Assembly (NCBI RefSeq): GCF_021731785.1 | Contig: NZ_JAKFWS010000012.1 | Span: 62,001 to 126,000 of the forward strand | Direction of reading: 5' to 3' | Length of the DNA: 64,000 bases | From: Methylocystis sp. | Lineage (GTDB): Bacteria; Pseudomonadota; Alphaproteobacteria; Rhizobiales; Beijerinckiaceae | Shown here: positions 1 through 64,000 of the stretch, piece by piece | How the letters are laid out: each line of letters opens with the position of its first letter | Numbering within the stretch: the first letter of the stretch is position 1 | Translations under genes and position numbers: made by a program | The notes under the pieces: model-generated | Databases searched by the model: none | The model's input: the letters and a program-made list of their open reading frames with translations, nothing else | What the model was told of the DNA's origin: nothing

Positions 1-1
1 C

Positions 2-460
2 GGCTTCGCCGCCGCCAACGCCCTGCTCGGCGGCGACGCCGATCTCCTGCACCTCGATTCGACGCGACCCGAGCGGTTGCGAGTGCGCGCGCTTAAAGAT
101 GATATCGCGCGGGTTCTGCGCATGCGCCTCGCCAATCCGCGATGGTTGCAGGGCCAGATGCGGCACGGCCACCGCGGCGCCGGCGAGATTGCAGAGTCGA
201 TCGACAATCTCTATGCCTTCGCCGCGACAAGCGGCCTCATCAGCGAGGCGCAATTCGACCTCGCTTTTGACGCCACCTTGGGCGATGATGCCACACGCGA
301 TTTTCTTGCCGCAGAGAATCCCCGCGCGCTGGAGGCGGTGGCGCGCGCTTTTAGCGAGGCGCTCGCGCGCGGCTTATGGAAGACGCAGCGCAACAGCGTG
401 CGCGACGCCTTAAGCGATATTGAGCGCCAAGAGGGAGGGCGTCTTGCAGACAGGGCCTGA
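2..460 (+). CDS. cobN: Cobaltochelatase subunit CobN, C-terminal part (truncated by window start)
   Basis: The open frame enters from the left edge and ends in TGA at 460, so only about the last 150 residues of a family that is normally well over 1000 residues are present. The visible part has the characteristic CobN tail: a GGFAAAN segment, NPRWLQGQMRHGHRGAGEIA, then YAFAATSG and a terminal GLWKTQRNSV. CobN is the large subunit of the aerobic, ATP-dependent cobaltochelatase that inserts Co(2+) into hydrogenobyrinic acid a,c-diamide, working with CobS and CobT, which are not in the window. It heads the visible cobalamin operon and its end overlaps the region where cobG starts. Assignment is firm; the true start lies outside the window. 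Confidence 0.93.
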   Translation, partial: GFAAANALLGGDADLLHLDSTRPERLRVRALKDDIARVLRMRLANPRWLQGQMRHGHRGAGEIAESIDNLYAFAATSGLISEAQFDLAFDATLGDDATRDFLAAENPRALEAVARAFSEALARGLWKTQRNSVRDALSDIERQEGGRLADRA

Positions 461-1724
461 AATCAAAGGCTGGTGTCCAGGCGCCTTTGCGCCGATGCCG
501 AGCGGCGACGGCCTGCTGATCCGCGCCAAGGCGGTCGGCTCTCGCCTGACCGAGGCGCAGGCGCGCGAGATCGCATGCATCGCGGATAGCTGCGGCAACG
601 GCCTTATCGACCTTTCGCAGCGCGCGCAACTGCAGCTACGCGGGATCAGCGAGTCGACGATCGCCCAAGCTCTGCAAAGGCTCGATGCGATCGGCATGCT
701 CGCGCCGAATGTCGATGCGGAACGCGTCACGAATGTCATTGCGTCGCCGCTCGCCGGACTGGCGCCCGGCGCTTTCGACGCCAACGCCATGGCGGCGGAA
801 CTCGCCATCGAGCTGCAGCGAGACGCGACGCTGCGCGCGCTGCCGCCGAAATTTTTGTTCCTGCTCGATGATGGCGGCCCACTGTCGCTCGCCGAGGTCG
901 AAGCCGACATCCGCATCGAAGCGGCTGCGAAGCGAGGGATCGCGATCCGTATCGCCGGCGTCCCCGATCGCGCCGTGTTCGTCGCCGCCAGCGGAACGCT
1001 CGACGCTGCGCTGCGTTTGGCGCGCGCCTTCGTGGAGCTGCGCGACCATCATGCAAGTAGCTTCAGGCGCGTCCGCACGCTGGTCGAGGCGCTCGGGGCC
1101 GACGCGCTGCCCCGCTCGGCCGGACTCGTGATGCGCGACTGCAAGGAAGCGCGCGCGCCTGCGCGATGGGCGCATGTTTTTGGCGCGCAACGCTGCGGCG
1201 CCGTCGCTTTCGCCGGCGTCGGCGCGCCTTTCGGCCGCTGGCGCGCAGACGAACTCGCGGCGGTCGCCGATCTTGCGGCGAGCGAGGGAACAGGCGAACT
1301 GCGCCTCACGCCATGGCGCGCCTTGCTGATCGTCACACGCAATGAAGCCGCAGCGCGACGCATCGTCTCGCGCGCAGACGACCATGACCTCATCACCTCG
1401 GCTGACGACCAGCGCCTCGCGGTCATCGCCTGTCCCGGCGCGCCGGAATGTCCCCAGGCGGTCGCCGAAACCCGCGCGCATGTCATGGATCTGGCGCCGC
1501 TTGCGCAAAAGATCGTCGGCGCTGACGGCGTCGGCCTGCATCTTTCCGGCTGCGCCAAAGGCTGCGCCCGGCAGAGCGCCTCGCCTGTCACGCTGCTTGC
1601 CAGCGCAGAGGGTTTCGATCTCATCGAAAATGGCGGCGCCGACTGCGCGCCGCGTTTCCGATCGCTCTCGTTCGAAGCCGTGATGCGCGAACTTTCCGTA
1701 CGCGCAGCCAGAAGGCCGCAATGA
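444..1724 (+). CDS. cobG: Precorrin-3B synthase CobG
   Basis: CobG is the oxygen-dependent monooxygenase of the aerobic B12 pathway that turns precorrin-3A into precorrin-3B. It belongs to the nitrite/sulfite reductase-like family; the protein opens with GWCPGAFAPMPSGDGLL and has two half-domains. Cysteines expected to hold the 4Fe-4S centre are visible as CPGAPEC (C330, C336) and CAKGC (C370, C374). No ATG is available near the front. I choose TTG at 444 because GAGGGAGG lies at 431-438, correctly spaced before it; TTG at 420 would add eight residues but lacks a ribosome binding site. The frame overlaps the end of cobN, and its stop overlaps the cobH start (ATGA). The presence of CobG marks the aerobic route. 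Confidence 0.92.
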   Translation: MQTGPEIKGWCPGAFAPMPSGDGLLIRAKAVGSRLTEAQAREIACIADSCGNGLIDLSQRAQLQLRGISESTIAQALQRLDAIGMLAPNVDAERVTNVIASPLAGLAPGAFDANAMAAELAIELQRDATLRALPPKFLFLLDDGGPLSLAEVEADIRIEAAAKRGIAIRIAGVPDRAVFVAASGTLDAALRLARAFVELRDHHASSFRRVRTLVEALGADALPRSAGLVMRDCKEARAPARWAHVFGAQRCGAVAFAGVGAPFGRWRADELAAVADLAASEGTGELRLTPWRALLIVTRNEAAARRIVSRADDHDLITSADDQRLAVIACPGAPECPQAVAETRAHVMDLAPLAQKIVGADGVGLHLSGCAKGCARQSASPVTLLASAEGFDLIENGGADCAPRFRSLSFEAVMRELSVRAARRPQ

Positions 1725-2353
1725 ACGCTCGTTTCGACTACATCCACGAGGGCGCACAGATTTATGCGCGCTCTTTTGCGACGATTCGCGCCGAGTCGAA
1801 TCTGTCGCGATTCACGCCCGAGCAGGAAATGATCGCCGTGCGCATGATCCACGCCTGCGGCATGGTGGAGCTTGCCGACGACATCGAGTTCTCGCCCGAT
1901 TTCGTGGCGGCGGCGCGCGACGCGCTGCGGAACGGCGCGCCTATTTTGTGCGACTCCAACATGGTCGCGCACGGCGTGACGCGTTCGCGCCTGCCCGCGG
2001 ATAATCAGGTCGTCTGCACGCTGCTCGAACCGCACGTGCCGGCGCTCGCCGCCGAAATCGGCAACACGCGCAGCGCCGCGGCGCTGGAGCTGTGGCGCAA
2101 TCGGCTTGAAGGCGCGGTGGTCGCCATCGGCAATGCGCCGACGGCGCTTTTCCGCCTTCTGGAAATGATCGACGAAGGCGCGCCGCCGCCGGCGGCGATC
2201 ATCGGCATGCCGGTCGGTTTCGTCGGCGCGGCGGAATCGAAGGAAGCGCTGCGCCAAGACGCCCGCATTCCCTTCGTCATCGTCAAGGGGCGCAAGGGCG
2301 GCAGCGCGATGGCCGCCGCCGCGATCAATGCGCTTGCGAGCGAAAAGGAATGA
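1721..2353 (+). CDS. cobH: Precorrin-8X methylmutase CobH
   Basis: CobH moves the C11 methyl group of precorrin-8X to C12, giving hydrogenobyrinic acid. The 210-residue protein has the usual family length and motifs: an N-terminal YIHEGAQIYARSFATIRAES, MIHACGMVE holding the active-site histidine region, PILCDSNMVAHGVTR, and a C-terminal segment GMPVGFVGAAESKEAL followed by a glycine-rich KGRKGGSAMAAAAINAL. The ATG at 1721 overlaps the cobG stop as ATGA, so translation is probably coupled. The stop at 2353 overlaps the next gene in the same way. I see nothing abnormal in it. Confidence 0.95.
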   Translation: MNARFDYIHEGAQIYARSFATIRAESNLSRFTPEQEMIAVRMIHACGMVELADDIEFSPDFVAAARDALRNGAPILCDSNMVAHGVTRSRLPADNQVVCTLLEPHVPALAAEIGNTRSAAALELWRNRLEGAVVAIGNAPTALFRLLEMIDEGAPPPAAIIGMPVGFVGAAESKEALRQDARIPFVIVKGRKGGSAMAAAAINALASEKE

Positions 2354-3114
2354 ACGCGCTCGCGTCGACATCGCGTGAAGGGGTCGCGGCGCTCGGGGCG
2401 CTGATCGGAGTCGGTCTCGGCCCCGGCGATCCGGAGCTTGTGACCGTCAAGGCCGCGCGCCTCATCGGCACCGCCAAAGTCGTCGCCTTTTTCGCCAAGC
2501 GCGGACGCGAAAGCCACGCGCGCGCGATCGCCGCGCCCTATCTCGCGCCGGGGTGCCAAGAGATTGCGCTGCTCTATCCGGTGACGACGGAGATTCCTTT
2601 CGATCAGCCGGAATATGTCTCGTCGCTTCAGCGCTTCTATGAAGATTGCGTGATGCGCATTCGGGCCGAGCTTGAAGCCGGTCGCGACGTAACGCTGCTC
2701 TGCGAAGGCGATCCGCTGCTCTACGGCTCCTTCATGCATATGTTCGCGCGGCTTGACGCGCGCTTTCGTATCGAGATTTGCGCTGGCGTGTCTGGCATGT
2801 CGGGATGTTTCGCCGCGGCGCGCCAGCCGATGGCCTGGGGCGACGACATTCTCACCGTTCTGCCGGCGACGCTCGACGAAGACAGACTTGCGTCCCGCCT
2901 CGCCGAAACCGACGCCGCGGTGGTGATGAAGCTTGGCGGCAATTTCGCCAAGCTGCGTCGCGCCATGACTCGCGCCGGCGTCATCGATCGCGCAATCTAT
3001 GTCGAACGCGGCGCGATGCCGGGCGAGAAGATCATGCGCTTCGTCGACAAGCGCGACGACGAAGCGCCCTATTTCTCGATGGCGCTGGTGCCCGGGCGAG
3101 GCCGGCGCCCTTGA
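2350..3114 (+). CDS. cobI: Precorrin-2 C20-methyltransferase CobI
   Basis: CobI is a SAM-dependent class III methyltransferase that methylates precorrin-2 at C20 to give precorrin-3A. The 254-residue product starts with the family glycine loop GVGLGPGDPELVTVKAARLI, has CEGDPLLYGSF (the GDP-type SAM loop) and the C-terminal VYVERG-like stretch IYVERGAMPGEKIM. Size is typical. It is coupled to cobH upstream by ATGA and to cobJ downstream by TTGA at 3111-3114. Together with CobJ, CobL and CobM it supplies four of the methyltransferases of the pathway. Confidence 0.94.
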   Translation: MNALASTSREGVAALGALIGVGLGPGDPELVTVKAARLIGTAKVVAFFAKRGRESHARAIAAPYLAPGCQEIALLYPVTTEIPFDQPEYVSSLQRFYEDCVMRIRAELEAGRDVTLLCEGDPLLYGSFMHMFARLDARFRIEICAGVSGMSGCFAAARQPMAWGDDILTVLPATLDEDRLASRLAETDAAVVMKLGGNFAKLRRAMTRAGVIDRAIYVERGAMPGEKIMRFVDKRDDEAPYFSMALVPGRGRRP

Positions 3115-3863
3115 GCGGCGCGCTTTACATTGTCGGCTTGGGTCCGGCCGGCGCGCGCTGGTTGACTCACGAGGCGCAGGCGGCGCTCGACGAGGCGCAG
3201 GATATTATCGGCTATGCGCCCTACGTCGCGCGCGTGCCGGAGCGCGCAGGGCAGACGCGACTTGCAAGCGACAACCGCGTCGAAATTGATCGTGCCCAAG
3301 AGGCGCTGGCGCGCGCCGCGCAGGGCCGCCGCGTGGCCGTCGTTTCTGGCGGCGACCCCGGCGTCTTCGCGATGGCGGCGGCGGTGTTCGAAGCAGTCGA
3401 TGGCGGACCGCGCCAATGGCGCGATCTCGACATTCACGTAATTCCCGGCGTGTCGGCGATGCAGGCGGCGGCGGCGCGGCTCGGCGCCCCGCTCGGCCAT
3501 GACTTTTGCGCGATCTCGCTGTCCGACAATCTCAAGCCGTGGGAAGTCATCGCCAAGCGGCTCGAACATGCGGCGCAGGGCGATTTCGTCATCGCGCTTT
3601 ACAATCCGGCGTCGCGCGCGCGGCCGACCCGCATCACTGACGCCTTCGCGCTGCTGCGTCGTCATCTTCCCGGCGAGACTTTTGTCGGTCTCGCAAAATC
3701 CGTCGGCCGCGAAAATGAGGAAATCATCCTGACGCGGCTCGACGAAGCCGAGGGCGACAAGGTCGACATGTCGACGCTCGTCGTCATCGGCGCCAGCGGC
3801 ACGCGCCGCATTGCCCGCGAGGGCGCGCGCGACTGGGTCTATACGTCGCGGAAAGCGACATGA
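3111..3863 (+). CDS. cobJ: Precorrin-3B C17-methyltransferase CobJ
   Basis: CobJ methylates precorrin-3B at C17 and contracts the ring to precorrin-4. The product begins LYIVGLGPAGARWLT, followed by IGYAPYVARV, VVSGGDPGVFAMA, VIPGVSAMQAAAARLGAPLGH and ALYNPASRARP, all hallmarks of the family. The open frame runs back to 2778, but that extension lies inside cobI and shows no family similarity. The start is TTG at 3111, overlapping the cobI TGA. That gives 250 residues, the normal size. The gene following directly is cobL; cobK, which often sits here in other alphaproteobacteria, is missing. Confidence 0.92.
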   Translation: MSGALYIVGLGPAGARWLTHEAQAALDEAQDIIGYAPYVARVPERAGQTRLASDNRVEIDRAQEALARAAQGRRVAVVSGGDPGVFAMAAAVFEAVDGGPRQWRDLDIHVIPGVSAMQAAAARLGAPLGHDFCAISLSDNLKPWEVIAKRLEHAAQGDFVIALYNPASRARPTRITDAFALLRRHLPGETFVGLAKSVGRENEEIILTRLDEAEGDKVDMSTLVVIGASGTRRIAREGARDWVYTSRKAT

Positions 3864-5062
3864 GCGCGCCGTGGCTGTCGCTGATCGGGCTGGGCGAAGA
3901 CGGCGCCGACGCGCTGACGCCGGCGGCGCGCGCGCTCGTCGCCCAGGCCTCGTTGATCGTCGGCGGCGCCCGCCATCTCGCGATGATCGAAGCGCCCGCC
4001 GAGCGCCTGCAGTGGCCCTCGCCGCTGACCGACGCCATCCCGCGCATCCTTGCGCAGCGCGGCAGACCGACGGTCGTTCTCGCCTCGGGCGATCCTTTTT
4101 TCTACGGCGTCGGCAATCTCATCGGACGCCATGTCGCACGCGACGAGATTTTCTGCGTTCCGGCGCCATCGGCGTTTTCGCTCGCCGCCGCGCGGCTCAA
4201 ATGGAGCCAGCAGGATTGCGCTCTGCTTTCGTTGCACGGCCGCGCGTTTGAGCGGGTGACGCCGCATTTGCAGCCGCGCGCACGAATTATCGCGCTCTCC
4301 TGGGACGAGTCGACGCCTGCGCGCCTTGCCCGCCATCTCGTCGAGCGCGGCATGGGCGGATCGCGCCTCTATGTGCTCGAGCGGCTCGGCGGCGCGGAGG
4401 AGCGGGTGCGCGACGCGCGCGCCGACGCATTCGCGCTCAATGACATTGCGCCGCTCAACACGGTCGCCCTTGAAGTGGAAGCCGACGGAGACGCGGCGGT
4501 CATTCCGCTTGCGCCGGGCTTGCCCGACGATTGGTTCGAGCATGACGGGCAGCTCACCAAGCGCGACATCCGCGCCGTGACGCTCTCGGCGCTCGCGCCG
4601 CGCAAAGGCGAAGTGCTGTGGGACATCGGCGCCGGCGCGGGCTCCATCGCCATCGAATGGATGTTGAGCGATATCTCATGCCGCGCCATCGCCATCGAGC
4701 GCGACGCCGCTCGCGCCGCGCGCATTACGCGCAACGCGCTGTCACTCGGCGTTCCGGATCTCAGCGTCGTCATTGGCGAAGCGCCGCAGGCGCTCGCCGA
4801 ACTCGAGACGCCGCAGGCGATCTTCATCGGCGGCGGCGGCGACGAAGCGACGCTCGCCGCAGCCTGGAGTGCCCTGCCCCGTTTTGGGCGCATCGTCGTC
4901 AACGCCGTGACGATCGAGACGCAAGCGCTCCTCACCGACGCTTATCGCGAGAAAGGCGGCGAGTTGTTGCATCTGCAGTTTGCGCATGGGCGTCCGATCG
5001 GCCGCTTTCATGCGCTCGATCCGGCAATGGCGGTGACGCAATGGCGAGCGACAAAAAGATGA
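3860..5062 (+). CDS. cobL: Precorrin-6Y C5,15-methyltransferase (decarboxylating) CobL
   Basis: CobL is a natural fusion of CbiE-like and CbiT-like domains. It methylates C5 and C15 of dihydro-precorrin-6 and removes the acetate carboxyl at C12, giving precorrin-8X. Residues about 1-200 form the CbiE part (SLIGLGEDGADALTPAA, VVLASGDPFFYGVG). Residues about 220-400 form the CbiT part, with the SAM-binding loop LWDIGAGAGSIAIEWM and FIGGGGDEATLAAAW. The 400-residue length is normal for the fusion. ATGA overlaps join it to cobJ before and cobE after. Confidence 0.94.
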   Translation: MSAPWLSLIGLGEDGADALTPAARALVAQASLIVGGARHLAMIEAPAERLQWPSPLTDAIPRILAQRGRPTVVLASGDPFFYGVGNLIGRHVARDEIFCVPAPSAFSLAAARLKWSQQDCALLSLHGRAFERVTPHLQPRARIIALSWDESTPARLARHLVERGMGGSRLYVLERLGGAEERVRDARADAFALNDIAPLNTVALEVEADGDAAVIPLAPGLPDDWFEHDGQLTKRDIRAVTLSALAPRKGEVLWDIGAGAGSIAIEWMLSDISCRAIAIERDAARAARITRNALSLGVPDLSVVIGEAPQALAELETPQAIFIGGGGDEATLAAAWSALPRFGRIVVNAVTIETQALLTDAYREKGGELLHLQFAHGRPIGRFHALDPAMAVTQWRATKR

Positions 5063-5457
5063 ACGCGACATATGCCTTCGGGCTGGGCGCAAGACGCGGC
5101 GTCGCCGCGAATGATATTGTCGAACTCGTGCGCCGCGTCGCGATGACGTATGGCGTCGATCTCAGCGATGCGAGGCTTTGCGCGCTCGAAAGCAAGGCCG
5201 GGGAAGCCGGGCTGCACGAGGCCGCGCGCGAACTTGGGCTTGAACTCGTCTTTCTGCCGCTCGCCGAGTTGCGCGCCCGCAAGGCGACTGCGGCAACGCA
5301 TTCGCCGCGCGTGCAGGCGATGTTCGGCGTCGGCAGCGTCGCCGAAGCCGCCGCGCTCGTCGGCGCCGGCGTGAACAGCCGTCTTGTCGCGCCGCGCATC
5401 ACGACGCCGTTCGCCGCCTGCGCCCTGGCGAAACGCGGCGAAGAGGAAAGTTCATGA
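5059..5457 (+). CDS. cobE: Cobalamin biosynthesis protein CobE (CbiG C-terminal-like)
   Basis: This 132-residue protein matches the CobE/CbiG C-terminal domain: [19 protein letters not shown] near the start, a [25 protein letters not shown] middle, and [15 protein letters not shown] near the end. CobE is needed for aerobic B12 synthesis; its exact biochemical step is not settled. The open frame extends far upstream inside cobL, but ATG at 5059 gives the 4-base ATGA overlap with the cobL stop that this operon uses throughout. An ATG at 5041 would add six residues. Its stop overlaps the cobM start. Confidence 0.85.
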
Positions 5458-6218
5458 CCGTGCATTTTATCGGCGCCGGTCCCGGCGCCGCCGATCTGCT
5501 CACTCTGCGCGGGCGCGATCTCATCGCGCGAAGTCCGGTGTGCCTTTACGCCGGCTCGCTGGTGCCTACCGGCGTGCTGGCGCATTGTCCACCGGACGCG
5601 CGCATTGTCGACACGGCGCCGCTGTCGCTCGACGATATCATCGCTGAGATGCAACAGGCGCATGGCGCCGGTCTCGACTTAGCGCGGCTGCATTCCGGCG
5701 ATCTTTCGATCTGGAGCGCGGTCGGAGAGCAGATGCGCCGCCTCGACGCGCTCGACATTCCTTATACGATGACGCCCGGCGTCCCGGCCTTCGCGGCGGC
5801 GAGCGCGGCGTTGAAGCGCGAACTCACTTTGCCGGAAGTCGCGCAATCGCTGGTGCTGACCCGCACCTCGGGACGCGCCTCGTCAATGCCCGAGCGCGAA
5901 AGACTTGCGACATTCGCGCAGTCGGGCGCGACGCTCGCGATCCATCTCTCCATTCATGCGCTCGCGCGGGTCGTCGAAGAGCTGACGCCGTTTTACGGCG
6001 GCGGCTGTCCGGTTGCGCTCGTCTATCGCGCCTCCTGGCCCGACGAGCGCATTGTGCGCGGGACGCTCGCCGACATCGAAGCGCGCACAGCCGAGACGCC
6101 GATGGAGCGCACCGCGCTCATTCTCGTCGGACTGGCGCTCGCGAGCGAAGATTTCCGCGAAAGCGCGCTTTACGACGCGGACTATGATCGTCGCTTTCGG
6201 GCGAGAGGCGAAAGGTGA
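5454..6218 (+). CDS. cobM: Precorrin-4 C11-methyltransferase CobM
   Basis: CobM methylates precorrin-4 at C11 to form precorrin-5. The 254-residue protein opens with [22 protein letters not shown] and contains [61 protein letters not shown] and AIHLSIHAL, all typical of CobM/CbiF. The ATG overlaps the cobE stop (ATGA) and GAGGAAAG lies just ahead as ribosome binding site. Downstream it is coupled to cobB through a GTGA overlap. Confidence 0.95.
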
Positions 6219-7627
6219 ATACGCCCGGACTGCTGATCGGCGCGGCCCGCTCCTCATCGGGCAAGACGACGCTGACGCTCGGCCTGATGCGCGCGCTAAG
6301 GCGCCGCGGCTTGCGCGTCGCGCCGGTCAAATGCGGACCGGACTATATCGATCCAGCCTTTCACGCGGCGGCGACCGGCCGCGCCGGCGTCAATCTCGAT
6401 TCGTGGGCGATGGATGCTGATGTGATCGCTGGTCTCGCGGCGCGGGCGAGCGCGGGCGCCGACATCGTGATCGCTGAAGGCGCGATGGGGCTCTTCGACG
6501 GCGCGCCCGGCGGGGCGGCGGGAATCGGCGCCAGCGCCGACATCGCCGCCTTGCTCGGCTGGCCGGTCGTACTTGTTCATGACGTTTCCGGCCAAGGTCA
6601 AACGGCGGCGGCGATTGTCCGCGGGATCGCTGGACACGACGCGCGCGTAAAGGTCGCTGGCGTCGTGTTGAATCGCGTCGGCTCGGAGCGCCATCGCAAA
6701 CTCGCCGGCGAGGCGATCGAGGCGCTTGGCATTCGCGTGCTTGGCGCGCTGCCTCGCGACGAGAATATGGCGCTGCCCGAACGCCATCTCGGCCTGATCC
6801 AAGCGGGCGAAACGCCGGAGCTTGATGCGCGTCTCGACGCCCTCGCCGATTTCGTCGAAGCGCATGTGGATGTGGAGGCGATTGTCGCTTGCGCGACTTT
6901 CGCCGCAACAGGCGATGTCATTCCCGACGCTTCGAGCAAGCGAAGCGATCGGGAATCCAGCATGACGCCAGCGGCGCCTGTCGCGGCTCTGGATTCCCGA
7001 TCGCCCGCTTCGCGGGCGTCGGGAATGACAAGCGTCGTGGCGACTCCGCCGCCCGCGCAGCGGATCGCGATCGCGCGCGACGACGCCTTTTCCTTCTTCT
7101 ATCCGCATCTCGCGCAGAACTGGCGCGAGGCGGGGGCGGAACTCTATTTCTTTTCGCCGCTCGCCGATGAGGCGCCGCCCAGCGATTGCGATCTTTGCTG
7201 GCTGCCGGGCGGCTATCCGGAGCTGCACGCCGGCCGGCTGTCGGCGGCGCGAGTCTTCATGAATGGGTTGCGGCGTTTTGCTGACGGACGGTGGGTTCAC
7301 GGCGAGTGCGGCGGCTATATGGTACTCGGCCGCTCGCTGACCGACGCTTCGGGCGAAGAGCATGAAATGGCGGGACTGCTCGAACTGGAAACGAGCTTCG
7401 CCAAGCGCAAGCTCCATCTGGGCTATCGCCACGCCGAATTGGCGGCGGACCACCCCTTAGGAGCGGCCGGCTTGCCCCTTCGCGGGCATGAATTTCACTA
7501 TGCGACGATCCTGCGCGAAGAGGGCGCGCCATTCGCTCTGGCGCGCGACGCCTATAGCGACGACGCGCGCCCCGCCGGTCTGGCGCGCAACGGCGTTTCC
7601 GGCTCTTTTTTCCATCTGATGGCATAA
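6215..7627 (+). CDS. cobB: Cobyrinate/hydrogenobyrinate a,c-diamide synthase CobB, with an in-frame repeat insertion
   Basis: CobB uses ATP and glutamine to amidate the a and c side chains of hydrogenobyrinic acid. The N-terminal CbiA domain carries the P-loop [17 protein letters not shown] and [12 protein letters not shown]; the C-terminal type-3 glutamine amidotransferase domain carries the nucleophile cysteine in [11 protein letters not shown] and ends with RGHEFHY and GSFFHLMA. The start is GTG at 6215, overlapping the cobM stop. Residues about 235-272, in the linker between the two domains, are encoded by a large palindromic repeat (separate entry); the stretch is Ser/Arg/Ala-rich and unlike the family. 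The frame is kept, so the enzyme is probably functional. This is the last gene of the operon. Confidence 0.94.
6917..7029. repeat. Palindromic (REP/RPE-like) element inside cobB
   Basis: The outer arms GTCATTCCCGACGC (6917-6930) and GCGTCGGGAATGAC (7016-7029) are perfect reverse complements. The inner arms GATCGGGAATCCAG (6947-6960) and CTGGATTCCCGATC (6989-7002) are also perfect reverse complements. Each half folds on itself as well, with small hairpins at TTCGAGCAAGCGAAG and CCCGCTTCGCGGG. The element therefore forms a double hairpin or one long cruciform. It is read through in frame as part of CobB. I saw no second copy in the window and no clear target duplication. Confidence 0.85.
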
Positions 7628-7630
7628 AAA

Positions 7631-7655
7631 GGGCCGCCGGACGAACCAGCGGCCC
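7631..7655. terminator. Hairpin after cobB
   Basis: GGGCCGC (7631-7637) and GCGGCCC (7649-7655) form a 7-bp GC stem four bases after the cobB stop codon. On the plus strand no T-run follows, so it would be an incomplete terminator for the cob operon. On the minus strand it is followed by TTTTT and could act as a second terminator for the gene at 7865-9112. Confidence 0.45.
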
Positions 7656-7792
7656 AAGTCAAGGGAGGAAACGCCCAAGGAGGGCTACGAAGCGAGACAG
7701 CTCTCGCTGCGTTGCGCTGTTATATTGCTGCGCCGCACAAGCGTCAAGATTTTTTTGACACGGAAAAGCTTCAGCCAGGTCGGGCCCGCCGC

Positions 7793-7823
7793 TAAAAAGA
7801 AAACCGCACCGGAGGCGCGGTTT
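7793..7823 (-). terminator. Rho-independent terminator of the L,D-transpeptidase gene
   Basis: Read on the minus strand, AAACCGC and GCGGTTT form a stem around a CGCCTCCG-type loop, followed by TCTTTTT. It begins about 40 bases past the stop codon of the gene ending at 7865 and fits a simple intrinsic terminator. Confidence 0.65.
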
Positions 7824-7864
7824 CAAGTTTGCTCGAACGCATTGAAATTTTAAGCGGATTTGCC

Positions 7865-9112
7865 CTAATGCGCGGCTGCCGATCTCCTGACGCCAATTGA
7901 GGCGGGCGGCATAGGGATATCGCTCGCCGATGCGTCCCTATGCGGGCGCAACCATTTTTTCACGCTATTGGTCGGGCTCGGGTCTGAAGCGGCGAGCGCG
8001 GACATATCATTTCGGTCGCCATGCGCCGTCGCCATCGCCATGACGCGCACGGCGTGCCGGCTGTCGTCGACGGCCTTCGCCGCCGCCAAGATCGCGACCG
8101 GCGGTTTGGCGGCAGGCGCGGCCGCCGTTTTCCCGACGCTTCGGCTTGGTTTCTCGTCGAGGACGATTTCGGTCGGCGGGAGGATCGTCTCCGGCCGGCT
8201 GACCTCGGAGACTCGCGACGCAAAGCTCGGATGCTGGCCGCCATCCTGGTAAACGACCCGCACCGGCCTCACGCCGTTTTGTGCGAGTTCGGCGACCTTA
8301 GCCTCGTCCTGCGCGCGCTTCTCGGCCACCGCCTGAGCGATCTGTGGATCCTGCTTCAGCGGCGGGCAGACGGCGTTGGGATCGAGATGCGCGGCGCCGT
8401 CCGCGTTGAACACATAGCGCCGGTTGCAAAAGGCGACCTGCGGCTCCTGCAGGGTCACCTCGAAATGGTCGGAGCCTTCCTTAAGCTGCTTCCAGAAATC
8501 GATATTGGGATCGAGACGATGCTTGGCGAGATTTTCCGCCGTCATCTTAAAGGGGAAGGACTGCATCTGGATTGCGCGCTGGCCGCCGGCGAGCGAGGAG
8601 CGAGCGACGGCGTAGATTTCGGCGATCTGATTGTCGGTCATGGAAAAGCAGCCGGCCGACGAGCAGGCGCCATGCACCATGATGTCGCCGCCTGTGTGCC
8701 CCAGGGCGCGGTCGAGCGCGTTCGGATAGCCGACGTTGAACGACAGATAATAGTTCGAATTCGGATTCATCTGCGCCGGGCCGATCGAATAAAAGCCCTC
8801 GGGCGCCTGGCGATCGCCCTGTTGGCGCTTGGGTCCAAGCTGGCCAGACCAGCGGCACATCGGATAGGTCTTAAGATGGACATAGCGGCCATCGGACCGC
8901 ATCTTCCAGATTTCGAGTTCCGCCTCCTTCTTGTAGGCGCGGATGAGCATCGGCGCTTCCTTGGTCGTGCCGACCCGTTCCATCAAGGCGACGGTCTCGG
9001 AGGGGATCGGCGCGAGCGAGCGATGCGCCAGACCGCTTTGATTGCAGCCCGAAAGCGCGAGGCCGGCCAAAGCGGCAAGCCCGAGAGCCGGCGCTATGCC
9101 ATGAAATTTCAT
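7865..9112 (-). CDS. YafK-like L,D-transpeptidase family lipoprotein
   Basis: The protein is an envelope murein L,D-transpeptidase-fold (YkuD/YafK) protein, probably crosslinking or editing peptidoglycan. The catalytic motif is visible as MVHGACSSAGCFSM, with the conserved His and the Cys nucleophile. I place the start at the internal Met beginning MKFHGIAPALGLAALAGLALSGC, a lipoprotein signal with lipobox LSGC; GGGGACAGG lies just ahead as ribosome binding site. The open frame extends 37 codons further upstream without a signal sequence. The last 150 residues are Ala/Pro/Ser/Arg-rich, low complexity and probably disordered. It lies downstream of accA on the same strand. The substrate is not known. 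Confidence 0.82.
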   Translation of the reverse strand: MKFHGIAPALGLAALAGLALSGCNQSGLAHRSLAPIPSETVALMERVGTTKEAPMLIRAYKKEAELEIWKMRSDGRYVHLKTYPMCRWSGQLGPKRQQGDRQAPEGFYSIGPAQMNPNSNYYLSFNVGYPNALDRALGHTGGDIMVHGACSSAGCFSMTDNQIAEIYAVARSSLAGGQRAIQMQSFPFKMTAENLAKHRLDPNIDFWKQLKEGSDHFEVTLQEPQVAFCNRRYVFNADGAAHLDPNAVCPPLKQDPQIAQAVAEKRAQDEAKVAELAQNGVRPVRVVYQDGGQHPSFASRVSEVSRPETILPPTEIVLDEKPSRSVGKTAAAPAAKPPVAILAAAKAVDDSRHAVRVMAMATAHGDRNDMSALAASDPSPTNSVKKWLRPHRDASASDIPMPPASIGVRRSAAAH

Positions 9113-9271
9113 CCTGTCCCCTCTGACGGCGCTGGCGCCGCGCCGCGATTGCTTCGAAAGCGAAGCCGCCGCGCGAAACCACGGAAAACCAACAATGGGA
9201 CAAGAACGTGTCCGAATCAGCATGAGTTCGGCGGGTATCAGCCTGTAAAGACGAATCTTTCGGGATTTACG

Positions 9272-10237
9272 TTAACGCTTATCTTCGAGTTTCCGGCCTA
9301 TGGCCAAAAATTTTTCGGCGCGGGCTTGTTTCAGCTGCTCCCGCGAAAAATTCGCCAGGTCCGCGAGCTCCCTGGCGAGCGCTTCTCCCACCGCGCCGAT
9401 GGCCGCCGCCGGATCGCGATGCGCCCCGCCCGGGGGCTCCGTCACGATCAGATCGATGATGCCGAATTTCAACAGATCCTGCGCCGTGATCTTCATGCTC
9501 GTCGCCGCTTCCTGCGCCTTGCCGGAGTCGCGCCAAAGGATCGAGGCCGAAGCTTCGGGCGACGCCACGGTGTAGACTGAGTGCTCGAGCATCAGCACCT
9601 TGTTGGCGGCGGCGATCGCGATTGCGCCGCCGGAGCCGCCCTCGCCAACCACCACTGCGACATTGGGCACGCCAAGCGAGAGAGACACGTCGGTGGAGCG
9701 GGCGATCGCTTCAGCCTGGCCGCGCTCTTCGGCGTCGATGCCGGGAAAAGCGCCGGCCGTGTCGACGAGCGAGACCACCGGCAAGCCGAAGCGGTCGGCA
9801 AGCTCCATCAGGCGGACCGCTTTGCGATAACCCTCTGGCCGCGCCATGCCGAAATTGTGATGCAGGCGGCCGGCCGTATCCGAGCCCTTCTCCTGGCCGA
9901 TGACGCAAATCGGCTCGCCCCGAAAGCGCCCGAAGCCGCCGACGATCGCCGCGTCCTCTCCGAATAGCCTGTCGCCGGCGAGCGGGGTGAACTCGTCGAC
10001 GAGCTGCTGAACGTAATCGGAAAAATGCGGACGCTGCGGATGCCTTGCGACCTGAATCTTTTGCCAGGGGGTAAGGCCGGCATAGAGATCGGCGAGCGCC
10101 TTGGCGGCTTTCGCCTGGAGCTTATTGAGCTCCTCGCCGATCGACACGGCCTCGCCGTTTTCAGCCAGCGCACGTAGCTCGTCCACCTTGGTTTCGAGTT
10201 CGGCGACCGGCTTTTCAAAATCGAGATAGGAGCGCAT
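9272..10237 (-). CDS. accA: Acetyl-CoA carboxylase carboxyltransferase subunit alpha
   Basis: AccA forms, with AccD, the carboxyltransferase that passes CO2 from biotin to acetyl-CoA, giving malonyl-CoA for fatty-acid synthesis. The 321-residue product starts MRSYLDFEKPVAELE, the usual alphaproteobacterial start, and contains HPQRPHFSDYVQ, LAGDRLFGEDAAIVGG, GMARPEGYRKAVRLM, DTAGAFPGIDAEERGQ and GEGGSGGAIAIAAANKVLMLEHS. The frame reads 20 codons further upstream, but that part has no family similarity. accD is not nearby. Confidence 0.96.
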   Translation of the reverse strand: MRSYLDFEKPVAELETKVDELRALAENGEAVSIGEELNKLQAKAAKALADLYAGLTPWQKIQVARHPQRPHFSDYVQQLVDEFTPLAGDRLFGEDAAIVGGFGRFRGEPICVIGQEKGSDTAGRLHHNFGMARPEGYRKAVRLMELADRFGLPVVSLVDTAGAFPGIDAEERGQAEAIARSTDVSLSLGVPNVAVVVGEGGSGGAIAIAAANKVLMLEHSVYTVASPEASASILWRDSGKAQEAATSMKITAQDLLKFGIIDLIVTEPPGGAHRDPAAAIGAVGEALARELADLANFSREQLKQARAEKFLAIGRKLEDKR

Positions 10238-10410
10238 TGAGTGGGCGATTTTCCTTGGCCGAGAGACCTCTTGCAGGCGCGCGCAAACTCGCCGCAACCG
10301 GACCTTAAGTCAAGGAAGGGAAAGCGCCGGCGGCGCAGTTGCGCTGCGAGCCTCATGCGGTAATTGTGGCGGACGAACTGGGCGGTGTCACAGGCAGGAA
10401 TGGTCGCTCC

Positions 10411-11289
10411 ATGGCGTCTTCGCACGAGCCGATTAGCCGATTCATGCGCGCCGCCGACGGCCTGCGCTTGCATTATCTCGACTATCCAGCGCCGGCGGGC
10501 GGCGGAGAACGGCTGCCGGTCGTCTGTCTGCCGGGGCTTGCCCGTTCGGCCGACGATTTCGACCGCATCGCCAGAGCGCTGCAAGCCGACGGCCGGCGCG
10601 TCGCAGCTCTCGACTATCGCGGGCGCGGCCGGTCGGATTGGGATCAGGACTGGCGCCGCTACGATTTTAACGTCGAGCAAGGGGACATCGCGGCTCAACT
10701 CGCCGACGCCGTAATCGCGCAAGCGGTCTTTATCGGCACGTCGCGCGGCGGTCTGCACACGATGCGTATCGCGGCGCGGCGGCCGGGAGTCGTTCGCGCC
10801 GCCGTGCTCAACGACATCGGACCGAAGATCGAACACGCCGGCTTGCTTCGCATCAAGCGCTATGTCGGGAAGCTGCCGCCGATCCCCTCGATGCGCGAGG
10901 CGATCGCCCTGATGCGAATGACGGCGGGCGTCGATTTTTCCGGCGTGTCGCCGCAGGAATGGGACGACTACGCGCGTCTCACCTTCATCGAGAAAGATGG
11001 GAAGGTTCTGCTGCGCTACGATCCGGAACTGTCGCATACGCTCGACTCTGTCGAGCCCGACGTTCCTCCCGAGGAACATTGGGACGACTTCGCAGCCCTG
11101 TCGGACGTTGCAATGCTCGTCATCCGTGGCGCGAACTCGGATATTCTCTCGCCCGAGGTCTTCGCCGAGATGGCAAGGCGCGCGCCACGCCTGGAGCAGG
11201 CGGTGGTCGAAGGCCAGGGCCATGCGCCGCTGCTGCTCGATCAGCCGACGATTTCGCGCATCGCCGATTTCGTGCGCAAATGTCCTTAG
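10411..11289 (+). CDS. Alpha/beta hydrolase
   Basis: This is an alpha/beta-hydrolase fold enzyme of unknown substrate. It has VVCLPGLARSADDFDRIA, then LDYRGRGRSDWD, the nucleophile elbow GTSRGGLHTM, NDIGPKIE, and late acid and histidine positions in GANSDILS and GQGHAPLLLD. I take ATG 10411 (MASSHEP), with AGGAATGG ahead; the frame is open from ATG 10339, which would add 24 residues. It is divergent from accA and convergent with the efflux operon. Esterases, lactonases and haloperoxidase-like hydrolases share this pattern, so no more precise call is justified. Confidence 0.78.
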   Translation: MASSHEPISRFMRAADGLRLHYLDYPAPAGGGERLPVVCLPGLARSADDFDRIARALQADGRRVAALDYRGRGRSDWDQDWRRYDFNVEQGDIAAQLADAVIAQAVFIGTSRGGLHTMRIAARRPGVVRAAVLNDIGPKIEHAGLLRIKRYVGKLPPIPSMREAIALMRMTAGVDFSGVSPQEWDDYARLTFIEKDGKVLLRYDPELSHTLDSVEPDVPPEEHWDDFAALSDVAMLVIRGANSDILSPEVFAEMARRAPRLEQAVVEGQGHAPLLLDQPTISRIADFVRKCP

Positions 11290-11313
11290 ACGTCGCGGCG
11301 CGGGTTGATTGCG

Positions 11314-12684
11314 TTAAGGGGCGTAACCCTGGGCCTGATTGAGCCTGGAGATCGCGACGCCAACGTTGATCTCGGCGTTCGCCTGCATGCGTTGCGCCTC
11401 GAGTTGAATCTGGCGCACGCGATAAAGGTCGAAGGCGCTGATCTCGCCGAGCTTGAACGCTTTGCGCGACAGTTCGAACTGATCGTTGGCGACGGTGAGA
11501 CGGCTGTTGGCCAGTTTAGCCGCGCGCTGCGCCGCCGCCAGCGTTTCGCGCGCCGCATTTATTTCCGCCAACACGACTCGCTTGGCGCGCTCATATTCGG
11601 CTGTGGCGCGATCCATCTCGGCGAGCGCTTCGGCGCGTCTCGGCTCGTTTCGCCCGAGGGTCGGCAGAGGAATGCGTATGCGGACGCCCAGGGTGGTCGC
11701 ATCCGTGCGTTGGTTGGTGATACGCTCAGAAGGATCGAGCGAACGGTCGGTCGCATACTGATCATTATGCTCTTGCCGGCCGAAAATGCCGATCTCCGGG
11801 CTGTCGATGGGCGTCGCGTCGACAAGTTCCGCCTGGGCGCGCGCGCGGGCAAGCGCCGCAAGGGGCGTGCGCAGCGCTGGGTGCTCCTCAATGTCGATGG
11901 GCGGCCGCGCCGACTCCAGCGCGCCCTCGGGCGGCGCGCCGCCTGTCAAGGACAGGTAGGTGATCCGCGCGACTTTTACTGCGCCCTCGGACTGCGCCAG
12001 CTCCGTTTCGGCGGCGAGCGTTTCATTCTTTGCGAGCAGCGCATCGGCCTGGGCGGCGTCGCCAAGCTCGACGCGACGAGTCATGTCCGCGCCGATGTCG
12101 CGCGCGGTGGCGACGCGATTTCGCGCCACCGACACATCGCGCGCCGCGCGCTGCGCGGTCCACCACGCGTCGCGCAAAACCCCGGCGACTTCCAGTCGGC
12201 GAAGCGCCAAGCGCTCTTCCACCTCCAAGAGACCGGTGGTGACCGTGCCCGCGAAGGCGTCCCGCTGTCCAGGCAGCCACAACGGCATGCCGGCCTCAAG
12301 CTCGGTTTCATTGTAATTGCGTAAATTGCCGGCGGCCGAGTTACGCTGATAGCCTGCGACGTAAGGCGAGCCTGGCGTGAGCGAATTGGCCGTCGCATAG
12401 CGCGCCGAGATAGCGCGAAACTGCGCTTCGAGCGAACGGCTCTGCGCATCAATCAAGACAGCCATCTCAAGATGTTTCGCCAAAACGCCGCCGCTTCGCT
12501 TGGTCGACGCCTTAACACGAGCTTTCTTGGGCGATCTCTGAGACGCTGTCTTCGGCGACGGTTTGACCGAAGCTGTGATGTGCGTCTCGGGCGAATCTTC
12601 CTGCTCCTGCGCGGAGACGCTCGCCTCGAAAAGCAAAGCGAATGCAAACAAGAAGATTGCAGCGAGAACCGCGCTCGGCCTCAT
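11314..12684 (-). CDS. TolC-family outer-membrane efflux protein (CzcC-like)
   Basis: This is the outer-membrane channel of a tripartite RND pump. The 456-residue protein has an N-terminal signal peptide (LAAIFLFAFALLFEASVSAQ) and two TolC-type repeats rich in long coiled-coil helices with Ala/Arg/Glu patterning, such as EMDRATAEYERAKRVVLAEI near the C terminus. Its start overlaps the stop of the pump gene (ATGA), and the operon order adaptor-pump-channel is the one used by Czc/Cnr-type metal efflux systems. The first 60 mature residues are Lys/Ser/Thr-rich. It is the last gene of the operon; the end faces the hydrolase gene 24 bases away. Confidence 0.85.
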   Translation of the reverse strand: MRPSAVLAAIFLFAFALLFEASVSAQEQEDSPETHITASVKPSPKTASQRSPKKARVKASTKRSGGVLAKHLEMAVLIDAQSRSLEAQFRAISARYATANSLTPGSPYVAGYQRNSAAGNLRNYNETELEAGMPLWLPGQRDAFAGTVTTGLLEVEERLALRRLEVAGVLRDAWWTAQRAARDVSVARNRVATARDIGADMTRRVELGDAAQADALLAKNETLAAETELAQSEGAVKVARITYLSLTGGAPPEGALESARPPIDIEEHPALRTPLAALARARAQAELVDATPIDSPEIGIFGRQEHNDQYATDRSLDPSERITNQRTDATTLGVRIRIPLPTLGRNEPRRAEALAEMDRATAEYERAKRVVLAEINAARETLAAAQRAAKLANSRLTVANDQFELSRKAFKLGEISAFDLYRVRQIQLEAQRMQANAEINVGVAISRLNQAQGYAP

Positions 12685-15600
12685 GCGCGAGCGTCCTCCC
12701 GCGGGCGCGTCGCCATGGCCCGACGCATCGCGCGCGCACTGAACTTCTGGCGGACGACCATGCCGATGTTAGCGGTTCGATCATAGAGGATTGGCAGCAG
12801 AATTAGGGTCAACACTGTGGCGGATATGAGCCCGCCGATGACGACCACCGCAAGCGGACGCTGGATCTCGGCGCCCGGCCCATGCGCGAACAAGAACGGA
12901 ATCAAGCCAAAGGCGGCGATCGTCGCGGTGAGCAACACGGGCCGCATGCGCCGGCGCGCGCCCTCTAACACCGCTTCGCGCGTGGTGCGCGTGCCTTCGG
13001 AGACGAGCTTGTTGATGTAGGAGATGAGCACGACGCCATTGAGCACGGCGATGCCGACAAGCGCGATAAAGCCGACCGACGAAGGCACCGACATGAATTC
13101 TCCCGAAAGCCACAGACCCAAAATGCCGCCGATCGCCGCGAAGGGCACGTTGCAGAACACCAGCGTCGCCTGTAGCACCGAGTTGAAGGTCAGATAAAGC
13201 AAGAGGAAAATCAGCGCCATCGCAATCGGCACGACGATCGCCAGTCGCGCCGAAGCGCGCTGCTGGTTTTCAAATTGGCCGCCCCATTGATAGCGATATC
13301 CCGGCGGCGTCTTGACGTTTTTTGTGACAGCTTTTTTGGCTTCGTCGACGAATCCGACAAGATCGCGTCCAGTCACATTCGCCAGCACGGTGGCGAAGCG
13401 ACGGCCTTCCTCGCGAATGATCTGGATCGGTCCGTTCTCGACGCGCACGTCGGCGAGTTGTGACAGTTCGACGACCTTGCCTTCGGACGAAACCATCGGC
13501 AGCCGCGCGAAGTCGACGGACGAGCGGCGCGAGATTTCCGAGCCGCGGATGACAAGCGGCGTGCGGATCGGCCCTTCCAGCACAATGCCGACCGGCTGGC
13601 CATCGACCCAGACGCGCAGCGCGTCCTGAATATCGCCGGCGTTGAGGCCAAAGCGCCCGGCAGCCAGCCGGTCGACGCGCGCCGTCAGATAGCGCATGCC
13701 ATCGTTCTGCAGGCCGAACACGTCGCGCGCGCCCCTGATCTTGCGCAGGGTCGCCGCGACCTCACGGGTGAGGCGGTTCAGCTCATCGATATCGTCGCCG
13801 AAAATCTTGACGACGACGTCGCCCCGCGCGCCGATGATCATTTCTTGAACGCGCATGTCGATCGGCTGCGAAAAGGCGTAGGAAATGCCGGGCATGCTAT
13901 CAAGCACGGCGCGAATCTCGCCCATCAGCCAATCTATATCCTTGCCGCGCCATTCGCTTTGCGGCGCAAGCGTCAGGAAATTATCGGTGTCGTTGAGGCC
14001 GACGGGATCGATGCCGAGCTCGTCAGCGCCGGCGCGGGCCATCATTCCCTTGACTTCCGGCACGCGCTCCATGATCGCGCGCTGAATCCGCATGTCGGTT
14101 TCCGCGGCCATATTGACGCTGATCGTCGGATGTTTGCGGATGGTGATGACTGGCGTGCCCTCGTTCATCACCGGCATGAAGGTCTGGCCGATGCGCGCAT
14201 AGGCGGCAAAGGCGACGACAAGGCCAAGGACCGCGGCGCCGCCGACAATTAAGGGCTTGTCGAGCGCGCGCTTGAGCAGCGGCACATAAATCGCGGCGAG
14301 CTTGCGCACCAGCCAGGGCTCGTCGGCATGGCCGGGCTTCAGCAATGTCGCGCTGAGCGCCGGCACGACGGTGAGCGACAACACGAGCGCCGATCCGAGC
14401 GCGAAGGCGATGGTCAGCGCCACTGGCGCGAACAGTCGTCCCTCCAGCCCTTCGAGAGACAGCAGCGGCAGAAACACCGTGACGATGATGATGACGCCGG
14501 AGGTCAGCGGGACGGCGACCTCGCGAGTCGCCTCAAGCGTCATGAAGATGCGATCGGACAGACTGACGTCATGCGCGTTCGCCATCCGATGTTCGACGTT
14601 CTCCACGACGACGACCGCGCAATCGACCAGAAGGCCGATGGCGATCGCAAGGCCGCCGAGCGACATGATGTTGGCCGAGAGGCCCCACCAGCGCATGATG
14701 CCGAATGTCGACAGCGCGGCGAGCGGCAGAATAACCGACACGACGATCGCGGCGCGAAGATCGCCGAGGAACAGCACGAGCAGGATAACGACGAGGACGA
14801 TCGCCTCGATCAGCACCTTCTGCACGGTCCAGACCGCTTTGCCGATCAATTCGCTGCGATCGTAGAAGATTTCGATCTTGGCGCCGTTTGGCAGAGTCGG
14901 CTCGATTTCGGCCAGTCGCGCCTTCACGCCATTGACGACCATGCGCGCGTCGGCGCCGCGAAGGCCGAGCACGAGACCCCACACCGCTTCGCCCTCGCCG
15001 TTGCGCACGACGACGCCGTTGCGCGGCAGTGCGCCATTGCGCACTTCGGCGATGTCGCCGACGCGGACGATGCCGGTGTCCCGCACGGCGATGACCACGG
15101 ACCGTATCTCCTCGAGCGATCGCAGACGGCCTTCGGCGCGCACCAGCAACGCTTCCTCGCCATCGCGCACGCGCCCGGCGCCGTCGTTCTTATTATTGTT
15201 GGAAAGCGCCGACTGGAGCATCTCCACGGTGACGCCGCGGGACGCCATGGCGGCGGGGAACGGCGCGACTTCGAACGTGCGCACGAAGCCGCCCAGCACG
15301 TTGAGGTCGGCGACGCCGGGCAGGCCGCGGATGGCGGGACGTATCGTCCAGTCGAGCAGCGTGCGTTGCTCGGTCGGCGTGAGATCGCCGCCGACAATGG
15401 TGAACATCACCATCTCGCCAAGCGGCGTGACGATTGGCGCAAGGCCGCCGGAAACGCCGTCCGGCAACTGACTTTGCGCCTGCGCCAATCTCTCGTTGAC
15501 CTGCGCGCGCGCCCAATAGATGTCCGTCCCTTCCGAAAATTCGAAGGTGATCAGCGTCACCGAATAACGCGTCGTCGAGCGCATGCGAATGAGGTTGGGA

Positions 15601-15827
15601 ATGCCTTTCGCCGCAAGCTCGATCGGCACGGTGACCCGCGCCTCGAGTTCCTCCGGCGTGAGGCCCGGCGCGCGCATCGCGACCAGCACCTGCACCGGCG
15701 CGACATCCGGAAAGGCGTCGATCGGCAGCTTGAAATAACTGACCGCGCCCCAGGCGGCGAGACCGAGCGCGCCGAGAAAGACGAGCAGCCGCTGCTGAAG
15801 CGCGGCACGGATCAGCCTTTCAAGCAT
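12681..15827 (-). CDS. Heavy-metal-type RND efflux pump (CzcA family)
   Basis: The inner-membrane proton-driven pump has 1048 residues and 12 predicted membrane segments with two large periplasmic loops. It begins MLERLIRAALQQRLLVFLGALGLAAWG and shows FPDVAPVQVLV, STTRYSVTLITFEFSEGTDIYWARAQVNERL, and the TM4 motif IGLLVDCAVVVVENVEHRM. It ends with a typical RND C terminus, PLAVVVIGGLISATVLTLILLPILYD. These features place it in the heavy-metal efflux branch rather than the drug-efflux branch. The TM4 motif lacks the DFG-x2-VDG form of classical Co/Zn/Cd CzcA pumps, so the cation is uncertain. It sits 9 bases after the adaptor gene and overlaps the channel gene. Confidence 0.9.
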   Translation of the reverse strand: MLERLIRAALQQRLLVFLGALGLAAWGAVSYFKLPIDAFPDVAPVQVLVAMRAPGLTPEELEARVTVPIELAAKGIPNLIRMRSTTRYSVTLITFEFSEGTDIYWARAQVNERLAQAQSQLPDGVSGGLAPIVTPLGEMVMFTIVGGDLTPTEQRTLLDWTIRPAIRGLPGVADLNVLGGFVRTFEVAPFPAAMASRGVTVEMLQSALSNNNKNDGAGRVRDGEEALLVRAEGRLRSLEEIRSVVIAVRDTGIVRVGDIAEVRNGALPRNGVVVRNGEGEAVWGLVLGLRGADARMVVNGVKARLAEIEPTLPNGAKIEIFYDRSELIGKAVWTVQKVLIEAIVLVVILLVLFLGDLRAAIVVSVILPLAALSTFGIMRWWGLSANIMSLGGLAIAIGLLVDCAVVVVENVEHRMANAHDVSLSDRIFMTLEATREVAVPLTSGVIIIVTVFLPLLSLEGLEGRLFAPVALTIAFALGSALVLSLTVVPALSATLLKPGHADEPWLVRKLAAIYVPLLKRALDKPLIVGGAAVLGLVVAFAAYARIGQTFMPVMNEGTPVITIRKHPTISVNMAAETDMRIQRAIMERVPEVKGMMARAGADELGIDPVGLNDTDNFLTLAPQSEWRGKDIDWLMGEIRAVLDSMPGISYAFSQPIDMRVQEMIIGARGDVVVKIFGDDIDELNRLTREVAATLRKIRGARDVFGLQNDGMRYLTARVDRLAAGRFGLNAGDIQDALRVWVDGQPVGIVLEGPIRTPLVIRGSEISRRSSVDFARLPMVSSEGKVVELSQLADVRVENGPIQIIREEGRRFATVLANVTGRDLVGFVDEAKKAVTKNVKTPPGYRYQWGGQFENQQRASARLAIVVPIAMALIFLLLYLTFNSVLQATLVFCNVPFAAIGGILGLWLSGEFMSVPSSVGFIALVGIAVLNGVVLISYINKLVSEGTRTTREAVLEGARRRMRPVLLTATIAAFGLIPFLFAHGPGAEIQRPLAVVVIGGLISATVLTLILLPILYDRTANIGMVVRQKFSARAMRRAMATRPREDARA

Positions 15828-15836
15828 GGCGTGTCG

Positions 15837-16991
15837 TCACCTTTCGGCTTCGGCCAGTTCAGCGAGCAAGGTCAGCAGGCCGCGCGTCGCCACGCGCTCG
15901 CCGATTTTAAGCGCGCCCTGCACCGACGCGTACTGCGGCGTTTCGGAAAGTAGCGTTACAGGGGTCGCGACAAAGCCTTCGGGCGCACGTACAAACACCC
16001 AATTGTGGTTTTTAAAGTTTACCAGCGCGTCGGCGGAAACGCGCCACTGCGCCACGCCGCCGCCCGTAACGCGCAGGATCGCCTGTACCGCCTGGCCAGG
16101 ACGCAGCGAGCTGCGTCCCGGTCGAAACTCCGCCACGGCCGTAACCGACTGCGTCGCCGCATCGACCGTGCGGCCGATACGAATCAGCCTGCCGTCTACC
16201 CCCGCCGAAGGCAGATAGACGCGATCGACGTTGTCCAGCGTTGCGGCGCGGCCAAGAGGCACTTGCAGATTGACCCAAATAGGATCGAGCCGCGCAATGG
16301 TGACGAGAGGCGCCGAAGCCTGCACGCGCTCGCCCGTCGTTCCATGGCGCTGGAGGATGGTGCCGGAAATCGGCGCGCGCACGACGAGCGAGCTGGCAAG
16401 CTTTCGGTCGCGCTGAAGCGCCTCGATCTCCTGATCGGTCATCCCGGCAAGCGCGAGAATTTGCCGGCGCTCTTCGAGCGCCGAACGCGCCTGGGTCGCT
16501 TCGGCGCGCGTCACGATCAACCGGCGCTCGGCAATGATATGCTCCTTGAACAGCTGCTCGTCGCGCCGCAGTTTCTCGCCCGCGAGATTGGCGTCCGAAA
16601 CAGCGTGCAGGAAAGCGCGCTGCGCCTCGACCAGCTCCGACGACTTCAATGTGGCGATCGGCGCGCCCTGCTTCACGTCCTCATCGACCGCGACAAGCAG
16701 GGTCTCGACAAGGCCGGCGGCCGGCGTGGCGACGATACGCAACTGCTGCGGCGGCACGGAGACGACTCCGGGCACGACAAGCTCGCCCATCCCCGACTCC
16801 GATTCGACGGGCTGAGTTTCGACGCCGGCGACGCGCATCTGGTCCTCTGTGATCTTCACGAGGATCGGCTGGACGTTGTTCTGAGTCTCGGCGGGCGCGC
16901 CTTGCGTGGCGGCGGCGCCAAAAGTCAGAAGGCCGCCGAAAGCGAGAAGGCGAAGAAAGGAAACAAGCGCCCGCCGCATGTGATTGATCAT
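15837..16991 (-). CDS. RND efflux periplasmic adaptor (CzcB-like)
   Basis: The adaptor bridges pump and channel. The product has an N-terminal signal/anchor (RRALVSFLRLLAFGGLLTFGAAATQG), then a barrel-sandwich hybrid with VVPGVVSVPPQQLRIVATPAAGLVE, a helical hairpin (VEAQRAFLHAVSDANLAGEKLRRDE...) and the second lipoyl half VVRAPISGTILQRHGTTGERVQ. I start at ATG 16991, preceded by GAAGG; the open frame extends upstream to 17156 with no signal sequence. It lacks the His-rich N-terminal extension seen in some CzcB proteins. It is the first gene of the efflux operon. Confidence 0.85.
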   Translation of the reverse strand: MINHMRRALVSFLRLLAFGGLLTFGAAATQGAPAETQNNVQPILVKITEDQMRVAGVETQPVESESGMGELVVPGVVSVPPQQLRIVATPAAGLVETLLVAVDEDVKQGAPIATLKSSELVEAQRAFLHAVSDANLAGEKLRRDEQLFKEHIIAERRLIVTRAEATQARSALEERRQILALAGMTDQEIEALQRDRKLASSLVVRAPISGTILQRHGTTGERVQASAPLVTIARLDPIWVNLQVPLGRAATLDNVDRVYLPSAGVDGRLIRIGRTVDAATQSVTAVAEFRPGRSSLRPGQAVQAILRVTGGGVAQWRVSADALVNFKNHNWVFVRAPEGFVATPVTLLSETPQYASVQGALKIGERVATRGLLTLLAELAEAER

Positions 16992-17293
16992 GAACCTTCG
17001 CTTTTCAGGCCGTCCGTCTGCTTCCGCTGTCGAGGCCAGCGGGATCGTTCTAGAGGCGAAGCGGCACACGCCAAAAGCGACGCGCGCAAACACGGCCACC
17101 GGATGCTCCGGGGCCGCGACGGCGCTGATTTTGCCCGGATGCGGCGACTGGCTCAAGGCAATTCGGCCTCCTGCCGGAGATTTTCCAGAAAAAACAGTCG
17201 CGCGCCAGTGTTTTCACTGGCTTCGGCCGTGGCCAATGAGCGCGCAGGTTCTATAATCATCGCAGAAACCGTCACTCGAGCCCTGAGGACGAT
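16992..17293. other. Divergent intergenic region between efflux operon and pepN
   Basis: About 300 bases between the adaptor start and the pepN start. It must hold both promoters. I see no convincing metal-regulator dyad, no RNA gene and no small gene with a ribosome binding site. GAGGACGAT just before 17294 is the pepN ribosome binding site. Confidence 0.5.
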
Positions 17294-19930
17294 ATGCGTC
17301 ATCCTTCGACCGCCGCGATTCGCCTCGCCGATTACCGTCCTGCCGATTTCGCCATCGATTCGGTCGAACTCGACTTCAAATTGCATCCGACACATACGCG
17401 AGTCGTCGCGCGACTGACGTTGCGCCGCAATCCGCCCGGCGATCCCGGCGCGCCGCTCGTGCTCGATGGCGACGATCTGACCCTGCTTGGCGTCAAGCTC
17501 GACGGCGCGACGCTTGTCCCTGGCGACTTTGAGGCGACGTCCGATCGTTTGACTCTCGCCAAGGTTCCCGACGCGCCCTTTACGCTCGAAATCGAAACCG
17601 AGCTCAATCCGAGCGGCAACACGCAGCTTTCGGGTCTTTATCGTTCCGGCTCGGCGTATTGCACGCAGTGCGAAGCGGAAGGGTTTCGCCGCATCACCTA
17701 TTTTCTCGACAGGCCGGACGTGTTGAGCGTCTACACGACGCGCATCGAAGCCGACAAGAGCGACGCGCCGATCCTGCTGTCGAACGGCAATCCGGGAGAG
17801 CGCGGCGACATCGCCGGAACCGATCGCCACTACGCCGTTTGGCGCGATCCCTTCCGCAAACCCTCTTATCTCTTCGCGCTGGTTGGCGGCGACCTCGGCG
17901 TCGTGCGCGACAGTTTTACGACGATGTCGGGACGCAACGTCGCTCTGGCGATCTATGTCGAACACGGCAAGCAAGCGCGCGCCGGCTACGCGATGGAGGC
18001 GCTGAAGCGCTCGATGCGGTGGGACGAAGAGAAATTCGGCCGCGAATACGATCTCGACGTCTTCAACATCGTCGCCGTCTCGGACTTCAACATGGGCGCG
18101 ATGGAGAACAAAGGCCTCAACATCTTCAATGACAAATATGTGCTCGCCTCTCCCGACACCGCGACCGATGGCGATTACGCCGGCATCGAAGGCGTCATCG
18201 CGCATGAATATTTCCACAATTGGACAGGCAATCGCATCACCTGCCGCGACTGGTTTCAGCTTTGCCTCAAAGAAGGCCTGACGGTATTCCGTGACCAGGA
18301 GTTTTCCGCGGACATGCGTTCGCGCGCCGTGGAGCGAATCGGCGACGTGCGCGGCCTGCGTCTCGCACAATTCCCCGAAGACGCGGGTCCGCTCGCGCAT
18401 CCTGTGCGTCCAGATGTCTATCACGAGATCAACAATTTCTACACATCGACCGTTTACGAGAAAGGCGCGGAAATCATCCGCATGCTGAAAACGCTGATCG
18501 GCGACGAAACTTTTCGCCTCGGCATGGACCTCTATTTCGAACGCTTCGACGGGACGGCCGCGACGGTCGAAGATTTTCTTTCTTGCTTCGCCGCGGCGTC
18601 AGGCCGCGACCTGACGCAATTCGCGCTTTGGTACAGTCAGGCGGGCACCCCGGTCGTGACCGCCTCGGGCGACTATGACTCGACCGCCAAAACATTCGCG
18701 CTGAAACTCCGTCAGGAGACAGCGCCGACGCCGGGTCAAAGCGAGAAGAAGCCCGTCGTCATTCCGATCACCCTCGCGCTCTTTGGCGAGAATGGACAAA
18801 AACTCGATCTCGTCAGCGATAACGCGACGCCGGCTGAACGCGCCCGCGGCTTGATCGAACTCGACTCCGCCGAGCGCGTCATCCGTTTTCGCGACATCCC
18901 GTCGCGGCCGGTCGTTTCGCTTCTGCGCGGCTTTTCCGCGCCCGTGCGTCTCGAGCCTGCGCCCACGAGCGAGGATCTCGAGCGCTTGCTTGCCTTTGAC
19001 GATGACTCGTTCAATCGCTGGCAGGCGTCGCAAAGTCTCGCGTTGCGGGCAATTTTCGGCCGGCTCGAAACCGGCGCGCTTGATGCGCAGGGGCTGGCCG
19101 AGGCGCTGCGATCGCTGCTGGCCAGGGCTGACGACGATCCGGCGCTTGTCGCGCAGGCGCTGTCGCTGCCATCGGACATCGACCTCGCGCGCGAAAAGGC
19201 GACCGACGTCGATCCCGACGTTCTGTTTGACGCGCGCATGGCGCTTCGCACCGAAATCGGCCGCTCGTTGGCTTTGGATCTCGACGCGATCTACGCGCGC
19301 TTTGCCGACGCCGGCGCCTATACGCCGGACGCTGCGAGCGCAGGCCGTCGCGCCCTTCGCAACGTGGCGCTCGATCTCCTGGCCGCGGGCGACTCCGAGA
19401 GAGGGCGGACGTTGGCCATGGCGCAGTTCGAGTCGGCAGGGAATATGACCGACAAGCTCGCTGCGCTCGCGACATTGGCGCTTCTGGGCGGCCATGCGCG
19501 CGAGGAGGCCTTCGCCCGCTTCTATGCGCAATACGCCGGAGACGCGCTCGTCATCGACAAATGGTTCTCACTGCAAGCGATGATTCCGGAAGAGGCGACG
19601 ACGCAGCGCGTGTTGGGCTTGATGACCCATCGCGACTTCTCAATCGGCAATCCCAATCGTGTGCGGGCGCTGATCGGCGCCTTCGCCAACGGCAATCTCA
19701 CCCGCTTTCACGCGCTGGACGGTTCCGGATACGAGTTGCTGACGAGCGTCGTGCTTCAAGTCGACCCGAAGAATCCGCAGATATCGGCCCGGCTGCTCTC
19801 GGCGTTGCGTTCCTGGCGCACGATGGAATCGCGACGACGCGACCTTATCGAGGCTCGGCTCAAACGCGTCGTCGCGCAGGAGAACCTCTCGGCCGACCTG
19901 CGCGACATCGCCACTCGGGCGCTCGGCTAA
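17294..19930 (+). CDS. pepN: Aminopeptidase N (M1 family)
   Basis: PepN is a cytosolic zinc aminopeptidase that trims N-terminal residues from peptides. The 878-residue product has the GAMEN exopeptidase motif (MGAMENKGLNIFN) and the zinc site HEYFHNWTGNRITCRDW with H304, E305, H308 and the third ligand E327 (LKEGLTVFRD). The length equals that of the bacterial PepN subfamily, including the C-terminal helical domain (SLQAMIPEEATTQRVLGLM, NPNRVRALIGAFANGN). GAGGACGAT lies before the ATG. The gene stands alone. Confidence 0.96.
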   Translation: MRHPSTAAIRLADYRPADFAIDSVELDFKLHPTHTRVVARLTLRRNPPGDPGAPLVLDGDDLTLLGVKLDGATLVPGDFEATSDRLTLAKVPDAPFTLEIETELNPSGNTQLSGLYRSGSAYCTQCEAEGFRRITYFLDRPDVLSVYTTRIEADKSDAPILLSNGNPGERGDIAGTDRHYAVWRDPFRKPSYLFALVGGDLGVVRDSFTTMSGRNVALAIYVEHGKQARAGYAMEALKRSMRWDEEKFGREYDLDVFNIVAVSDFNMGAMENKGLNIFNDKYVLASPDTATDGDYAGIEGVIAHEYFHNWTGNRITCRDWFQLCLKEGLTVFRDQEFSADMRSRAVERIGDVRGLRLAQFPEDAGPLAHPVRPDVYHEINNFYTSTVYEKGAEIIRMLKTLIGDETFRLGMDLYFERFDGTAATVEDFLSCFAAASGRDLTQFALWYSQAGTPVVTASGDYDSTAKTFALKLRQETAPTPGQSEKKPVVIPITLALFGENGQKLDLVSDNATPAERARGLIELDSAERVIRFRDIPSRPVVSLLRGFSAPVRLEPAPTSEDLERLLAFDDDSFNRWQASQSLALRAIFGRLETGALDAQGLAEALRSLLARADDDPALVAQALSLPSDIDLAREKATDVDPDVLFDARMALRTEIGRSLALDLDAIYARFADAGAYTPDAASAGRRALRNVALDLLAAGDSERGRTLAMAQFESAGNMTDKLAALATLALLGGHAREEAFARFYAQYAGDALVIDKWFSLQAMIPEEATTQRVLGLMTHRDFSIGNPNRVRALIGAFANGNLTRFHALDGSGYELLTSVVLQVDPKNPQISARLLSALRSWRTMESRRRDLIEARLKRVVAQENLSADLRDIATRALG

Positions 19931-19952
19931 GGCCGTCGAAAAAAAAGTTTCG

Positions 19953-19967
19953 TTAACTTCGCGTTAA
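19953..19967. promoter_or_regulatory. CtrA-type binding site
   Basis: TTAACTTCGCGTTAA is a perfect TTAA-N7-TTAA, the consensus for the alphaproteobacterial cell-cycle regulator CtrA. It lies about 90 bases before the ATG of the PleC-like kinase gene, at a sensible place for a promoter. The assignment is by consensus only. Confidence 0.6.
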
Positions 19968-20056
19968 GGTCTGGACAATTGCGCCGCGAGAGATTCGAAT
20001 GAAGGTGATTCGGGCGTACAGCCGCGTTTGCATCACAATCATTTTGGAGGCTTTCG

Positions 20057-22498
20057 ATGGCGCGCGCTCCCGCTGCCCGCGTGAAGACTCACGCCCATAC
20101 GGTGTGGGGCGCGTATCGATTCGACGAGGATGACTCAAAGGGGCTGAAGGACTTCGCCTGGTTGCGACCATTGGCGTTTGCCGCCTGCGCGGTTTGCCTC
20201 GTTTCTCTCGGCGCCTTTGTCGTGTCGCTGACCGGCGCGATGCAGGATCGTTTGGTCGAACAGGCCGTCGACGACCTCGAGCTTTTTGCGCGCGCCGTCT
20301 CGCTCGACCTGCGCGACAAGTTGACGACCGATGCACAAAAGCCGTTCGCAGCGCCGCTTGATCAGCTTGTGCCGCAAGGCGCGCTGTCGCGAGGCCGGCG
20401 CATTCTGGTGACGGACGAGCGCGGCCGGATCGCCGCGGCGATTCCCCCCATTTCCGCCAAGGACCTAACGCTGTCGCGAGCGCTCGGCGCCGAGCAGGCG
20501 CTCGTCGATTTCGCCGACAACGCCGGCGTGATGCGCGTCATTCTGCCCGAAGGCGTTCCCGCTCTGGTGAGCGTAAGGAAGCTGCCGGCGCCGTTCGGCC
20601 AGGTGGCGATGATCTATCCCGTCGACAGTGTGCTCGGCGAGTGGCGCGCCGTCGCTTCGCGCTATGCCTTGCTTTTCGCCGGCGGCACGCTGCTGCTGGT
20701 CCTCATCGCCCTAGCCTATTTCCGCCAGACTCGCCGTCGTCAGGAGGTCGAACGCGCCAATGCGCTGATCCGCAGGCGCCTCGAGACGGCGCTGTCGCGC
20801 GGCCGGTGCGGCCTTTGGGAGTGGGACATCGCCCGCGGCCGGATCTATTGGTCGGACTCCATGTATGAGATGTTGGGGCTGACCGCCGAGCGCCGCTTTC
20901 TCTCCTTCGCGGAATTGAGCGGGATTCTTCATCCCGACGACGGCGACTTCCAAACGATCGCCGATATGATCGCATGCTCGCGCACCAATAGCGTCGATCA
21001 CGAGTTTCGGTTGAAGAACGCTGAAGGCGAATGGATCTGGTTGCGCGCGCGGGCGCAGATCGTCGAAGAGGGTCGCGAAGCCGGCAAGCATCTCGTCGGC
21101 ATCGCCGTCGACATCTCCGAGCAGCGCGCGCTCGCCGAATATACCAAGATGGCCAATCTGCGCCTGCGCGACGCCATCGACGCCATCTCGGAAGCATTCG
21201 TGCTGTGGGACGCCAAGAACCGCCTGGTCACTTGCAATTCGAAATTTCTGGCCCTGCACGGCCTCTCGCCGGACGCCGCGACGACTGGAGCGAGCTATCG
21301 ACAGGTCATGAGCCACGCCACCGCGCCGCTGATCAGAACCGAGATCGCCCCGCCCGACGGCCCGTCTCCCGACGCCCGCACCTATGAGGCGCAGCTTGTC
21401 GACGGACGCTGGCTTCAGATCAATGAGCGGCGCACCAAGGACGGCGGCTATGTGTCTGTCGGCGCCGACATCACCGCGCTCAAGCGCAATGAGGAAAAGC
21501 TGCGCGAGTCGGAACGTCGCCTCACGGCGAGCGTCGCCGATCTCACCCGTTCGCGGCAGACGCTCGAAATCCAGGCGCAGCAGCTCGCGACGCTCGCCGA
21601 GCAGTATCATCATCAGAAGGCGGAAGCGGAAGCCGCCTATATGGCGAAATCGGAATTCCTCGCCAATATGAGCCACGAGTTGCGCACGCCGCTCAACGCC
21701 ATCATCGGCTTTTCGGAGATGATGGAGGCGGAGCCCTTCGGCGCGCTCGGCTCGCCGAAATATCTGGAATATTGCAGCGGCATACGCCAGGGCGGCGCCT
21801 ATCTCAACGAAGTGCTGTCCGACATCCTCGACATGTCGCGCCTTGAAGCGGGCCTTGTCCGGCTCGCTGAGCGTGAAATCAACGTCGCCGAGGCGATGCG
21901 CAAAGCTGTCGGCGTCTGGCGGTCGCGCGCCAATCTCAAGGACATCGAGATCGTCGCCGACGCAGCCGAGAATCTGCGCTGCGTCGGCGACGAAACCGCG
22001 ATCGTCAAGACGCTAAGCATCTTTCTCTCCAACGCCGTGAAATTCAGCGAAAGAGGACAAGTGGTGCGGGTGCGCGCGCGCGCGCATGGCGGCGCGATTG
22101 ACGTCTATGTCGAGGATTCCGGACGCGGCGTCGACCCGCGCGCCATTCCCAAGCTCGGGAAGCCCTTTGAGCAATGCGCGAATTTAATGGAAAACGGCAT
22201 GCGCGGATCTGGACTCGGCCTCGCCATCGCCCGCGCCCTGATCGAACTGCATGGCGGCGCGCTGCGCTTCCGCTCGCGTCTGGGAGAAGGCACGATCGTG
22301 ATGATGCGGCTATGGGCCGCCTCCGCGACCGTGACCCCGTTGAGGACGCGCCTGACCGAGCCGCCGGGCGCGCCGGGAAAGGTCTCTCATTATGCGCGCT
22401 CGATGCGCGCCGGCGGGCCTGCCGTGATCCGCGTTGCCGGCAACGACAGCACGACGCGCAAGCCGGGCGCATTGTCTTCGATACGCAACGCGCCTTGA
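20057..22498 (+). CDS. PleC-like PAS-containing sensor histidine kinase
   Basis: An 813-residue membrane kinase. A cytoplasmic N terminus is followed by TM1 (about 36-58), a periplasmic region of about 140 residues, TM2 (about 200-217), PAS-1 (LWEWDIARGRIYWSDSMYEM...), PAS-2 (LRDAIDAISEAFVLWDAKN...), a coiled coil and HisKA with the phospho-acceptor H540 in NMSHELRTPLNAIIGFSEMM. The ATPase domain ends with GSGLGLAIARALIELHGGAL. The HisKA helix wording (FGALGSPKYLEYCSGIRQGGAYL) and architecture resemble PleC, the kinase/phosphatase that acts on DivK/PleD in polarity and cell-cycle control. GGAGG precedes the ATG and a CtrA box lies upstream. A 50-residue tail beyond the ATPase domain overlaps the opposite gene by 109 bases. 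The PleC identity is inferred. Confidence 0.8.
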   Translation: MARAPAARVKTHAHTVWGAYRFDEDDSKGLKDFAWLRPLAFAACAVCLVSLGAFVVSLTGAMQDRLVEQAVDDLELFARAVSLDLRDKLTTDAQKPFAAPLDQLVPQGALSRGRRILVTDERGRIAAAIPPISAKDLTLSRALGAEQALVDFADNAGVMRVILPEGVPALVSVRKLPAPFGQVAMIYPVDSVLGEWRAVASRYALLFAGGTLLLVLIALAYFRQTRRRQEVERANALIRRRLETALSRGRCGLWEWDIARGRIYWSDSMYEMLGLTAERRFLSFAELSGILHPDDGDFQTIADMIACSRTNSVDHEFRLKNAEGEWIWLRARAQIVEEGREAGKHLVGIAVDISEQRALAEYTKMANLRLRDAIDAISEAFVLWDAKNRLVTCNSKFLALHGLSPDAATTGASYRQVMSHATAPLIRTEIAPPDGPSPDARTYEAQLVDGRWLQINERRTKDGGYVSVGADITALKRNEEKLRESERRLTASVADLTRSRQTLEIQAQQLATLAEQYHHQKAEAEAAYMAKSEFLANMSHELRTPLNAIIGFSEMMEAEPFGALGSPKYLEYCSGIRQGGAYLNEVLSDILDMSRLEAGLVRLAEREINVAEAMRKAVGVWRSRANLKDIEIVADAAENLRCVGDETAIVKTLSIFLSNAVKFSERGQVVRVRARAHGGAIDVYVEDSGRGVDPRAIPKLGKPFEQCANLMENGMRGSGLGLAIARALIELHGGALRFRSRLGEGTIVMMRLWAASATVTPLRTRLTEPPGAPGKVSHYARSMRAGGPAVIRVAGNDSTTRKPGALSSIRNAP

Positions 22499-23802
22499 TG
22501 CATGCGGGCAACCGCCGAGGCGAGCGACAAGCCAAGGCCTGAGCCCGGCCGCGAACGCGAATTCTCAAGCCGCACGAAACGCCCGACGACCCGCTCGCGA
22601 TCCGATGGCGGAATGCCGGACCCGCGATCGGAGACGACGATCTCGACGCGGTCGCCGACGCGCCCGGCTTCGACGGCGATGCGCCGATCGCTCCCCGTCG
22701 CGCCATATTTCAACGCATTGTCGACAAGGTTCACGAGCGCCTGCCCAAGCAGTTCGCGGCTGCCCGTTATCTTCAGTCCGTCCTGCGCCGTGACGTCGAG
22801 ACGCACGCCCTGCTCTTCCGCGACCGGCTCGTACATCTCGGCGATGTCGCGCACGACGGCGTCGGCGTCGAAGGCGGCCATATGGTCGCTCGAATAGCCG
22901 GCCTCGGCGCGCGCGATCATCAACAGGGCGTTGAACACGCCGATTAGATTGTCGGACTCTTCGATCACCGCCGCCAGCGCCTCGCGATGCTCGCTGTCAT
23001 TTGAGCCCGCCCGCAACGCCGCCTCGGCGCGGTTGCGCAGCCGGGTCAGCGGCGTCTTGAGGTCATGCGCGATATTGTCCGAAACCTCGCGCAAGCCGGC
23101 CATCAGCCCGCTGATGCGCTCGAGCATCGCATTGAAATTTTCCGCCAAACGGTCGAGTTCGTCGCCGGCGCCAGAGACCGCGAGACGCTCGTGCATGTCG
23201 CCCGCCATGATGCGGCGCGCCGAGGCCGACATCTCGTCGACGCGCTCAAGCATGCGATACGAAACGAACAGCCCGCCAAGCGAGCCGACGAGGACCAGCC
23301 AGAACAGCGAAACGCCCAGCGCGCTGCGCAATATGCCGCGCAGCACTTCGTGGTCTTCGATGTCATGGCCGATGAGCAGGCGAAAGCCGCCCGGAAGCAG
23401 AAACAGCCGCAACAGAGCCGGATGCTTGACGCCCGGCTCGCCGCGTCGCTCATAGGTCGTCTCGACGAGTTCCGTGCCGCCCGAAGGCGTGAACGCTGGA
23501 GCCTCGATATTGCCGACGATGACGTCTCCCGAATGGCTCGAGAGCAGATAGAGCGAACCGCCCGGCGCGCGCACGCGGCGCTCCACCGCGCTGGCCAGCT
23601 GGCGCAGGCCGCCCTGCGAATACTGTTCGGAAAGCGCCCGGATTTCGGCGTCAACCGTCTGCTCGATCTGCTCGTCGAGCACCTCCTTGACGCGCGCGCC
23701 GACACGCGCGAGCACGAGCCCCGCCCCGATCGAGAACAGCACAAGATAGGCGATCGACAGTTTGAACGCCGTCGTTCGGAAAAGCTTACCGAGCGCCGTC
23801 AC
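22390..23802 (-). CDS. OmpR-partner sensor histidine kinase (FeuQ-like?)
   Basis: A 470-residue kinase with TM1 near residues 12-35, a periplasmic loop to about 155, TM2 about 163-182, a HAMP linker (RMLERVDEMSASARRIMAGDM), HisKA with H246 in NIAHDLKTPLTRLRNRAEAAL, and an ATPase domain with N box LVNLVDNALKYG and GSGLGLSLASAVARMHQG. The start is GTG 23802, inside the last codons of the response-regulator gene, so the pair is coupled. The order degP-regulator-kinase matches the neighbourhood I recall for the rhizobial FeuP/FeuQ pair; this is from general knowledge and was not checked. The 3' end overlaps the end of the PleC-like gene. Confidence 0.85.
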   Translation of the reverse strand: MTALGKLFRTTAFKLSIAYLVLFSIGAGLVLARVGARVKEVLDEQIEQTVDAEIRALSEQYSQGGLRQLASAVERRVRAPGGSLYLLSSHSGDVIVGNIEAPAFTPSGGTELVETTYERRGEPGVKHPALLRLFLLPGGFRLLIGHDIEDHEVLRGILRSALGVSLFWLVLVGSLGGLFVSYRMLERVDEMSASARRIMAGDMHERLAVSGAGDELDRLAENFNAMLERISGLMAGLREVSDNIAHDLKTPLTRLRNRAEAALRAGSNDSEHREALAAVIEESDNLIGVFNALLMIARAEAGYSSDHMAAFDADAVVRDIAEMYEPVAEEQGVRLDVTAQDGLKITGSRELLGQALVNLVDNALKYGATGSDRRIAVEAGRVGDRVEIVVSDRGSGIPPSDRERVVGRFVRLENSRSRPGSGLGLSLASAVARMHQGALRIEDNAPGLRVVLSLPATRITAGPPARIERA

Positions 23803-24469
23803 GGATCATATACCCAGCCCCACGGATCGTATGCAGAAGCGGGTTCTCACGACCTTTGTCGATCTTGGAGCGCAAGCGCGAAATATGCACGTCGATGACG
23901 TTTGTCTGCGGATCGAAATGATAATCCCAGACATTCTCGAGCAGCATCGTGCGGGTCACCACCTGGCCTGCGTGTTTCATCAAATATTCGAGCAGCCGGA
24001 ACTCGCGGGGTTGAAGCGCGACGTCCTGACCGCCGACCGTCACCTTGTGCGATAAGCGATCGAGCTCCAGATCGCCAACGCGATATTGGGTTTCTTCGCC
24101 TTTGGGGCCGACGCGGCGGCGGGCCAACGCCTCGGCGCGCGCCAATAGTTCAGAGAATGCGTAAGGCTTCGGCAGATAGTCGTCGCCGCCGGCGCGCAGC
24201 CCCTTTACCCGGTCGTCGACCTGGCCAAGGGCCGAAAGTATGAGAGCTGGCGTTTCGACGCCCTGCTCGCGCAAGCCTGAGATCAGCGACAGCCCGTCCA
24301 TTTTGGGCAGCATCCGGTCAACGATGAGCACGTCATAGTCGCCCTCGCTCGCGCGGCCGTAGCCAGCGAGTCCGTCGGCGGCATGTTCGGCGACATGCCC
24401 TTGTTCGCGGAATGCCTTGACGAGGTATTCGCTCGCTTCGTTATCGTCTTCAATAATGAGAATGCGCAT
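23786..24469 (-). CDS. OmpR/PhoB-type response regulator (FeuP-like?)
   Basis: A 227-residue two-domain regulator. The receiver has the acidic pair E7-D8-D9, phospho-acceptor D51 in VLIVDRMLPKMDG and the conserved lysine in KPYAFSELLARAEAL. The C-terminal winged helix runs from YRVGDLELDRLSHKVTVGG to HISRLRSKIDKG. It binds DNA when phosphorylated, with the adjacent kinase as partner. Its start lies only 22 bases past the T-run of a strong terminator after degP, leaving almost no room for its own promoter; expression may depend on read-through or on a promoter inside the hairpin region. Confidence 0.92.
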   Translation of the reverse strand: MRILIIEDDNEASEYLVKAFREQGHVAEHAADGLAGYGRASEGDYDVLIVDRMLPKMDGLSLISGLREQGVETPALILSALGQVDDRVKGLRAGGDDYLPKPYAFSELLARAEALARRRVGPKGEETQYRVGDLELDRLSHKVTVGGQDVALQPREFRLLEYLMKHAGQVVTRTMLLENVWDYHFDPQTNVIDVHISRLRSKIDKGRENPLLHTIRGAGYMIRDGAR

Positions 24470-24491
24470 GTTTCTCTATATCCGAGATCGC

Positions 24492-24530
24492 AAAAAAACG
24501 GCAGGCTGGCGCATTGTGCGCCAGCCTGCC
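24492..24530 (-). terminator. Strong intrinsic terminator between degP and the response regulator
   Basis: GGCAGGCTGGCGCA (24500-24513) and TGCGCCAGCCTGCC (24517-24530) make a perfect 14-bp stem with a 3-base loop. On the minus strand it is followed by a run of seven T after one G. It lies about 110 bases past the degP stop and just before the regulator start. Confidence 0.88.
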
Positions 24531-24643
24531 CCGCGTTCGGGAGCCAGGAGGGGACTGGCTCTGCCCGACGCTCTTCATTGCGGAGACCGGCTGCGGGCGG
24601 GTGCAGTATGTCAGCCTCAACGCAAGAAGTTCCTTAAACCGGC

Positions 24644-26155
24644 TTAACCGGCGCCTTTCACGGGAACGGCGACGAATTTCGCCCCGTCCGCGGACTTCAC
24701 GCGCAGCAGCACTGATCGGCGCCCGTCCTTTCGAGCGGCATCGAGCGCGGCGGCGAGGTCGCGGCTGGAGCTGACCGGCTGTCCGCCGGCCTCGACGATC
24801 ACGTCGCCCCTGCGCAATCCCTTTTGTGCGGCTGCGCCAGAGGGGTCGAGATCTGTCACGATGATCCCCTCCCGGCCTGCGCCGCGCACTTCGGTCGCCG
24901 GCACGACCTCGATTCCAAGGCTGGACAGTTCCTGGCTGCGCCCGGAGTTTTCGTCGTCGGCGCGCGCTTCCTGCTCGTCGGGCAATGTGCCGAGTTTGAG
25001 CTTCACGGTCCTTTCGGCGCCCGAGCGCAGATAGGCGATGTCCGCCGTCTTGCCGGGGCCAAGGGCGGCGATGCGACGGGCAAGATCACGTGATGTCTCA
25101 ATCTTCTCGCCATTGACCGCGACGATGACGTCGCCCGCCTTAAGGCCTGCCTCTTCAGCCGGCCCGCCCTTCTGGGGCTGCGCGATCAACGCGCCCTTCA
25201 CGGACTTCAGCCCCATGCTGTCGGCGATTTCCTGCGTCACATTCTGAATCTTGACGCCGATCCAGCCGCGCGACACCGAGCCCTTTTCCTTGAGCGCGGC
25301 GATCACGTCCCTCGCCACTTCCGTCGGAATGGCGAAGCCGATGCCGATCGAGCCGCCTGACGGCGAGTAGATCGCCGTATTCACGCCGATGACATTGCCG
25401 TGCGCGTCGAACGCGGGGCCGCCTGAGTTGCCGCGATTGACCGGCGCGTCGATCTGCAGGAAGTCATCATAAGGCCCGGCGCCGATATCGCGTCCGCGCG
25501 CCGAGACGATGCCGGCGGTCACCGAGCCGCCGAGGCCGAACGGGTTGCCGACGGCGATGACCCAATCGCCCACGCGCGGCGCCGTCGTGCCCCACTCGAC
25601 ATAGGGCAGCTTCTGGCCGTCGTTGATCTTGAGCAGCGCCAGGTCGGTGCGCTTGTCCGTGCCGATCACCTTCGCCGGAAGCGTCCGGCCATCATCGAGC
25701 GCGACCTCGACTTCATTGGCGTGGTCCACGACATGGTTGTTGGTGACGACATAGCCGTCAGGGCTGATCACAAATCCCGAGCCCTGGGACATCGTCATGT
25801 GTTTCTGCGGGCGGCCTTGGCCCTGTTCTCCGAAACGCTTGAAAAAACGATACATCGGGTCGTCGGGCGAGATGTCGGGCATCTCGAAGACGCCGCCGCC
25901 CTGCGCATCTTCCATCGCCTTGACCTTGATGGCGACGACAGCGGGCTTCACGCGCTCGACAATGTCGGCAAAAGATGCGGGCGCGGCGGAAGTGACCGAT
26001 CCCGAAAGCGGCGCTTCGGCATAGGCAGGGCTCAGCGGCGCCGGACCGATGGCGGCGCCCAGCGCGAACGCCGCCGCCGCGCCCATCAGCGCCAGTCGGG
26101 ACGCACGGCGCGGCGCTTCGACGGCGCGGTCGCGAGGATTGATTGCGATAGGCAT
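24644..26155 (-). CDS. degP: Periplasmic serine protease DegP/HtrA (Do family)
   Basis: DegP degrades or refolds damaged envelope proteins. The 503-residue product has an N-terminal signal sequence (LALMGAAAAFALGAAIGPAPLSPAYA), a trypsin-like domain with the triad H141 (TNNHVVDHANEV), D171 (RTDLALLKI) and S244 (NRGNSGGPAF), and two PDZ domains (about 290-380 and 410-495). This is the full Do-family layout. It lies upstream of an OmpR-type two-component pair and downstream of corA. The ribosome binding site GGAG, 11 bases before the ATG, lies in the 3' arm of a predicted 10-bp RNA stem (separate entry). Confidence 0.95.
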   Translation of the reverse strand: MPIAINPRDRAVEAPRRASRLALMGAAAAFALGAAIGPAPLSPAYAEAPLSGSVTSAAPASFADIVERVKPAVVAIKVKAMEDAQGGGVFEMPDISPDDPMYRFFKRFGEQGQGRPQKHMTMSQGSGFVISPDGYVVTNNHVVDHANEVEVALDDGRTLPAKVIGTDKRTDLALLKINDGQKLPYVEWGTTAPRVGDWVIAVGNPFGLGGSVTAGIVSARGRDIGAGPYDDFLQIDAPVNRGNSGGPAFDAHGNVIGVNTAIYSPSGGSIGIGFAIPTEVARDVIAALKEKGSVSRGWIGVKIQNVTQEIADSMGLKSVKGALIAQPQKGGPAEEAGLKAGDVIVAVNGEKIETSRDLARRIAALGPGKTADIAYLRSGAERTVKLKLGTLPDEQEARADDENSGRSQELSSLGIEVVPATEVRGAGREGIIVTDLDPSGAAAQKGLRRGDVIVEAGGQPVSSSRDLAAALDAARKDGRRSVLLRVKSADGAKFVAVPVKGAG

Positions 26156-26164
26156 TTTTCGAAA

Positions 26165-26231
26165 ATCTCCATCTCTGAGCGACGTTCCGCGGAGGAGAAG
26201 CGCAACGTCGCCGCGAGTAGAAGATGGAGAT
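26165..26231 (-). promoter_or_regulatory. Predicted 5'-UTR hairpin covering the degP ribosome binding site
   Basis: In the degP leader (minus strand) ATCTCCATCT (26231-26222) pairs perfectly with AGATGGAGAT (26174-26165), the segment holding the GGAG. Inside it GCGACGTT (26211-26204) pairs with AACGTCGC (26186-26179) around a 17-base loop. The nested stems would hide the ribosome binding site until melted, as in RNA thermometers of heat-shock genes. Alternatively it is the terminator of corA, since TTTT follows the basal stem. Pairing is read directly; function is inferred. Confidence 0.5.
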
Positions 26232-26281
26232 CATCACTTTGCCGGCCAATGGCGGCGAGATGAAACTTTGGTAAGGCGGCC

Positions 26282-27286
26282 CTATAGCCAGCCGGCGCGG
26301 CGTAGCCGGTAGTAGAGATAGGCGCAAATCGTCGCCGTCGCGCCCAGGACGACGTAATAGCCGTATTTCCAGCTAAGCTCCGGCATATGCTCGAAGTTCA
26401 TGCCGTAAATTCCGGCGATAGCGGTGGGCACAGCAAGGATCGCGGCCCACGCCGCGAGACGACGGGCGATGTCGGTCTGCTGTATCTGCGCGTTCATAAG
26501 GCTCGCCTCGAAGGCGAAGGCGAGGGTCTCGCGCATCGTGTCGATACGCTCCTCGACGCGGCGCAGATGGTCGCGCACGTCACGAAAATGCGGCCGCATG
26601 ACCGGATCGATGGCGACAATGTCGCTGCGCTCCAGACGGCGGCAGACGTCGGAAAGCGGCGCCGCTGCGTTGCGAAGATGTAGCAGGTCGCGCCGCATCG
26701 TGTAGAGCTGCTCGATCTCGACTTTGCCCATTGTCGTCGTGATGACATGGTCCTCGATGTCCTCGACCTCGTCGTTGATGGCGTCGAGCACCGGGAAGTA
26801 ATTATCCACGATGAAATCGAGAATGGCGTAGACGATGAAGTCCTCGCCTTCAGAGAGACGCTCCGCGCGCGCTTCGCAGCGTTCGCGCACATGGGCATAA
26901 GAACTTGAAGCGCCATGGCGCACGCTCACGACATAGCCGACCCCGACGAAAAGATGCGTCTCGCCAAAGGCGATGTGGCCATCGACCATCTGCGCGGTGC
27001 GCGCGACGATGAAGATGCTGTCCTCATATTCTTCGACTTTAGGGAACTGGTGCGCCTTGAACGCGTCCTCGATCGCGAGCTGATGCAGCGCGAACTGGCG
27101 CCCAACGCGCTCGAGCAGCGCCTTCGACGGCTCGTAGAGGCCGATCCAGACGACATGGCCCTCGCGCTTGGCCCACTCGCCGGCCTCGTCGATCTCGATG
27201 TCGGCGATCTTGCGGCCGCCATGATACACAGCCGCCGCGACCACGCCGGTTTCCTGGGGCTTTGACGCCGTCGCGGGTTCGTCCAT
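26282..27286 (-). CDS. corA: CorA-family magnesium/divalent-cation transporter
   Basis: CorA is a pentameric membrane channel for Mg(2+), sometimes Co(2+) or Ni(2+). The 334-residue protein has a large cytoplasmic alpha/beta N-terminal domain, a long stalk helix (RRVEERIDTMRETLAFAFEASL) and two C-terminal membrane helices. The signature YGMNFEHMPEL follows the first helix and the second ends the protein (YYVVLGATATICAYLYYRL). It starts 14 bases after the grpE stop, so the two are probably cotranscribed. The specific ion cannot be told from the sequence. Confidence 0.92.
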   Translation of the reverse strand: MDEPATASKPQETGVVAAAVYHGGRKIADIEIDEAGEWAKREGHVVWIGLYEPSKALLERVGRQFALHQLAIEDAFKAHQFPKVEEYEDSIFIVARTAQMVDGHIAFGETHLFVGVGYVVSVRHGASSSYAHVRERCEARAERLSEGEDFIVYAILDFIVDNYFPVLDAINDEVEDIEDHVITTTMGKVEIEQLYTMRRDLLHLRNAAAPLSDVCRRLERSDIVAIDPVMRPHFRDVRDHLRRVEERIDTMRETLAFAFEASLMNAQIQQTDIARRLAAWAAILAVPTAIAGIYGMNFEHMPELSWKYGYYVVLGATATICAYLYYRLRRAGWL

Positions 27287-27300
27287 GCCGTCCCCCAGCG

Positions 27301-27897
27301 TCAGGACGGCTTCGATCCGCTGCGCGTCACGCCGACCTTGGCCGGCCGCAGCACGCGTTCGCCGATCATATAGCCTTGCTCAACGACCTGAGCCACAGCG
27401 CCCGCAGGCTGCGTCTCGTCGGGGATTTCGAACAGCGCTTCATGCTGATTGGGATCGAAACGCGCGCCGTGCGCTTCGATCTTCTTGACGCCGAAGCGCG
27501 CGAGCCGCGCTAGAAAATCGCGCTCCATCACCTCGACGCCTTCGACGAGCGACGCCACCGCCGGGTCGGCGCGCGACCCCTCGGGCACGCTCTCGACCGC
27601 GCGGCGCAAATTGTCGACAAATGACAGCATCTCGCGCGCGAAATTGGCGACGCCATAGGCTTTCGCGTCGGCGACCTCGCGCTCGGCGCGGCGACGCACA
27701 TTCTCGACTTCGGCCAGCGCGCGCAGCAGCTTGTCCTTCAAGCCGGCATTTTCCGCGTAAAGATTTTCGAGTTCGGTGAAAGGTTCCGGCTGCGCAATGT
27801 CGGATTCCGCCGAGGGCTGCGACAGGGACGAGGGCTCCGCTGCGCCTTGATTTTTCTTCGCGTCAGCCTTTTTGTCCGCATTCATTGGATCGCTCAT
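27301..27897 (-). CDS. grpE: GrpE, nucleotide exchange factor of DnaK
   Basis: GrpE is the dimeric co-chaperone that releases ADP from DnaK. The 198-residue product has a charged, disordered N terminus (MNADKKADAKKNQGAAEPS), the long coiled-coil helix (ENLYAENAGLKDKLLRALAEVENVRRRAEREV), then MLSFVDNLRRAVESVP and the C-terminal beta wing FDPNQHEALFEIP, VAQVVEQGYMIGERVLRPAKVGVTR. dnaK and hrcA are not next to it. It begins 54 bases after glnD, and a heat-shock-like promoter may lie in that gap. corA follows closely. Confidence 0.96.
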   Translation of the reverse strand: MSDPMNADKKADAKKNQGAAEPSSLSQPSAESDIAQPEPFTELENLYAENAGLKDKLLRALAEVENVRRRAEREVADAKAYGVANFAREMLSFVDNLRRAVESVPEGSRADPAVASLVEGVEVMERDFLARLARFGVKKIEAHGARFDPNQHEALFEIPDETQPAGAVAQVVEQGYMIGERVLRPAKVGVTRSGSKPS

Positions 27898-27923
27898 GCT
27901 GTCACCATCGTTCTCGTAAAGGC

Positions 27924-27956
27924 CCCGATATCTGCGCGCGAAACGCCAAAATCAAG
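27924..27956 (-). promoter_or_regulatory. Possible heat-shock (sigma-32-type) promoter of grpE
   Basis: On the minus strand CTTG (27956-27953), at the very end of glnD, is followed after 18-19 bases by CAGATATCGG, which resembles the alphaproteobacterial heat-shock -10 element with two mismatches. It stands about 30 bases before the grpE ATG. The match is moderate; the call rests partly on what grpE is. Confidence 0.3.
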
Positions 27957-30762
27957 TCGCTGCGGCCGCGGGCGTTTTCTGGCCGCGGGCGCCCTGGCCG
28001 CCAAACACATCCAGGAGCTGGCGCTTGATCGCCGCTTGACGCTGCGGCGAGGCGATTTTCGCGCCGGTCAAGTCGGTCACGTAGAAGGCGTCGACGGCGC
28101 GCTCGCCGAAGGTCACGATATGCGCCGAAGCGATATTGAGGTTGAGCCTAGAGATCGCGTTGGTCAGCTCGAAAAGGAGCCCTTCGCGGTCCAATCCCGA
28201 GACCTCGATCACCGTGTAGACATTGGAGAGGCTGTTATCGACGACAACCTCCGGCGCGACCGAGAAGGCGTCGGTCGGCAGGCGCGCTTTCGCGCGCGCC
28301 TTCAATTCTTCGGACACGACAACCTCGCCGCGCAGCGCTCTGGCGATAAGGTCGGCGATACGTCGGGCGCGACGCATCTCGTCTTCATCCTGGCCGAAGG
28401 CGCGCGAGAAGAAGATCGTGTCGAGCGCCAGGCCGTCCACCGTGGTGAAGATATGCGCGTCGACGATATTGGCGCCGCCCGCTGCGCAGCCGCCGGCGAT
28501 GATCGACAGCACGCGCGGGTTATCTGGCGCGACGACGGTCAATTCTACGGCGCCCCGCGTCCTGTCGAGTTCGACCGCGGTCGCCAGCGGCGCCAGCGCG
28601 CCGTTCATCTGGCGAAGCAGCTCCGCATGGCGGACCTTGCGCGTCACGTCGACCTTGAGCCAATAGGCCGGATAGTGGCGCTTGGCGTAGACGTCGAACT
28701 CGTCGTCGCTCCACGCCGCGAGCGCCGCGCGCAACTCCTCTTTCGCGGCCGCGACGCGGCTCTTGCGATCGACCGCCGAATGGCCGCCGCCGAGCACGAC
28801 CTCGGTCTCCCAATAGAGCACGCGCAGCAGCTGCGCCTTCCAGGCGTCGAGCACGGCGGGCCCGACGGCGTTGATGTCGCAGACAGTCAGAACGAACAGC
28901 ATCTTCAGCCGCTCCATCGTCTGAACGATGGCGGCGAAATTCTCGATCGTGACGCGGTCGGAGAGATCGCGGCTCTGCGCGAAACTCGACATGGTCAAAT
29001 GATGTTCGACCAGCCAGGCGACGGACTCGGTCTCGCCGGGCGTGAATCCCAACCGCGGACACAGCGTACGCGCCACCTCCATGCCGGCGCGGGAGTGATC
29101 CTCCTTTCGGCCCTTGGCGATGTCGTGCAGGAAGAGACCCAGATAAAGGACCTTGCGGTTGATGATGGTCGGCAGGATTTCGTCGACGAGTTGTTGATGT
29201 TCGGGCATGCGCCCGGCTTCTAGATCGGACAATCCGCCGACCGCGCGCAGCAGATGCTCGTCGACCGTGTAGTGATGGTACATGTTGAACTGCATCATCG
29301 CGACGACTTTGCCGAATTCCGGGATGAAGCGCCCGAGCACGCCGGACTCGTTCATCCGCCGCAGCGTGATTTCGGTCATGTTGCGCGACAGCAGGATTTC
29401 GAGAAACAGCCGATTGGCCTCTTTGTTGGCGCGCAAATTGGCGTCGATCAGGCGCAACGACAGCGTCACCGCGCGCAAAGCGTCGGGATGGAGCGGCAGG
29501 CCGTGATGATCAGCCATCCAGAAGAGGCGGATGATGTTGACCGGATCGCGCTTGAAGACGTCGGCGTCGACGATGCTGATGCGATCGTGATCGACAATGA
29601 AATCGCCTTGCGGGGCGCGGCTGCGGCGGCGCCGGAACGGCTGCAGGAAGCGCTCAAAAATGGCGCGCGGCTTCGCCTGTTTTTCTTCGAGCGCCGCGCA
29701 GACGATCGCCGTGAGATCGCCAACTTCCTTGGCGACGAGAAAATAATGCTTCATGAAGCGCTCGACCGGCGACAGTCCGCTGCGGTCGTGATAGCCGAGC
29801 CTCCTCGCGATCGTCGTTTGCACGTCGAAGGCCAGCCGTTCTTCGGCGCGTCCCGTCGCGAAATGCAGATGACAGCGCACGCGCCACAGAAACTCTTCGC
29901 AACGTTCGAAGAGACTGAGCTCCGCGGCGGTAAACAGGCCAGCGGCGACAAGCTCGTTCGGCTCGCGCACGCGGTAGACATATTTGGCGATCCAGAACAG
30001 CGTATTGAGATCGCGCAGGCCGCCCTTGCCTTCCTTGACGTTCGGCTCGACGAGATAGCGCGACGCGCCGGCCCGTATCACGCGCGAATCGCGTTCGGCG
30101 AGCTTGGCCGAGACGAATTCGCGCGTATCCAAACGGGCGATCTCGCGGTCGAAGCTCTCGCGGAACTCGCTGAACAGCTCGGCATTTCCGAGGATGCAGC
30201 GCGCTTCGAGCAGCGTCGTTCGAATGGTCATGTCGGCGCGGGCCTGACGCATGCATTCGGCGACGGAGCGCGTCGCATGGCCGACCTTCTGACGCAGATC
30301 CCAAAGAATATAAAGGATCGCCTCGATGACGCTCTCACCCCAGGGCGTCTGTTTGTAAGGGACGAGAAACAGAAGATCGATATCGGAGCCGGGCGCGAGC
30401 GCGCTGCGCCCATAGCCGCCGACCGCGACAACGGCAAGACGCTCGGCGAAGGTCGGGTTGTCGACGACGTAAACATAGCGCACGACATAGTCGTAGATGG
30501 CGCCGATCAACTCGTCTTCGAGCGCGGAGAGCAATCTCGCACAGGCCAGTCCCGAGCCGCGCGCCTCGAGCCGCACGCGAGCGATCTCGCGTCCTTCCGC
30601 CAAGGCGGCGCGAAACAATTCGACAATCGCGGTGCGTCGCCCATGGCCGCGCTCTCTTTTGCAGATCGCCGCGACCTCGGGCGCGAGCGCCTCTCGCAGA
30701 CCGCGAAACTGCTCGTTGGGATTAAGCCCGGCGAAAACGCCGATCGGGGCGACTTCGTTCAT
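27952..30762 (-). CDS. glnD: [Protein-PII] uridylyltransferase/uridylyl-removing enzyme GlnD
   Basis: GlnD senses glutamine and adds or removes UMP on PII proteins, controlling nitrogen assimilation. The 936-residue product has the nucleotidyltransferase site [18 protein letters not shown], a helical middle, the HD hydrolase domain ([18 protein letters not shown] with HHLTMSS) and two C-terminal ACT domains ([22 protein letters not shown] and [25 protein letters not shown]). The layout and length are standard. ATG 30762 overlaps the gshB stop (ATGA), coupling the two genes. grpE follows 54 bases later. Confidence 0.96.
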
Positions 30763-31736
30763 GACGCAAGGTCCGGCGACCGGCCCGATGCGCGCTGATC
30801 GCGCAGACGCCTCTCGATGGCGTCGAACAGCGGCGGCGCGAGGTCAGGCCCGCCGACGCGTTTTAAGGCGCGCAATCCGGTCGGCGAGGTCACGTTGATC
30901 TCAGTGAGCCAGCCGTCGATCACGTCGATGCCGACGAAGACCAATCCGCGGCGCTTGAGTTCCGGCGCCAGCCGCGCGCAAATTTCCTTCTCTCTCGTAT
31001 CAAGTTCTGACGCCGCCGGGGCGCCGCCGCGCACCAGATTCGAACGGATGTCGTCATCGGCGGGAATGCGGTTGATCGCGCCCATCGCCTCGCCGTCGAT
31101 GAGAAGGATGCGCTTGTCGCCCTTCACGATCTCCGGCAGGAAGCGCTGCACGACCCAAGGTTCGCGAAACGTCGTCGCGAACATGTCGAAGAGCGAACCG
31201 AAGTTCGGATCGCGGCGCCCGACCTTGAACACCGCGGCGCCGCCATGGCCGTAGAGCGGCTTCATGACGATCTCGCCATGCTTGGCGCGAAAGCGCTCGA
31301 TCGCCGCGCGGTCGCGGGTGATCAACGTCGGCGGCATCAGATCGCTAAACTCCATCACGAAGATTTTTTCAGGCGCGTTGCGGACATGCGCCGGGTCGTT
31401 GACGACGAGCGTTTTCGGCGCGAGCCGCTCCAGAAAATGCGTGGAGGTAATATAGGCGAGATCGAACGGTGGGTCTTGGCGCAGCAGCACGACGTCCATG
31501 GCGCCGAGTTCGAGTTCGGTCGCCTCGCCGAGCGTGTAATAGCGGGAGGCATCGTCGAAAACGTCGATGCGCTGCGCGCGCGCCGTCAGCCGATCGCCTT
31601 CGAGCGACAAGCGATCGGGCGTGTAAAACCACAGGCGATGTCCCCTGAGCTTTGCCTCCAGCATCAGCGCAAAGGACGAATCGCCAGCAAAATTAATGCG
31701 CTCCAACGGGTCCATCTGGACCGCTATCTCGAGCAT
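30759..31736 (-). CDS. gshB: Glutathione synthetase
   Basis: GshB joins gamma-glutamylcysteine and glycine with ATP. The 325-residue protein starts [28 protein letters not shown], the usual prokaryotic GshB start; the frame extends 23 codons upstream without similarity. The ATP-grasp domain shows [49 protein letters not shown] and [28 protein letters not shown] before the ATG is the ribosome binding site. It lies downstream of cysE, which makes the cysteine precursor, and overlaps glnD. Confidence 0.96.
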
Positions 31737-31830
31737 CGATCCCCCTGCCGCGGCCGCCGCCGTCCGGCGCCCTTTAGGAACGGGCCGCCCTTTCGGGCGA
31801 CACATAGCAGGAGAATCGCGGCCCTGCGCA

Positions 31831-31872
31831 ACCCTTGGCCGGGCGCCGGCCCTCGGCCGGGCGCCCCAGGGT
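31831..31872 (-). terminator. GC-rich hairpin between cysE and gshB
   Basis: Immediately after the cysE stop the minus strand folds as CCCT...AGGG enclosing GGGCG(C)CCGGCC-GAG-GGCCGGCGCCC, a near-perfect stem. No T-run follows, so it may slow RNA polymerase or protect the upstream message rather than end transcription. Confidence 0.45.
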
Positions 31873-32723
31873 CAGATCACGTAATCGAATGAATCATAAG
31901 CGAGGCCGCGCAGCAGCTGGTCCATGTCGCGCGCCGGCTCGGTGCGGGATTCGATCCCGACCACCTTCGCCGGAACGCCGGCGACGATCGAATTCGGCGG
32001 AACCGACTTCAGCACCACCGAGCCTGCGGCGATACGCGAGCAGGCGCCGATTTCTATATTGCCAAGGATTTTGGCGCCCGCCCCGATCATCACGCCGCAG
32101 CGGACCTTGGGATGACGGTCGCCCGCGGCCTTGCCGGTGCCGCCGAGCGTCACACCGTGCAGAATCGAAACGTTGTCGTCGACGACCGCCGTCTCGCCGA
32201 CGACGAAGCCCGTGCCGTGATCGAGGAACAGCCCTTTGCCCAAGCGCGCGGCCGGATGGATATCGGCAGCAAGCGCGTCGGAGGCGCGGCTCTGGATATA
32301 ATAGGCGAAGTCATGTCGCCGCCCGCGCCACAGCGCATGGGAGAGCCGCGCCGACTGGATCGCATGGAATCCCTTGAAATAGAGCAGCGGTTCGATCAGC
32401 CGCCCACAGGCGGGATCGCGCTCGACATAAGCGGCGAGATCGGCGCGGAAACCCGCCGCGATCGTCTCATCGTCGGCCGCCGCCTGCAGGAAGGCGTCGG
32501 CGATCGTCTCAGCGTCGATCGCCGAGGCGCCGAGCCTGGCGGCGATGCGATGCGCCACCGCCTCTTCAAGCGATGTTCGGTTGAGGATCGCGCCGAGCAT
32601 CAGCGGCGTCAGCGACGCATCGAGTCGCAGCGCCTCCTCGGCTTCGCGGCGCATATGCGCCCACACCGCTTCAGCCTCAGCCGAAAACGCGCTGAAGTCT
32701 TCGTTCGGCGCGCCGACATCCAT
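31872..32723 (-). CDS. cysE: Serine O-acetyltransferase
   Basis: CysE acetylates serine, the first step to cysteine. The 283-residue protein has the helical N-terminal domain (PLMLGAILNRTSLEEAVAHRIAARLG) and a left-handed beta-helix of hexapeptide repeats with ADIHPAARLGKGLFLDHGTGFVVGET, DNVSILHGVTLGGTGK and GDRHPKVRCGVMIGAGAKILGNIEIG. ATG 32723 lies 2 bases from the lemA stop; a TTG two codons earlier is less likely. It probably forms one unit with lemA, and leads through a hairpin into gshB. Confidence 0.95.
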   Translation of the reverse strand: MDVGAPNEDFSAFSAEAEAVWAHMRREAEEALRLDASLTPLMLGAILNRTSLEEAVAHRIAARLGASAIDAETIADAFLQAAADDETIAAGFRADLAAYVERDPACGRLIEPLLYFKGFHAIQSARLSHALWRGRRHDFAYYIQSRASDALAADIHPAARLGKGLFLDHGTGFVVGETAVVDDNVSILHGVTLGGTGKAAGDRHPKVRCGVMIGAGAKILGNIEIGACSRIAAGSVVLKSVPPNSIVAGVPAKVVGIESRTEPARDMDQLLRGLAYDSFDYVI

Positions 32724-32725
32724 TC

Positions 32726-33322
32726 TCAAAACTTCACTTGCGGCGGCGATTGCGCCGCGCCGGCCGCCGCGAACTCCGCCATCGGCTTGGTTCCGGCGAA
32801 GAAGGTCTTCGCCCAGAGAAGCGTCGGGAAGGTGCGCAGCGAGGTGTTGAACTCCCGCACCGCCTCGATGTAGTCGCGCCGCGCGACATTGATGCGGTTC
32901 TCGGTGCCTTCAAGCTGCGACTGCAGGGCGAGGAAGTTCTGGTTGGATTTCAGATCCGGATAGGCTTCGCTGACCGCGATCAGCCGGCCGAGCGCGCCCG
33001 TCAGCTGATTTTGCGCCTCCTGAAACTGCTTCATCTTTTCGGGGTCGGTTAGCGAGCCTACATCGACCTTGACTGAGGTCGCCTTGGCGCGGGCTTCTAC
33101 GACGGAGGTCAGCACGTCCTTCTCCTGCCTGGCGTAACCCTTCACGGTTTCGACCAGATTGGGAATGAGATCGGCGCGGCGCTGATATTGCGACTGCACG
33201 TCCGACCATTTCGCCTTGGCGTTTTCTTCGAGCGTCGGAATCGTGTTGTAGCCGCAGCCCGAAAGACCCAGGCTAAGAAAAATCGCGGCGGCCACGGCGC
33301 GCCAACGGGAAAAGTCGCTCAT
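32726..33322 (-). CDS. LemA family lipoprotein
   Basis: The 198-residue protein carries a lipoprotein signal (AAAIFLSLGLSGCGYNTIP, lipobox LSGC) and the LemA four-helix domain with WSDVQSQYQRRADLIPNLVETVKGYA, EARAKATSVKVD, AVSEAYPDLKSNQNFLALQSQLEGTENRI and the usual end RFPTLLWAKT-like FPTLLWAKTFF. LemA proteins are widespread, membrane-linked and of unclear function. Often a TPM-domain partner follows; here cysE follows instead, two bases away. Confidence 0.93.
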   Translation of the reverse strand: MSDFSRWRAVAAAIFLSLGLSGCGYNTIPTLEENAKAKWSDVQSQYQRRADLIPNLVETVKGYARQEKDVLTSVVEARAKATSVKVDVGSLTDPEKMKQFQEAQNQLTGALGRLIAVSEAYPDLKSNQNFLALQSQLEGTENRINVARRDYIEAVREFNTSLRTFPTLLWAKTFFAGTKPMAEFAAAGAAQSPPQVKF

Positions 33323-33460
33323 ATAAAACTCCTGGAGAGCGGCGCGGCGCGCCGACGGTCATCGCGCGGAAATGTAAGGCGTGGCCCGCGCCAAGGAAAG
33401 GGCGCGGCCTGGCGCCGAAATGAGGTAGAATGCGGCTTCGCCGGAAGGATGCGGGACAAG

Positions 33461-33883
33461 ATGCAGATCGACGAGATCATCGGCAATTTCGAACTGCTCG
33501 ATGAGTGGGAGGACCGCTATCGCTATCTCATCGAGCTTGGCCGCACGCTCGAGCCGCTGCCGAAAGACGCCTATACCGACGCCAACAAAGTGCGCGGCTG
33601 CGCCAGCCAGGTGTGGCTCGAAACGACGCGCACGCGCGATTCTGAGGGACGCACGACGCTCTCGTTTCGCGGCGACAGCGACGCGCATATCGTGCGCGGC
33701 CTCGTCGCGCTGACGCTGGCGCTTTATTCGGGACGGCCGGCGCAGGAAATCGTCGAAACCGACGCCGCGCCGCTGTTCAAGGAGCTGGGCCTCGCCGAAC
33801 ATCTGACGCCGCAGCGCGCCAACGGCCTGCGCTCGATGGTTGAGCGAATTAAGAGGGAAGCCCGCGAGGCGATGGCGGCGTAG
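33461..33883 (+). CDS. sufE: SufE family Fe-S cluster assembly sulfur acceptor
   Basis: SufE accepts persulfide sulfur from SufS and stimulates it. The 140-residue product (MQIDEIIGNFELLDEWEDRYRYLIELGR) has the conserved loop cysteine in DANKVRGCASQVWLET and the family end LTPQRANGLRSMVERIK. GGAAGG and GGGACAAG lie ahead of ATG 33461; ATG 33449 in the same frame would add four residues. The open frame begins at 33188, inside lemA on the opposite strand, and that part is not coding. No other suf genes are near. Confidence 0.93.
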   Translation: MQIDEIIGNFELLDEWEDRYRYLIELGRTLEPLPKDAYTDANKVRGCASQVWLETTRTRDSEGRTTLSFRGDSDAHIVRGLVALTLALYSGRPAQEIVETDAAPLFKELGLAEHLTPQRANGLRSMVERIKREAREAMAA

Positions 33884-33902
33884 CGCGGCAAACTCTATCG
33901 CG

Positions 33903-33981
33903 TCATGCCCGGCCTTGGGCCGGGCATCCACGATTAGTCCTGAATTTGGCGTGGATGGCCGGGACAAGCCCGGCCATGACG
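33903..33981. repeat. Intergenic palindromic repeat (alphaproteobacterial REP type)
   Basis: GTCATGCCCGGCCTTGGGCC...CGTGGATGGCC...AAGCCCGGCCATGAC: the ends GTCATGCCCGGC-T and GCCCGGCCATGAC are near reverse complements, and the inner parts GGGCATCCACG and CGTGGATGGCC mirror each other. The unit fills the gap between sufE and the convergent DUF6456 gene. Its design (two hairpins facing each other) is the same as that of the element in cobB, with a different sequence. Confidence 0.8.
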
Positions 33982-33990
33982 GACTGGGCC

Positions 33991-34836
33991 TCACATCCTC
34001 GGCCGGTAATCCTCCGCGCCCCAATGCAGCAGCGCCTCGGCGCGGTCGTTGCCGCGCGCTTCGACCGCAAGCCCGTAATGGCGCGCCAGTCGATCGAGCG
34101 CGATTCTGAGCACGACTTTCGCCGAACGTGGCGGCCAGCCGCGCTCGCTTTCGACGATCTCCATGCCCTTCAGATAGCCGCAGACGTCGGTCATGAGGCC
34201 CGCCATTTCAGGTCCGACGGCGTCGAAGGCGCGCGCGAGGCGCCGGCGCGCATCGATCGCGACCTCGGAGACGGCGCCGCGGCGCGTGGCGTTGATCGAG
34301 GCCTCCCAATTCGCGGTCACGCGCTGCAATAGCTGCGCCTGTTCGATATCGCGGCGGAAACGCTCGCCGGCTTCAAGCTGCGCGGCGTCGAGAAAGGATC
34401 GCCCTTCCCGGTCCTTCCGCCGGGCGAGCCAGGCGAGCGGGCTTTCCGCTTCATTGACGAGCGTCGGACGCGCGCCCTTTTCGAGCGGGCGCAGCGCATA
34501 GCATGCATGCTGCGCGCGAAAGGGTTCGGCCTGCTCGATCTCGGGCGCGGATAATCGACGAAGATGGGCGCGGCCGGCGTCGGTCAGCGCCAGCCGACGC
34601 GCTTCGCCTTCGACCTCCCATCGGACGAGCCCTTCGGCGAGAGCGGCGTCGCCGGCCGCCGCCGCAAATCGCGCGCGCACGACAGTGACGCCGTCGCTCG
34701 CGGCGAGCACGACCAGCGTCGAGGCTTCGAGCCCGCTGTGCGCGGCGCGCGCCCCTGGCTCGCTGAGCGCCTGCAAAAGTCGGCGCATGACGCGGCCGGT
34801 TTCCTCGCTTCCCGGGTTTCTCGCGTTCTTCTTCAT
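33991..34836 (-). CDS. DUF6456 domain-containing protein
   Basis: A 281-residue protein of unknown function. Its C-terminal 150 residues carry the block NEAESPLAWLARRKDREGRSFLDAAQ, LEAGERFRRDIEQAQLLQRVTANWEA and ERGWPPRSAKVVLRIALDRLARHYG, which I recognise as the alphaproteobacterial DUF6456 pattern. The N-terminal half looks like a winged-helix (SGLEASTLVVLAASDGVTVVRARF, WEVEGEARRLALTDAGRAHLRRL), so DNA binding is plausible. ATG 34836 overlaps the stop of the DnaA-like gene by ATGA. The pair is probably translated together and may act together. Confidence 0.75.
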   Translation of the reverse strand: MKKNARNPGSEETGRVMRRLLQALSEPGARAAHSGLEASTLVVLAASDGVTVVRARFAAAAGDAALAEGLVRWEVEGEARRLALTDAGRAHLRRLSAPEIEQAEPFRAQHACYALRPLEKGARPTLVNEAESPLAWLARRKDREGRSFLDAAQLEAGERFRRDIEQAQLLQRVTANWEASINATRRGAVSEVAIDARRRLARAFDAVGPEMAGLMTDVCGYLKGMEIVESERGWPPRSAKVVLRIALDRLARHYGLAVEARGNDRAEALLHWGAEDYRPRM

Positions 34837-35177
34837 TGCGCGCCGCCTTGCGCAAGGAGCGCGCAGATCATGTCGCGCTGGGCGGCGAGCGCGAATTCGA
34901 GCCGGGCGGCGCCGGCGTCGAACAGCGGATCGTCGCGCAGATCTTCGATCGTCGCGCAGGCATGGCGAACGGTGGCGCGGTCGCGCGCGAAAGCCCTGGC
35001 GCAGGCGGAAACGCTGGTGCCGAGCGCGACATGGTGGAGATCGACGGCGAGCTGACGGGCGCGAGCGACCGAGGGCCGGGAGCGGCGCGACGAAAAAAGA
35101 TCGGTGAAGGGTTCGCTTTGAGCGGCGGCGGCCGCAGCGGCGCTGAGCCCCGGAATCGGCATGGGACGGGGAAACAT
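34833..35177 (-). CDS. Stand-alone DnaA-domain-IV-like helix-turn-helix protein
   Basis: A 114-residue protein whose residues about 38-85 read ARQLAVDLHHVALGTSVSACARAF-RDRATVRHACATIEDLRDDP. This follows the DnaA domain IV pattern (ARQxAMYL ... GxxFG-RDHTTVxHAxxxIE), with T-V-R-H-A in the recognition helix. There is no AAA+ ATPase part, so it is not the replication initiator itself. It could bind DnaA-box-like sites. ATGA links it to the DUF6456 gene, and its promoter region carries TTATCC palindromes. The function is unknown. Confidence 0.72.
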   Translation of the reverse strand: MFPRPMPIPGLSAAAAAAAQSEPFTDLFSSRRSRPSVARARQLAVDLHHVALGTSVSACARAFARDRATVRHACATIEDLRDDPLFDAGAARLEFALAAQRDMICALLAQGGAQ

Positions 35178-35215
35178 CGATGCCTCCAGCTTGGGTGAAG
35201 CCAGTAGCCTATTTC

Positions 35216-35252
35216 GGAATATATTCCTATTTAAGGGATAAAATGCTTATCC
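35216..35252. promoter_or_regulatory. Two palindromes in the divergent promoter of the DnaA-like gene
   Basis: GGAATATATTCC (35216-35227) is a perfect 12-base palindrome. GGATAA-N5-TTATCC (35236-35252) is a second one; its right arm continues as TTATCCTCA, one base from the DnaA box TTATCCACA. They sit between the DnaA-like gene (minus) and the small gene at 35299 (plus) in an AT-rich patch that stands out from the surroundings. They look like operators for the divergent pair. Confidence 0.5.
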
Positions 35253-35298
35253 TCATGCGTTTGAGGGAGAGCATTCTTAACGTCATGGAGGATGAGCC

Positions 35299-35628
35299 AT
35301 GACGCGCACGCCGATTTCACAGCCAGACGACCGCTCCGCCCGCTTCGCAGTAGCTGCCGGCGTCGCCCTCGACGCGGCGCTCGCTGCCGGGCTAAAGGGC
35401 TATGATCGCGCCAGCGCGCTGGCGCGATTCCATCGCCTGTCGCCCGAAATCATCGCAAGCGAATCGCCGGACGCGGTGCGCGCGACGCTCAAGGAACTTG
35501 AGCGCGCGATGCGCGCCGAACGGGCGCGGCGCGGTCATTGGAGCTACGATCTCAATCGGCATATCAGCTTGCTCGTCGCCCATCGCGCCGAGACCGCGCG
35601 GCTCCGTCGGCTGCTAAAGCGCGTCTAG
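35299..35628 (+). CDS. Small conserved-looking protein, unknown function
   Basis: A 109-residue, mostly helical protein without signal peptide or membrane segment. GGAGGATGAGCC directly before the ATG is a strong ribosome binding site, which supports the gene. Readable features are VAAGVALDAALAAGLKGYDRASALARFHRL and a basic C terminus (RAERARRGHWSYDLNRHISLLVAHRAETARLRRLLKRV). I do not recognise a family. It is divergent from the DnaA-domain-IV-like gene and may share its operator. Confidence 0.68.
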   Translation: MTRTPISQPDDRSARFAVAAGVALDAALAAGLKGYDRASALARFHRLSPEIIASESPDAVRATLKELERAMRAERARRGHWSYDLNRHISLLVAHRAETARLRRLLKRV

Positions 35629-35702
35629 CGACAGCCGCGCTTCCGCCCGCCTGCGCAATGCTTTAAGCTTCGCGCTTTCAAGGGCAGACGCAAAGGCCGG
35701 CG

Positions 35703-36497
35703 ATGTATCTGGAGAAAATTCTGGCGCTGTCGGCTGCGGCGCTCGTTGCGGTTGGGGCCGGCGTCGGCTTGACGTGGATGGCCCTCCACCCGGCGCCGCA
35801 TATGGCGAGCGCCGGCGCGTCAATCGACAAGGGAAGCGCGCGCCAGCAGATTGAAACCCTTATCGCCTCGACGCCGGACTATGCCCGCTATTTCGCACGC
35901 CTCCGCGAGACCTTCACGGCCGATTACGAGGCGGCGATCAATGATTTCGCCGCCCGCCTCGCAAAGACGAAGGAAGAGCAGAGCGTCGACTATTATCTTT
36001 CCGAGGCGGTCCGCCGCATCCGAACCTCGCACGGCGCGCTCGCGGCGAAAGCCGAGCCGGAGCCCATCGCCCGCGTCTTTGAAAAGCAGCTCGAAGTGCT
36101 GCAGGCGGTGGCGCGGGAAGACAAGCGCATGTGCGTCGCCTTCCTTTACGGCGCAACCAACCTCGACTTCCAGCGATTCGCCGCCTCGCGCCGCCAGATC
36201 GTCTCGGACATGGCGCTCGCCGGGCTCGAGGCGATCGTCAGCGGACAGGCGAAACACATCGAACGCGCCGCGCCGACCGAAGCCGACTTCCGCGTTTTGG
36301 AGAACGCGCTTACGGCGCGGGGCCTCGGCAAGGTCGAGATCGACGCGCTGCTCGACGGCAAGATGCCCGATCCGCCGCTTGAAGACGCGCGGATGTGCGG
36401 CGCCGGACAGACCTATTTCGAAGTGCTCAAGACCCTGCCCGAGCCGGCGCGCACCAAAGTCTACGGCCTCGCGCTGGAGCTGATGGCGCGCTCCTGA
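35703..36497 (+). CDS. Membrane-anchored or exported protein, unknown function
   Basis: A 264-residue protein with one N-terminal hydrophobic segment (ILALSAAALVAVGAGVGLTWMAL), then a helical, charged domain (DYEAAINDFAARLAKTKEEQSVDYYLSEAVRRI). Two cysteines are spaced far apart (KRMCVAFLYG and ARMCGAGQTYFEVLKTLPEP). AAGG lies ahead of the ATG. No family recognised. Its end overlaps that of the opposite gene by 37 bases. Confidence 0.65.
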   Translation: MYLEKILALSAAALVAVGAGVGLTWMALHPAPHMASAGASIDKGSARQQIETLIASTPDYARYFARLRETFTADYEAAINDFAARLAKTKEEQSVDYYLSEAVRRIRTSHGALAAKAEPEPIARVFEKQLEVLQAVAREDKRMCVAFLYGATNLDFQRFAASRRQIVSDMALAGLEAIVSGQAKHIERAAPTEADFRVLENALTARGLGKVEIDALLDGKMPDPPLEDARMCGAGQTYFEVLKTLPEPARTKVYGLALELMARS

Positions 36498-37564
36498 TCC
36501 GCTGGCGTCGACTGCGTCTGCGACGGGGCAGACGGCGTGACGGAGCCGGTGTCGCCGGGTTTCTCCAGCGTCCGTCGCAATTGCGCGACGGCGACGCGGA
36601 TCAGCGCGTCGCGGGGCCGCCCCGGACCGATCTCGACCGCCGCCATATTCGCCATCGCCTTGACGAGATTTTCGGTCGGCAGGCCGGCGGCGGTGAACAG
36701 TCCCAGATCCTCGTCGGGGCCTCCGACGACGCCCTGCGCGATGCTGGCCGCATAATTGGCGATCCGCGCGCGTTCTCCGCCGCAGCTCGAAACGCCCGTG
36801 TCGGGCGCCGGCCGTGGCGCCGGCGTCGGCGCCAGGTCGGCGATGGTCGTCTGGGGCGCCGGTCGGATCAGCTCGGCGAACTTCTCGCGCCGCGCCGGAA
36901 GCTCGGAAACTCCAGCCATTATCGAAGGCGCCGGCATCAGGTCGACCGGCGCTCGAAGAGGCGCCCGCGCCGTCTTCGAGTTGACCCCGCCGCGACCATG
37001 CGCCGCCAGCCAGCGGGCGCGCAGCGTGTTGCGAATGCCGCGCGGCGCGAGCCCCATCGTCACGATGCGCTGCGGCGGCATCCTCGCAATGCCCGCGCGC
37101 GACGCCGGCATGCCGGCAAGGGCGCCGACGAGGAAACATTGCGCCGGCGCCCAGCGCTCGACGATGGCCCGCGCGGTGCGCCGTCCGTAGTCGACATAAT
37201 AGCGGCGCAGCAGCAGCGCCGCGACGGCGGCGCCCTCCTCCGCCGAGGCGAAAGCGACATGGCCGTCCGAATCGGCGGCGATTTCGCCGCTCCACCCGGC
37301 GCTCTTGATGCACCAGTAATTATTGAGCTTGACGCAGCGGGCCGGCTCGCCCTCCTCGGCGCCGACCGCGCGGCGGACTGCAGCGACAGGCGCCATTTCC
37401 AGCGCCAGCGCGCTTTCGACGCGCCAATTGTCCACGGCGCGCGCCTCCGGCCGATAGGCAGGGCTGGACGCCGCAGCCAGCGCCGAGGCCGGCGCAGCGA
37501 AGACGGCGGGCGGCTTTTGAGGCGCCGCAACGGCCAGCATCGTCAGGAGCGCTTCGATCAGCAT
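36461..37564 (-). CDS. Exported protein with a phage-P5-like repeat segment, unknown function
   Basis: A 367-residue protein with a weak N-terminal signal (LIEALLTMLAVAAP). Residues about 75-135 read CVKLNNYWCIKSAGWSGEIAADSDGHVAFASAEEG followed by LLLRRYYVDYGRRTARAIVERWAPAQC. This follows the pattern N-W-x-G-x-x-G-x-x-x-F-x-s-x-x-x-G ... Y-x-x-x-G-x-x-T-x-x-x-I-x-x-W-A-P seen in phage structural protein P5-like domains. That similarity is from memory. The remainder is Pro/Ala-rich, probably disordered. Four cysteines (CVK, WCI, QC, SCGG) suggest disulfides. It overlaps the end of the plus-strand gene before it. Confidence 0.65.
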   Translation of the reverse strand: MLIEALLTMLAVAAPQKPPAVFAAPASALAAASSPAYRPEARAVDNWRVESALALEMAPVAAVRRAVGAEEGEPARCVKLNNYWCIKSAGWSGEIAADSDGHVAFASAEEGAAVAALLLRRYYVDYGRRTARAIVERWAPAQCFLVGALAGMPASRAGIARMPPQRIVTMGLAPRGIRNTLRARWLAAHGRGGVNSKTARAPLRAPVDLMPAPSIMAGVSELPARREKFAELIRPAPQTTIADLAPTPAPRPAPDTGVSSCGGERARIANYAASIAQGVVGGPDEDLGLFTAAGLPTENLVKAMANMAAVEIGPGRPRDALIRVAVAQLRRTLEKPGDTGSVTPSAPSQTQSTPADQERAISSSARP

Positions 37565-37593
37565 GGCCGTCCGTCCAAGGGTTGCGAACCAAA

Positions 37594-38130
37594 TCAGTCG
37601 GGGTCTTCGGTCTCCTCGCCCCGCAGAATGCCCGGCGTCACGAAGCGCGTGAGGCGGGCCCCGCCTTTGCGAACCTCCGACCAGTGATCAATCTCGAAGT
37701 CGAGCACCGCCAGGGCCGCCGTAGGGAATTTAGCGCGCATCAGCGCCAGTTCATCCGCCTCGCCCGAGCCGGCGAGCCAATACGCAAGCTCGGCGAAGCC
37801 AGGATTATGGCCGACGGCGAGCAGCGTCGCGACCTTGTCCGGAGTCTGCCGCAAAATCTCGACCAGATGATCGACAGTTGCAAGATAGATCGTATTCTCG
37901 ATCAGATGGGTGACATGGCGTGGCAAGGAGTCGAGCACCCGATCGAGCGTCTGCTTGGCCCGACGGGCGTTGGAGGCCACGGCGAGGTCCGGCGCAAATT
38001 CCTGGTCGCGCAGGAACTCGCCCATTCTGCGAGCGTCCTCCATGCCTCGACGGACGAGCGGACGTTCGCGGTCGCCGCCGGCTGAATGCCGGTCGGCCTT
38101 GCCATGACGCAGGAGCAGGAGTCGACGCAT
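37594..38130 (-). CDS. SixA-like histidine phosphatase
   Basis: A 178-residue member of the histidine phosphatase (phosphoglycerate-mutase-like) superfamily. The catalytic RHG motif is in LLLLRHGKADRH, and the second histidine in AVGHNPGFAELAYWL. PLVRRGMEDARRMGEFL and VASNARRAKQTLD match SixA. SixA removes phosphate from histidines of phosphotransfer proteins; the target here is unknown. Confidence 0.9.
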   Translation of the reverse strand: MRRLLLLRHGKADRHSAGGDRERPLVRRGMEDARRMGEFLRDQEFAPDLAVASNARRAKQTLDRVLDSLPRHVTHLIENTIYLATVDHLVEILRQTPDKVATLLAVGHNPGFAELAYWLAGSGEADELALMRAKFPTAALAVLDFEIDHWSEVRKGGARLTRFVTPGILRGEETEDPD

Positions 38131-38269
38131 GCCGTCTCTCTATCACGCCGCCGCCGCGCCGCCACTCGGCGCGCCGCGCCGAATTCCGGCTGCGACGAAA
38201 GCACGCGCCTCTTTACCTTAAGAGCGCCCCATGCAACCTCCTGTGCCTCCGCCTCATCAGGGCTTTCCG

Positions 38270-39973
38270 ATGCGCAGGTCCATCGTCGCCGGCGTCGTTA
38301 CGTCGCTGTCGCTCGCGAGCATCGCTTTTTCTTCGCGGGCCGCCGGCGAGAAACCGCTGACGCTCGACAATATCGTCTTCACGATCGGCGCGACGACCTA
38401 TCGTATCCCGCACATTGAAATTGAAGACGCAGGCCTGCCGTTCGCGGAACTGGCCACGTTGTTCTTGAACGGCGACGCGAATGTCGCGGCGCGGCTCGCG
38501 CGGGTTTCGGCGCGGCGAATCGCCGTGCCGGCGATGTCGAGCGAAAGCCGCAATGAGTCGCGCGTCGCGCGCGCCGCCTATCGCAAGCTGGAATTTGAGA
38601 ATGTCGTTTCCGGGCGTGCGGCGATCATGCGCGCCGACGGCGGCGAAGAGACGATCGAATCCGCAAAAGGCGGCGTTCAGCGCCTTTATTGGGGCGTCTC
38701 GGCCGCGAAAGGCGTCGATTTCGCAGCGATCGCACGTCTCGGCGCAACCCTCAACGAGGCCGACACGCCGTTGACGCCTTTGGTCGACGAGGAAGTCGTC
38801 GAATCGACGCGTCTCGAAGATGCCGGCGCCAATCTGGTCATGACAACAGGCCGCTTGAAGATTGCGGGCGCGCGCGGACGCGCGCTGCAGACGCCCGCTG
38901 GTAAACTCGTCGAGCGATTGGAGAAGCTCGATGTAGCGAAACCAGAGGACGACGCCACGCTGATGCGCGATCTCCTCGACGCGCTCCAATCTTTTGAGGC
39001 CGCATCGATCGACATCGACAATGTCGCCGCGACCGGCAAAGGAGACCCCGCGGCAAGGCCGTTTACGTCGAAGATCGCGCGCTTTGGCATCCGCAAAGCT
39101 GCGGGCGCCGGCGCCGGGGAAATATTTATTGAAGATTTTTCGCTCGCCGCATCGGACGGCGGCAATCTATGGGTGAAGCGATTGACGCTGAATGAATTGC
39201 AGTTCGCCCCGGTTTTGCAGGGCGGCGCCTATCCCAGGCTCGCGCGCTTCGATATGCACGGCGCCGCCGCCGATTTGCCCGATCCCCAGACCGGCGAAAC
39301 GTCGCGAATTAAATTCAGCGTCGACAACGCCAGCGCGACATTCGGCAATTATCTTGAAACGACGCCGACGAAATTCACCGGCAGCATCGACAATTTCGTC
39401 GTCGATCTCGCGGCACGCGGCGAAACGCAGACGACGGCGCATTTCCTGGCGCTGGGCTATCGCGAACTTGCGCTCTCCGGACTCGCCGCCGGCGAATGGC
39501 GCGAGACGACGTCCGAAGCGGCGTTAGGGCCTGTCGCGATCGACGCGAAGGACATGGGCGCGGCGCGCCTCTCGGCGCTCTTCGGCAATGTGTCGAGCGC
39601 GGCATTCTCGTCGTCGCCAATTGTTTCGCGCGCGGCGACGCTCGCAACGTCGATCAAGTCGCTCGATGTCGCGCTCGAAGGCGGTGGTCTCGTCGATCGC
39701 GTGCTGGCTTTGGAAGCAAAAGAGCAGAAAACTTCGGTCGACAAGGCGCGGACCGATTACGCCAAGGCCGCGGCGACGGCGATCGCCACGCTCGTCGGCG
39801 CCGGCGCCAACGCCAGACGATTAGCCGAAGCGGTTTCAGCCTATATCGAGAAGCCGAAGCGCTTGCATCTACGTATTGTGGCCCCAAAAGGCGTCAATGC
39901 GCTTGATGTGTTGACGCGAAAGCCCGGCGAAATTCTGGAGAGCCTCGAAGTCGAGGCGAGCGCGGACCGATGA
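38270..39973 (+). CDS. Large exported protein, unknown function
   Basis: A 567-residue protein with a clear signal peptide (MRRSIVAGVVTSLSLASIAFSSRAAG). I start at ATG 38270 (AGGG seven bases ahead); ATG 38231 would place 13 Pro-rich residues before the signal. The mature part alternates beta-like segments around repeated phrases such as LTLDNIVFTIGATTYRIPHIEIEDAG, KLEFENVVSGRAAIM, SFEAASIDIDNVAATG, LRLARFDMHGAAADLPDP and IDNFVVDLAARG. It ends with a helical region. The repeated structure suggests a long beta-rich periplasmic protein, perhaps related to AsmA-like lipid carriers, but no signature proves it. It stands alone between opposite genes. Confidence 0.7.
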   Translation: MRRSIVAGVVTSLSLASIAFSSRAAGEKPLTLDNIVFTIGATTYRIPHIEIEDAGLPFAELATLFLNGDANVAARLARVSARRIAVPAMSSESRNESRVARAAYRKLEFENVVSGRAAIMRADGGEETIESAKGGVQRLYWGVSAAKGVDFAAIARLGATLNEADTPLTPLVDEEVVESTRLEDAGANLVMTTGRLKIAGARGRALQTPAGKLVERLEKLDVAKPEDDATLMRDLLDALQSFEAASIDIDNVAATGKGDPAARPFTSKIARFGIRKAAGAGAGEIFIEDFSLAASDGGNLWVKRLTLNELQFAPVLQGGAYPRLARFDMHGAAADLPDPQTGETSRIKFSVDNASATFGNYLETTPTKFTGSIDNFVVDLAARGETQTTAHFLALGYRELALSGLAAGEWRETTSEAALGPVAIDAKDMGAARLSALFGNVSSAAFSSSPIVSRAATLATSIKSLDVALEGGGLVDRVLALEAKEQKTSVDKARTDYAKAAATAIATLVGAGANARRLAEAVSAYIEKPKRLHLRIVAPKGVNALDVLTRKPGEILESLEVEASADR

Positions 39974-40018
39974 TGATGCGCCAGAGCGCGCGCAGCCTGC
40001 TTCAAGACCCGAAGGACT

Positions 40019-40819
40019 TCAGCGCCCCGAAAAATTCGGCGCGCGCTTCTCGAGAAAGGCGACGCGTCCCTCCATATAGTCGGCGCTGTCGAAACAGGCG
40101 CTCGCCAGAGCTTCGCACTGTTCATGCGACGGCGCTCCCGGCAATCGTCCCGCGGCGCGGATCGCCGCCTTGGCGGCGCGCAAGGTCAGAGGCGCGCCGG
40201 CGGCGATCGTTTCGGCGAGCGCATGCACGCCCCCTTCGAAACTTTCCGGGGCCGACAGCCGGCTGACGAAGCCGCGCTCTTGGGCTTCGGCGGCGGTCAG
40301 GCGGCGCGCGGTGTAAAAGAGATCGAACGCCAGTTGCAGCCCGACCGCGGCGACGACATAGGCCATCGCCGCCGGCGGATAGCCGACGCCGAGTTTCGCC
40401 GCCGGAATCGCAAAAACCGCATGCGCATCGGCCACTCGCAGATCGCAAGCCGCAGCGATTCCGAAGCCGCCGCCCATGCAGAATCCCGACACCGCCGCGA
40501 TCGTCGGCTTGGACAGATTGGAAATCGCGTCAAAAGCCTCGACATTGGCTTTCTCATAAGCGCGCCCGCCTTCTCTTGTCGCGCGCAAGGTAGCGAATTC
40601 GCTGATGTCGGCGCCGGCGCAAAACGACATGCCCGGCGCGCCGCTGATCACAAGGACGCGCGCCTCCTCGGCGGCGTCGATGTCTCGCATCAGCGACGGC
40701 AGCGCGCGCCACATCTCAAAGTCGAAGGCGTTTCGCTTGGCGGGATTGTCGATGTAGAGCCGCGCGACGCCGAAATTCACCGTGACGCGCAGCTTGGGTG
40801 TCGGAGACAGAATCGCCAT
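40019..40819 (-). CDS. Enoyl-CoA hydratase/isomerase family protein
   Basis: A 266-residue crotonase-fold protein. The oxyanion-hole segments are ISGAPGMSFCAGADISEF and KPTIAAVSGFCMGGGFGIAAACDLRVAD. A catalytic acid is not obvious in the canonical second Glu position (PAAKLGVGYPPAAMAYVVAAVG instead of E-x-x-x-G), so it may be an isomerase, another crotonase type or a hydratase with changed chemistry. The C terminus is of standard length. The exact CoA ester cannot be told. Confidence 0.88.
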   Translation of the reverse strand: MAILSPTPKLRVTVNFGVARLYIDNPAKRNAFDFEMWRALPSLMRDIDAAEEARVLVISGAPGMSFCAGADISEFATLRATREGGRAYEKANVEAFDAISNLSKPTIAAVSGFCMGGGFGIAAACDLRVADAHAVFAIPAAKLGVGYPPAAMAYVVAAVGLQLAFDLFYTARRLTAAEAQERGFVSRLSAPESFEGGVHALAETIAAGAPLTLRAAKAAIRAAGRLPGAPSHEQCEALASACFDSADYMEGRVAFLEKRAPNFSGR

Positions 40820-41102
40820 TGTTCCTCGCGAGCAAATTTTCGAACGTCGTCAGATCGCTTGTTCAGCCTGGCTAGAACTGAGCGATTAGATCACACATGC
40901 CAAACACGCCAAGACCACGGACGCGCAAAGCGACGAGCCGCCCATGCGCGACGCGCCAGCGCCCGCCATGCTGCGATGCGCGACCGAATGCCGCGGCGCG
41001 CCACAGCCTCCCGCGACCTCATGCCACAATATTCCGCACGCTTGATCGAGATAATCTCGACGGCGCTTAGTCATGAAACCTCCCCCAAGAATCGGAGCGG
41101 CA

Positions 41103-42182
41103 ATGGCGATGGGAACGGATAGATTCGCGTCTCCGGGAGCGTTGCGGCTGACTTTAGCCTTCGCCGTCTTTCTTCACCACACGACCAGTTTCAACCTCGG
41201 TATGTCGGCCGTGCTGATTTTTTTCGTGCTGAGCGGCTACTGGGTCGCGGCGATGTGGAAGAACACCTATTCGAGAACGACGTCGGCCTATTTTACCTAC
41301 CTCGTTTCGCGCGTGTGGCGCATCGCGCCGGTTTTCGCTCTCTGTTCTGCGATCGCCTGGGCGCTGCTGCTCTGGCGCGGCGACGCGCCCGTCGCCTTCG
41401 GCGGGCTGATTCATCAGCTCTTCTCCAACATCATGATCCTCGGCTACAGCACGCTGCCGTTCCAGGCGAACATTCCCGGCTGGTCGCTGGACGTGGAATT
41501 GCAGTTCTATCTTATCGCGCCGGCGATCATTTTTCTCATTTCAAAGAACATCCATCTGTTGCTGATTTGCCTTCTGATCTCGGCCGGCGCGCCTTGGCTC
41601 GGCGGATCCGCCACGGTTGCGCCTTTCCTTTTGTTTTTTGGAATCGGCGTCGCGGCGGCGAGCCACGAATTGAAGCCCGATCGCGGCTTCGCCTATCGCG
41701 CGTTGTTCACGACGCTCGCGACGATATTCCTCTGCTCGCTGATCTTCGCCAAGGACATTATGCTCGGCGAAAAGCAAGAGCTGCTCGCCTTCAGCGATAA
41801 GACGAATCTTTTGATCGCGGTGATGATGACGCCCTGGGCGCTCTACACGACGCGGCAGCCGAGCGCTTCGACCGACAGAATGTTCGGCGAACTCTCCTAT
41901 ATTTTCTATCTGCTGCATTGGTCGGTGATCGGCGCGCTCAAAACCGGCGAAGGGTCCTACACTGATCGAATTCTGCTCTGCTCCGAGGCATTCGTCATCA
42001 TCCTCGTCGCGTCCTACCTGATCTGGTGCCTGTTCGATCGGCCGATCAATAAATTGCGGGCCGCCTGGGTGTCCGGCCGGCTTCTGACTCCTTCGCCGCC
42101 GCCTCTGGCGGCGCCCGCGGGCGTCATGTCGGCGATCGCATCGAGCGCGCTGCGAAACCGAGGACCTGGGCATTTCGCATAG
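41103..42182 (+). CDS. Acyltransferase-3 family membrane protein
   Basis: A polytopic membrane acyltransferase of about 359 residues with roughly ten hydrophobic segments. The family histidine and glycan-facing motif are FAVFLHHTTSFNLGMSAVLIFFVLSGYWVAAMW and the R-R-rich turn is SRVWRIAPVFALC. Such proteins move acyl groups (usually acetyl) onto surface polysaccharides, lipid A or Nod factors. I use ATG 41103 because GGAG lies six bases ahead; ATG 41073 lacks a ribosome binding site. The next gene, 172 bases later, encodes an SGNH-type protein, a common partner domain of AT3 enzymes. Confidence 0.88.
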   Translation: MAMGTDRFASPGALRLTLAFAVFLHHTTSFNLGMSAVLIFFVLSGYWVAAMWKNTYSRTTSAYFTYLVSRVWRIAPVFALCSAIAWALLLWRGDAPVAFGGLIHQLFSNIMILGYSTLPFQANIPGWSLDVELQFYLIAPAIIFLISKNIHLLLICLLISAGAPWLGGSATVAPFLLFFGIGVAAASHELKPDRGFAYRALFTTLATIFLCSLIFAKDIMLGEKQELLAFSDKTNLLIAVMMTPWALYTTRQPSASTDRMFGELSYIFYLLHWSVIGALKTGEGSYTDRILLCSEAFVIILVASYLIWCLFDRPINKLRAAWVSGRLLTPSPPPLAAPAGVMSAIASSALRNRGPGHFA

Positions 42183-42354
42183 AGCGCGCCCCAGCCTTTT
42201 GAGATCGATGAATTTGTCCGCCCGCGCGCGATTCCGTCAAACCGCGGTCTGATCTGGGCGCTTTAGGAAGGTTCGGACGGCCCGGCGCGAAGCCGACCAA
42301 CCACGCCACGTCGCGAAATTTGCGCGAGTCCAGTCAGCGGGCTATGGGTGCCCC

Positions 42355-43122
42355 ATGTTCCCGGGCGCGCAGAGACTGGCGTTTGTTCTGGCCGTCACAG
42401 GCGGTCTATCGCTTCTCAGCCTCAAGCGCTCGGATGAGCCCTCGGTTGACTGCGCGACGGTCAACGGCGGCGACGGCGACTACAACATCCTTGTCGTCGG
42501 CGAGTCCTGGGCCTCCGACGGCAAGCTGCTGCCCGAACTGCCGCGCGCCGTTTCCGAGCGGCTTCAAGGTCGCGGCGTCAAAGCCTGCAGCATCGGCTTT
42601 GCGGGCCGAAACTCGCGGTTGCTCTATTCTGAACTACGCGAGAAATTTCCAAGAGAGAACCTCTATCGCCTTTTTGCGGATAAGACGCCCGACAAAGTCG
42701 TTCTCATGAACGGCGTCAATGATGAAATCCAGCACGTCGGCGCATCGGCCTATGTCGAATATACGAAAAAGCTCGTCGAGTATTTCTCCGACGTCGATGA
42801 CGTTGAAATCATTTCGATCCCGCGCGTCAACGAGCGCAGATTCAAACCGCCCAATCTCTACAGCGCCGTCAAGCGCTCCATATTGAGCTGCTTCTATGAT
42901 GAGTGCCAGCTGCAGGTGAACGACCTCTATCGGGTCGCGCTTTGGCGCGACCATCCCGAACTCAACGTGATCGAATATGACGATTTCATCGACAGATACG
43001 AGGGAAACGAGCGGCGCTACACCGCCGACGGCGTGCATCTGACCGACGAATATTTCCACAAATATGGCGCGTTTATCGGCGGCGCGGTTTCGCTCGGAAA
43101 GGACAAGCGGGCGGGTACCTAG
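42355..43122 (+). CDS. SGNH/GDSL-type hydrolase, probably exported
   Basis: A 255-residue protein with an N-terminal hydrophobic segment (RLAFVLAVTGGLSLLSL), so anchored or exported. The block I Ser motif is ILVVGESWASDGKL, GVNDEI is the block III Asn region and YTADGVHLTDEYFHKYG holds the catalytic Asp-x-x-His. These motifs fit SGNH acyl-hydrolases or O-acetyltransferases. With the acyltransferase-3 gene just upstream it makes a likely two-protein O-acetylation system, the split form of the fused AT3-SGNH proteins. The ribosome binding site is weak, so the start is tentative. Confidence 0.8.
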   Translation: MFPGAQRLAFVLAVTGGLSLLSLKRSDEPSVDCATVNGGDGDYNILVVGESWASDGKLLPELPRAVSERLQGRGVKACSIGFAGRNSRLLYSELREKFPRENLYRLFADKTPDKVVLMNGVNDEIQHVGASAYVEYTKKLVEYFSDVDDVEIISIPRVNERRFKPPNLYSAVKRSILSCFYDECQLQVNDLYRVALWRDHPELNVIEYDDFIDRYEGNERRYTADGVHLTDEYFHKYGAFIGGAVSLGKDKRAGT

Positions 43123-43157
43123 CGCTCTTTATCGCGTCGCCCTGCTATAAGCCGGTC

Positions 43158-43847
43158 ATGGACCTCCTCTCTCGCCTGCTTCACCGTGACGGGCTGATGC
43201 TGATCATCGACAAGCCGGCGGGCGTCGCCGTGCATCGCGGCCCGAAAGGCGGCCCGAGTCTTGAAGACGCCTTCGATCAGCTCCGCTTCGGCCTGCCGCG
43301 ACCGCCAGCATTGGCGCACCGGCTCGACAAGGACACCTCCGGCTGCCTCGTTCTCGGGCGCCATCGCAAAGCGCTGGAACGTCTCGGCAGCCTGTTCAAA
43401 GCTGGCCGCGTGGGCAAGACCTATTGGGCGGTGGTGGAGGGCGCGCCGGCGGGCGAGCAAGGCGAGATCGACCTAGCGCTCGGACGGCTTGACGCAGCGC
43501 GCGGCTGGTGGATGCGGCCGGACCCACTTGGCTTGCCGGCGCGCACATCCTGGCGCGTGCTTGGCAGAAGCGCCGACGGAGGGCTGGCCATGATCGAATT
43601 TGCACCACACACCGGCCGCACGCACCAAATTCGCGTGCATGCGCAAGCGATGGGCTGGCCGATTCTCGGCGATCCGATCTATGGCTCAGGTCGACGCGAG
43701 AATTCAGGGCCGCTACATCTTCATGCGCGCGCAGTGAGCGTACCGATGCAGGACGGCAAGCCGCCCGTCGAAGCTGTCGCCGCGCCGCCCACACATATGT
43801 CAGATGCGCTCGCCGACTGCGGTTGGCGCGGCGAAGCGAACCCGTAA
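43158..43847 (+). CDS. RluA-family RNA pseudouridine synthase
   Basis: A 229-residue enzyme. The catalytic aspartate is in LAHRLDKDTSGCLVLGRH, with TYWAVVEG and the closing GRTHQIRVHAQAMGWPILGDPIYG of the RluA family. No S4 domain is present, matching the shorter rRNA/tRNA enzymes. It modifies uridine to pseudouridine in an RNA that the sequence alone cannot name. Confidence 0.92.
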   Translation: MDLLSRLLHRDGLMLIIDKPAGVAVHRGPKGGPSLEDAFDQLRFGLPRPPALAHRLDKDTSGCLVLGRHRKALERLGSLFKAGRVGKTYWAVVEGAPAGEQGEIDLALGRLDAARGWWMRPDPLGLPARTSWRVLGRSADGGLAMIEFAPHTGRTHQIRVHAQAMGWPILGDPIYGSGRRENSGPLHLHARAVSVPMQDGKPPVEAVAAPPTHMSDALADCGWRGEANP

Positions 43848-43908
43848 CGCAGCGATTGCAAATCCCGGCTGAAGCGCCCAACATATTCGGGGCAGTCTGG
43901 AGCGACAC

Positions 43909-45444
43909 ATGGCGGCGGCCGCCACGCATTCACCGTTGGATTCCTCTTGCCGGAGCCGTAGCGCCTTTGCGCTCGACCGCGCGCTGCTCTACGATCTCGC
44001 CGATCTTGCGCTCACCGCCGCGCGGCAAAGCGGCGCCGACTACGCCGACCTCAGGATCGGCGAAACGCGGCGCGAATACGCCTTCGCCAAGGACGACCGG
44101 CTGGAGAGTTTCGACGAGCGCGCCTCGCAGGGGTTTGGCCTGCGCGTGCTGCTCGACGGCTGCTGGGGATTTTATGGCGCGCGCCGGCTCGATCCGCTCA
44201 GTCTGCGCAACGGCGTCGAGCGGGCGCTGGAGAACGCCCGCGCCGTGAAGCGGATACAATTCCAGCCGATCGAGCTCGAGCGCCTGCCCGCCCGTGAGGC
44301 CGAATGGATCATGCCCATGGGCGTCGACCCATTCGACGTGCCCCCTGGCGAAAAAGCCGACCTGCTGCTTTCGATCATCGCCAGCGCGCGCGATCATGGC
44401 GCGGATTTTTGTTCGGCGTCGCTCTCGGCGGCCTGCGAAGAGCGATTCTTCGCCAACAGCCTTGGCAGCCGAATTCATCAGACGCGCACGCGCGTCGCGC
44501 CGAACTTTCAAGCGACCGCCATCGATCGCGCGAGCGGCCGTTTCGCGACGCGCGACTGCCTTACGCCGGCGCGCGGGGCCGGCTGGGACTATGTCGTCGG
44601 CGCCGGCCTGATCGAGGAGGCCGCGCAGGCGGGCGAACAGGCGCGCGCGAAACTTGACGCCAAGACGGTGACGCCGGGCGATTACGACGTCGTAATCGAC
44701 CCGACGAATCTGTGGCTGACGATCCATGAGACCGTCGGCCATTCGACCGAACTCGATCGCGTGCTCGGCTGGGAGGCGAATTTCGCCGGAACGAGCTTCA
44801 TCAAACCCCATATGCTCAATGAATTGCGGTTCGGCTCGAAGCTGATGACGATCGTCGCCGACCGCGCCCAACCCGGCGCGCTCGCCACGATCGGCTATGA
44901 CGACGACGGGGCCCCTGCCGAGGCTGCCGAATTTTGCATCGTCGAAGAAGGCGTGTTTAAGAATTTCCAGATGGCGCTGGGACAGGCGCATCTCATCGGC
45001 CTGTCGCATTCGAACGGCTGCGCCTATGCGGACAGCCCGACGACGTTCCCGATTCAGCGCATGCCGAATATTTCTCTCAAGCCGAACCCTCAGAAATGCG
45101 CCTTCAATGATCTCATCAGCGACGTAGAGAATGGAATCTACGTCGTCGGGGCCGGCAGTTGGAGCATCGATCAGCAGCGCGACAATTTCCAGTTCGGCGG
45201 ACAGCTCTTTTATGAGATCAAGAACGGCAAGCTTGGCGCTCTGCTGCGCGATGGCGCCTATCAGGGGCGCACCACGCAATTCTGGAATTCTCTATCAGGC
45301 CTGTGCGACGCGAGCGCCTATCATCTCGACGGCACCTTCACCTGCGGCAAGGCCGAGCCAGTGCAGCTGGCTCCGGTCTCGCATGGCAGCCCACCGGCGC
45401 TCTTTCGCAACGTGCGCGTGCTGAATACGAGCGACGACGCATAG
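43909..45444 (+). CDS. TldD/PmbA-family metallopeptidase (TldD-like)
   Basis: A 511-residue TldD-like protein. The zinc motif is HETVGHSTELDRVLGWEANFAGTSF, an HExxxH form with further ligands downstream. TldD and TldE form a heterodimeric protease that cleaves unfolded peptides, finishes some peptide antibiotics (microcin B17) and degrades the antitoxin CcdA. The gene pair here is of the shorter, diverged type found outside enterobacteria. GGAG lies before ATG 43909. The second member follows after 3 bases. Confidence 0.88.
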   Translation: MAAAATHSPLDSSCRSRSAFALDRALLYDLADLALTAARQSGADYADLRIGETRREYAFAKDDRLESFDERASQGFGLRVLLDGCWGFYGARRLDPLSLRNGVERALENARAVKRIQFQPIELERLPAREAEWIMPMGVDPFDVPPGEKADLLLSIIASARDHGADFCSASLSAACEERFFANSLGSRIHQTRTRVAPNFQATAIDRASGRFATRDCLTPARGAGWDYVVGAGLIEEAAQAGEQARAKLDAKTVTPGDYDVVIDPTNLWLTIHETVGHSTELDRVLGWEANFAGTSFIKPHMLNELRFGSKLMTIVADRAQPGALATIGYDDDGAPAEAAEFCIVEEGVFKNFQMALGQAHLIGLSHSNGCAYADSPTTFPIQRMPNISLKPNPQKCAFNDLISDVENGIYVVGAGSWSIDQQRDNFQFGGQLFYEIKNGKLGALLRDGAYQGRTTQFWNSLSGLCDASAYHLDGTFTCGKAEPVQLAPVSHGSPPALFRNVRVLNTSDDA

Positions 45445-45447
45445 CGC

Positions 45448-46782
45448 ATGTTTCTTTCTTCAGACGACGCAAAGTCGATCGCCGACAAGGTTCTTGCGCG
45501 CTCCAAAGCCGACGCCTGCACCGTGCAGATTCAGGGCGGCTTGGACCACAGTCTGCGCTTCGCGCGCGGCGGCGCCACGACCAATCTTGCGAGCGCGGAA
45601 GCCAATCTGCGCATCTCGTCACATATTGGCGGGCGCATCGGCGCCTGCAGCATCTCCCGTTTCGACGACGAGGCGCTGGCGACCGCTGTCGCGCGCTCGG
45701 AAGAGATCGCGCGCATGTTGCCTGTTGATCCCGATTATGTCGGGCCGCTCGGCCCGCAGAATTACGGCTTCTCCAACCGCTATGACGAGGCGACCGCGAA
45801 CTTGCGCCTCGACGCGCTCGCCGACGCCTCGGCGCGGGTCATCGAGGAAGGCGCCCGAATCGGCGTCGACACCTTCGGCTGCGCGACGACCGCAAGGCGG
45901 TTCGGCGCCTTCGCCACAAGCGCAGGCCTCTTCGCCTATGAGCGGCGTAGCGAGATCGATTTATCAGCGACGGCGCGCAATCGCGCCGACGCCTGGTCGG
46001 GCTGGGCAGGCGCGCATCACTTCTTCGCCGATCGTCTCGACGCCGAACGAATCGCGCGCGTCGCTTGCGCCAAGGGCGCGCATGACGCAACCCCTGTCGA
46101 TCTCGAACCTGGCGCCTATACGGTGGTTCTCGAGCCGGACGCCACGGCCGAACTCGCCTTTTGGCTTATCAGAGCGATGGAGGCGCGCGCGGCGGACGAG
46201 GGCAGAAGCTTCTTTGCGCGTCCTGGCGGCGGCGCGCCGATCGGCGAAAAGCTGTTCGACGAAAAGCTCACGATCCGGGTCGATCCCGCCGATCCCTTGG
46301 CGCCGGAAGCCGCGGTCGGCTTCGAAGGCCTGCCGCATCGCGCCCGCGCCTTCGTTGAAAATGGCGTTGTTGCGACGCTCTATCGGTCGCGCGCCTGGGC
46401 GCAGAAGACGGGCGCTGAGCCAATTCCTTTCGCGCGCAACTTCGTGATGTCGGGCGGCGATGCTTCGATCGACGACATGGTCCGCTCGGTGCGGCGTGGC
46501 GTTCTGGTGACGAGGTTTTGGTACACCAATGTCGTCGAACCCAAGAGCCTGCTGCTCACCGGCCTCACGCGGGACGGTAATTTTCTCATCGAAAACGGGC
46601 GCATCGTCGCGCCGATGCGCAACATGCGCTTCAATCAGCGACTGGGCGAGCTCTTCGCCAACATTAAGGCGCTCGGTCCAACGCGCCGGACCTGGCGCGC
46701 GGCGGGCGAAGGCGGCGCGCCGGCGGCGCCGACGATGCTCGTCGAAGGCTTCAATTTCTCGTCGAAGTCGAGCGGGATATAG
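45448..46782 (+). CDS. TldD/PmbA-family protein (TldE-like)
   Basis: A 444-residue partner of the preceding protein. It shows the family pattern AIADKVLARSKADACTVQIQGG, GRIGACSISRFDDEALATAVARSEEIARM and the C-terminal LTGLTRDGNFLIENGRIVAPMRNMRFNQ. It has no HExxxH motif, as in TldE subunits, which are non-catalytic. It starts 3 bases after the TldD-like stop without its own clear ribosome binding site, so it is translationally coupled. Confidence 0.87.
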   Translation: MFLSSDDAKSIADKVLARSKADACTVQIQGGLDHSLRFARGGATTNLASAEANLRISSHIGGRIGACSISRFDDEALATAVARSEEIARMLPVDPDYVGPLGPQNYGFSNRYDEATANLRLDALADASARVIEEGARIGVDTFGCATTARRFGAFATSAGLFAYERRSEIDLSATARNRADAWSGWAGAHHFFADRLDAERIARVACAKGAHDATPVDLEPGAYTVVLEPDATAELAFWLIRAMEARAADEGRSFFARPGGGAPIGEKLFDEKLTIRVDPADPLAPEAAVGFEGLPHRARAFVENGVVATLYRSRAWAQKTGAEPIPFARNFVMSGGDASIDDMVRSVRRGVLVTRFWYTNVVEPKSLLLTGLTRDGNFLIENGRIVAPMRNMRFNQRLGELFANIKALGPTRRTWRAAGEGGAPAAPTMLVEGFNFSSKSSGI

Positions 46783-46808
46783 AAGGCGATCAGCATCTGA
46801 GGTTAAGC

Positions 46809-47561
46809 ATGGAAACGAAGGTCGACGAAATCGCTGAACGCATCTATCGCTTTTCGACTTTTGCGCCGGAGATCGCCGCCCCGGCCGGTTTCACCTTTAA
46901 CCAGTTCCTTATCGACGCGGATGAGCCGCTCCTTTTTCATTGCGGCCCACGTTCGCTGTTTCCGCTGGTATCGAAGACGTTCGGCGCGATCATGCCGATT
47001 GAGCGGCTGCGCTGGATTTCTTTCGGCCACGTCGAAGCCGATGAATGCGGCGCAATGAATCTCTGGCTCGCTGCTGCACCGCGGGCGCAAGTGGTTCACG
47101 GCCAAACGGCCTGCATGGTGTCGCTCAACGATCTCGCCGACCGGCCGCCGCGCGCGCTCGCCGACGGCGAGACCATGGACATCGGCGGAAGGCGCGCGCG
47201 CTACATCGATACGCCGCATGTTCCGCATGCGTGGGAATCGGGGCTGATCTATGAGGAGACCACCCGCACCCTCTTTTGCGGCGATCTCTTCACGCAGATC
47301 GGCCAAGGGCCGGCGCTCGTCACGGAAAGCGTGCTCGAAGCCGCGATTGCGGCGGAGGACGCATTTCAGGCCACCTCGCTGACGCCGGCGACAGGCCCGA
47401 CGATTCGCATGCTTGCGACGCTCGAGCCCCGTCGCCTCGCAGTGATGCACGGCTCGAGTTATGAGGGCGATTGCGCCGACCTTCTTTCGCGGCTCGCAGA
47501 TTATCTTGAAGCGGCGCTTGCAGCGAAAAGCGGCCATCAAAAAGGGAAGGGTATAATCTAG
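46809..47561 (+). CDS. Metallo-beta-lactamase-fold protein, flavodiiron/ODP-like
   Basis: A 250-residue metallo-hydrolase-fold protein. The metal motif is SFGHVEADECGAMNLW (H74-x-E76-x-D78-E79) followed by DTPHVPHAWE, LFCGDLFTQIG and the late AVMHGSS. The H-x-E-x-D form is that of the diiron centre of flavodiiron proteins and oxygen-binding diiron proteins (ODP), not the HxHxDH of hydrolases. It lacks a flavodoxin domain, so it may bind oxygen or NO rather than hydrolyse a substrate. GAGG lies ahead of the ATG, 26 bases after the TldE-like gene, so the three may be cotranscribed. Confidence 0.82.
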   Translation: METKVDEIAERIYRFSTFAPEIAAPAGFTFNQFLIDADEPLLFHCGPRSLFPLVSKTFGAIMPIERLRWISFGHVEADECGAMNLWLAAAPRAQVVHGQTACMVSLNDLADRPPRALADGETMDIGGRRARYIDTPHVPHAWESGLIYEETTRTLFCGDLFTQIGQGPALVTESVLEAAIAAEDAFQATSLTPATGPTIRMLATLEPRRLAVMHGSSYEGDCADLLSRLADYLEAALAAKSGHQKGKGII

Positions 47562-47574
47562 GTCCGCCGCACGT

Positions 47575-47597
47575 ACCCTCTCCTGAAAAGGAAGGGT
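47575..47597. terminator. Hairpin between convergent genes
   Basis: ACCCT-C-TCCT and AGGA-AGGGT pair with one bulged base around a GAAA loop. It lies in the 69-base gap between the MBL-fold gene and the convergent cytochrome gene. There is no T-run, so it is only a likely transcription end point. Confidence 0.4.
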
Positions 47598-47630
47598 CAG
47601 CGCCGAGCGCCGGGGCGGGTAAAATCTAAT

Positions 47631-48632
47631 TCACCGCCCGCTGTTTGGATTGCGCACTTCCCCCCTTTCCTTCTCGATTTCCTTCAGCTTCGCGCGAATT
47701 GGCCCATAAGGCCCAAATTTATGCTGCTGCTCAGAAAAGCCGTCGGCGTAGGGACCGTAAGGCGTATCGATCGGCTTTTTCAAAAGGTCGGGAAAATCCT
47801 TTTCCAACCCGGCGCGATGCGGCCGCGGCTTTGAGATCATCAGCGCCGCGACGTCCCAAGCCTCTTCTGGCAAGAGCCGTGGATGCAGATAATCGACGCC
47901 GTCCGGCATGTTGGAATGGATGAAATTCGCCGCCGTGATCAGCCGCGCCATGCCGGCGCCGTCGTTGAAACTGTCCGATCCCCAGAGCGGCGGAAAGGCG
48001 TAGCCGGCGCCATGACCGGGTAGGCTGTTCTGCACGCCGGCGCCGTCGACGTTATGGCAGCCGATGCAGCGCGACTGGTAGATGTCGCGTCCGCGCGCGG
48101 GAGCCGCGGCGCGATCGAGTTCCGGCATCGTTCCAGCGCCGAGTCCCGAAAGCTTCTCATCCTTGCGCACGCCCTTCGACAGAAACTGGATATAGGCGAC
48201 GATGGCGCGCATCGGTTCGGAAGACGCCGGCAAAGGCCGGCCGTTCATGCTGCGCGTCATGCAGGAGTTGATGCGCTCCTGTAGCGTGATCTCGGCGCCC
48301 GTGCGCGCGCTATAGGCGGGAAAGTCCTCGGCGAGCCCAAAGAGCGGCAGGCCGAATTTCTTCACGCCGGCATCGAGATGGCAGTTGCCGCAGGCAAGAT
48401 TATTGCCCGCAAAGCGCTGCGCGGGGTCGGGCATGTCCGGACCGATATGGGAGTATGTCGCGGTGATGAGATCGCGCCCCTTGCGGATGAGCCGGCTGCG
48501 GGCGTCGTAGGGAAGAGCGTCGACTTGCGGAACCGACCAGAACGTCGGGCTCGATGCGCCGATCTCTTCGGCGGCGACGATTGTCGTGAGTGAAAGCGCG
48601 AAGAGCGCGCCGCCAATATGCGCGTTGCGCAT
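47631..48632 (-). CDS. tsdA: Dihaem c-type cytochrome, thiosulfate dehydrogenase (TsdA)-like
   Basis: A 333-residue exported cytochrome with a signal peptide and two haem sites, CGNCH (C81-H85) and CIGCH (C189-H193). The block NNLACGNCHLDAGVKKFGLPLFGL, ERINSCMTRSMNGRPLP and MPDGVDYLHP matches TsdA, which oxidises thiosulfate to tetrathionate in the periplasm. C124 in INSCMTRSMNG fits the unusual cysteine axial ligand of haem 1 known from TsdA. The start lies 4 bases after the dCTP deaminase gene. The activity is inferred from motifs; other dihaem cytochromes cannot be excluded. Confidence 0.82.
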   Translation of the reverse strand: MRNAHIGGALFALSLTTIVAAEEIGASSPTFWSVPQVDALPYDARSRLIRKGRDLITATYSHIGPDMPDPAQRFAGNNLACGNCHLDAGVKKFGLPLFGLAEDFPAYSARTGAEITLQERINSCMTRSMNGRPLPASSEPMRAIVAYIQFLSKGVRKDEKLSGLGAGTMPELDRAAAPARGRDIYQSRCIGCHNVDGAGVQNSLPGHGAGYAFPPLWGSDSFNDGAGMARLITAANFIHSNMPDGVDYLHPRLLPEEAWDVAALMISKPRPHRAGLEKDFPDLLKKPIDTPYGPYADGFSEQQHKFGPYGPIRAKLKEIEKERGEVRNPNSGR

Positions 48633-48636
48633 CAGA

Positions 48637-49794
48637 TCACTCCATCATGAAATGTTTCGAGAGCTTGAGCCCCTGCCCCTGATAATTCGATACGCCGCTT
48701 TGGCCGTAAAGCGCCTCTGGGGTTTCGGCCATACGTTCATAGACGAGGCGGCCGATGAACTGGCCGTCTTCGAGGATGAAGGGCACTTCACGCGAGCGGA
48801 CTTCAAGAACGGCGCGGGCGCACGGTCGCCCGTCCGCGCCGGCGCCGAAGCCTGGATCGAAGAAACCGGCGTAATGCACCCGAAACTCGCCGATCGCAGC
48901 GTCCATCGGCGCCATTTCGGCGGCGAGATCGGGCGGAATGGCAAGTCGCTCACGGGACGCGAGAATGTAGAAGTCGCCGGGATCGAGGATCAGCCTTCCG
49001 TCGCGCGACGGCAAGCGGTCCCAGTAGTCGTCGATGCGATAGGCGCCGATGCGATCTACATCGATCACGTCGGTGTGCTTCTGCGCGCGATAGCCGATGA
49101 CGCCGCCGAAGGCGTCCGCGTCGAGCGCAACACGCAGCACGACGCCGTCGCGCAGATTGAGCGGGCCGTCGACGAGCGGCGACTTCTTGTGCAAAGCCGC
49201 TAGCGCCGCATCGCCCAACGCGCCGCTTAGAGTTTCGCCGGGCGCTTGGCCGCGAAAACGCAATTGATTGAGCCGCGACCCCATGCGCGCGCGCACCGAA
49301 AAGCTGCGCGGCGATACTTCCGCGTAGAGCGGCCCGCAATATCCGGTCGCGACCTCGTCGAAGCGGTCGCCGCGATCCGTGATCAGCCGCGTGAAAATGT
49401 CGAGACGCCCCGTCGAGCTTTTCGGATTGGCGGCGCCGACGACAGAATCATCAAGCGCGAGGCTTTCCATCAGCGGCACGACATAGAAGCAGCCGCGCTC
49501 GAGAATGGCGCCCTCGCCCTCCAGCGACATCTCGTCATATTTCAGCGCGGAGAGGAGTTCGTCGACGCTGCGATGCTTGCCGGGCAGAAAGCTCGCGCGC
49601 ACGCGGTAAGCCTTGGCGCCGAGCCGCAGATCGAGACTGGCCGGCTGAATCTGCCCATGCGCCAAAGGCGCCACAAGGCGGATTTGGCCGGCGTCGGCCA
49701 TCGCCTGAATCTGCCGGCTGGAGAGCACGCCGGCGGCGGCCGTGACGAGAGTTTGATTCGCGCGATCTTCGATTGGCGCGGCGGGCGCGTTCAT
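48637..49794 (-). CDS. dcd: 2'-deoxycytidine 5'-triphosphate deaminase (long form)
   Basis: A 385-residue protein of the Dcd/dUTPase fold. It makes dUTP from dCTP for dTMP synthesis. It is roughly twice the usual Dcd length and holds two related halves: VAPLAHGQIQPASLDLRLGAKAYRV with VGAANPKSSTGRLDIFTRLITD in the first, and DPGDFYILASRERLAIPPDLAAEM with FRVHYAGFFDPGF in the second. This long form is usual in Rhizobiales. It is cotranscribed with the cytochrome gene. The gene symbol is by function. Confidence 0.85.
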   Translation of the reverse strand: MNAPAAPIEDRANQTLVTAAAGVLSSRQIQAMADAGQIRLVAPLAHGQIQPASLDLRLGAKAYRVRASFLPGKHRSVDELLSALKYDEMSLEGEGAILERGCFYVVPLMESLALDDSVVGAANPKSSTGRLDIFTRLITDRGDRFDEVATGYCGPLYAEVSPRSFSVRARMGSRLNQLRFRGQAPGETLSGALGDAALAALHKKSPLVDGPLNLRDGVVLRVALDADAFGGVIGYRAQKHTDVIDVDRIGAYRIDDYWDRLPSRDGRLILDPGDFYILASRERLAIPPDLAAEMAPMDAAIGEFRVHYAGFFDPGFGAGADGRPCARAVLEVRSREVPFILEDGQFIGRLVYERMAETPEALYGQSGVSNYQGQGLKLSKHFMME

Positions 49795-49963
49795 TTTTGT
49801 CCTAGCCGTGTTTCGTGAAATGGCGGGAGCTTACTCCGCAATCGACAAGCCTAAAAGCATAACGATCATTCATTCGCATGACGCGCCCTGTGCGCGAAGC
49901 GCGCAACATCATTTCAAACGAGCGTGATTACCGTTCGATTTCTAACTTTCGGGAGGCAGCATT

Positions 49964-51457
49964 ATGCGCGATTACGTAATGCTTTGGAACGCAGTCGCTT
50001 TGGAGATGAATCGGCGCGATCACACGGGCAGGATGAACGCTAAGAACAACCGCGGTCCAACGGCAAGTTCTCGCGCCCTGGCCATCATTCACCTAGCGAT
50101 GCATGACGCTTTTTTCGGGCTGACCGGGCGGCCGCCGATTGGCTCGGCGCTCGCAGGTTTGTCCGGCGCGATCAACGCATATTCCAATGTCGCGCCACAC
50201 GCTCCCCAGCCGTGGAGCGCCGACAATGAAGGCGCAGCCGTTTCTGGCGCCGCAGCCGCGACATTGACCGCGCTTTACCCCGATTTCCGCACGCTCGTGG
50301 ACGACATGTTGCGAGGATTTCAGTTCGGCGCCGGCAATCCCGCTTTCGACTTCGGCTTCAAGGTCGGCGCATCGATTGTGGCGGCCCGCAAAAACGATGG
50401 ATCGGCAGATTCCGGCGGGGTCGATCCAATCGACGCCTATTGGCGCCATCGCGAAGATCCCACCGATTTCACCCAGGGGCTGCTCGGACCGAAATGGGGC
50501 GCCGTCACGCTCTTCTCGGCGGCCGCGATCCCGCCGCAGGCCGCGCATCCCGTGCCGCGCGCGGCCGCATATAACAAAGCGCATGATGAAGTCCGCGTGA
50601 AGGGTAGTAAGACTCCGACCCCCGGCACGCCAGGCGTCACCATAAGTCAGCGCTCGCCTTTTGAAACGATCGTCGGCCTTTACTGGGCCTACGACGGCGC
50701 TTCGCAGATCGGCACGCCTCCGCGACTTTATAACCAGATCGTGCGCGACATCATCGCGCGCAATATCACCGGATCGGATCGTGCGGCCGCATCGGCGCGC
50801 CTACTGGCGCTGATCAATGTCGCGATGGGCGATGCAGGCATAGCCGCCTGGTATTGGAAGTATCGCTATCAGTTTTGGCGGCCCATCCTCGGCATCCGTG
50901 AATATGATAATAGTTTCTGGTACAACAGAGACATTGTTTCATATCACCTCCATCGGCGTTGTGATCCTTGGTGGCTTCCGCTCGGCGCGCCCCGGACCAA
51001 TGAGCCCGGAAAGCGCAGTTTCACGCCGCCGTTCCCCGCCTATCCTTCTGGGCATGCGACGTTTGGCGCGGCCTGTTTCGAAATTACCCGCAGGTTTTTT
51101 GGCGTGGCCCCGACCGCGGCCGACAATCTCGCTTTCAACCTTGTATCCGACGAGCTTGACGGACGCGCCATAAACGAAGATGGCGCGTATCGCGCGCTCC
51201 ACCGGCGCCACTATGACTCGCTGCTGCAAGCGATGTTCGACAACTCCGTGAGCCGGGTCTACCTGGGCGTTCACTGGCGCTTCGACGGCATTGACGAAAG
51301 CGTCGCGAACCCGAGCGACATTCTCACGGATTCGTCCAATGTAGGCGGCGTGCCGATCGGCCGGGCGATCGCAAAGAACATCTTCGAGAACGGAATGACG
51401 AAGAGCGCCGCTGCGCAAGGGGTGGTGACGCCGATCAATCTGCCGGCCGTTCCTTAG
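49964..51457 (+). CDS. Vanadium-dependent haloperoxidase
   Basis: A 497-residue protein of the vanadium haloperoxidase/acid phosphatase (PAP2) superfamily. The vanadate pocket is complete: K299 and R306 (KYRYQFWRP, 7 apart as in chloroperoxidase), YPSGH (S362, G363, H364) and R431 with H437 (RVYLGVHWRFDG). It could oxidise halides with H2O2; which halide is not clear. The N terminus (MRDYVMLWNAVALEMNRRDHTG) has no signal peptide. GGGAGG precedes the ATG, and the gene is transcribed away from dcd. I see no partner gene. Confidence 0.9.
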   Translation: MRDYVMLWNAVALEMNRRDHTGRMNAKNNRGPTASSRALAIIHLAMHDAFFGLTGRPPIGSALAGLSGAINAYSNVAPHAPQPWSADNEGAAVSGAAAATLTALYPDFRTLVDDMLRGFQFGAGNPAFDFGFKVGASIVAARKNDGSADSGGVDPIDAYWRHREDPTDFTQGLLGPKWGAVTLFSAAAIPPQAAHPVPRAAAYNKAHDEVRVKGSKTPTPGTPGVTISQRSPFETIVGLYWAYDGASQIGTPPRLYNQIVRDIIARNITGSDRAAASARLLALINVAMGDAGIAAWYWKYRYQFWRPILGIREYDNSFWYNRDIVSYHLHRRCDPWWLPLGAPRTNEPGKRSFTPPFPAYPSGHATFGAACFEITRRFFGVAPTAADNLAFNLVSDELDGRAINEDGAYRALHRRHYDSLLQAMFDNSVSRVYLGVHWRFDGIDESVANPSDILTDSSNVGGVPIGRAIAKNIFENGMTKSAAAQGVVTPINLPAVP

Positions 51458-51530
51458 CTGCGCAAAAACGAAGTGGCGTCGCTCGCGGCGCCACATCCTT
51501 CCTCTTAGGAGGGGTCGGTCGGGCTGTCTG

Positions 51531-51559
51531 TTGACAGAGTCCGGCCGATCGGCAATTTT
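51531..51559 (+). promoter_or_regulatory. metZ: Predicted metZ promoter
   Basis: TTGACA (51531-51536) is followed after 17 bases by AATTTT (51554-51559). Transcription from here would begin right at the SAM-II riboswitch, which is the expected arrangement. The -35 box is perfect, the -10 box weak. Confidence 0.5.
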
Positions 51560-51566
51560 GCGGATC

Positions 51567-51622
51567 GACGTGGTTATTTGAGCCGGCCGGCTTGCCGCCA
51601 CGAAAAACAACGCGCTAAAAGG
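51567..51622 (+). ncRNA. SAM-II riboswitch in the metZ leader
   Basis: The core follows the SAM-II consensus: CGTGG (51569-51573) pairs with CCACG (51598-51602), enclosing ATTTG, the GCCGGCCGGCTTGC segment, and after the stem AAACAA-type spacer then GCTAAAA (51614-51620), the 3' strand of the pseudoknot. SAM-II elements are known from alphaproteobacterial metA, metC and metZ leaders. Binding of S-adenosylmethionine is expected to turn metZ off. A terminator follows directly. I compared the sequence with the remembered consensus, not a covariance model. Confidence 0.88.
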
Positions 51623-51623
51623 C

Positions 51624-51652
51624 CGGGTCTCCCCAAGGAAACCCCGCTTTTT
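51624..51652 (+). terminator. Terminator following the SAM-II riboswitch
   Basis: CGGGTCTCC (51624-51632) pairs with GGAAACCCCG (51637-51646), with one mismatch and one bulge, around CCAA. CTTTTT follows. It lies between the riboswitch and metZ, so the switch may work by transcription termination. GGCCGG at its start could pair with the riboswitch's CCGGCC segment to form the competing structure. Confidence 0.65.
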
Positions 51653-51714
51653 GCGCAGCTGCGCCATTCGGCGCGCATCAAGGGAATGGCGCGACTGCGC
51701 CCAAGGGAGAACCA

Positions 51715-52920
51715 ATGTCCGCCGACGCCCCGCCGCGCAGGCCGCTCAAACCCGCGACGCAACTCGTGCATGGCGGGACGCAGCGCTCTTCATTCGGCGA
51801 GCTGTCGGAGGCGCTCTACCTCACGCAGAGCTTCGTCTATCCGACGATGGAGGCGGCCGAGGCGCGCTTCAAGGGCGACGAGCCGGGCTTCATCTATTCG
51901 CGGTTTTCGAACCCGACCGTGGCGATGTTCGAGCAGCGCATGTGCCTTTTGGAGGGCGCCGACGCCGCCCGCGCCACGGCGAGCGGCATGGCGGCGGTGA
52001 CCGCAAGCCTGCTCGCCCAGCTCAAGGCGGGCGACCATGTGGTTTCGGCGCGCGCGCTTTTCGGCTCCTGCCTCTATGTCGTCGAGGACCTGCTGCCGCG
52101 GCTGGGAATCCCTTCGACGCTCGTAGACGGGGCCGACCTCCAACAATGGAAGGCGGCCGTCCGTCCTGAAACGAAGCTGTTCTTTCTCGAAAGCCCGACC
52201 AACCCGGGCCTTGAGGTCTATGACCTCAAGGCGATCGCCGACATTGCGCATGAGGCCGGCGCAAAGCTCGTCGTCGACAATGTCTTCGCGACGCCGCTGT
52301 TGCAGAAGCCCTTCGACTTCGGCGCCGACGTCGTCGTCTATTCGGCAACCAAGCACATCGACGGCCAAGGCCGGTGTCTTGGCGGCGTGATTTTGGCCTC
52401 GCAGGCGCTGATCGAAGAGAGCGTCCACAATTTTCTGCGCCAGACCGGACCGGCAATGTCGCCGTTCAACGCCTGGGTGATGCTTAAAGGGCTGGAAACC
52501 TTGCCGCTGCGCGTCGCCCAGCAGACCGCAAGCGCCGCTAGGATCGCCGACTTCCTGGCCGAAGAGAAGGCCGTCAGCCGCGTGCTTTATCCGTTCCGCG
52601 CCGATCACCCCCAGGTCGATCTGGCGCGCCGCCAGATGTCGGGGGGCGGCACGCTAGTGAGCTTCGATATGGCGGGCGGCAAGGCCGCCGCCTTCCGCCT
52701 CGCCAATGCGCTCGACGTGATCAAGATTTCAAACAATCTCGGCGACGCGAAAAGCCTCATCACCCACCCGGCGACGACGACCCATCAGCGGCTGACGCCG
52801 GAGGCGCGCGCCGCGCTCGGCATCGGCGACGGTCTGCTGCGTCTTTCGGTGGGTCTCGAGGACGCCGATGATCTCATCGACGATCTCGCGCGGGGGCTTT
52901 GGGCCGCCGCGCGCGCCTGA
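51715..52920 (+). CDS. metZ: O-succinylhomoserine sulfhydrylase
   Basis: MetZ uses PLP to make homocysteine from O-succinylhomoserine and sulfide. The 401-residue product has FIYSRFSNPTVAMFEQR, ATASGMAAVTASLL, FFLESPTNPGLEVYDLKAIA and the PLP lysine in YSATKHIDGQGRCLGG; it ends with SVGLEDADDLIDDLARGL. This is the Cys/Met metabolism PLP family; MetZ rather than MetB or MetC is supported by the SAM-II leader. AGGGAG lies before the ATG. The stop is three bases from the end of a convergent small gene. Confidence 0.92.
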   Translation: MSADAPPRRPLKPATQLVHGGTQRSSFGELSEALYLTQSFVYPTMEAAEARFKGDEPGFIYSRFSNPTVAMFEQRMCLLEGADAARATASGMAAVTASLLAQLKAGDHVVSARALFGSCLYVVEDLLPRLGIPSTLVDGADLQQWKAAVRPETKLFFLESPTNPGLEVYDLKAIADIAHEAGAKLVVDNVFATPLLQKPFDFGADVVVYSATKHIDGQGRCLGGVILASQALIEESVHNFLRQTGPAMSPFNAWVMLKGLETLPLRVAQQTASAARIADFLAEEKAVSRVLYPFRADHPQVDLARRQMSGGGTLVSFDMAGGKAAAFRLANALDVIKISNNLGDAKSLITHPATTTHQRLTPEARAALGIGDGLLRLSVGLEDADDLIDDLARGLWAAARA

Positions 52921-52923
52921 GCA

Positions 52924-53061
52924 TCACCGCGGCGCGCTGGCCCGTCTTTCTTTTCGGACTGGAATTTTCGCTTCCTGCATCGCGCATTCGGCGACGAAGT
53001 AGGATGCGGCGAGTATGGCGCTAAGCGTCTCAAGCACGACGCCGGTGATCAGTTCGTTCAT
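52924..53061 (-). CDS. 45-residue membrane peptide, unknown function
   Basis: A small protein MNELITGVVLETLSAILAAS... with one membrane helix (ITGVVLETLSAILAASYFVA), one cysteine after it (ECAMQEAK) and a basic tail (PVRKERRASAPR). GAGGGCATACTG precedes the ATG. It is the last gene on the minus strand of the DUF2946/TonB-receptor cluster, 113 bases after the third DUF2946 gene. The pattern suggests a small inner-membrane protein with a positive cytoplasmic tail. No family recognised. Confidence 0.5.
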   Translation of the reverse strand: MNELITGVVLETLSAILAASYFVAECAMQEAKIPVRKERRASAPR

Positions 53062-53174
53062 CAGTATGCCCTCGAGAAGCGTTCGCTGCGGAAATGCGAA
53101 AAAATCGACGCGGCGGCCCACGGCGGCGGCGCGAGAAGAGGTTCGACGCCGACGCGAGCCGTTCGCCACACAAG

Positions 53175-53582
53175 CTAAGCCGCCGGCGGCGCGCGCGGGC
53201 GGTGAGCTGGGCTGGGACGGGGCGTCGGCGCGACGCAGTCCGCCACCGTCCGCGCGAGCTTGAAGCTCGGGACGGGCGTCGCGCCGATCGGGCCGGGCCG
53301 CGCCGCAAGAGGCGCAAGACCGCTGCAAAACGCCTGGCAGAGGTTGCAGGCGGAGCGATCGTCTTTGGGGCCCAGCCGCCCCGCAAGCGCGTCGGGTTGG
53401 GAGGACCCCGACGCGAAACAGATAAAGAGTTGAGCGACCAGGCGGCGGCCGACGCCCGATTCGGCGACGCCCCGCGCGAGCGGCGCGACGGCGAAGAGCG
53501 ACGCCGCCAGAAACAGCAGCGTCGCGCCGAACCCGGCGCCCGCGCGAGGCGGCGACGCAAATCTGGACGCCGACGGCGACAT
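53175..53582 (-). CDS. DUF2946-type small cysteine protein (copy C)
   Basis: A 135-residue exported protein with a hydrophobic N-terminal segment (GATLLFLAASLFAVAPLARGVA) and the core CNLCQAFCSGLAPLAAR, the same C-x2-C-Q-x2-C-x-G-x-APLAAR pattern as copy B at 53931. The ends also agree (TVAD...RAPPA). DUF2946 proteins are of unknown function, and often sit near TonB receptors or metal-linked genes. It begins 4 bases after the 76-residue gene, without its own strong ribosome binding site, so is coupled to it. Confidence 0.65.
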   Translation of the reverse strand: MSPSASRFASPPRAGAGFGATLLFLAASLFAVAPLARGVAESGVGRRLVAQLFICFASGSSQPDALAGRLGPKDDRSACNLCQAFCSGLAPLAARPGPIGATPVPSFKLARTVADCVAPTPRPSPAHRPRAPPAA

Positions 53583-53586
53583 CGAT

Positions 53587-53817
53587 TTAGGTCGCGTCGG
53601 TCAAAGGCCGCGAAAATCTCGCGCGGCGTTCGAGGTCGATGAGGCGAATGACGCGCTGGTCATTGCCGCGCCAGAGCGGCGTCGACGGCACGATGGCGGC
53701 GAGCGCCGCCATGCCGGGCGCATGACCCGGCTGCGCGCGCTCGCCCTCGATGAGAGATTCGAGCGTCGCGCCGGCGACGACGCTTTCCTTGCCGCTCGGC
53801 TTACGTTTGCGAAACAT
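53587..53817 (-). CDS. 76-residue protein, unknown function
   Basis: A small basic protein starting MFRKRKPSGKESVVAGATLESLIEG, with no signal or membrane segment. GGGAG lies seven bases before the ATG, which supports expression. The C-terminal half (WRGNDQRVIRLIDLERRARFSRP) is arginine-rich. The open frame extends upstream to 54012 inside copy B, but that part is read in a different frame and is unlikely. It lies between two DUF2946 genes; a cytoplasmic partner is conceivable but unproven. Confidence 0.5.
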   Translation of the reverse strand: MFRKRKPSGKESVVAGATLESLIEGERAQPGHAPGMAALAAIVPSTPLWRGNDQRVIRLIDLERRARFSRPLTDAT

Positions 53818-53930
53818 GGGCTTACTCCCGATCCGCCGCTTTGATGCGGCGTTGTCCTTAAGCTGCGCCCCATGCTGTGCGCGCCCGGAGTCCGGGCTGC
53901 GCGCAAAGCGACGCGACAGTCTGCGAAGGA

Positions 53931-54296
53931 TCAGGAGTTGGCTGGCGGCGCTCGGGCCTGTCTTGAATAATCCAGCGGGGGGGTCGGCAGGGCGCGGTCC
54001 GCCACCGTCCAATCAAGCGCTGTCCATTGGACGGGCGCCTTGCCAAGAAAAATGACGCGCGCGGCAAGCGGCGCAACGCCATCGCAATGGTTTTGACAAA
54101 ACAGACAGACGTCCCGGTGGCCCTTCGCGTGGTCCGGCGCCTGCGATTGGTCGCTCGAGGCGACATCGGTCACGCAAAATTCGCTGAGGAAGTCGCCGGC
54201 GCCCATTCGCGTCGCGACATGCGCCGCCGCAGGCGCGAAGGCCTGAACGGCCAGCGCGAGCGCGAACAGCAGAACTGTCAGCCAGTTGCGACGCAT
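53931..54296 (-). CDS. DUF2946-type small cysteine protein (copy B)
   Basis: A 121-residue protein with signal peptide (WLTVLLFALALAVQAFAPAAAHV) and mature metal-site-like residues: FCVTD, DHAKGHRDVC and CLFCQNHCDGVAPLAAR, then TVADRALPTPP and ARAPPANS at the end. These fit the DUF2946 pattern of paired cysteines and a closing R-[AG]-P-P. It lies 160 bases after the TonB-receptor gene. It is the closest relative of copy C. Confidence 0.75.
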   Translation of the reverse strand: MRRNWLTVLLFALALAVQAFAPAAAHVATRMGAGDFLSEFCVTDVASSDQSQAPDHAKGHRDVCLFCQNHCDGVAPLAARVIFLGKAPVQWTALDWTVADRALPTPPLDYSRQARAPPANS

Positions 54297-54456
54297 TAAA
54301 TCTTAAGCCCAGGAGTCGGCGCGCATGCGGAATTCACATGCGCACCACGATGTAAGCAAAAAGCGAGGGCCGCGACAAGTTAATCTTGGAGGCGGCCGGC
54401 GCGCCGCGGCAAAGCGTCTCAGCAGGACGACGGCATTCCCCGATCGTTCTGAAGGT
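54297..54456. other. Gap between TonB-receptor gene and DUF2946 copy B
   Basis: Contains the inverted repeat GCGCATG-N9-CATGCGC (54319-54341). No T-run follows on either strand, so it may be a weak terminator or a dyad operator for copy B. Confidence 0.35.
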
Positions 54457-57138
54457 TCACCTGACCGCAGAAGTCCCTCCGGAACCACCCCGGTCAACCG
54501 TCACGACATCTTCGGGACCGCCGAAGTGGTAATTCAAGGCGATGAAGAACGTTCGCTGCGGATAGGGATTGGGGTTAACATAGGCCTTCCAGCGGCCGAT
54601 GTTATTGACGCCGACAGACAGCCACCAATGCGGCTCAAGCCGGTATCTCGCCTTCATATCGAAAACGAGGATTTCACTGTCCACACTGCCGTAATTGTTA
54701 TGGTTGAAGTCGGTGTTCGCAAAGGTGACGAACGCGGGGGAGGAATATCGCGCGCCGAGCGCGAAGGACATGTCCGGATTGGGCGTGTAGGTCACGACGC
54801 CGCGGAAGCGGATCCGCGGCACACGGGGAAACTGACGACCGCCATAGAGCGCGGAAGGGACTGTCGCCGATAGCGGATTGACGTTGCCGTTCGCCAGCAG
54901 GTAGCGCGCGCCTGTAAAGTCGCCACTCGATAGATTCGTTTGTATTTTCGCGTCAGTGAAGGTGACGCCGCCATTGAAGTCCAAGCCGGGAATGAGAATG
55001 TCCTTCATGTCCGTGACGGCTTCGACGCCGCGGAAGCGCACCTTATCCATATTCGCGTTCTGCGTGACGATGATGCCGGCTCCGTTGATCGCGCTCTGGC
55101 TGACGATGGCGTTCCAGCGATCGTCCATGAAAAGGCTGATGCGCGGGTTGAACAAGCCAATGGCCCCGCGGAAAGCGTCGACCGTTCGATATTCGCCGGT
55201 TAGATCGTAGCAGGTGCAGTTTTCCGGCTGAAGATTGGGATTATTGATGAGCTGCGAACTTGGACCCCTGAGAGCCTGAAACAGCTCGGAGACGGTCGGA
55301 AAACGATAGGCGCGCGCGATCGAGCCGCGTAGTTTGAATTCCGGCGTGAATTGATATTCTAGCGCCGCCTTCGGGGAAAAGGCTCCTTTGTAAGAGTCAG
55401 GAAAATAAGTCACTGCCGCCGGCGCGGGACCTAGCGATACGAGACCTGGAGAAAACTGGCTCGTAACGTTCAAGCCGCCGGTAGAGTTCATCCCGTTAAA
55501 GGCGCGCCACCATTCTCCGCGCCCGCCCGCCGTGAACTTCCAATCCGGCAGCGGCTTCCAGACCTCCTGAACGTAAACGCCCTTAGTCTCGGTCTTGCCC
55601 GTGTTAAACGCTTGAATGCCAAGATAGTAGTTATTTGGCCAGGAAACGGTGCTCGTCTGAAGGGTATTGAGCGAATAGACGTCGCCGTGGGCGCCAAACG
55701 AGACTTCATGCTTGCCGAGCAGGTCGTATGGCACACGCCAGATGGCGCGCGCGTCGCCGGTGCGCCAGTAAGTTCCGCCGTTGTTGGCGTTCAGACCTCT
55801 GGGATCGAAGTTGTATGCTGTGCCGGCGGCGTTGACGCGGGGCCCATACGACTGCGCGCCGTTACTGAAATCGCGCACAAAATTGTACGAGCTGGCTGAC
55901 AGATCGTAGTCGAAGACTCCGCCCGTGTCCTGGCGGAGCTCCAGCCCCTGCATCACATGGCTCGCCGCCCCGTGACTAGGATTGACGCCGCCTGGCGTGA
56001 CGAAGAAAGGCCCCAACTGGATGCGGCCGCTCTGAGTATTGTAAATCGGCATCCCATTCTTGTCGCGAATGAAGCTTTCGACGCTGGTGTCGTTATTTAA
56101 CGACCAGAAGCCGATTTGATATTTCGCGCGGACGAGCGGGGCGACGTCGTACGAAACTTTGACTTTGGCCATGTCGGTCTGGACGTAATCGGCGCCAGCC
56201 GCACCGGTGATCACGCGCGGGACGCCCTCCTGATTGAAATCGACGTGACCGCCAAAAAATCGAGGGTCGTTGCGAGGGGCGGGAGGATTGCCCTGCAACG
56301 GCTGAGGCACGAGAATATTTCCGGGAAAGGTCTGCGTCTGACCTTGGTTGTCCAAATGCTCGTATCCCACCCAATAACGAAAATCGTTAATGCGGTCGCC
56401 GATCAGCACATTTGTCACGCCGCCGAGGTTGAGTTCCTTACGGCTATAAAGGCTGAACGGCTGCACCGCGGCGGTGCCTGACGCATGGATCTCAAAATTG
56501 TCCGGCATCCGCGTCGTCATCGTCAGCACGGCGCCGATTGAATTGCCTGGATACAACGCCGAAAACGGTCCGTACATCACGTCGATGCGGGAGATTTCCT
56601 CCGGCGAGACCATGCCCCACCGTGGCGGAAAATTGAAGCTGTTGCCGAGCAAATTGGAGAGAAGAATTGTGTCGGCATAGACAAGCGTTAGCGCGCTCTG
56701 AATCGTGCCTGAGGTGCGGGTCGAAACGATCGCATTGCGGTCGCCAATATAACGCTCGCGCACCCAGATCGATGGCATGTACCGGAACGCGTCGGCCGAG
56801 GTCATGATATTGGTGGATCGAAGAATCTGCGCCCGCGTCCTGCTCTCGACCACAGCCGGAATATTCGCAGGCAATGTGCGGCTGAACGGCGCGGGCTTGG
56901 GCTCCGCGTAACGATCCGCCGCCCCGGTCCCGGTCCCGGACCCGGTCCCCGGCGTCGGCGTCGCGGTGGTGACGCGTCCCGCTCCGCCGGTCGGGCGACC
57001 CACGGGACCCGGCCGGGGGGCGGCGCGCGCGCCGCCGACGTTGATGGTGGGCAGCGCCTGCTGCGCATCGGCGGCCGAGGCGAACAGGCTGAGTGCGGCG
57101 AAAGAGGCCCCTCCGAGGAGGCAAGAGCGACGAATCAT
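54457..57138 (-). CDS. TonB-dependent outer-membrane receptor
   Basis: An 893-residue receptor. It has a signal peptide (SCLLGGASFAALSLFASAADAQ), a Gly/Pro/Thr-rich linker (TATPTPGTGSGTGTGAADRY), a plug domain (about 100-225: ILRSTNIMTSADAFRYMPSIWVRERYIGDRNA, VSPEEISRIDVMYGPFSALYPGNSIGAVLTMTTRMP) and a long beta-barrel with periodic aromatic strands. AAGGAACATC before ATG 57138 is the ribosome binding site; the frame runs far upstream without sense. The C-terminal aromatic residue is not the last: ALNYHFGG is followed by 19 extra residues (PEDVVTVDRGG...). No FecI/FecR pair is adjacent. DUF2946 neighbours suggest a metal complex as ligand (copper or cobalt), but this is not proven. Confidence 0.93.
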   Translation of the reverse strand: MIRRSCLLGGASFAALSLFASAADAQQALPTINVGGARAAPRPGPVGRPTGGAGRVTTATPTPGTGSGTGTGAADRYAEPKPAPFSRTLPANIPAVVESRTRAQILRSTNIMTSADAFRYMPSIWVRERYIGDRNAIVSTRTSGTIQSALTLVYADTILLSNLLGNSFNFPPRWGMVSPEEISRIDVMYGPFSALYPGNSIGAVLTMTTRMPDNFEIHASGTAAVQPFSLYSRKELNLGGVTNVLIGDRINDFRYWVGYEHLDNQGQTQTFPGNILVPQPLQGNPPAPRNDPRFFGGHVDFNQEGVPRVITGAAGADYVQTDMAKVKVSYDVAPLVRAKYQIGFWSLNNDTSVESFIRDKNGMPIYNTQSGRIQLGPFFVTPGGVNPSHGAASHVMQGLELRQDTGGVFDYDLSASSYNFVRDFSNGAQSYGPRVNAAGTAYNFDPRGLNANNGGTYWRTGDARAIWRVPYDLLGKHEVSFGAHGDVYSLNTLQTSTVSWPNNYYLGIQAFNTGKTETKGVYVQEVWKPLPDWKFTAGGRGEWWRAFNGMNSTGGLNVTSQFSPGLVSLGPAPAAVTYFPDSYKGAFSPKAALEYQFTPEFKLRGSIARAYRFPTVSELFQALRGPSSQLINNPNLQPENCTCYDLTGEYRTVDAFRGAIGLFNPRISLFMDDRWNAIVSQSAINGAGIIVTQNANMDKVRFRGVEAVTDMKDILIPGLDFNGGVTFTDAKIQTNLSSGDFTGARYLLANGNVNPLSATVPSALYGGRQFPRVPRIRFRGVVTYTPNPDMSFALGARYSSPAFVTFANTDFNHNNYGSVDSEILVFDMKARYRLEPHWWLSVGVNNIGRWKAYVNPNPYPQRTFFIALNYHFGGPEDVVTVDRGGSGGTSAVR

Positions 57139-57290
57139 GACGATGTTCCTTGGACGCCGACGCCGGTCGGCAGGACAGGAAGCGGCGCAGCGTTGAAGGC
57201 AACGCGCAGGCGGATGAAAGACGTAGGGGGGCTGCTTAGCGCAGCAGATCGAGGACCGGCGACGCGCTCTTGCGCGCCCAGCGGCCGGCC

Positions 57291-57656
57291 TCAGCCGCGC
57301 GTGAGCGGCGGCGCCCGCGCGCAATGCGCCCGCCACTGTCGCTCGGAGAGCGGCCACTCGGCATATACGGGCGCGTCGAACCGCGCATATTCGCCGAGCG
57401 CGATAACCTCGTCCGAGGTCAGCGAAACCCAGGCCGGCGGCGGTTCGCCGCACAAGAGACACGACTGGCAGTTGTGCCGGTGGCCAGGCTGGTCGTCGGG
57501 CGCAGGCTGCTCCCCTGCGCGCATGTGGTGACACTGGGATGAAAGCGTCGCCTCAGGAGAGATCGAAGCGGCGCGCGCGAGTCCGGCCCCGCCGGCGACG
57601 GTCTGAACGACCATGGCCAGCGCGAGCAGGAGATTGCGAAACGTGGTGAGCCGCAT
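57291..57656 (-). CDS. DUF2946-type small cysteine protein (copy A)
   Basis: A 121-residue protein with signal peptide (TFRNLLLALAMVVQTVAGGAGLARA), a His-rich loop with cysteines (CHHMRAGEQPAPDDQPGHRHNCQSCLLCGEPP), and the end HCARAPPLTRG. The C-x2-C-x2-C core and R-A-P-P end are the DUF2946 hallmarks, though the core differs from copies B and C. Several His and Cys residues could bind a metal. It is the first gene of the minus-strand cluster, 152 bases before the TonB receptor; the frame is open to 57767 upstream but the signal peptide sets the start at 57656. Confidence 0.75.
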   Translation of the reverse strand: MRLTTFRNLLLALAMVVQTVAGGAGLARAASISPEATLSSQCHHMRAGEQPAPDDQPGHRHNCQSCLLCGEPPPAWVSLTSDEVIALGEYARFDAPVYAEWPLSERQWRAHCARAPPLTRG

Positions 57657-57858
57657 TTTGATCCCAGTCAAATCGGAAGGTCTAATATTTACAATTACGC
57701 GCCTCTTGGATAGGCGCGCAGGGCTCGCCGCGCCAAAAAAGCCCGAAGTGTAACATTTGAGTAACAAGTGGTGGATTGGGCTAGTGTCGCGGCCTCCGAC
57801 CGCAGTGCCTAATCAAAGGCGTTTCCCTTTGCTGGCGCCGGCTTTAATCTTGCTCCCC

Positions 57859-58251
57859 ATGTACATCGCCATCACAAGAGACATACAGGTCACGGCGCTT
57901 CCCGACTTTCTGGCGGACCGCTCGGACCCTGATCAGGATCGCTACTTCTGGTCCTACACGATCGAGATCGCCAATCTCGGACGCGTTCGGGTGCAGCTAT
58001 TGTCGCGTCACTGGATCGTCATCGACGCCAATGGCCGCCGCGAGGAAGTGCGCGGGCCGGGCGTCGTCGGCGAACAGCCGGTGCTGGAGCCTGGAGAGAC
58101 GTTTCGCTACGCCTCCGGCTGCCCGCTCGCCACGCCCTCGGGGATGATGCAGGGCAGCTATCGCATGGTCACCGATTCCGGCGAAACCTTCGACGTCGAA
58201 GTGCCCGCTTTCTCGCTCGACAGTCCGCTGTCGCGTCCGACTTTGAATTAG
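57859..58251 (+). CDS. apaG: ApaG (Co2+/Mg2+ efflux-associated protein)
   Basis: A 130-residue ApaG-domain protein: RYFWSYTIEIANLGRVRVQLLSRHWIVIDANGR, VRGPGVVGEQPVLEPGETFRYASGCPL and GMMQGSYRMV are all diagnostic. ATG 57859 gives the family length; the longer frame from 57757 adds 34 unlikely residues. Its role is linked to divalent-cation resistance and dinucleotide metabolism, but the molecular activity is unsettled. argE follows 10 bases later. Confidence 0.95.
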   Translation: MYIAITRDIQVTALPDFLADRSDPDQDRYFWSYTIEIANLGRVRVQLLSRHWIVIDANGRREEVRGPGVVGEQPVLEPGETFRYASGCPLATPSGMMQGSYRMVTDSGETFDVEVPAFSLDSPLSRPTLN

Positions 58252-58260
58252 GCAGGCGAG

Positions 58261-59418
58261 ATGGATCGCCTTGAAAATGCGACCGACATGCTTTCCCGAT
58301 TGGTCGCTTTCGACACCGTGAGCTCCAAGTCGAATCTGCCGCTGATCGATTTCGTCGAATCCTATCTGCGCGAACAGGACGTTCGCTTCGTGCGCGCGCC
58401 GAACGCGACTGGCGACAAGGCCGCCCTTTTCATCACGATCGGCCCCGACGCCGACGGGGGCGTTCTACTGTCCGGCCACACCGACGTCGTGCCGGTCGCG
58501 GGGCAAAACTGGGGCGCCGATCCCTTCACGCTGCGGCGCGACGACAAGCGTCTTTATGGGCGCGGCGCGGTGGACATGAAGGGCTTCGACGCCGCTTGTC
58601 TCGCGATGATCCCGGAGTTCAGGGCGGCGCGGCTGTCCCGCCCGATCCACATTCTCTTGAGTTATGACGAGGAGACCACCTGTCTCGGCCCGCTAGACGT
58701 CATCGCCCGGTTTGGCGCCGACCTGCCGCGCCCGTCAGCGGTCATCGTCGGCGAGCCGACGTCGATGGAGGTCGCCGACGCGCATAAGAGCGTGACCACT
58801 TTTGTAACGCGCGTGCGCGGCTTCGAAATTCATTCGGCCAATCTCACTCGCGGCGTTAGCGCCGTCCATATCGCCGGCAAACTCGTGTGCGAACTCGATC
58901 GCCTCGGCGAGGAGCTCCGCACGACAGGCGATCCGAGCGGGCGCTTCGATCCGCCCTTCTCCACCATTCACGTCGGCGTCATTCACGGCGGAACGGCGCG
59001 CAACATCGTCGCCAAGGATTGCGAATTTCTTTGGGAGGTTCGAGGATTGCCCGGCGCCCCGGCAAGCCTCGTCCAGGATCGGCTTGAGGCCTATTGCGAC
59101 GGGTTGAGGCGATCCGCCTTTGTTGGCTTCCCCGACGCGGGGATCGAGACGACGACGGAAAACGAGGTGCCGGGCCTCGCGCCGCAGCCGGGCTCCGAGG
59201 CGGAGACCCTGGCGCTGCGGCTCGCCAAGCGCAATGCGACGATCGCCGTTCCTTACGCGACGGAAGCCGGTCAGTTTCAGCGCGCGGGAATGGCCGCCGT
59301 CGTCTGCGGCCCCGGCCGCATCGACCAGGCGCACCAGCCAGACGAATATATCGAGATCGCAGAGCTGGCCGCCTGTCTTGAGTTCCTGCGCGGGCTCGCG
59401 CGACAGCTCCAATCATGA
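58261..59418 (+). CDS. argE: Acetylornithine deacetylase
   Basis: ArgE removes acetyl from N-acetylornithine in arginine synthesis. The 385-residue M20 metallopeptidase has LLSGHTDVVPVAGQNW and YGRGAVDMKGFDAACLAM (metal-binding His and Asp), SYDEETTCLGPL (Glu pair), VIVGEPTSMEVADAHKS and the C-terminal GPGRIDQAHQPDEYIEIAEL. Close relatives such as succinyl-diaminopimelate desuccinylase share the fold, but the motifs fit ArgE best. It is probably cotranscribed with apaG. Confidence 0.88.
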   Translation: MDRLENATDMLSRLVAFDTVSSKSNLPLIDFVESYLREQDVRFVRAPNATGDKAALFITIGPDADGGVLLSGHTDVVPVAGQNWGADPFTLRRDDKRLYGRGAVDMKGFDAACLAMIPEFRAARLSRPIHILLSYDEETTCLGPLDVIARFGADLPRPSAVIVGEPTSMEVADAHKSVTTFVTRVRGFEIHSANLTRGVSAVHIAGKLVCELDRLGEELRTTGDPSGRFDPPFSTIHVGVIHGGTARNIVAKDCEFLWEVRGLPGAPASLVQDRLEAYCDGLRRSAFVGFPDAGIETTTENEVPGLAPQPGSEAETLALRLAKRNATIAVPYATEAGQFQRAGMAAVVCGPGRIDQAHQPDEYIEIAELAACLEFLRGLARQLQS

Positions 59419-59527
59419 ATTCGCGACAACATCGTCTTGGCTGAACGGCCCTGTCCGAGTGAGGAGGCGGTCTCTCCAGCGAAGAGCGCCAGAGAGACCC
59501 GGAAAGAACCGGGCGTCGCCCGGACGA

Positions 59528-59746
59528 TCAGCAGACCCAATGCCATCGGCCGTACCGCCAGCGCCAGCAGTGGCCGCGGCCATGCCAGCCACCCCCGCCC
59601 CACGGCCCATGCCAACCGCCGCCGTGCCAGCCGTGGCCATGCCAACCGCCATGCCAGCCGTGTCCGTGCCAGTGGCCGGCGGCGGCAGGCGAAGAGGCAA
59701 AGAGCGCTCCCGCGAAAAGCGTGGCGCAAGAAAGTTTCTTCAACAT
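59528..59746 (-). CDS. Exported His/Gly/Trp-rich repeat peptide
   Basis: A 72-residue precursor: signal peptide MLKKLSCATLFAGALFASSPAAA, then a mature part of GHGWHGG-type repeats (HWHGHGWHGGWHGHGWHGGGW) ending GHCWRWRYGRWHWVC with two cysteines. AGGAG lies before the ATG. The histidine density suggests metal binding or a structural surface role; the Trp-His-Gly repeats also recall cell-surface or sulfur-globule-like proteins. The underlying DNA is a short tandem repeat, so the copy number may vary. Not recognised as a named family. Confidence 0.6.
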   Translation of the reverse strand: MLKKLSCATLFAGALFASSPAAAGHWHGHGWHGGWHGHGWHGGGWHGPWGGGGWHGRGHCWRWRYGRWHWVC

Positions 59747-59981
59747 GATGTATCTCCTGACAGAAGGGGGTGCTGTAGGACGCCTCGAACCGACTAAGCT
59801 CACCAGCGGCGAAGGGCGGTGCGGGGCCGCACATTCGGTTGCTCGCGCTTATGTGCGGGGATCGCTGGAAGTCGCCTGCGCGCCATTGCTTTCGTGAAGT
59901 GAGCGGCTATAGTCCGCGCCCGTTCCGGCGCGTCGAAAAACAAATCGCGCCGGGCTTCGAGCCTTTAAAGAGATTTTCGCG

Positions 59982-60575
59982 ATGAAGCTGATCCCGGACG
60001 CTATGGCGCAAGCCCAGCCGTCACCGCCCGCCGCCGACGCGCCCGCCTCACCGCCGGCGGAGCCGATCGCCCCTGCCGCGCCGAGCGCGCCGCATCCGCC
60101 CGCCTCGACCCAAACGGGACAGTTGGTCGAATCCAAGCCAGACACGCCGCAGGCTCCGACTATGCCGGAGATGCTCGGCCAGCTTATTCCCATCTTCGTG
60201 GTGATGGGCATTGTGTATATCCTGGTCATTCGCCCGCGCTCCCGCCGTGAGAAGGACGCGCTCGCGCAGTTGCGCAACGTCCGTCGCGGCGACACGCTGG
60301 TCACCACGAGCGGGTTCGTCGCCAAGGTGACGAAAGCGATTGACGATACTGAAGTCGAGGTCGAGCTCGCGCCCAATGTGCGGGTGAAAATGCTGCGCAC
60401 CGCCATCGCCGAAGTGCGCGCCAAGGGCGAGCCGGTGAAGGAGGAGCCGCCGCCGGCCAAGACTGGAGGCGCAAAAAGCGGCGCAAAGCCGGCAAAGACC
60501 GGCGAGACCAGGCCGAGCGAAAATAAGTCGAGCGACGCCAAGGCCGATGACGCCAAGTCCGGCTCGCAGAGCTGA
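59982..60575 (+). CDS. yajC: Preprotein translocase subunit YajC
   Basis: YajC accompanies SecDF in protein export. The core has the single membrane helix (LIPIFVVMGIVYILVI), then RPRSRREKDALAQLRNVRRGDTLVTTSGFVAKVTKA and VRVKMLRTAIAEV. The 197-residue protein is about twice the usual size because of an Ala/Pro-rich N-terminal stretch (about 50 residues) and a Lys/Ser-rich C-terminal tail. secD and secF follow, so the assignment is firm. AAAGAG lies before the ATG. Confidence 0.94.
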   Translation: MKLIPDAMAQAQPSPPAADAPASPPAEPIAPAAPSAPHPPASTQTGQLVESKPDTPQAPTMPEMLGQLIPIFVVMGIVYILVIRPRSRREKDALAQLRNVRRGDTLVTTSGFVAKVTKAIDDTEVEVELAPNVRVKMLRTAIAEVRAKGEPVKEEPPPAKTGGAKSGAKPAKTGETRPSENKSSDAKADDAKSGSQS

Positions 60576-60611
60576 CGCCGTCCTTTAGATCCCCTAGCCG
60601 ATAGCAGGACG

Positions 60612-62204
60612 ATGCTGCGATTCTCGACCTGGAAATTTTTCGCCATTGTGGCGATGACTCTCGCCGCGGTGCTTGTCGTCGCGCCGAGCATGTTGTCGGC
60701 GTCCCACTATGAAGAGCTGAAATCGCGGCTGCCCTCTTGGCTCGTTCCGCCGACCATCGTGCTTGGCCTCGATCTGCAAGGCGGCTCGCATGTGATGCTC
60801 GAGGTCGATCAGGCGGATCTGATCGCGACGCAGATCAAGAACCTGCGCGACGACGTGCGCCGAATCCTGAGGGAGGAAAAGGTCGCCATCTCCGGCGGCA
60901 TCGGCGCGACCGCACGCGGCGTGCAGGTGCGCGTCGCCGACCCCGAGGACCGCGAGAAAGTTCTTGTGAAGCTGCGGCAGCTGCGCAACAGCTTCAGCAG
61001 CGCGCTCATGGGCGGGCCTTCGCCGCTCGACGTCGAGGCGTCGCCGGACGGCGTCATCCGCGTGACCATCACCGACGCGGGACTCAGGGACAAGTCCCGC
61101 AAGGCGGTCGAGCAATCGATCGAAGTCATTCGCCGGCGCGTCGACGCGCTCGGCACCCGCGAGCCGAGCATCCAGCGGCAGGGCGACGACCGGGTGCTCG
61201 TGCAGGTGCCGGGCCTCCAGGACCCTGAAACGCTTAAGGAAATTCTCGGCAAGACCGCCAAACTGGAGTTCCGCCTCGTCGCCGAACCTGGCCAAAATCC
61301 GTCGGAAGTCGAGGAGCTCGACCAGGTCGATCAAGAAGGCAAGATCGCGGTTGAAAAGCAGGTAATGGTCAAGGGCGAGGACCTCACTGACGCACAGCCC
61401 GGCTTCGACCAGCAAAGAAGCGGCGAGCCGGTCGTCAATTTCCGCTTCAATATTCGCGGCGCCCAGTCCTTCGGCGAAGTCACCTCGAAAAACGTCGGAC
61501 GTCTCTTCGCGATCGTCCTCGATAACAAGGTCATTTCCGCGCCGCGAATCTTGACTCCGATCACCGGGGGCTCGGGACAAATCTCCGGACGCTTCACTGT
61601 CGAACAGGCGAACAATCTCGCGATCCTACTGCGCGCCGGCGCTCTGCCGGCGAAGCTCAACATCGTCGAAGAGCGCACCGTCGGCCCCGGCCTCGGCCAA
61701 GACTCGATCGACGCCGGCAAACGGGCGGCCTATGTCGGCGCAGGCCTCGTCGTCGTCTATATGCTCGTCACTTACGGCGTCTTCGGCGTCTTCGCCAATC
61801 TCGCGCTCTTCGTGCATATCGCCTTCATCTTCGCCGGCCTCGTGCTGCTCGGATCGACGCTGACGCTGCCCGGCATCGCCGGCATCGTGCTGACGATCGG
61901 CATGGCGGTCGATTCGAACGTGCTGATCTACGAGCGCATCCGAGAGGAAAATCACGCGGGGCGGTCGATCCTCGCCTCGCTCGACGCTGGCTTCACCCGC
62001 GCCTTCGCGACCATCGTCGACTCGAACGTCACGATGTTCGTCGCAGCCGCCATCCTGTATTTTCTTGGCTCGGGACCGGTGCGCGGCTTCGCCGTGTCGC
62101 TTGCGCTCGGCATTCTGACGACCATCGTCACCGCGGTGACCATGACGCGCATGATGATCGCGGTTTGGTACCATTACGCGCGGCCGACGAGACTTCCGAT
62201 CTGA
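60612..62204 (+). CDS. secD: Protein translocase subunit SecD
   Basis: SecD uses the proton gradient to help complete export. The 530-residue product has an N-terminal helix, LGLDLQGGSHVMLEVD, a large periplasmic domain, KLEFRLVAEPG, and a C-terminal group of five helices with RTVGPGLGQDSIDAGKRAAYVGAG and MAVDSNVLIYERIREE. The length and layout are standard. AGGACG lies before the ATG. secF follows 13 bases later. Confidence 0.97.
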   Translation: MLRFSTWKFFAIVAMTLAAVLVVAPSMLSASHYEELKSRLPSWLVPPTIVLGLDLQGGSHVMLEVDQADLIATQIKNLRDDVRRILREEKVAISGGIGATARGVQVRVADPEDREKVLVKLRQLRNSFSSALMGGPSPLDVEASPDGVIRVTITDAGLRDKSRKAVEQSIEVIRRRVDALGTREPSIQRQGDDRVLVQVPGLQDPETLKEILGKTAKLEFRLVAEPGQNPSEVEELDQVDQEGKIAVEKQVMVKGEDLTDAQPGFDQQRSGEPVVNFRFNIRGAQSFGEVTSKNVGRLFAIVLDNKVISAPRILTPITGGSGQISGRFTVEQANNLAILLRAGALPAKLNIVEERTVGPGLGQDSIDAGKRAAYVGAGLVVVYMLVTYGVFGVFANLALFVHIAFIFAGLVLLGSTLTLPGIAGIVLTIGMAVDSNVLIYERIREENHAGRSILASLDAGFTRAFATIVDSNVTMFVAAAILYFLGSGPVRGFAVSLALGILTTIVTAVTMTRMMIAVWYHYARPTRLPI

Positions 62205-62217
62205 AGGGGCGACATTT

Positions 62218-63276
62218 ATGAAACTTCTGCGCCTCGCCCCGGAGAACACCAAATTCCCGTTCATGCGGTTCCGCCGCGTGAGCTATCCGTTCTCCGCTCT
62301 GCTCTCGCTGATCGCGGTCGCCCTTTTTATCTTCAAGGGCATGAATTTCGGCATCGACTTCGCCGGCGGCACGGTGATCGAACTGCGCGCCAAATCCGGC
62401 GCTGCGGAAGTCGGCACGCTGCGCACGCTGGGCGAAGGCCTGCATTTGGGCGACATCGAAGTGCAGGCTTTCGGCAATCCGGCCGACGCGACCTTGCGTT
62501 TCGGGTTACAGTCGGGCGGCGACGTCGCGCAGCAGGCGGCGGTCGAGCGGGTTCGCGACGCGGTTGGCGCCTATTACGATCTGCGCCGCGTCGAGGTCGT
62601 CGGCCCGCGCGTTTCGAACGAATTGGTGCAGTCGGGAACGCTCGGAGTGGTGCTCTCGATCATCGCGGTGCTGAGCTATCTCTGGTTCCGCTTCGAATGG
62701 CAATTCGCGATCGGCGCTGTGATCGCGACGATGCACGATCTGCTACTCACCGTCGGCTTCTTCTCGATCACGCAACTTGAATTCAACACCACGTCGATCG
62801 CGGCGATTTTGACCATCGTCGGCTACTCGTTGAACGAGACGGTGGTGGTGCTCGACCGCATTCGCGAAAACATGCGCAAATACAAGAAAATGGCGACCGC
62901 TCAGATGGTCGACATGTCGATCAACGCCGTCCTGCCGCGCACGATCATGACCGCGACGACGGTTATGCTCGCCTTGTTCGCGCTCGTCGCTTTCGGCGGC
63001 CAGGTGATCCGCTCGTTCTCGCTTGCGATGATCTGGGGCATTTTTGTCGCGACCTATTCGTCGATCTTCATCTGTTCGCCGATGCTGATATACCTCGGGT
63101 TGCGCAACGAAGACGCCGACAAGGCGGCAACGCAAAAGCACGAAGCGGAGCACAAAGCCGAAGACGCCGTTTCCGCGCAGGACGAAGCGCCCGCCACGCC
63201 GTCTGCAGCCGCCGAAAAGACGCCCGCGCCCGCTCGGAAGGCGACTGGCAAGCGGGCCAAGACGAGGCCGGCTTGA
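62218..63276 (+). CDS. secF: Protein translocase subunit SecF
   Basis: SecF is the partner of SecD. The 352-residue product has FKGMNFGIDFAGGTVIELRA, VGPRVSNELVQSGTLGVVLSIIAVLSYLWFRFEWQFA, VGYSLNETVVVLDRIRENMRKYK and five more helices. A 50-residue Ala/Lys/Pro-rich cytoplasmic tail follows the last helix. Its stop overlaps the start of the next gene as TTGA. Confidence 0.97.
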   Translation: MKLLRLAPENTKFPFMRFRRVSYPFSALLSLIAVALFIFKGMNFGIDFAGGTVIELRAKSGAAEVGTLRTLGEGLHLGDIEVQAFGNPADATLRFGLQSGGDVAQQAAVERVRDAVGAYYDLRRVEVVGPRVSNELVQSGTLGVVLSIIAVLSYLWFRFEWQFAIGAVIATMHDLLLTVGFFSITQLEFNTTSIAAILTIVGYSLNETVVVLDRIRENMRKYKKMATAQMVDMSINAVLPRTIMTATTVMLALFALVAFGGQVIRSFSLAMIWGIFVATYSSIFICSPMLIYLGLRNEDADKAATQKHEAEHKAEDAVSAQDEAPATPSAAAEKTPAPARKATGKRAKTRPA

Positions 63277-63650
63277 CCGCTCGCGACAGCGGCTATGTGC
63301 CCGGTCGCCACAAGATCGACGACTATGGCGGCGGCGGCTTTCGCTTCGCCGACATGTCGCACCGCGGCTCTATTCTCGCGCTGCCCTCCGGCGTGCGCGC
63401 CGTGCCTCTCACCGCCGCCGCTGACATCGATGAAGCGATGATCGACCACGCGCTTTCCGAAAGCGGCGGCCTCGACGTCTTCGTCGTCGGAACGGGACAG
63501 GATTTGCTGCCGCTTGCCGAAGGCTTGCGCGCCCGGCTGCGCGCAGCGGGCGTCGGTTGCGAGACGATGGCGACCGGAGCCGCCGTGCGCACTTACAATT
63601 TGCTCGTCGGCGAGGATCGCCGAGTCGGCGCGCTGCTGATCGCCGTGTGA
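63273..63650 (+). CDS. Mth938-like domain (DUF498) protein
   Basis: A 125-residue protein starting with TTG at 63273, overlapping the secF stop. It contains KIDDYGGGGFRFADMSHRGSILALPSGVRAVP and FVVGTGQDLLPLAEGLRARLRAAGVGCETMATGAAVRTYNLLVGEDRRVGALLIAV, the Mth938/NDUFAF3-like fold. In mitochondria NDUFAF3 assembles complex I; the bacterial role is unclear. The secDF-Mth938-phytoene-synthase-like order is typical of alphaproteobacteria in my experience. Confidence 0.86.
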   Translation: MTARDSGYVPGRHKIDDYGGGGFRFADMSHRGSILALPSGVRAVPLTAAADIDEAMIDHALSESGGLDVFVVGTGQDLLPLAEGLRARLRAAGVGCETMATGAAVRTYNLLVGEDRRVGALLIAV

Positions 63651-63651
63651 C

Positions 63652-64000
63652 ATGACCGCCGTCTCACAGGAGCATTATGCGCAGTGCGAGGAGCTTCTGC
63701 GGGCGCGCGATCGCGACCTGTGGCTCGCCTGTCTGTTTATGCCGCCGGACGCCCGCAAGCACATTCACGCTCTCTATGCCTTTGCCCAGGAAGCCGCCGA
63801 CGTCAGCGGCAAGGTCACGCAACCGCTGCTGGGCGAGATGCGGTTGCAGTGGTGGGTCGACGCGCTGGAGGGCGCCGCCGCGCCAGGCGAAGGGGCGCGC
63901 GCCAATCCCCTGGCTGACGCGTTGATCGACACGATTGAGCGCTTTGCTTTGCCACGAAAAGCATTCATCGCGCTGGCGGAAGCGCATATCTTCGATCTTT
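63652..64000 (+). CDS. Squalene/phytoene synthase-family protein, 5' part (cut by window end)
   Basis: The frame starts at ATG 63652, one base after the preceding TGA, and runs off the right edge; 116 residues are visible. LWLACLFMPPDARKHIHALYAFAQEAADVSGKVTQPLLGEMRLQWWVDAL matches the first helices of the squalene/phytoene synthase superfamily, including the substrate-facing basic and aromatic residues. Proteins of this type next to Mth938-like genes resemble NDUFAF6 (complex I assembly) as well as isoprenoid synthases. The first DxxxD-type motif is replaced by other residues here, favouring the NDUFAF6-like reading. The 3' part is missing. Confidence 0.8.
   Translation, partial: MTAVSQEHYAQCEELLRARDRDLWLACLFMPPDARKHIHALYAFAQEAADVSGKVTQPLLGEMRLQWWVDALEGAAAPGEGARANPLADALIDTIERFALPRKAFIALAEAHIFDL

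Follow-up and report, generated by a model that had tools for sequence, protein, structure and literature searches.

The closest described counterpart of the locus reported here is the CruR (Bp2923)-bfrG/crtA-bp2921 operon of Bordetella pertussis. There the CxxC motif of CruR perceives copper and its RAPP motif stalls the ribosome; once the ribosome is released, Rho can terminate transcription ahead of the receptor gene, at a site marked by a C>G bubble (PMC9426467). In CruR the two motifs are 45 residues apart and RAPP lies 3 residues from the end (PMC9426467); stalling at RAPP has been shown in vitro (PMC12992588). The receptor behind CruR, CrtA, is described as importing chelated copper, and a PepSY_TM gene follows in over 75% of crtA loci (PMC12914433).

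A related alphaproteobacterial leader, CutF, precedes cutO and cutG in Rhodobacter capsulatus and works with an mRNA stem-loop. Its response has the sign opposite to that of CruR, and the two fall into different sequence clusters (PMC9973294). RAPP-like stall motifs also stand at the C-terminus of ApdA/ApdP (RAPP) and SecM (RAGP), which are described as tied to protein localization (Sec/YidC) (PMC10951233, PMC12992588).

Results

Three CruR-like leaders in a methanotroph genome

The window, by which we mean the whole 64-kb stretch of DNA that was analysed, had been predicted to contain a cluster of six minus-strand genes. All six ORFs are present, in the order leader A, TonB-dependent receptor, leader B, p76, leader C and p45, and by their coordinates they are separated by 152, 160, 113, 4 and 113 nt. 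The cluster is flanked by apaG (57757-58251, plus strand) and by a plus-strand Cys/Met-metabolism PLP gene (51715-52920), which we take to be metZ. Because the host genome contains pmoA as well as an MbnB gene above the methanobactin cut-off, and because the named relatives of the receptor are from Methylocystis species and related MAGs, we regard the host as a methanotroph of the Methylocystis type. The pmoA gene belongs to the copper-dependent methane monooxygenase.

Leader A (57291..57656, minus strand, 121 aa) reads CQSC-47-RAPP-LTRG-stop, leader B (53931..54296, minus strand, 121 aa) CLFC-47-RAPP-ANS-stop and leader C (53175..53582, minus strand, 135 aa) CNLC-47-RAPP-AA-stop. The spacing from CxxC to RAPP is thus 47 residues in all three, and RAPP is followed by 4, 3 and 2 residues, respectively. 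Leader A has a second, overlapping CxxC with a spacing of 44. The cysteine motif said to be shared by B and C was read correctly, the stretches being CLFCQNHCDGVAPLAAR in B and CNLCQAFCSGLAPLAAR in C. The assignment of all three to DUF2946 (PF11162) can be kept in graded form: B scores 33.5 bits, above the cut-off of 23.7, while A with 20.7 bits is slightly under it and C has neither a Pfam nor a PHROGs match, so that membership of C rests on motif, spacing and similarity to B.

A pattern that required CxxC and R[AG]PP but left the spacing free between 38 and 54 residues collected 69 leader ORFs from the window and from the loci of relatives. The spacing is 47 in 67 of these and 48 in two. It is 47 in all 21 A-class leaders, classes being assigned by best BLAST match, a procedure by which the leaders in B position at L083 and L090 fell into class C. 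RAPP or RGPP ends 1-6 residues ahead of the stop in the 69 leaders, and the position of RAPP and the spacing of 47 are fixed while much of the remaining leader sequence varies. No further stop-to-stop frame of the 64-kb window fits C..C followed after 38-54 residues by R[AG]PP near the end.

These leaders resemble CruR in being DUF2946-type upstream ORFs with CxxC, a C-terminal RAPP and a near-fixed spacing (PMC9426467, PMC12914433), the spacing being 47 here and 45 in CruR. With ApdA/ApdP and SecM they share the C-terminal stall motif, but here a CxxC metal motif precedes RAPP. In agreement with the CruR operon, leader A is followed by a TonB receptor after a long gap (162 nt in Bordetella, 152 nt here) with a C>G bubble. 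Each of the three leaders precedes a same-strand gene across such a gap: 152 nt after A (57139..57290, minus strand), 113 nt after B (53818..53930, minus strand) and 113 nt after C (53062..53174, minus strand). In the A-receptor gap the C excess reaches +23% in 78-nt windows, a value that 97 of 4000 randomly chosen stretches of equal length from the window also attain. The bubble at the end of leader B is matched by 139 of 4000 such stretches, and that at leader C is ordinary (1442 of 4000). Neither intrinsic terminators (8 versus 5.6 in shuffles, sd 2.3) nor sigma-70 promoters (1 versus 1.1) are clearly above chance.

Periplasmic handling of metal by the DUF2946 proteins, as originally predicted, would make them exported metal-binding chaperones or sensors that act with the receptor. 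A and B do have signal-peptide-like N-termini by eye, Cys and His are present, and CutF itself was initially regarded as a chaperone (PMC9426467). Against this stand the fixed RAPP position and spacing amid a variable remainder, the low synonymous change in the part of B and C that encodes the hairpin described below, and the retention of leader B at loci that have no receptor. Furthermore, CruR is thought to be short-lived and replacement of its signal peptide had no effect on regulation (PMC9426467), and the family, whose two motifs and spacing are retained here, is described as copper-sensing uORFs (PMC9426467, PMC9973294). We therefore consider a periplasmic role very unlikely. A, B and C are best read, from their motifs and spacing, as putative copper-sensing nascent-chain leaders of the CruR/CutF class, i.e. 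regulators rather than periplasmic handlers.

The receptor and other copper-related genes of the genome

The receptor (54457..57138, minus strand, 893 aa) has a plug and a barrel domain (PF07715, PF00593) and is best read as a probable copper-regulated TonB-dependent transporter behind leader A. It is outside the OprC type, TIGR01778 being absent from its 23 NCBIfam matches (E up to 1); a PDB sequence search with it returned PhuR and CntO only, and its AlphaFold model is poor (mean pLDDT 44). Unlike in the CruR operon, no PepSY_TM gene is present: the domain had no match among eight scanned proteins, and the genes that follow the receptor are B, p76, C and p45.

At seven loci in seven genomes (L047, L052, L053, L055, L060, L085, L094) a second receptor type stands behind leader A. 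Its members, of which L060 was the one scanned with Pfam, are 72-99.9% identical to each other and resemble the receptor of the window over the first ~210 residues only. The receptor is exchangeable at this locus.

The cluster was said to lack TonB, ExbB and ExbD. This is true of the cluster itself, but ExbB and ExbD are encoded elsewhere in the same genome, behind a CruR-like leader of their own. Further leaders of the genome precede the methanobactin operon and MbnP/MbnH-like genes (the latter identified by eye). A leader before methanobactin genes as a general rule is for now unsupported: mbnB is present in 21 of 39 genomes of the genus, and the leader motif is within reach in 3 of 14 methanobactin loci, a count made with a 1.5-kb flank that is perhaps too short for some of them.

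The prediction that the receptor locus is linked to a metal, and that its small Cys-containing proteins point to metal sensing, was correct, and by homology copper would be the sensed metal. Sensing of another metal or of the redox state is highly improbable in our view. Histidine-only CutF-like clusters do accompany genes of the nickel/cobalt type (PMC9973294), but the leaders here have the copper-linked Cys motif, the other leaders of the genome precede the methanobactin operon and the MbnP/MbnH-like genes just mentioned, and pmoA is present.

Two small proteins behind leaders B and C

Pfam, NCBIfam and PHROGs contain no match for either of the small ORFs, p76 (53587..53817, minus strand, 76 aa) and p45 (52924..53061, minus strand, 45 aa). 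Conservation supports the earlier call that both are genes, with a median dN/dS of 0.18 for p76 (12 sequences) and of 0.54 for p45 (11 sequences), the latter being weak support for a protein; as with the synonymous values given below, each figure is a mean or median of pairs that are related and not independent of one another. The C-terminal tail of p76, IRLIDLERRARF-x-R, has 11 residues that are invariant in 13 rows and a core of I-D/N-LERRAR; in L090 the tail is RPINLERRARF. A structure model of p76 (pLDDT 63) has a helix at residues 9-28 and a short helix across the conserved tail. The hydrophobic stretch of p45 resembles a membrane helix by eye, and the residues invariant in 8 rows include E3, E11, C26 and E30, with Tyr in place of C26 in L031.

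A protein search found p76 in 27 of 61 genomes, all of them among the 37 that belong to this genus. Reading of loci added G007, G024, G033 and G034, recognised by the tail, and p76 is also present in G332 (L089) and G333 (L085), which brings the total to 33 of the 39 genus genomes. Among 297 genomes of the order, 11 weak matches fell in other genera. We regard these as chance, since, by eye, the best of them seem to run across an unrelated gene that uses a different frame or strand, and no leader was seen at the six loci viewed (L065-L070, plus-strand ORFs only). Searched within the genus, p45 is present in 22 of 39 genomes (E below 1e-10), with one more weak match; p45-like ORFs were also recognised by eye in G003 (L056) and G013 (L057).

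A covarying hairpin inside the coding sequence of leaders B and C

Leaders B and C each contain a 64-nt hairpin, located between the codons for CxxC and those for RAPP (hairpin B, 53983..54046, minus strand, 76.8 bits with the covariance model; hairpin C, 53224..53287, minus strand, 78.8 bits). It is formed by an outer stem of 12 pairs, an inner stem of at least 6 pairs and a variable loop. A bulge of 9 nt on its 3' side reads TGGCGGAC[CT], with TGGCGGACC in B and TGGCGGACT in C, and corresponds to the RNA consensus UGGCGGACY. In every leader with a measured hairpin its 3' end is 29 nt upstream of the R codon of RAPP, and hairpin C lies 163 nt ahead of p45. Rfam release 15 gave no credible match in the 4.9-kb cluster (52900-57800); two chance-level matches (E up to 5) lie on the opposite strand, outside the hairpins.

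In an alignment of 23 of the 27 distinct elements (four near-identical B elements were omitted), 95.9% of paired cells can pair and 14 of 19 pairs have changes on both sides. Covariation is 0.403 compared with 0.180 in shuffled alignments, of which none in 500 reached this value, and it does not exceed 0.102 with slid partners; the nested inner stem also covaries. The elements had been chosen by a seed and a pairing requirement, and the repeat locus L121 and three matches judged spurious were discarded; copies missed in this way, e.g. in L047, L050, L053, L054, L085 and L089, were later found by the model. Invariance of the bulge is partly built into the seed pattern, and weaker copies of the hairpin vary in the bulge.

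Because the elements were chosen partly by pairing, the test was repeated with RAPP as the sole anchor of the position. In this form 17 of 27 B-class leaders, 18 of 21 C-class leaders and none of the 21 A-class leaders reach 14 or more of the 18 pairs, and at least 16 pairs form in 16, 17 and 0 leaders, respectively. In a control on this GC-rich DNA with a slid anchor and free loop length, 14 of 18 pairs were reached in 20 of 27 B-class, 3 of 21 C-class and 14 of 21 A-class leaders, and 16 pairs in one copy only. Since at the RAPP-fixed position A-class leaders have no hairpin and 10 of the 27 B-class leaders remain under 14 pairs, the element is unnecessary for the leader mechanism as such.

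The nucleotide sequence of the hairpin is itself constrained. Among 12 close relatives the mean synonymous difference in leader B is 0.041 within the hairpin compared with 0.287 in the remainder from codon 31, and in leader C it is 0.037 within compared with 0.125 outside, i.e. synonymous change is reduced 3-7 fold. G-U occurs in 10 pair columns and the mirror A-C in 2 (P 0.039), a weak sign that it is the leader strand of the hairpin that works as RNA.

The position of this hairpin bears on the sign of the response. As in CutF-cutO-cutG, an alphaproteobacterium here has a probably exported Cys leader with a C-terminal proline motif and an mRNA stem-loop (PMC9973294), and one could imagine that, as with CutF, copper prolongs the stall, the stem-loop unfolds and the downstream genes are switched on. 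B and C contain a stem-loop, and in a single-sequence fold the B-p76 gap pairs over the start region of p76. However, the CutF stem-loop is intergenic, located after the stop where it shields the next ribosome-binding site, whereas the hairpin here is within the ORF, 29 nt before the stall site. The downstream genes also differ, leader A precedes a receptor as CruR does and not an oxidase, and CruR and CutF belong to separate clusters as noted above. A response of the CutF sign is thus unlikely, though it keeps some weight, and we favor the CruR sign in what follows.

Conservation of the locus and of the hairpin across the genus

The order apaG-A-receptor-B-p76-C-p45-metZ is repeated across the genus, and the predicted co-occurrence of DUF2946-type genes with the receptor is kept at this locus in much of it. 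Among the strains that carry the locus is M. rosea SV97 (L033). Leader B with p76 is the part most widely retained (33 of 39 genomes). Four genomes, G007, G024, G033 and G034, keep a leader with p76 at the locus; A, the receptor and C were not found there, and p45 is absent from all four (E up to 0.1). Three genomes without p45 (G025, G031, G333) have a leader C that lacks its stop near RAPP; in G020, also without p45, leader C retains RAPP and stop. In G008, G015 and G019, which gave no pmoA match, metZ and apaG are less than 100 nt apart with nothing between them. Overall, pmoA is present in 30 of the 33 genomes with p76 and hairpin and in 1 of the 6 others.

With the covariance model the hairpin was detected in just those 33 of the 39 genomes of the genus that also have p76. 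The host genome has exactly two copies, those in B and C, and in the other genomes copies are few and nearly all at this locus. A search of plasmids for copies of the B-C region gave no match. Outside the genus, under stricter filters, weak matches of 31-36 bits occur in 5 of 397 genomes of the order; three of the five retain chiefly the palindromic arms, none has a leader by pattern within ~3 kb, and we regard them as chance or unrelated.

Seven loci in six genomes have the hairpin outside recognisable leader ORFs (L056, L057, L083, L084, L090, L093, L140). In L056 and L057, where the pattern finds no leader C, it lies 185 and 161 nt before the start of the p45-like ORF, compared with 152-164 nt ahead of p45 where leader C is present. 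The hairpin is therefore independent of leader C, as these two relatives have it before a p45-like ORF without one. In our reading the hairpin probably predates leader C, the alternative being that leader C was lost around a retained hairpin. In L083, L084, L090 and L093 the hairpin follows p76 outside any recognisable leader, and in the first three no same-strand gene was seen between it and metZ. An action solely in cis on the next gene would not account for this, so a factor-binding site or a small regulatory RNA comes into consideration. G007 has a second copy of the unit away from this locus (L140, C1:4414467), made up of a leader, a short frame whose tail is IDLERRAR, and a hairpin; a response regulator and a histidine kinase follow 40 nt after its end. 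In G035 a strong extra hairpin (C94:3640, L169) is inside a leader. Weak matches with E of 0.03-0.08 also exist, one of them in G003 (L170, 26.8 bits, no leader by pattern).

The palindromic outer arms, the strong extra copies in G007 (L140) and G035 (L169) and the swapping of modules at the locus, with two receptor types between the same leaders, would all suit a DNA element such as a mobile palindrome or a recombination or protein-binding site; alternatively, the hairpin could be a by-product of leader coding. Neither is easily reconciled with the variable loop length and the covarying nested inner stem, and G-U exceeds A-C on the leader strand, if weakly. As the copies are few per genome and nearly all at the locus, the hairpin is not a spreading repeat, and an abundant repeat was also dismissed from the seed pattern (17 matches versus 9 in the control in the own genome) and from the few strong model matches per genome. 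Coding alone cannot explain the hairpin either, because it occurs outside leader ORFs at seven loci and because synonymous change in it is low. A hairpin that is not a functional RNA is accordingly an improbable explanation, and we proceed with the hairpin as a putative RNA.

Discussion

We consider it likely that this locus is a copper-starvation operon cluster of three nascent-chain leaders of the CruR type, in which an RNA hairpin within B and C serves as a second input. When copper is scarce, a ribosome translating leader A, B or C would stall at the C-terminal RAPP, RNA polymerase would proceed, and the downstream gene would be made; leader A would thereby yield a TonB receptor that imports a copper chelate, leader B p76 and leader C p45. 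Copper bound to the CxxC of the nascent chain would release the stall, and transcription would end ahead of the downstream gene. Stalling at RAPP, copper sensing by CxxC and Rho are known from homologues, and we infer their operation in these copies, together with the ligand and the roles of p76, p45 and the hairpin. The lost stop of leader C in the p45-less genomes G025, G031 and G333 favors this scheme; its retention in G020, the ordinary C>G bubble at leader C and the Pfam results for A and C count against it.

The hairpin in B and C would most likely function as leader-strand RNA and give this switch its second input. By the usual footprints of ribosomes it would lie ~20 nt behind the expected edge of the stalled ribosome. 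It could refold there, next to C-rich RNA downstream, and the refolded hairpin might keep off trailing ribosomes or Rho, or bind a factor; it may also fix the border of the C-rich RNA for Rho. More tentatively, one sequence might unite an arrest peptide that senses metal with a structured RNA: the hairpin, which is also found alone near p76/p45, would in this lineage be read as leader codons 29 nt behind the programmed stall, and the copper state would be sensed or transmitted by the nascent chain together with the RNA. We regard this as possible but doubtful. In a variant of this merged arrangement the hairpin may present its 9-nt seed UGGCGGACY as a copper-starvation sRNA to other mRNAs, with p76 as partner, a pairing suggested because both occur in the same 33 of 39 genomes.

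Leader A with its receptor is a new member of the CruR type and as such known biology, so that the claim of an undescribed system fails for this part; for B-p76 and C-p45, the units in which a hairpin is embedded, it stands partly. New here are three serial leaders instead of the single one of the CruR operon, two small genes without a family, which B and C precede, and an RNA structure inside the coding sequence of an arrest peptide. No description of the arrangement was found in the openly accessible literature on DUF2946 and copper, copper uORFs, methanobactin and Methylocystis small RNAs (including PMC12403871). Likewise, DUF2946 is not named in the accessible main text of PMC9601215 and PMC12811070, which treat copper in Methylosinus trichosporium.

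These results call for caution with DUF2946 proteins that are annotated as metal proteins of unassigned role, as they are probably regulators. Copper sensing in methanotrophs, which governs the switch between two methane monooxygenases and involves methanobactin, is a long-standing question, and the leaders would place a post-transcriptional nascent-chain copper sensor before a receptor, two conserved proteins of no known family, ExbB/ExbD and the methanobactin operon. The 64-nt RNA element shows clear covariation, lies within the codons of an arrest peptide and is testable. If the sRNA variant were true, it would be the copper-sparing counterpart of iron-sparing sRNAs.

A further copy, possible leader decay and empty loci

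A second copy of the unit formed by leader B, the conserved tail and the hairpin (the 64-nt RNA element) is found at L140:5805-8669 in genome G007, upstream of response regulator and histidine kinase genes. At three loci that lack the 45-residue protein p45 (L053, L055 and L085), leader C has lost its stop and the frame continues beyond RAPP/RGPP, as expected for a decaying leader. Nothing lies between metZ and apaG in G008, G015 and G019 (L086-L088), which are assigned to the same genus. Neither a pmoA match nor the hairpin was found in these three assemblies, which are small (1.4-2.1 Mb) and, in two cases, just 73-77% complete.

Other small ORFs

A Cys-containing frame ending in RAPP occurs at L044:5355-5759 (contig C1, minus strand); by eye, it precedes a small protein bearing repeated YDDCGNQVE-like segments. 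Within the window, a His/Gly/Trp-rich ORF of 91 residues (59528-59803, minus strand) has HGHGWHGG repeats and a signal-like N-terminus and is possibly a metal binder.

CruR-like leaders at other operons of the window's genome

On contig C29 of the window's genome (L042:5771-8104), a CruR-like leader with the motif CADC-47-RAPPA* is directly followed by a sigma factor gene, the frame of which extends into a methanobactin precursor, a sigma-mbnA fusion already represented in NCBIfam as NF040705. The gene after this frame is mbnB, scoring above the MbnB cut-off. By eye, further ORFs resemble mbnC, a MATE exporter and a monooxygenase. Among the mbnB loci read, the leader motif lies within reach at 3 of 14. 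Through the leader before the sigma factor gene, copper might feed into methanobactin synthesis at the post-transcriptional level. A second, divergent leader (L042:5120-5533, minus strand) adjoins this operon and heads genes at 3894-5057, 2719-3951 and 232-2718; by eye, we named them MbnP-like, MbnH-like and TonB receptor.

Two divergent CruR-like leaders are also present at L043 on contig C25. The leader at 6975-7352 (minus strand) precedes a receptor that shares 32% identity with that of the window, and the leader at 7477-7893 (plus strand) precedes ExbB and ExbD, both assigned by Pfam. Because such leaders head both, copper may control the receptor and the energising genes in one and the same way.
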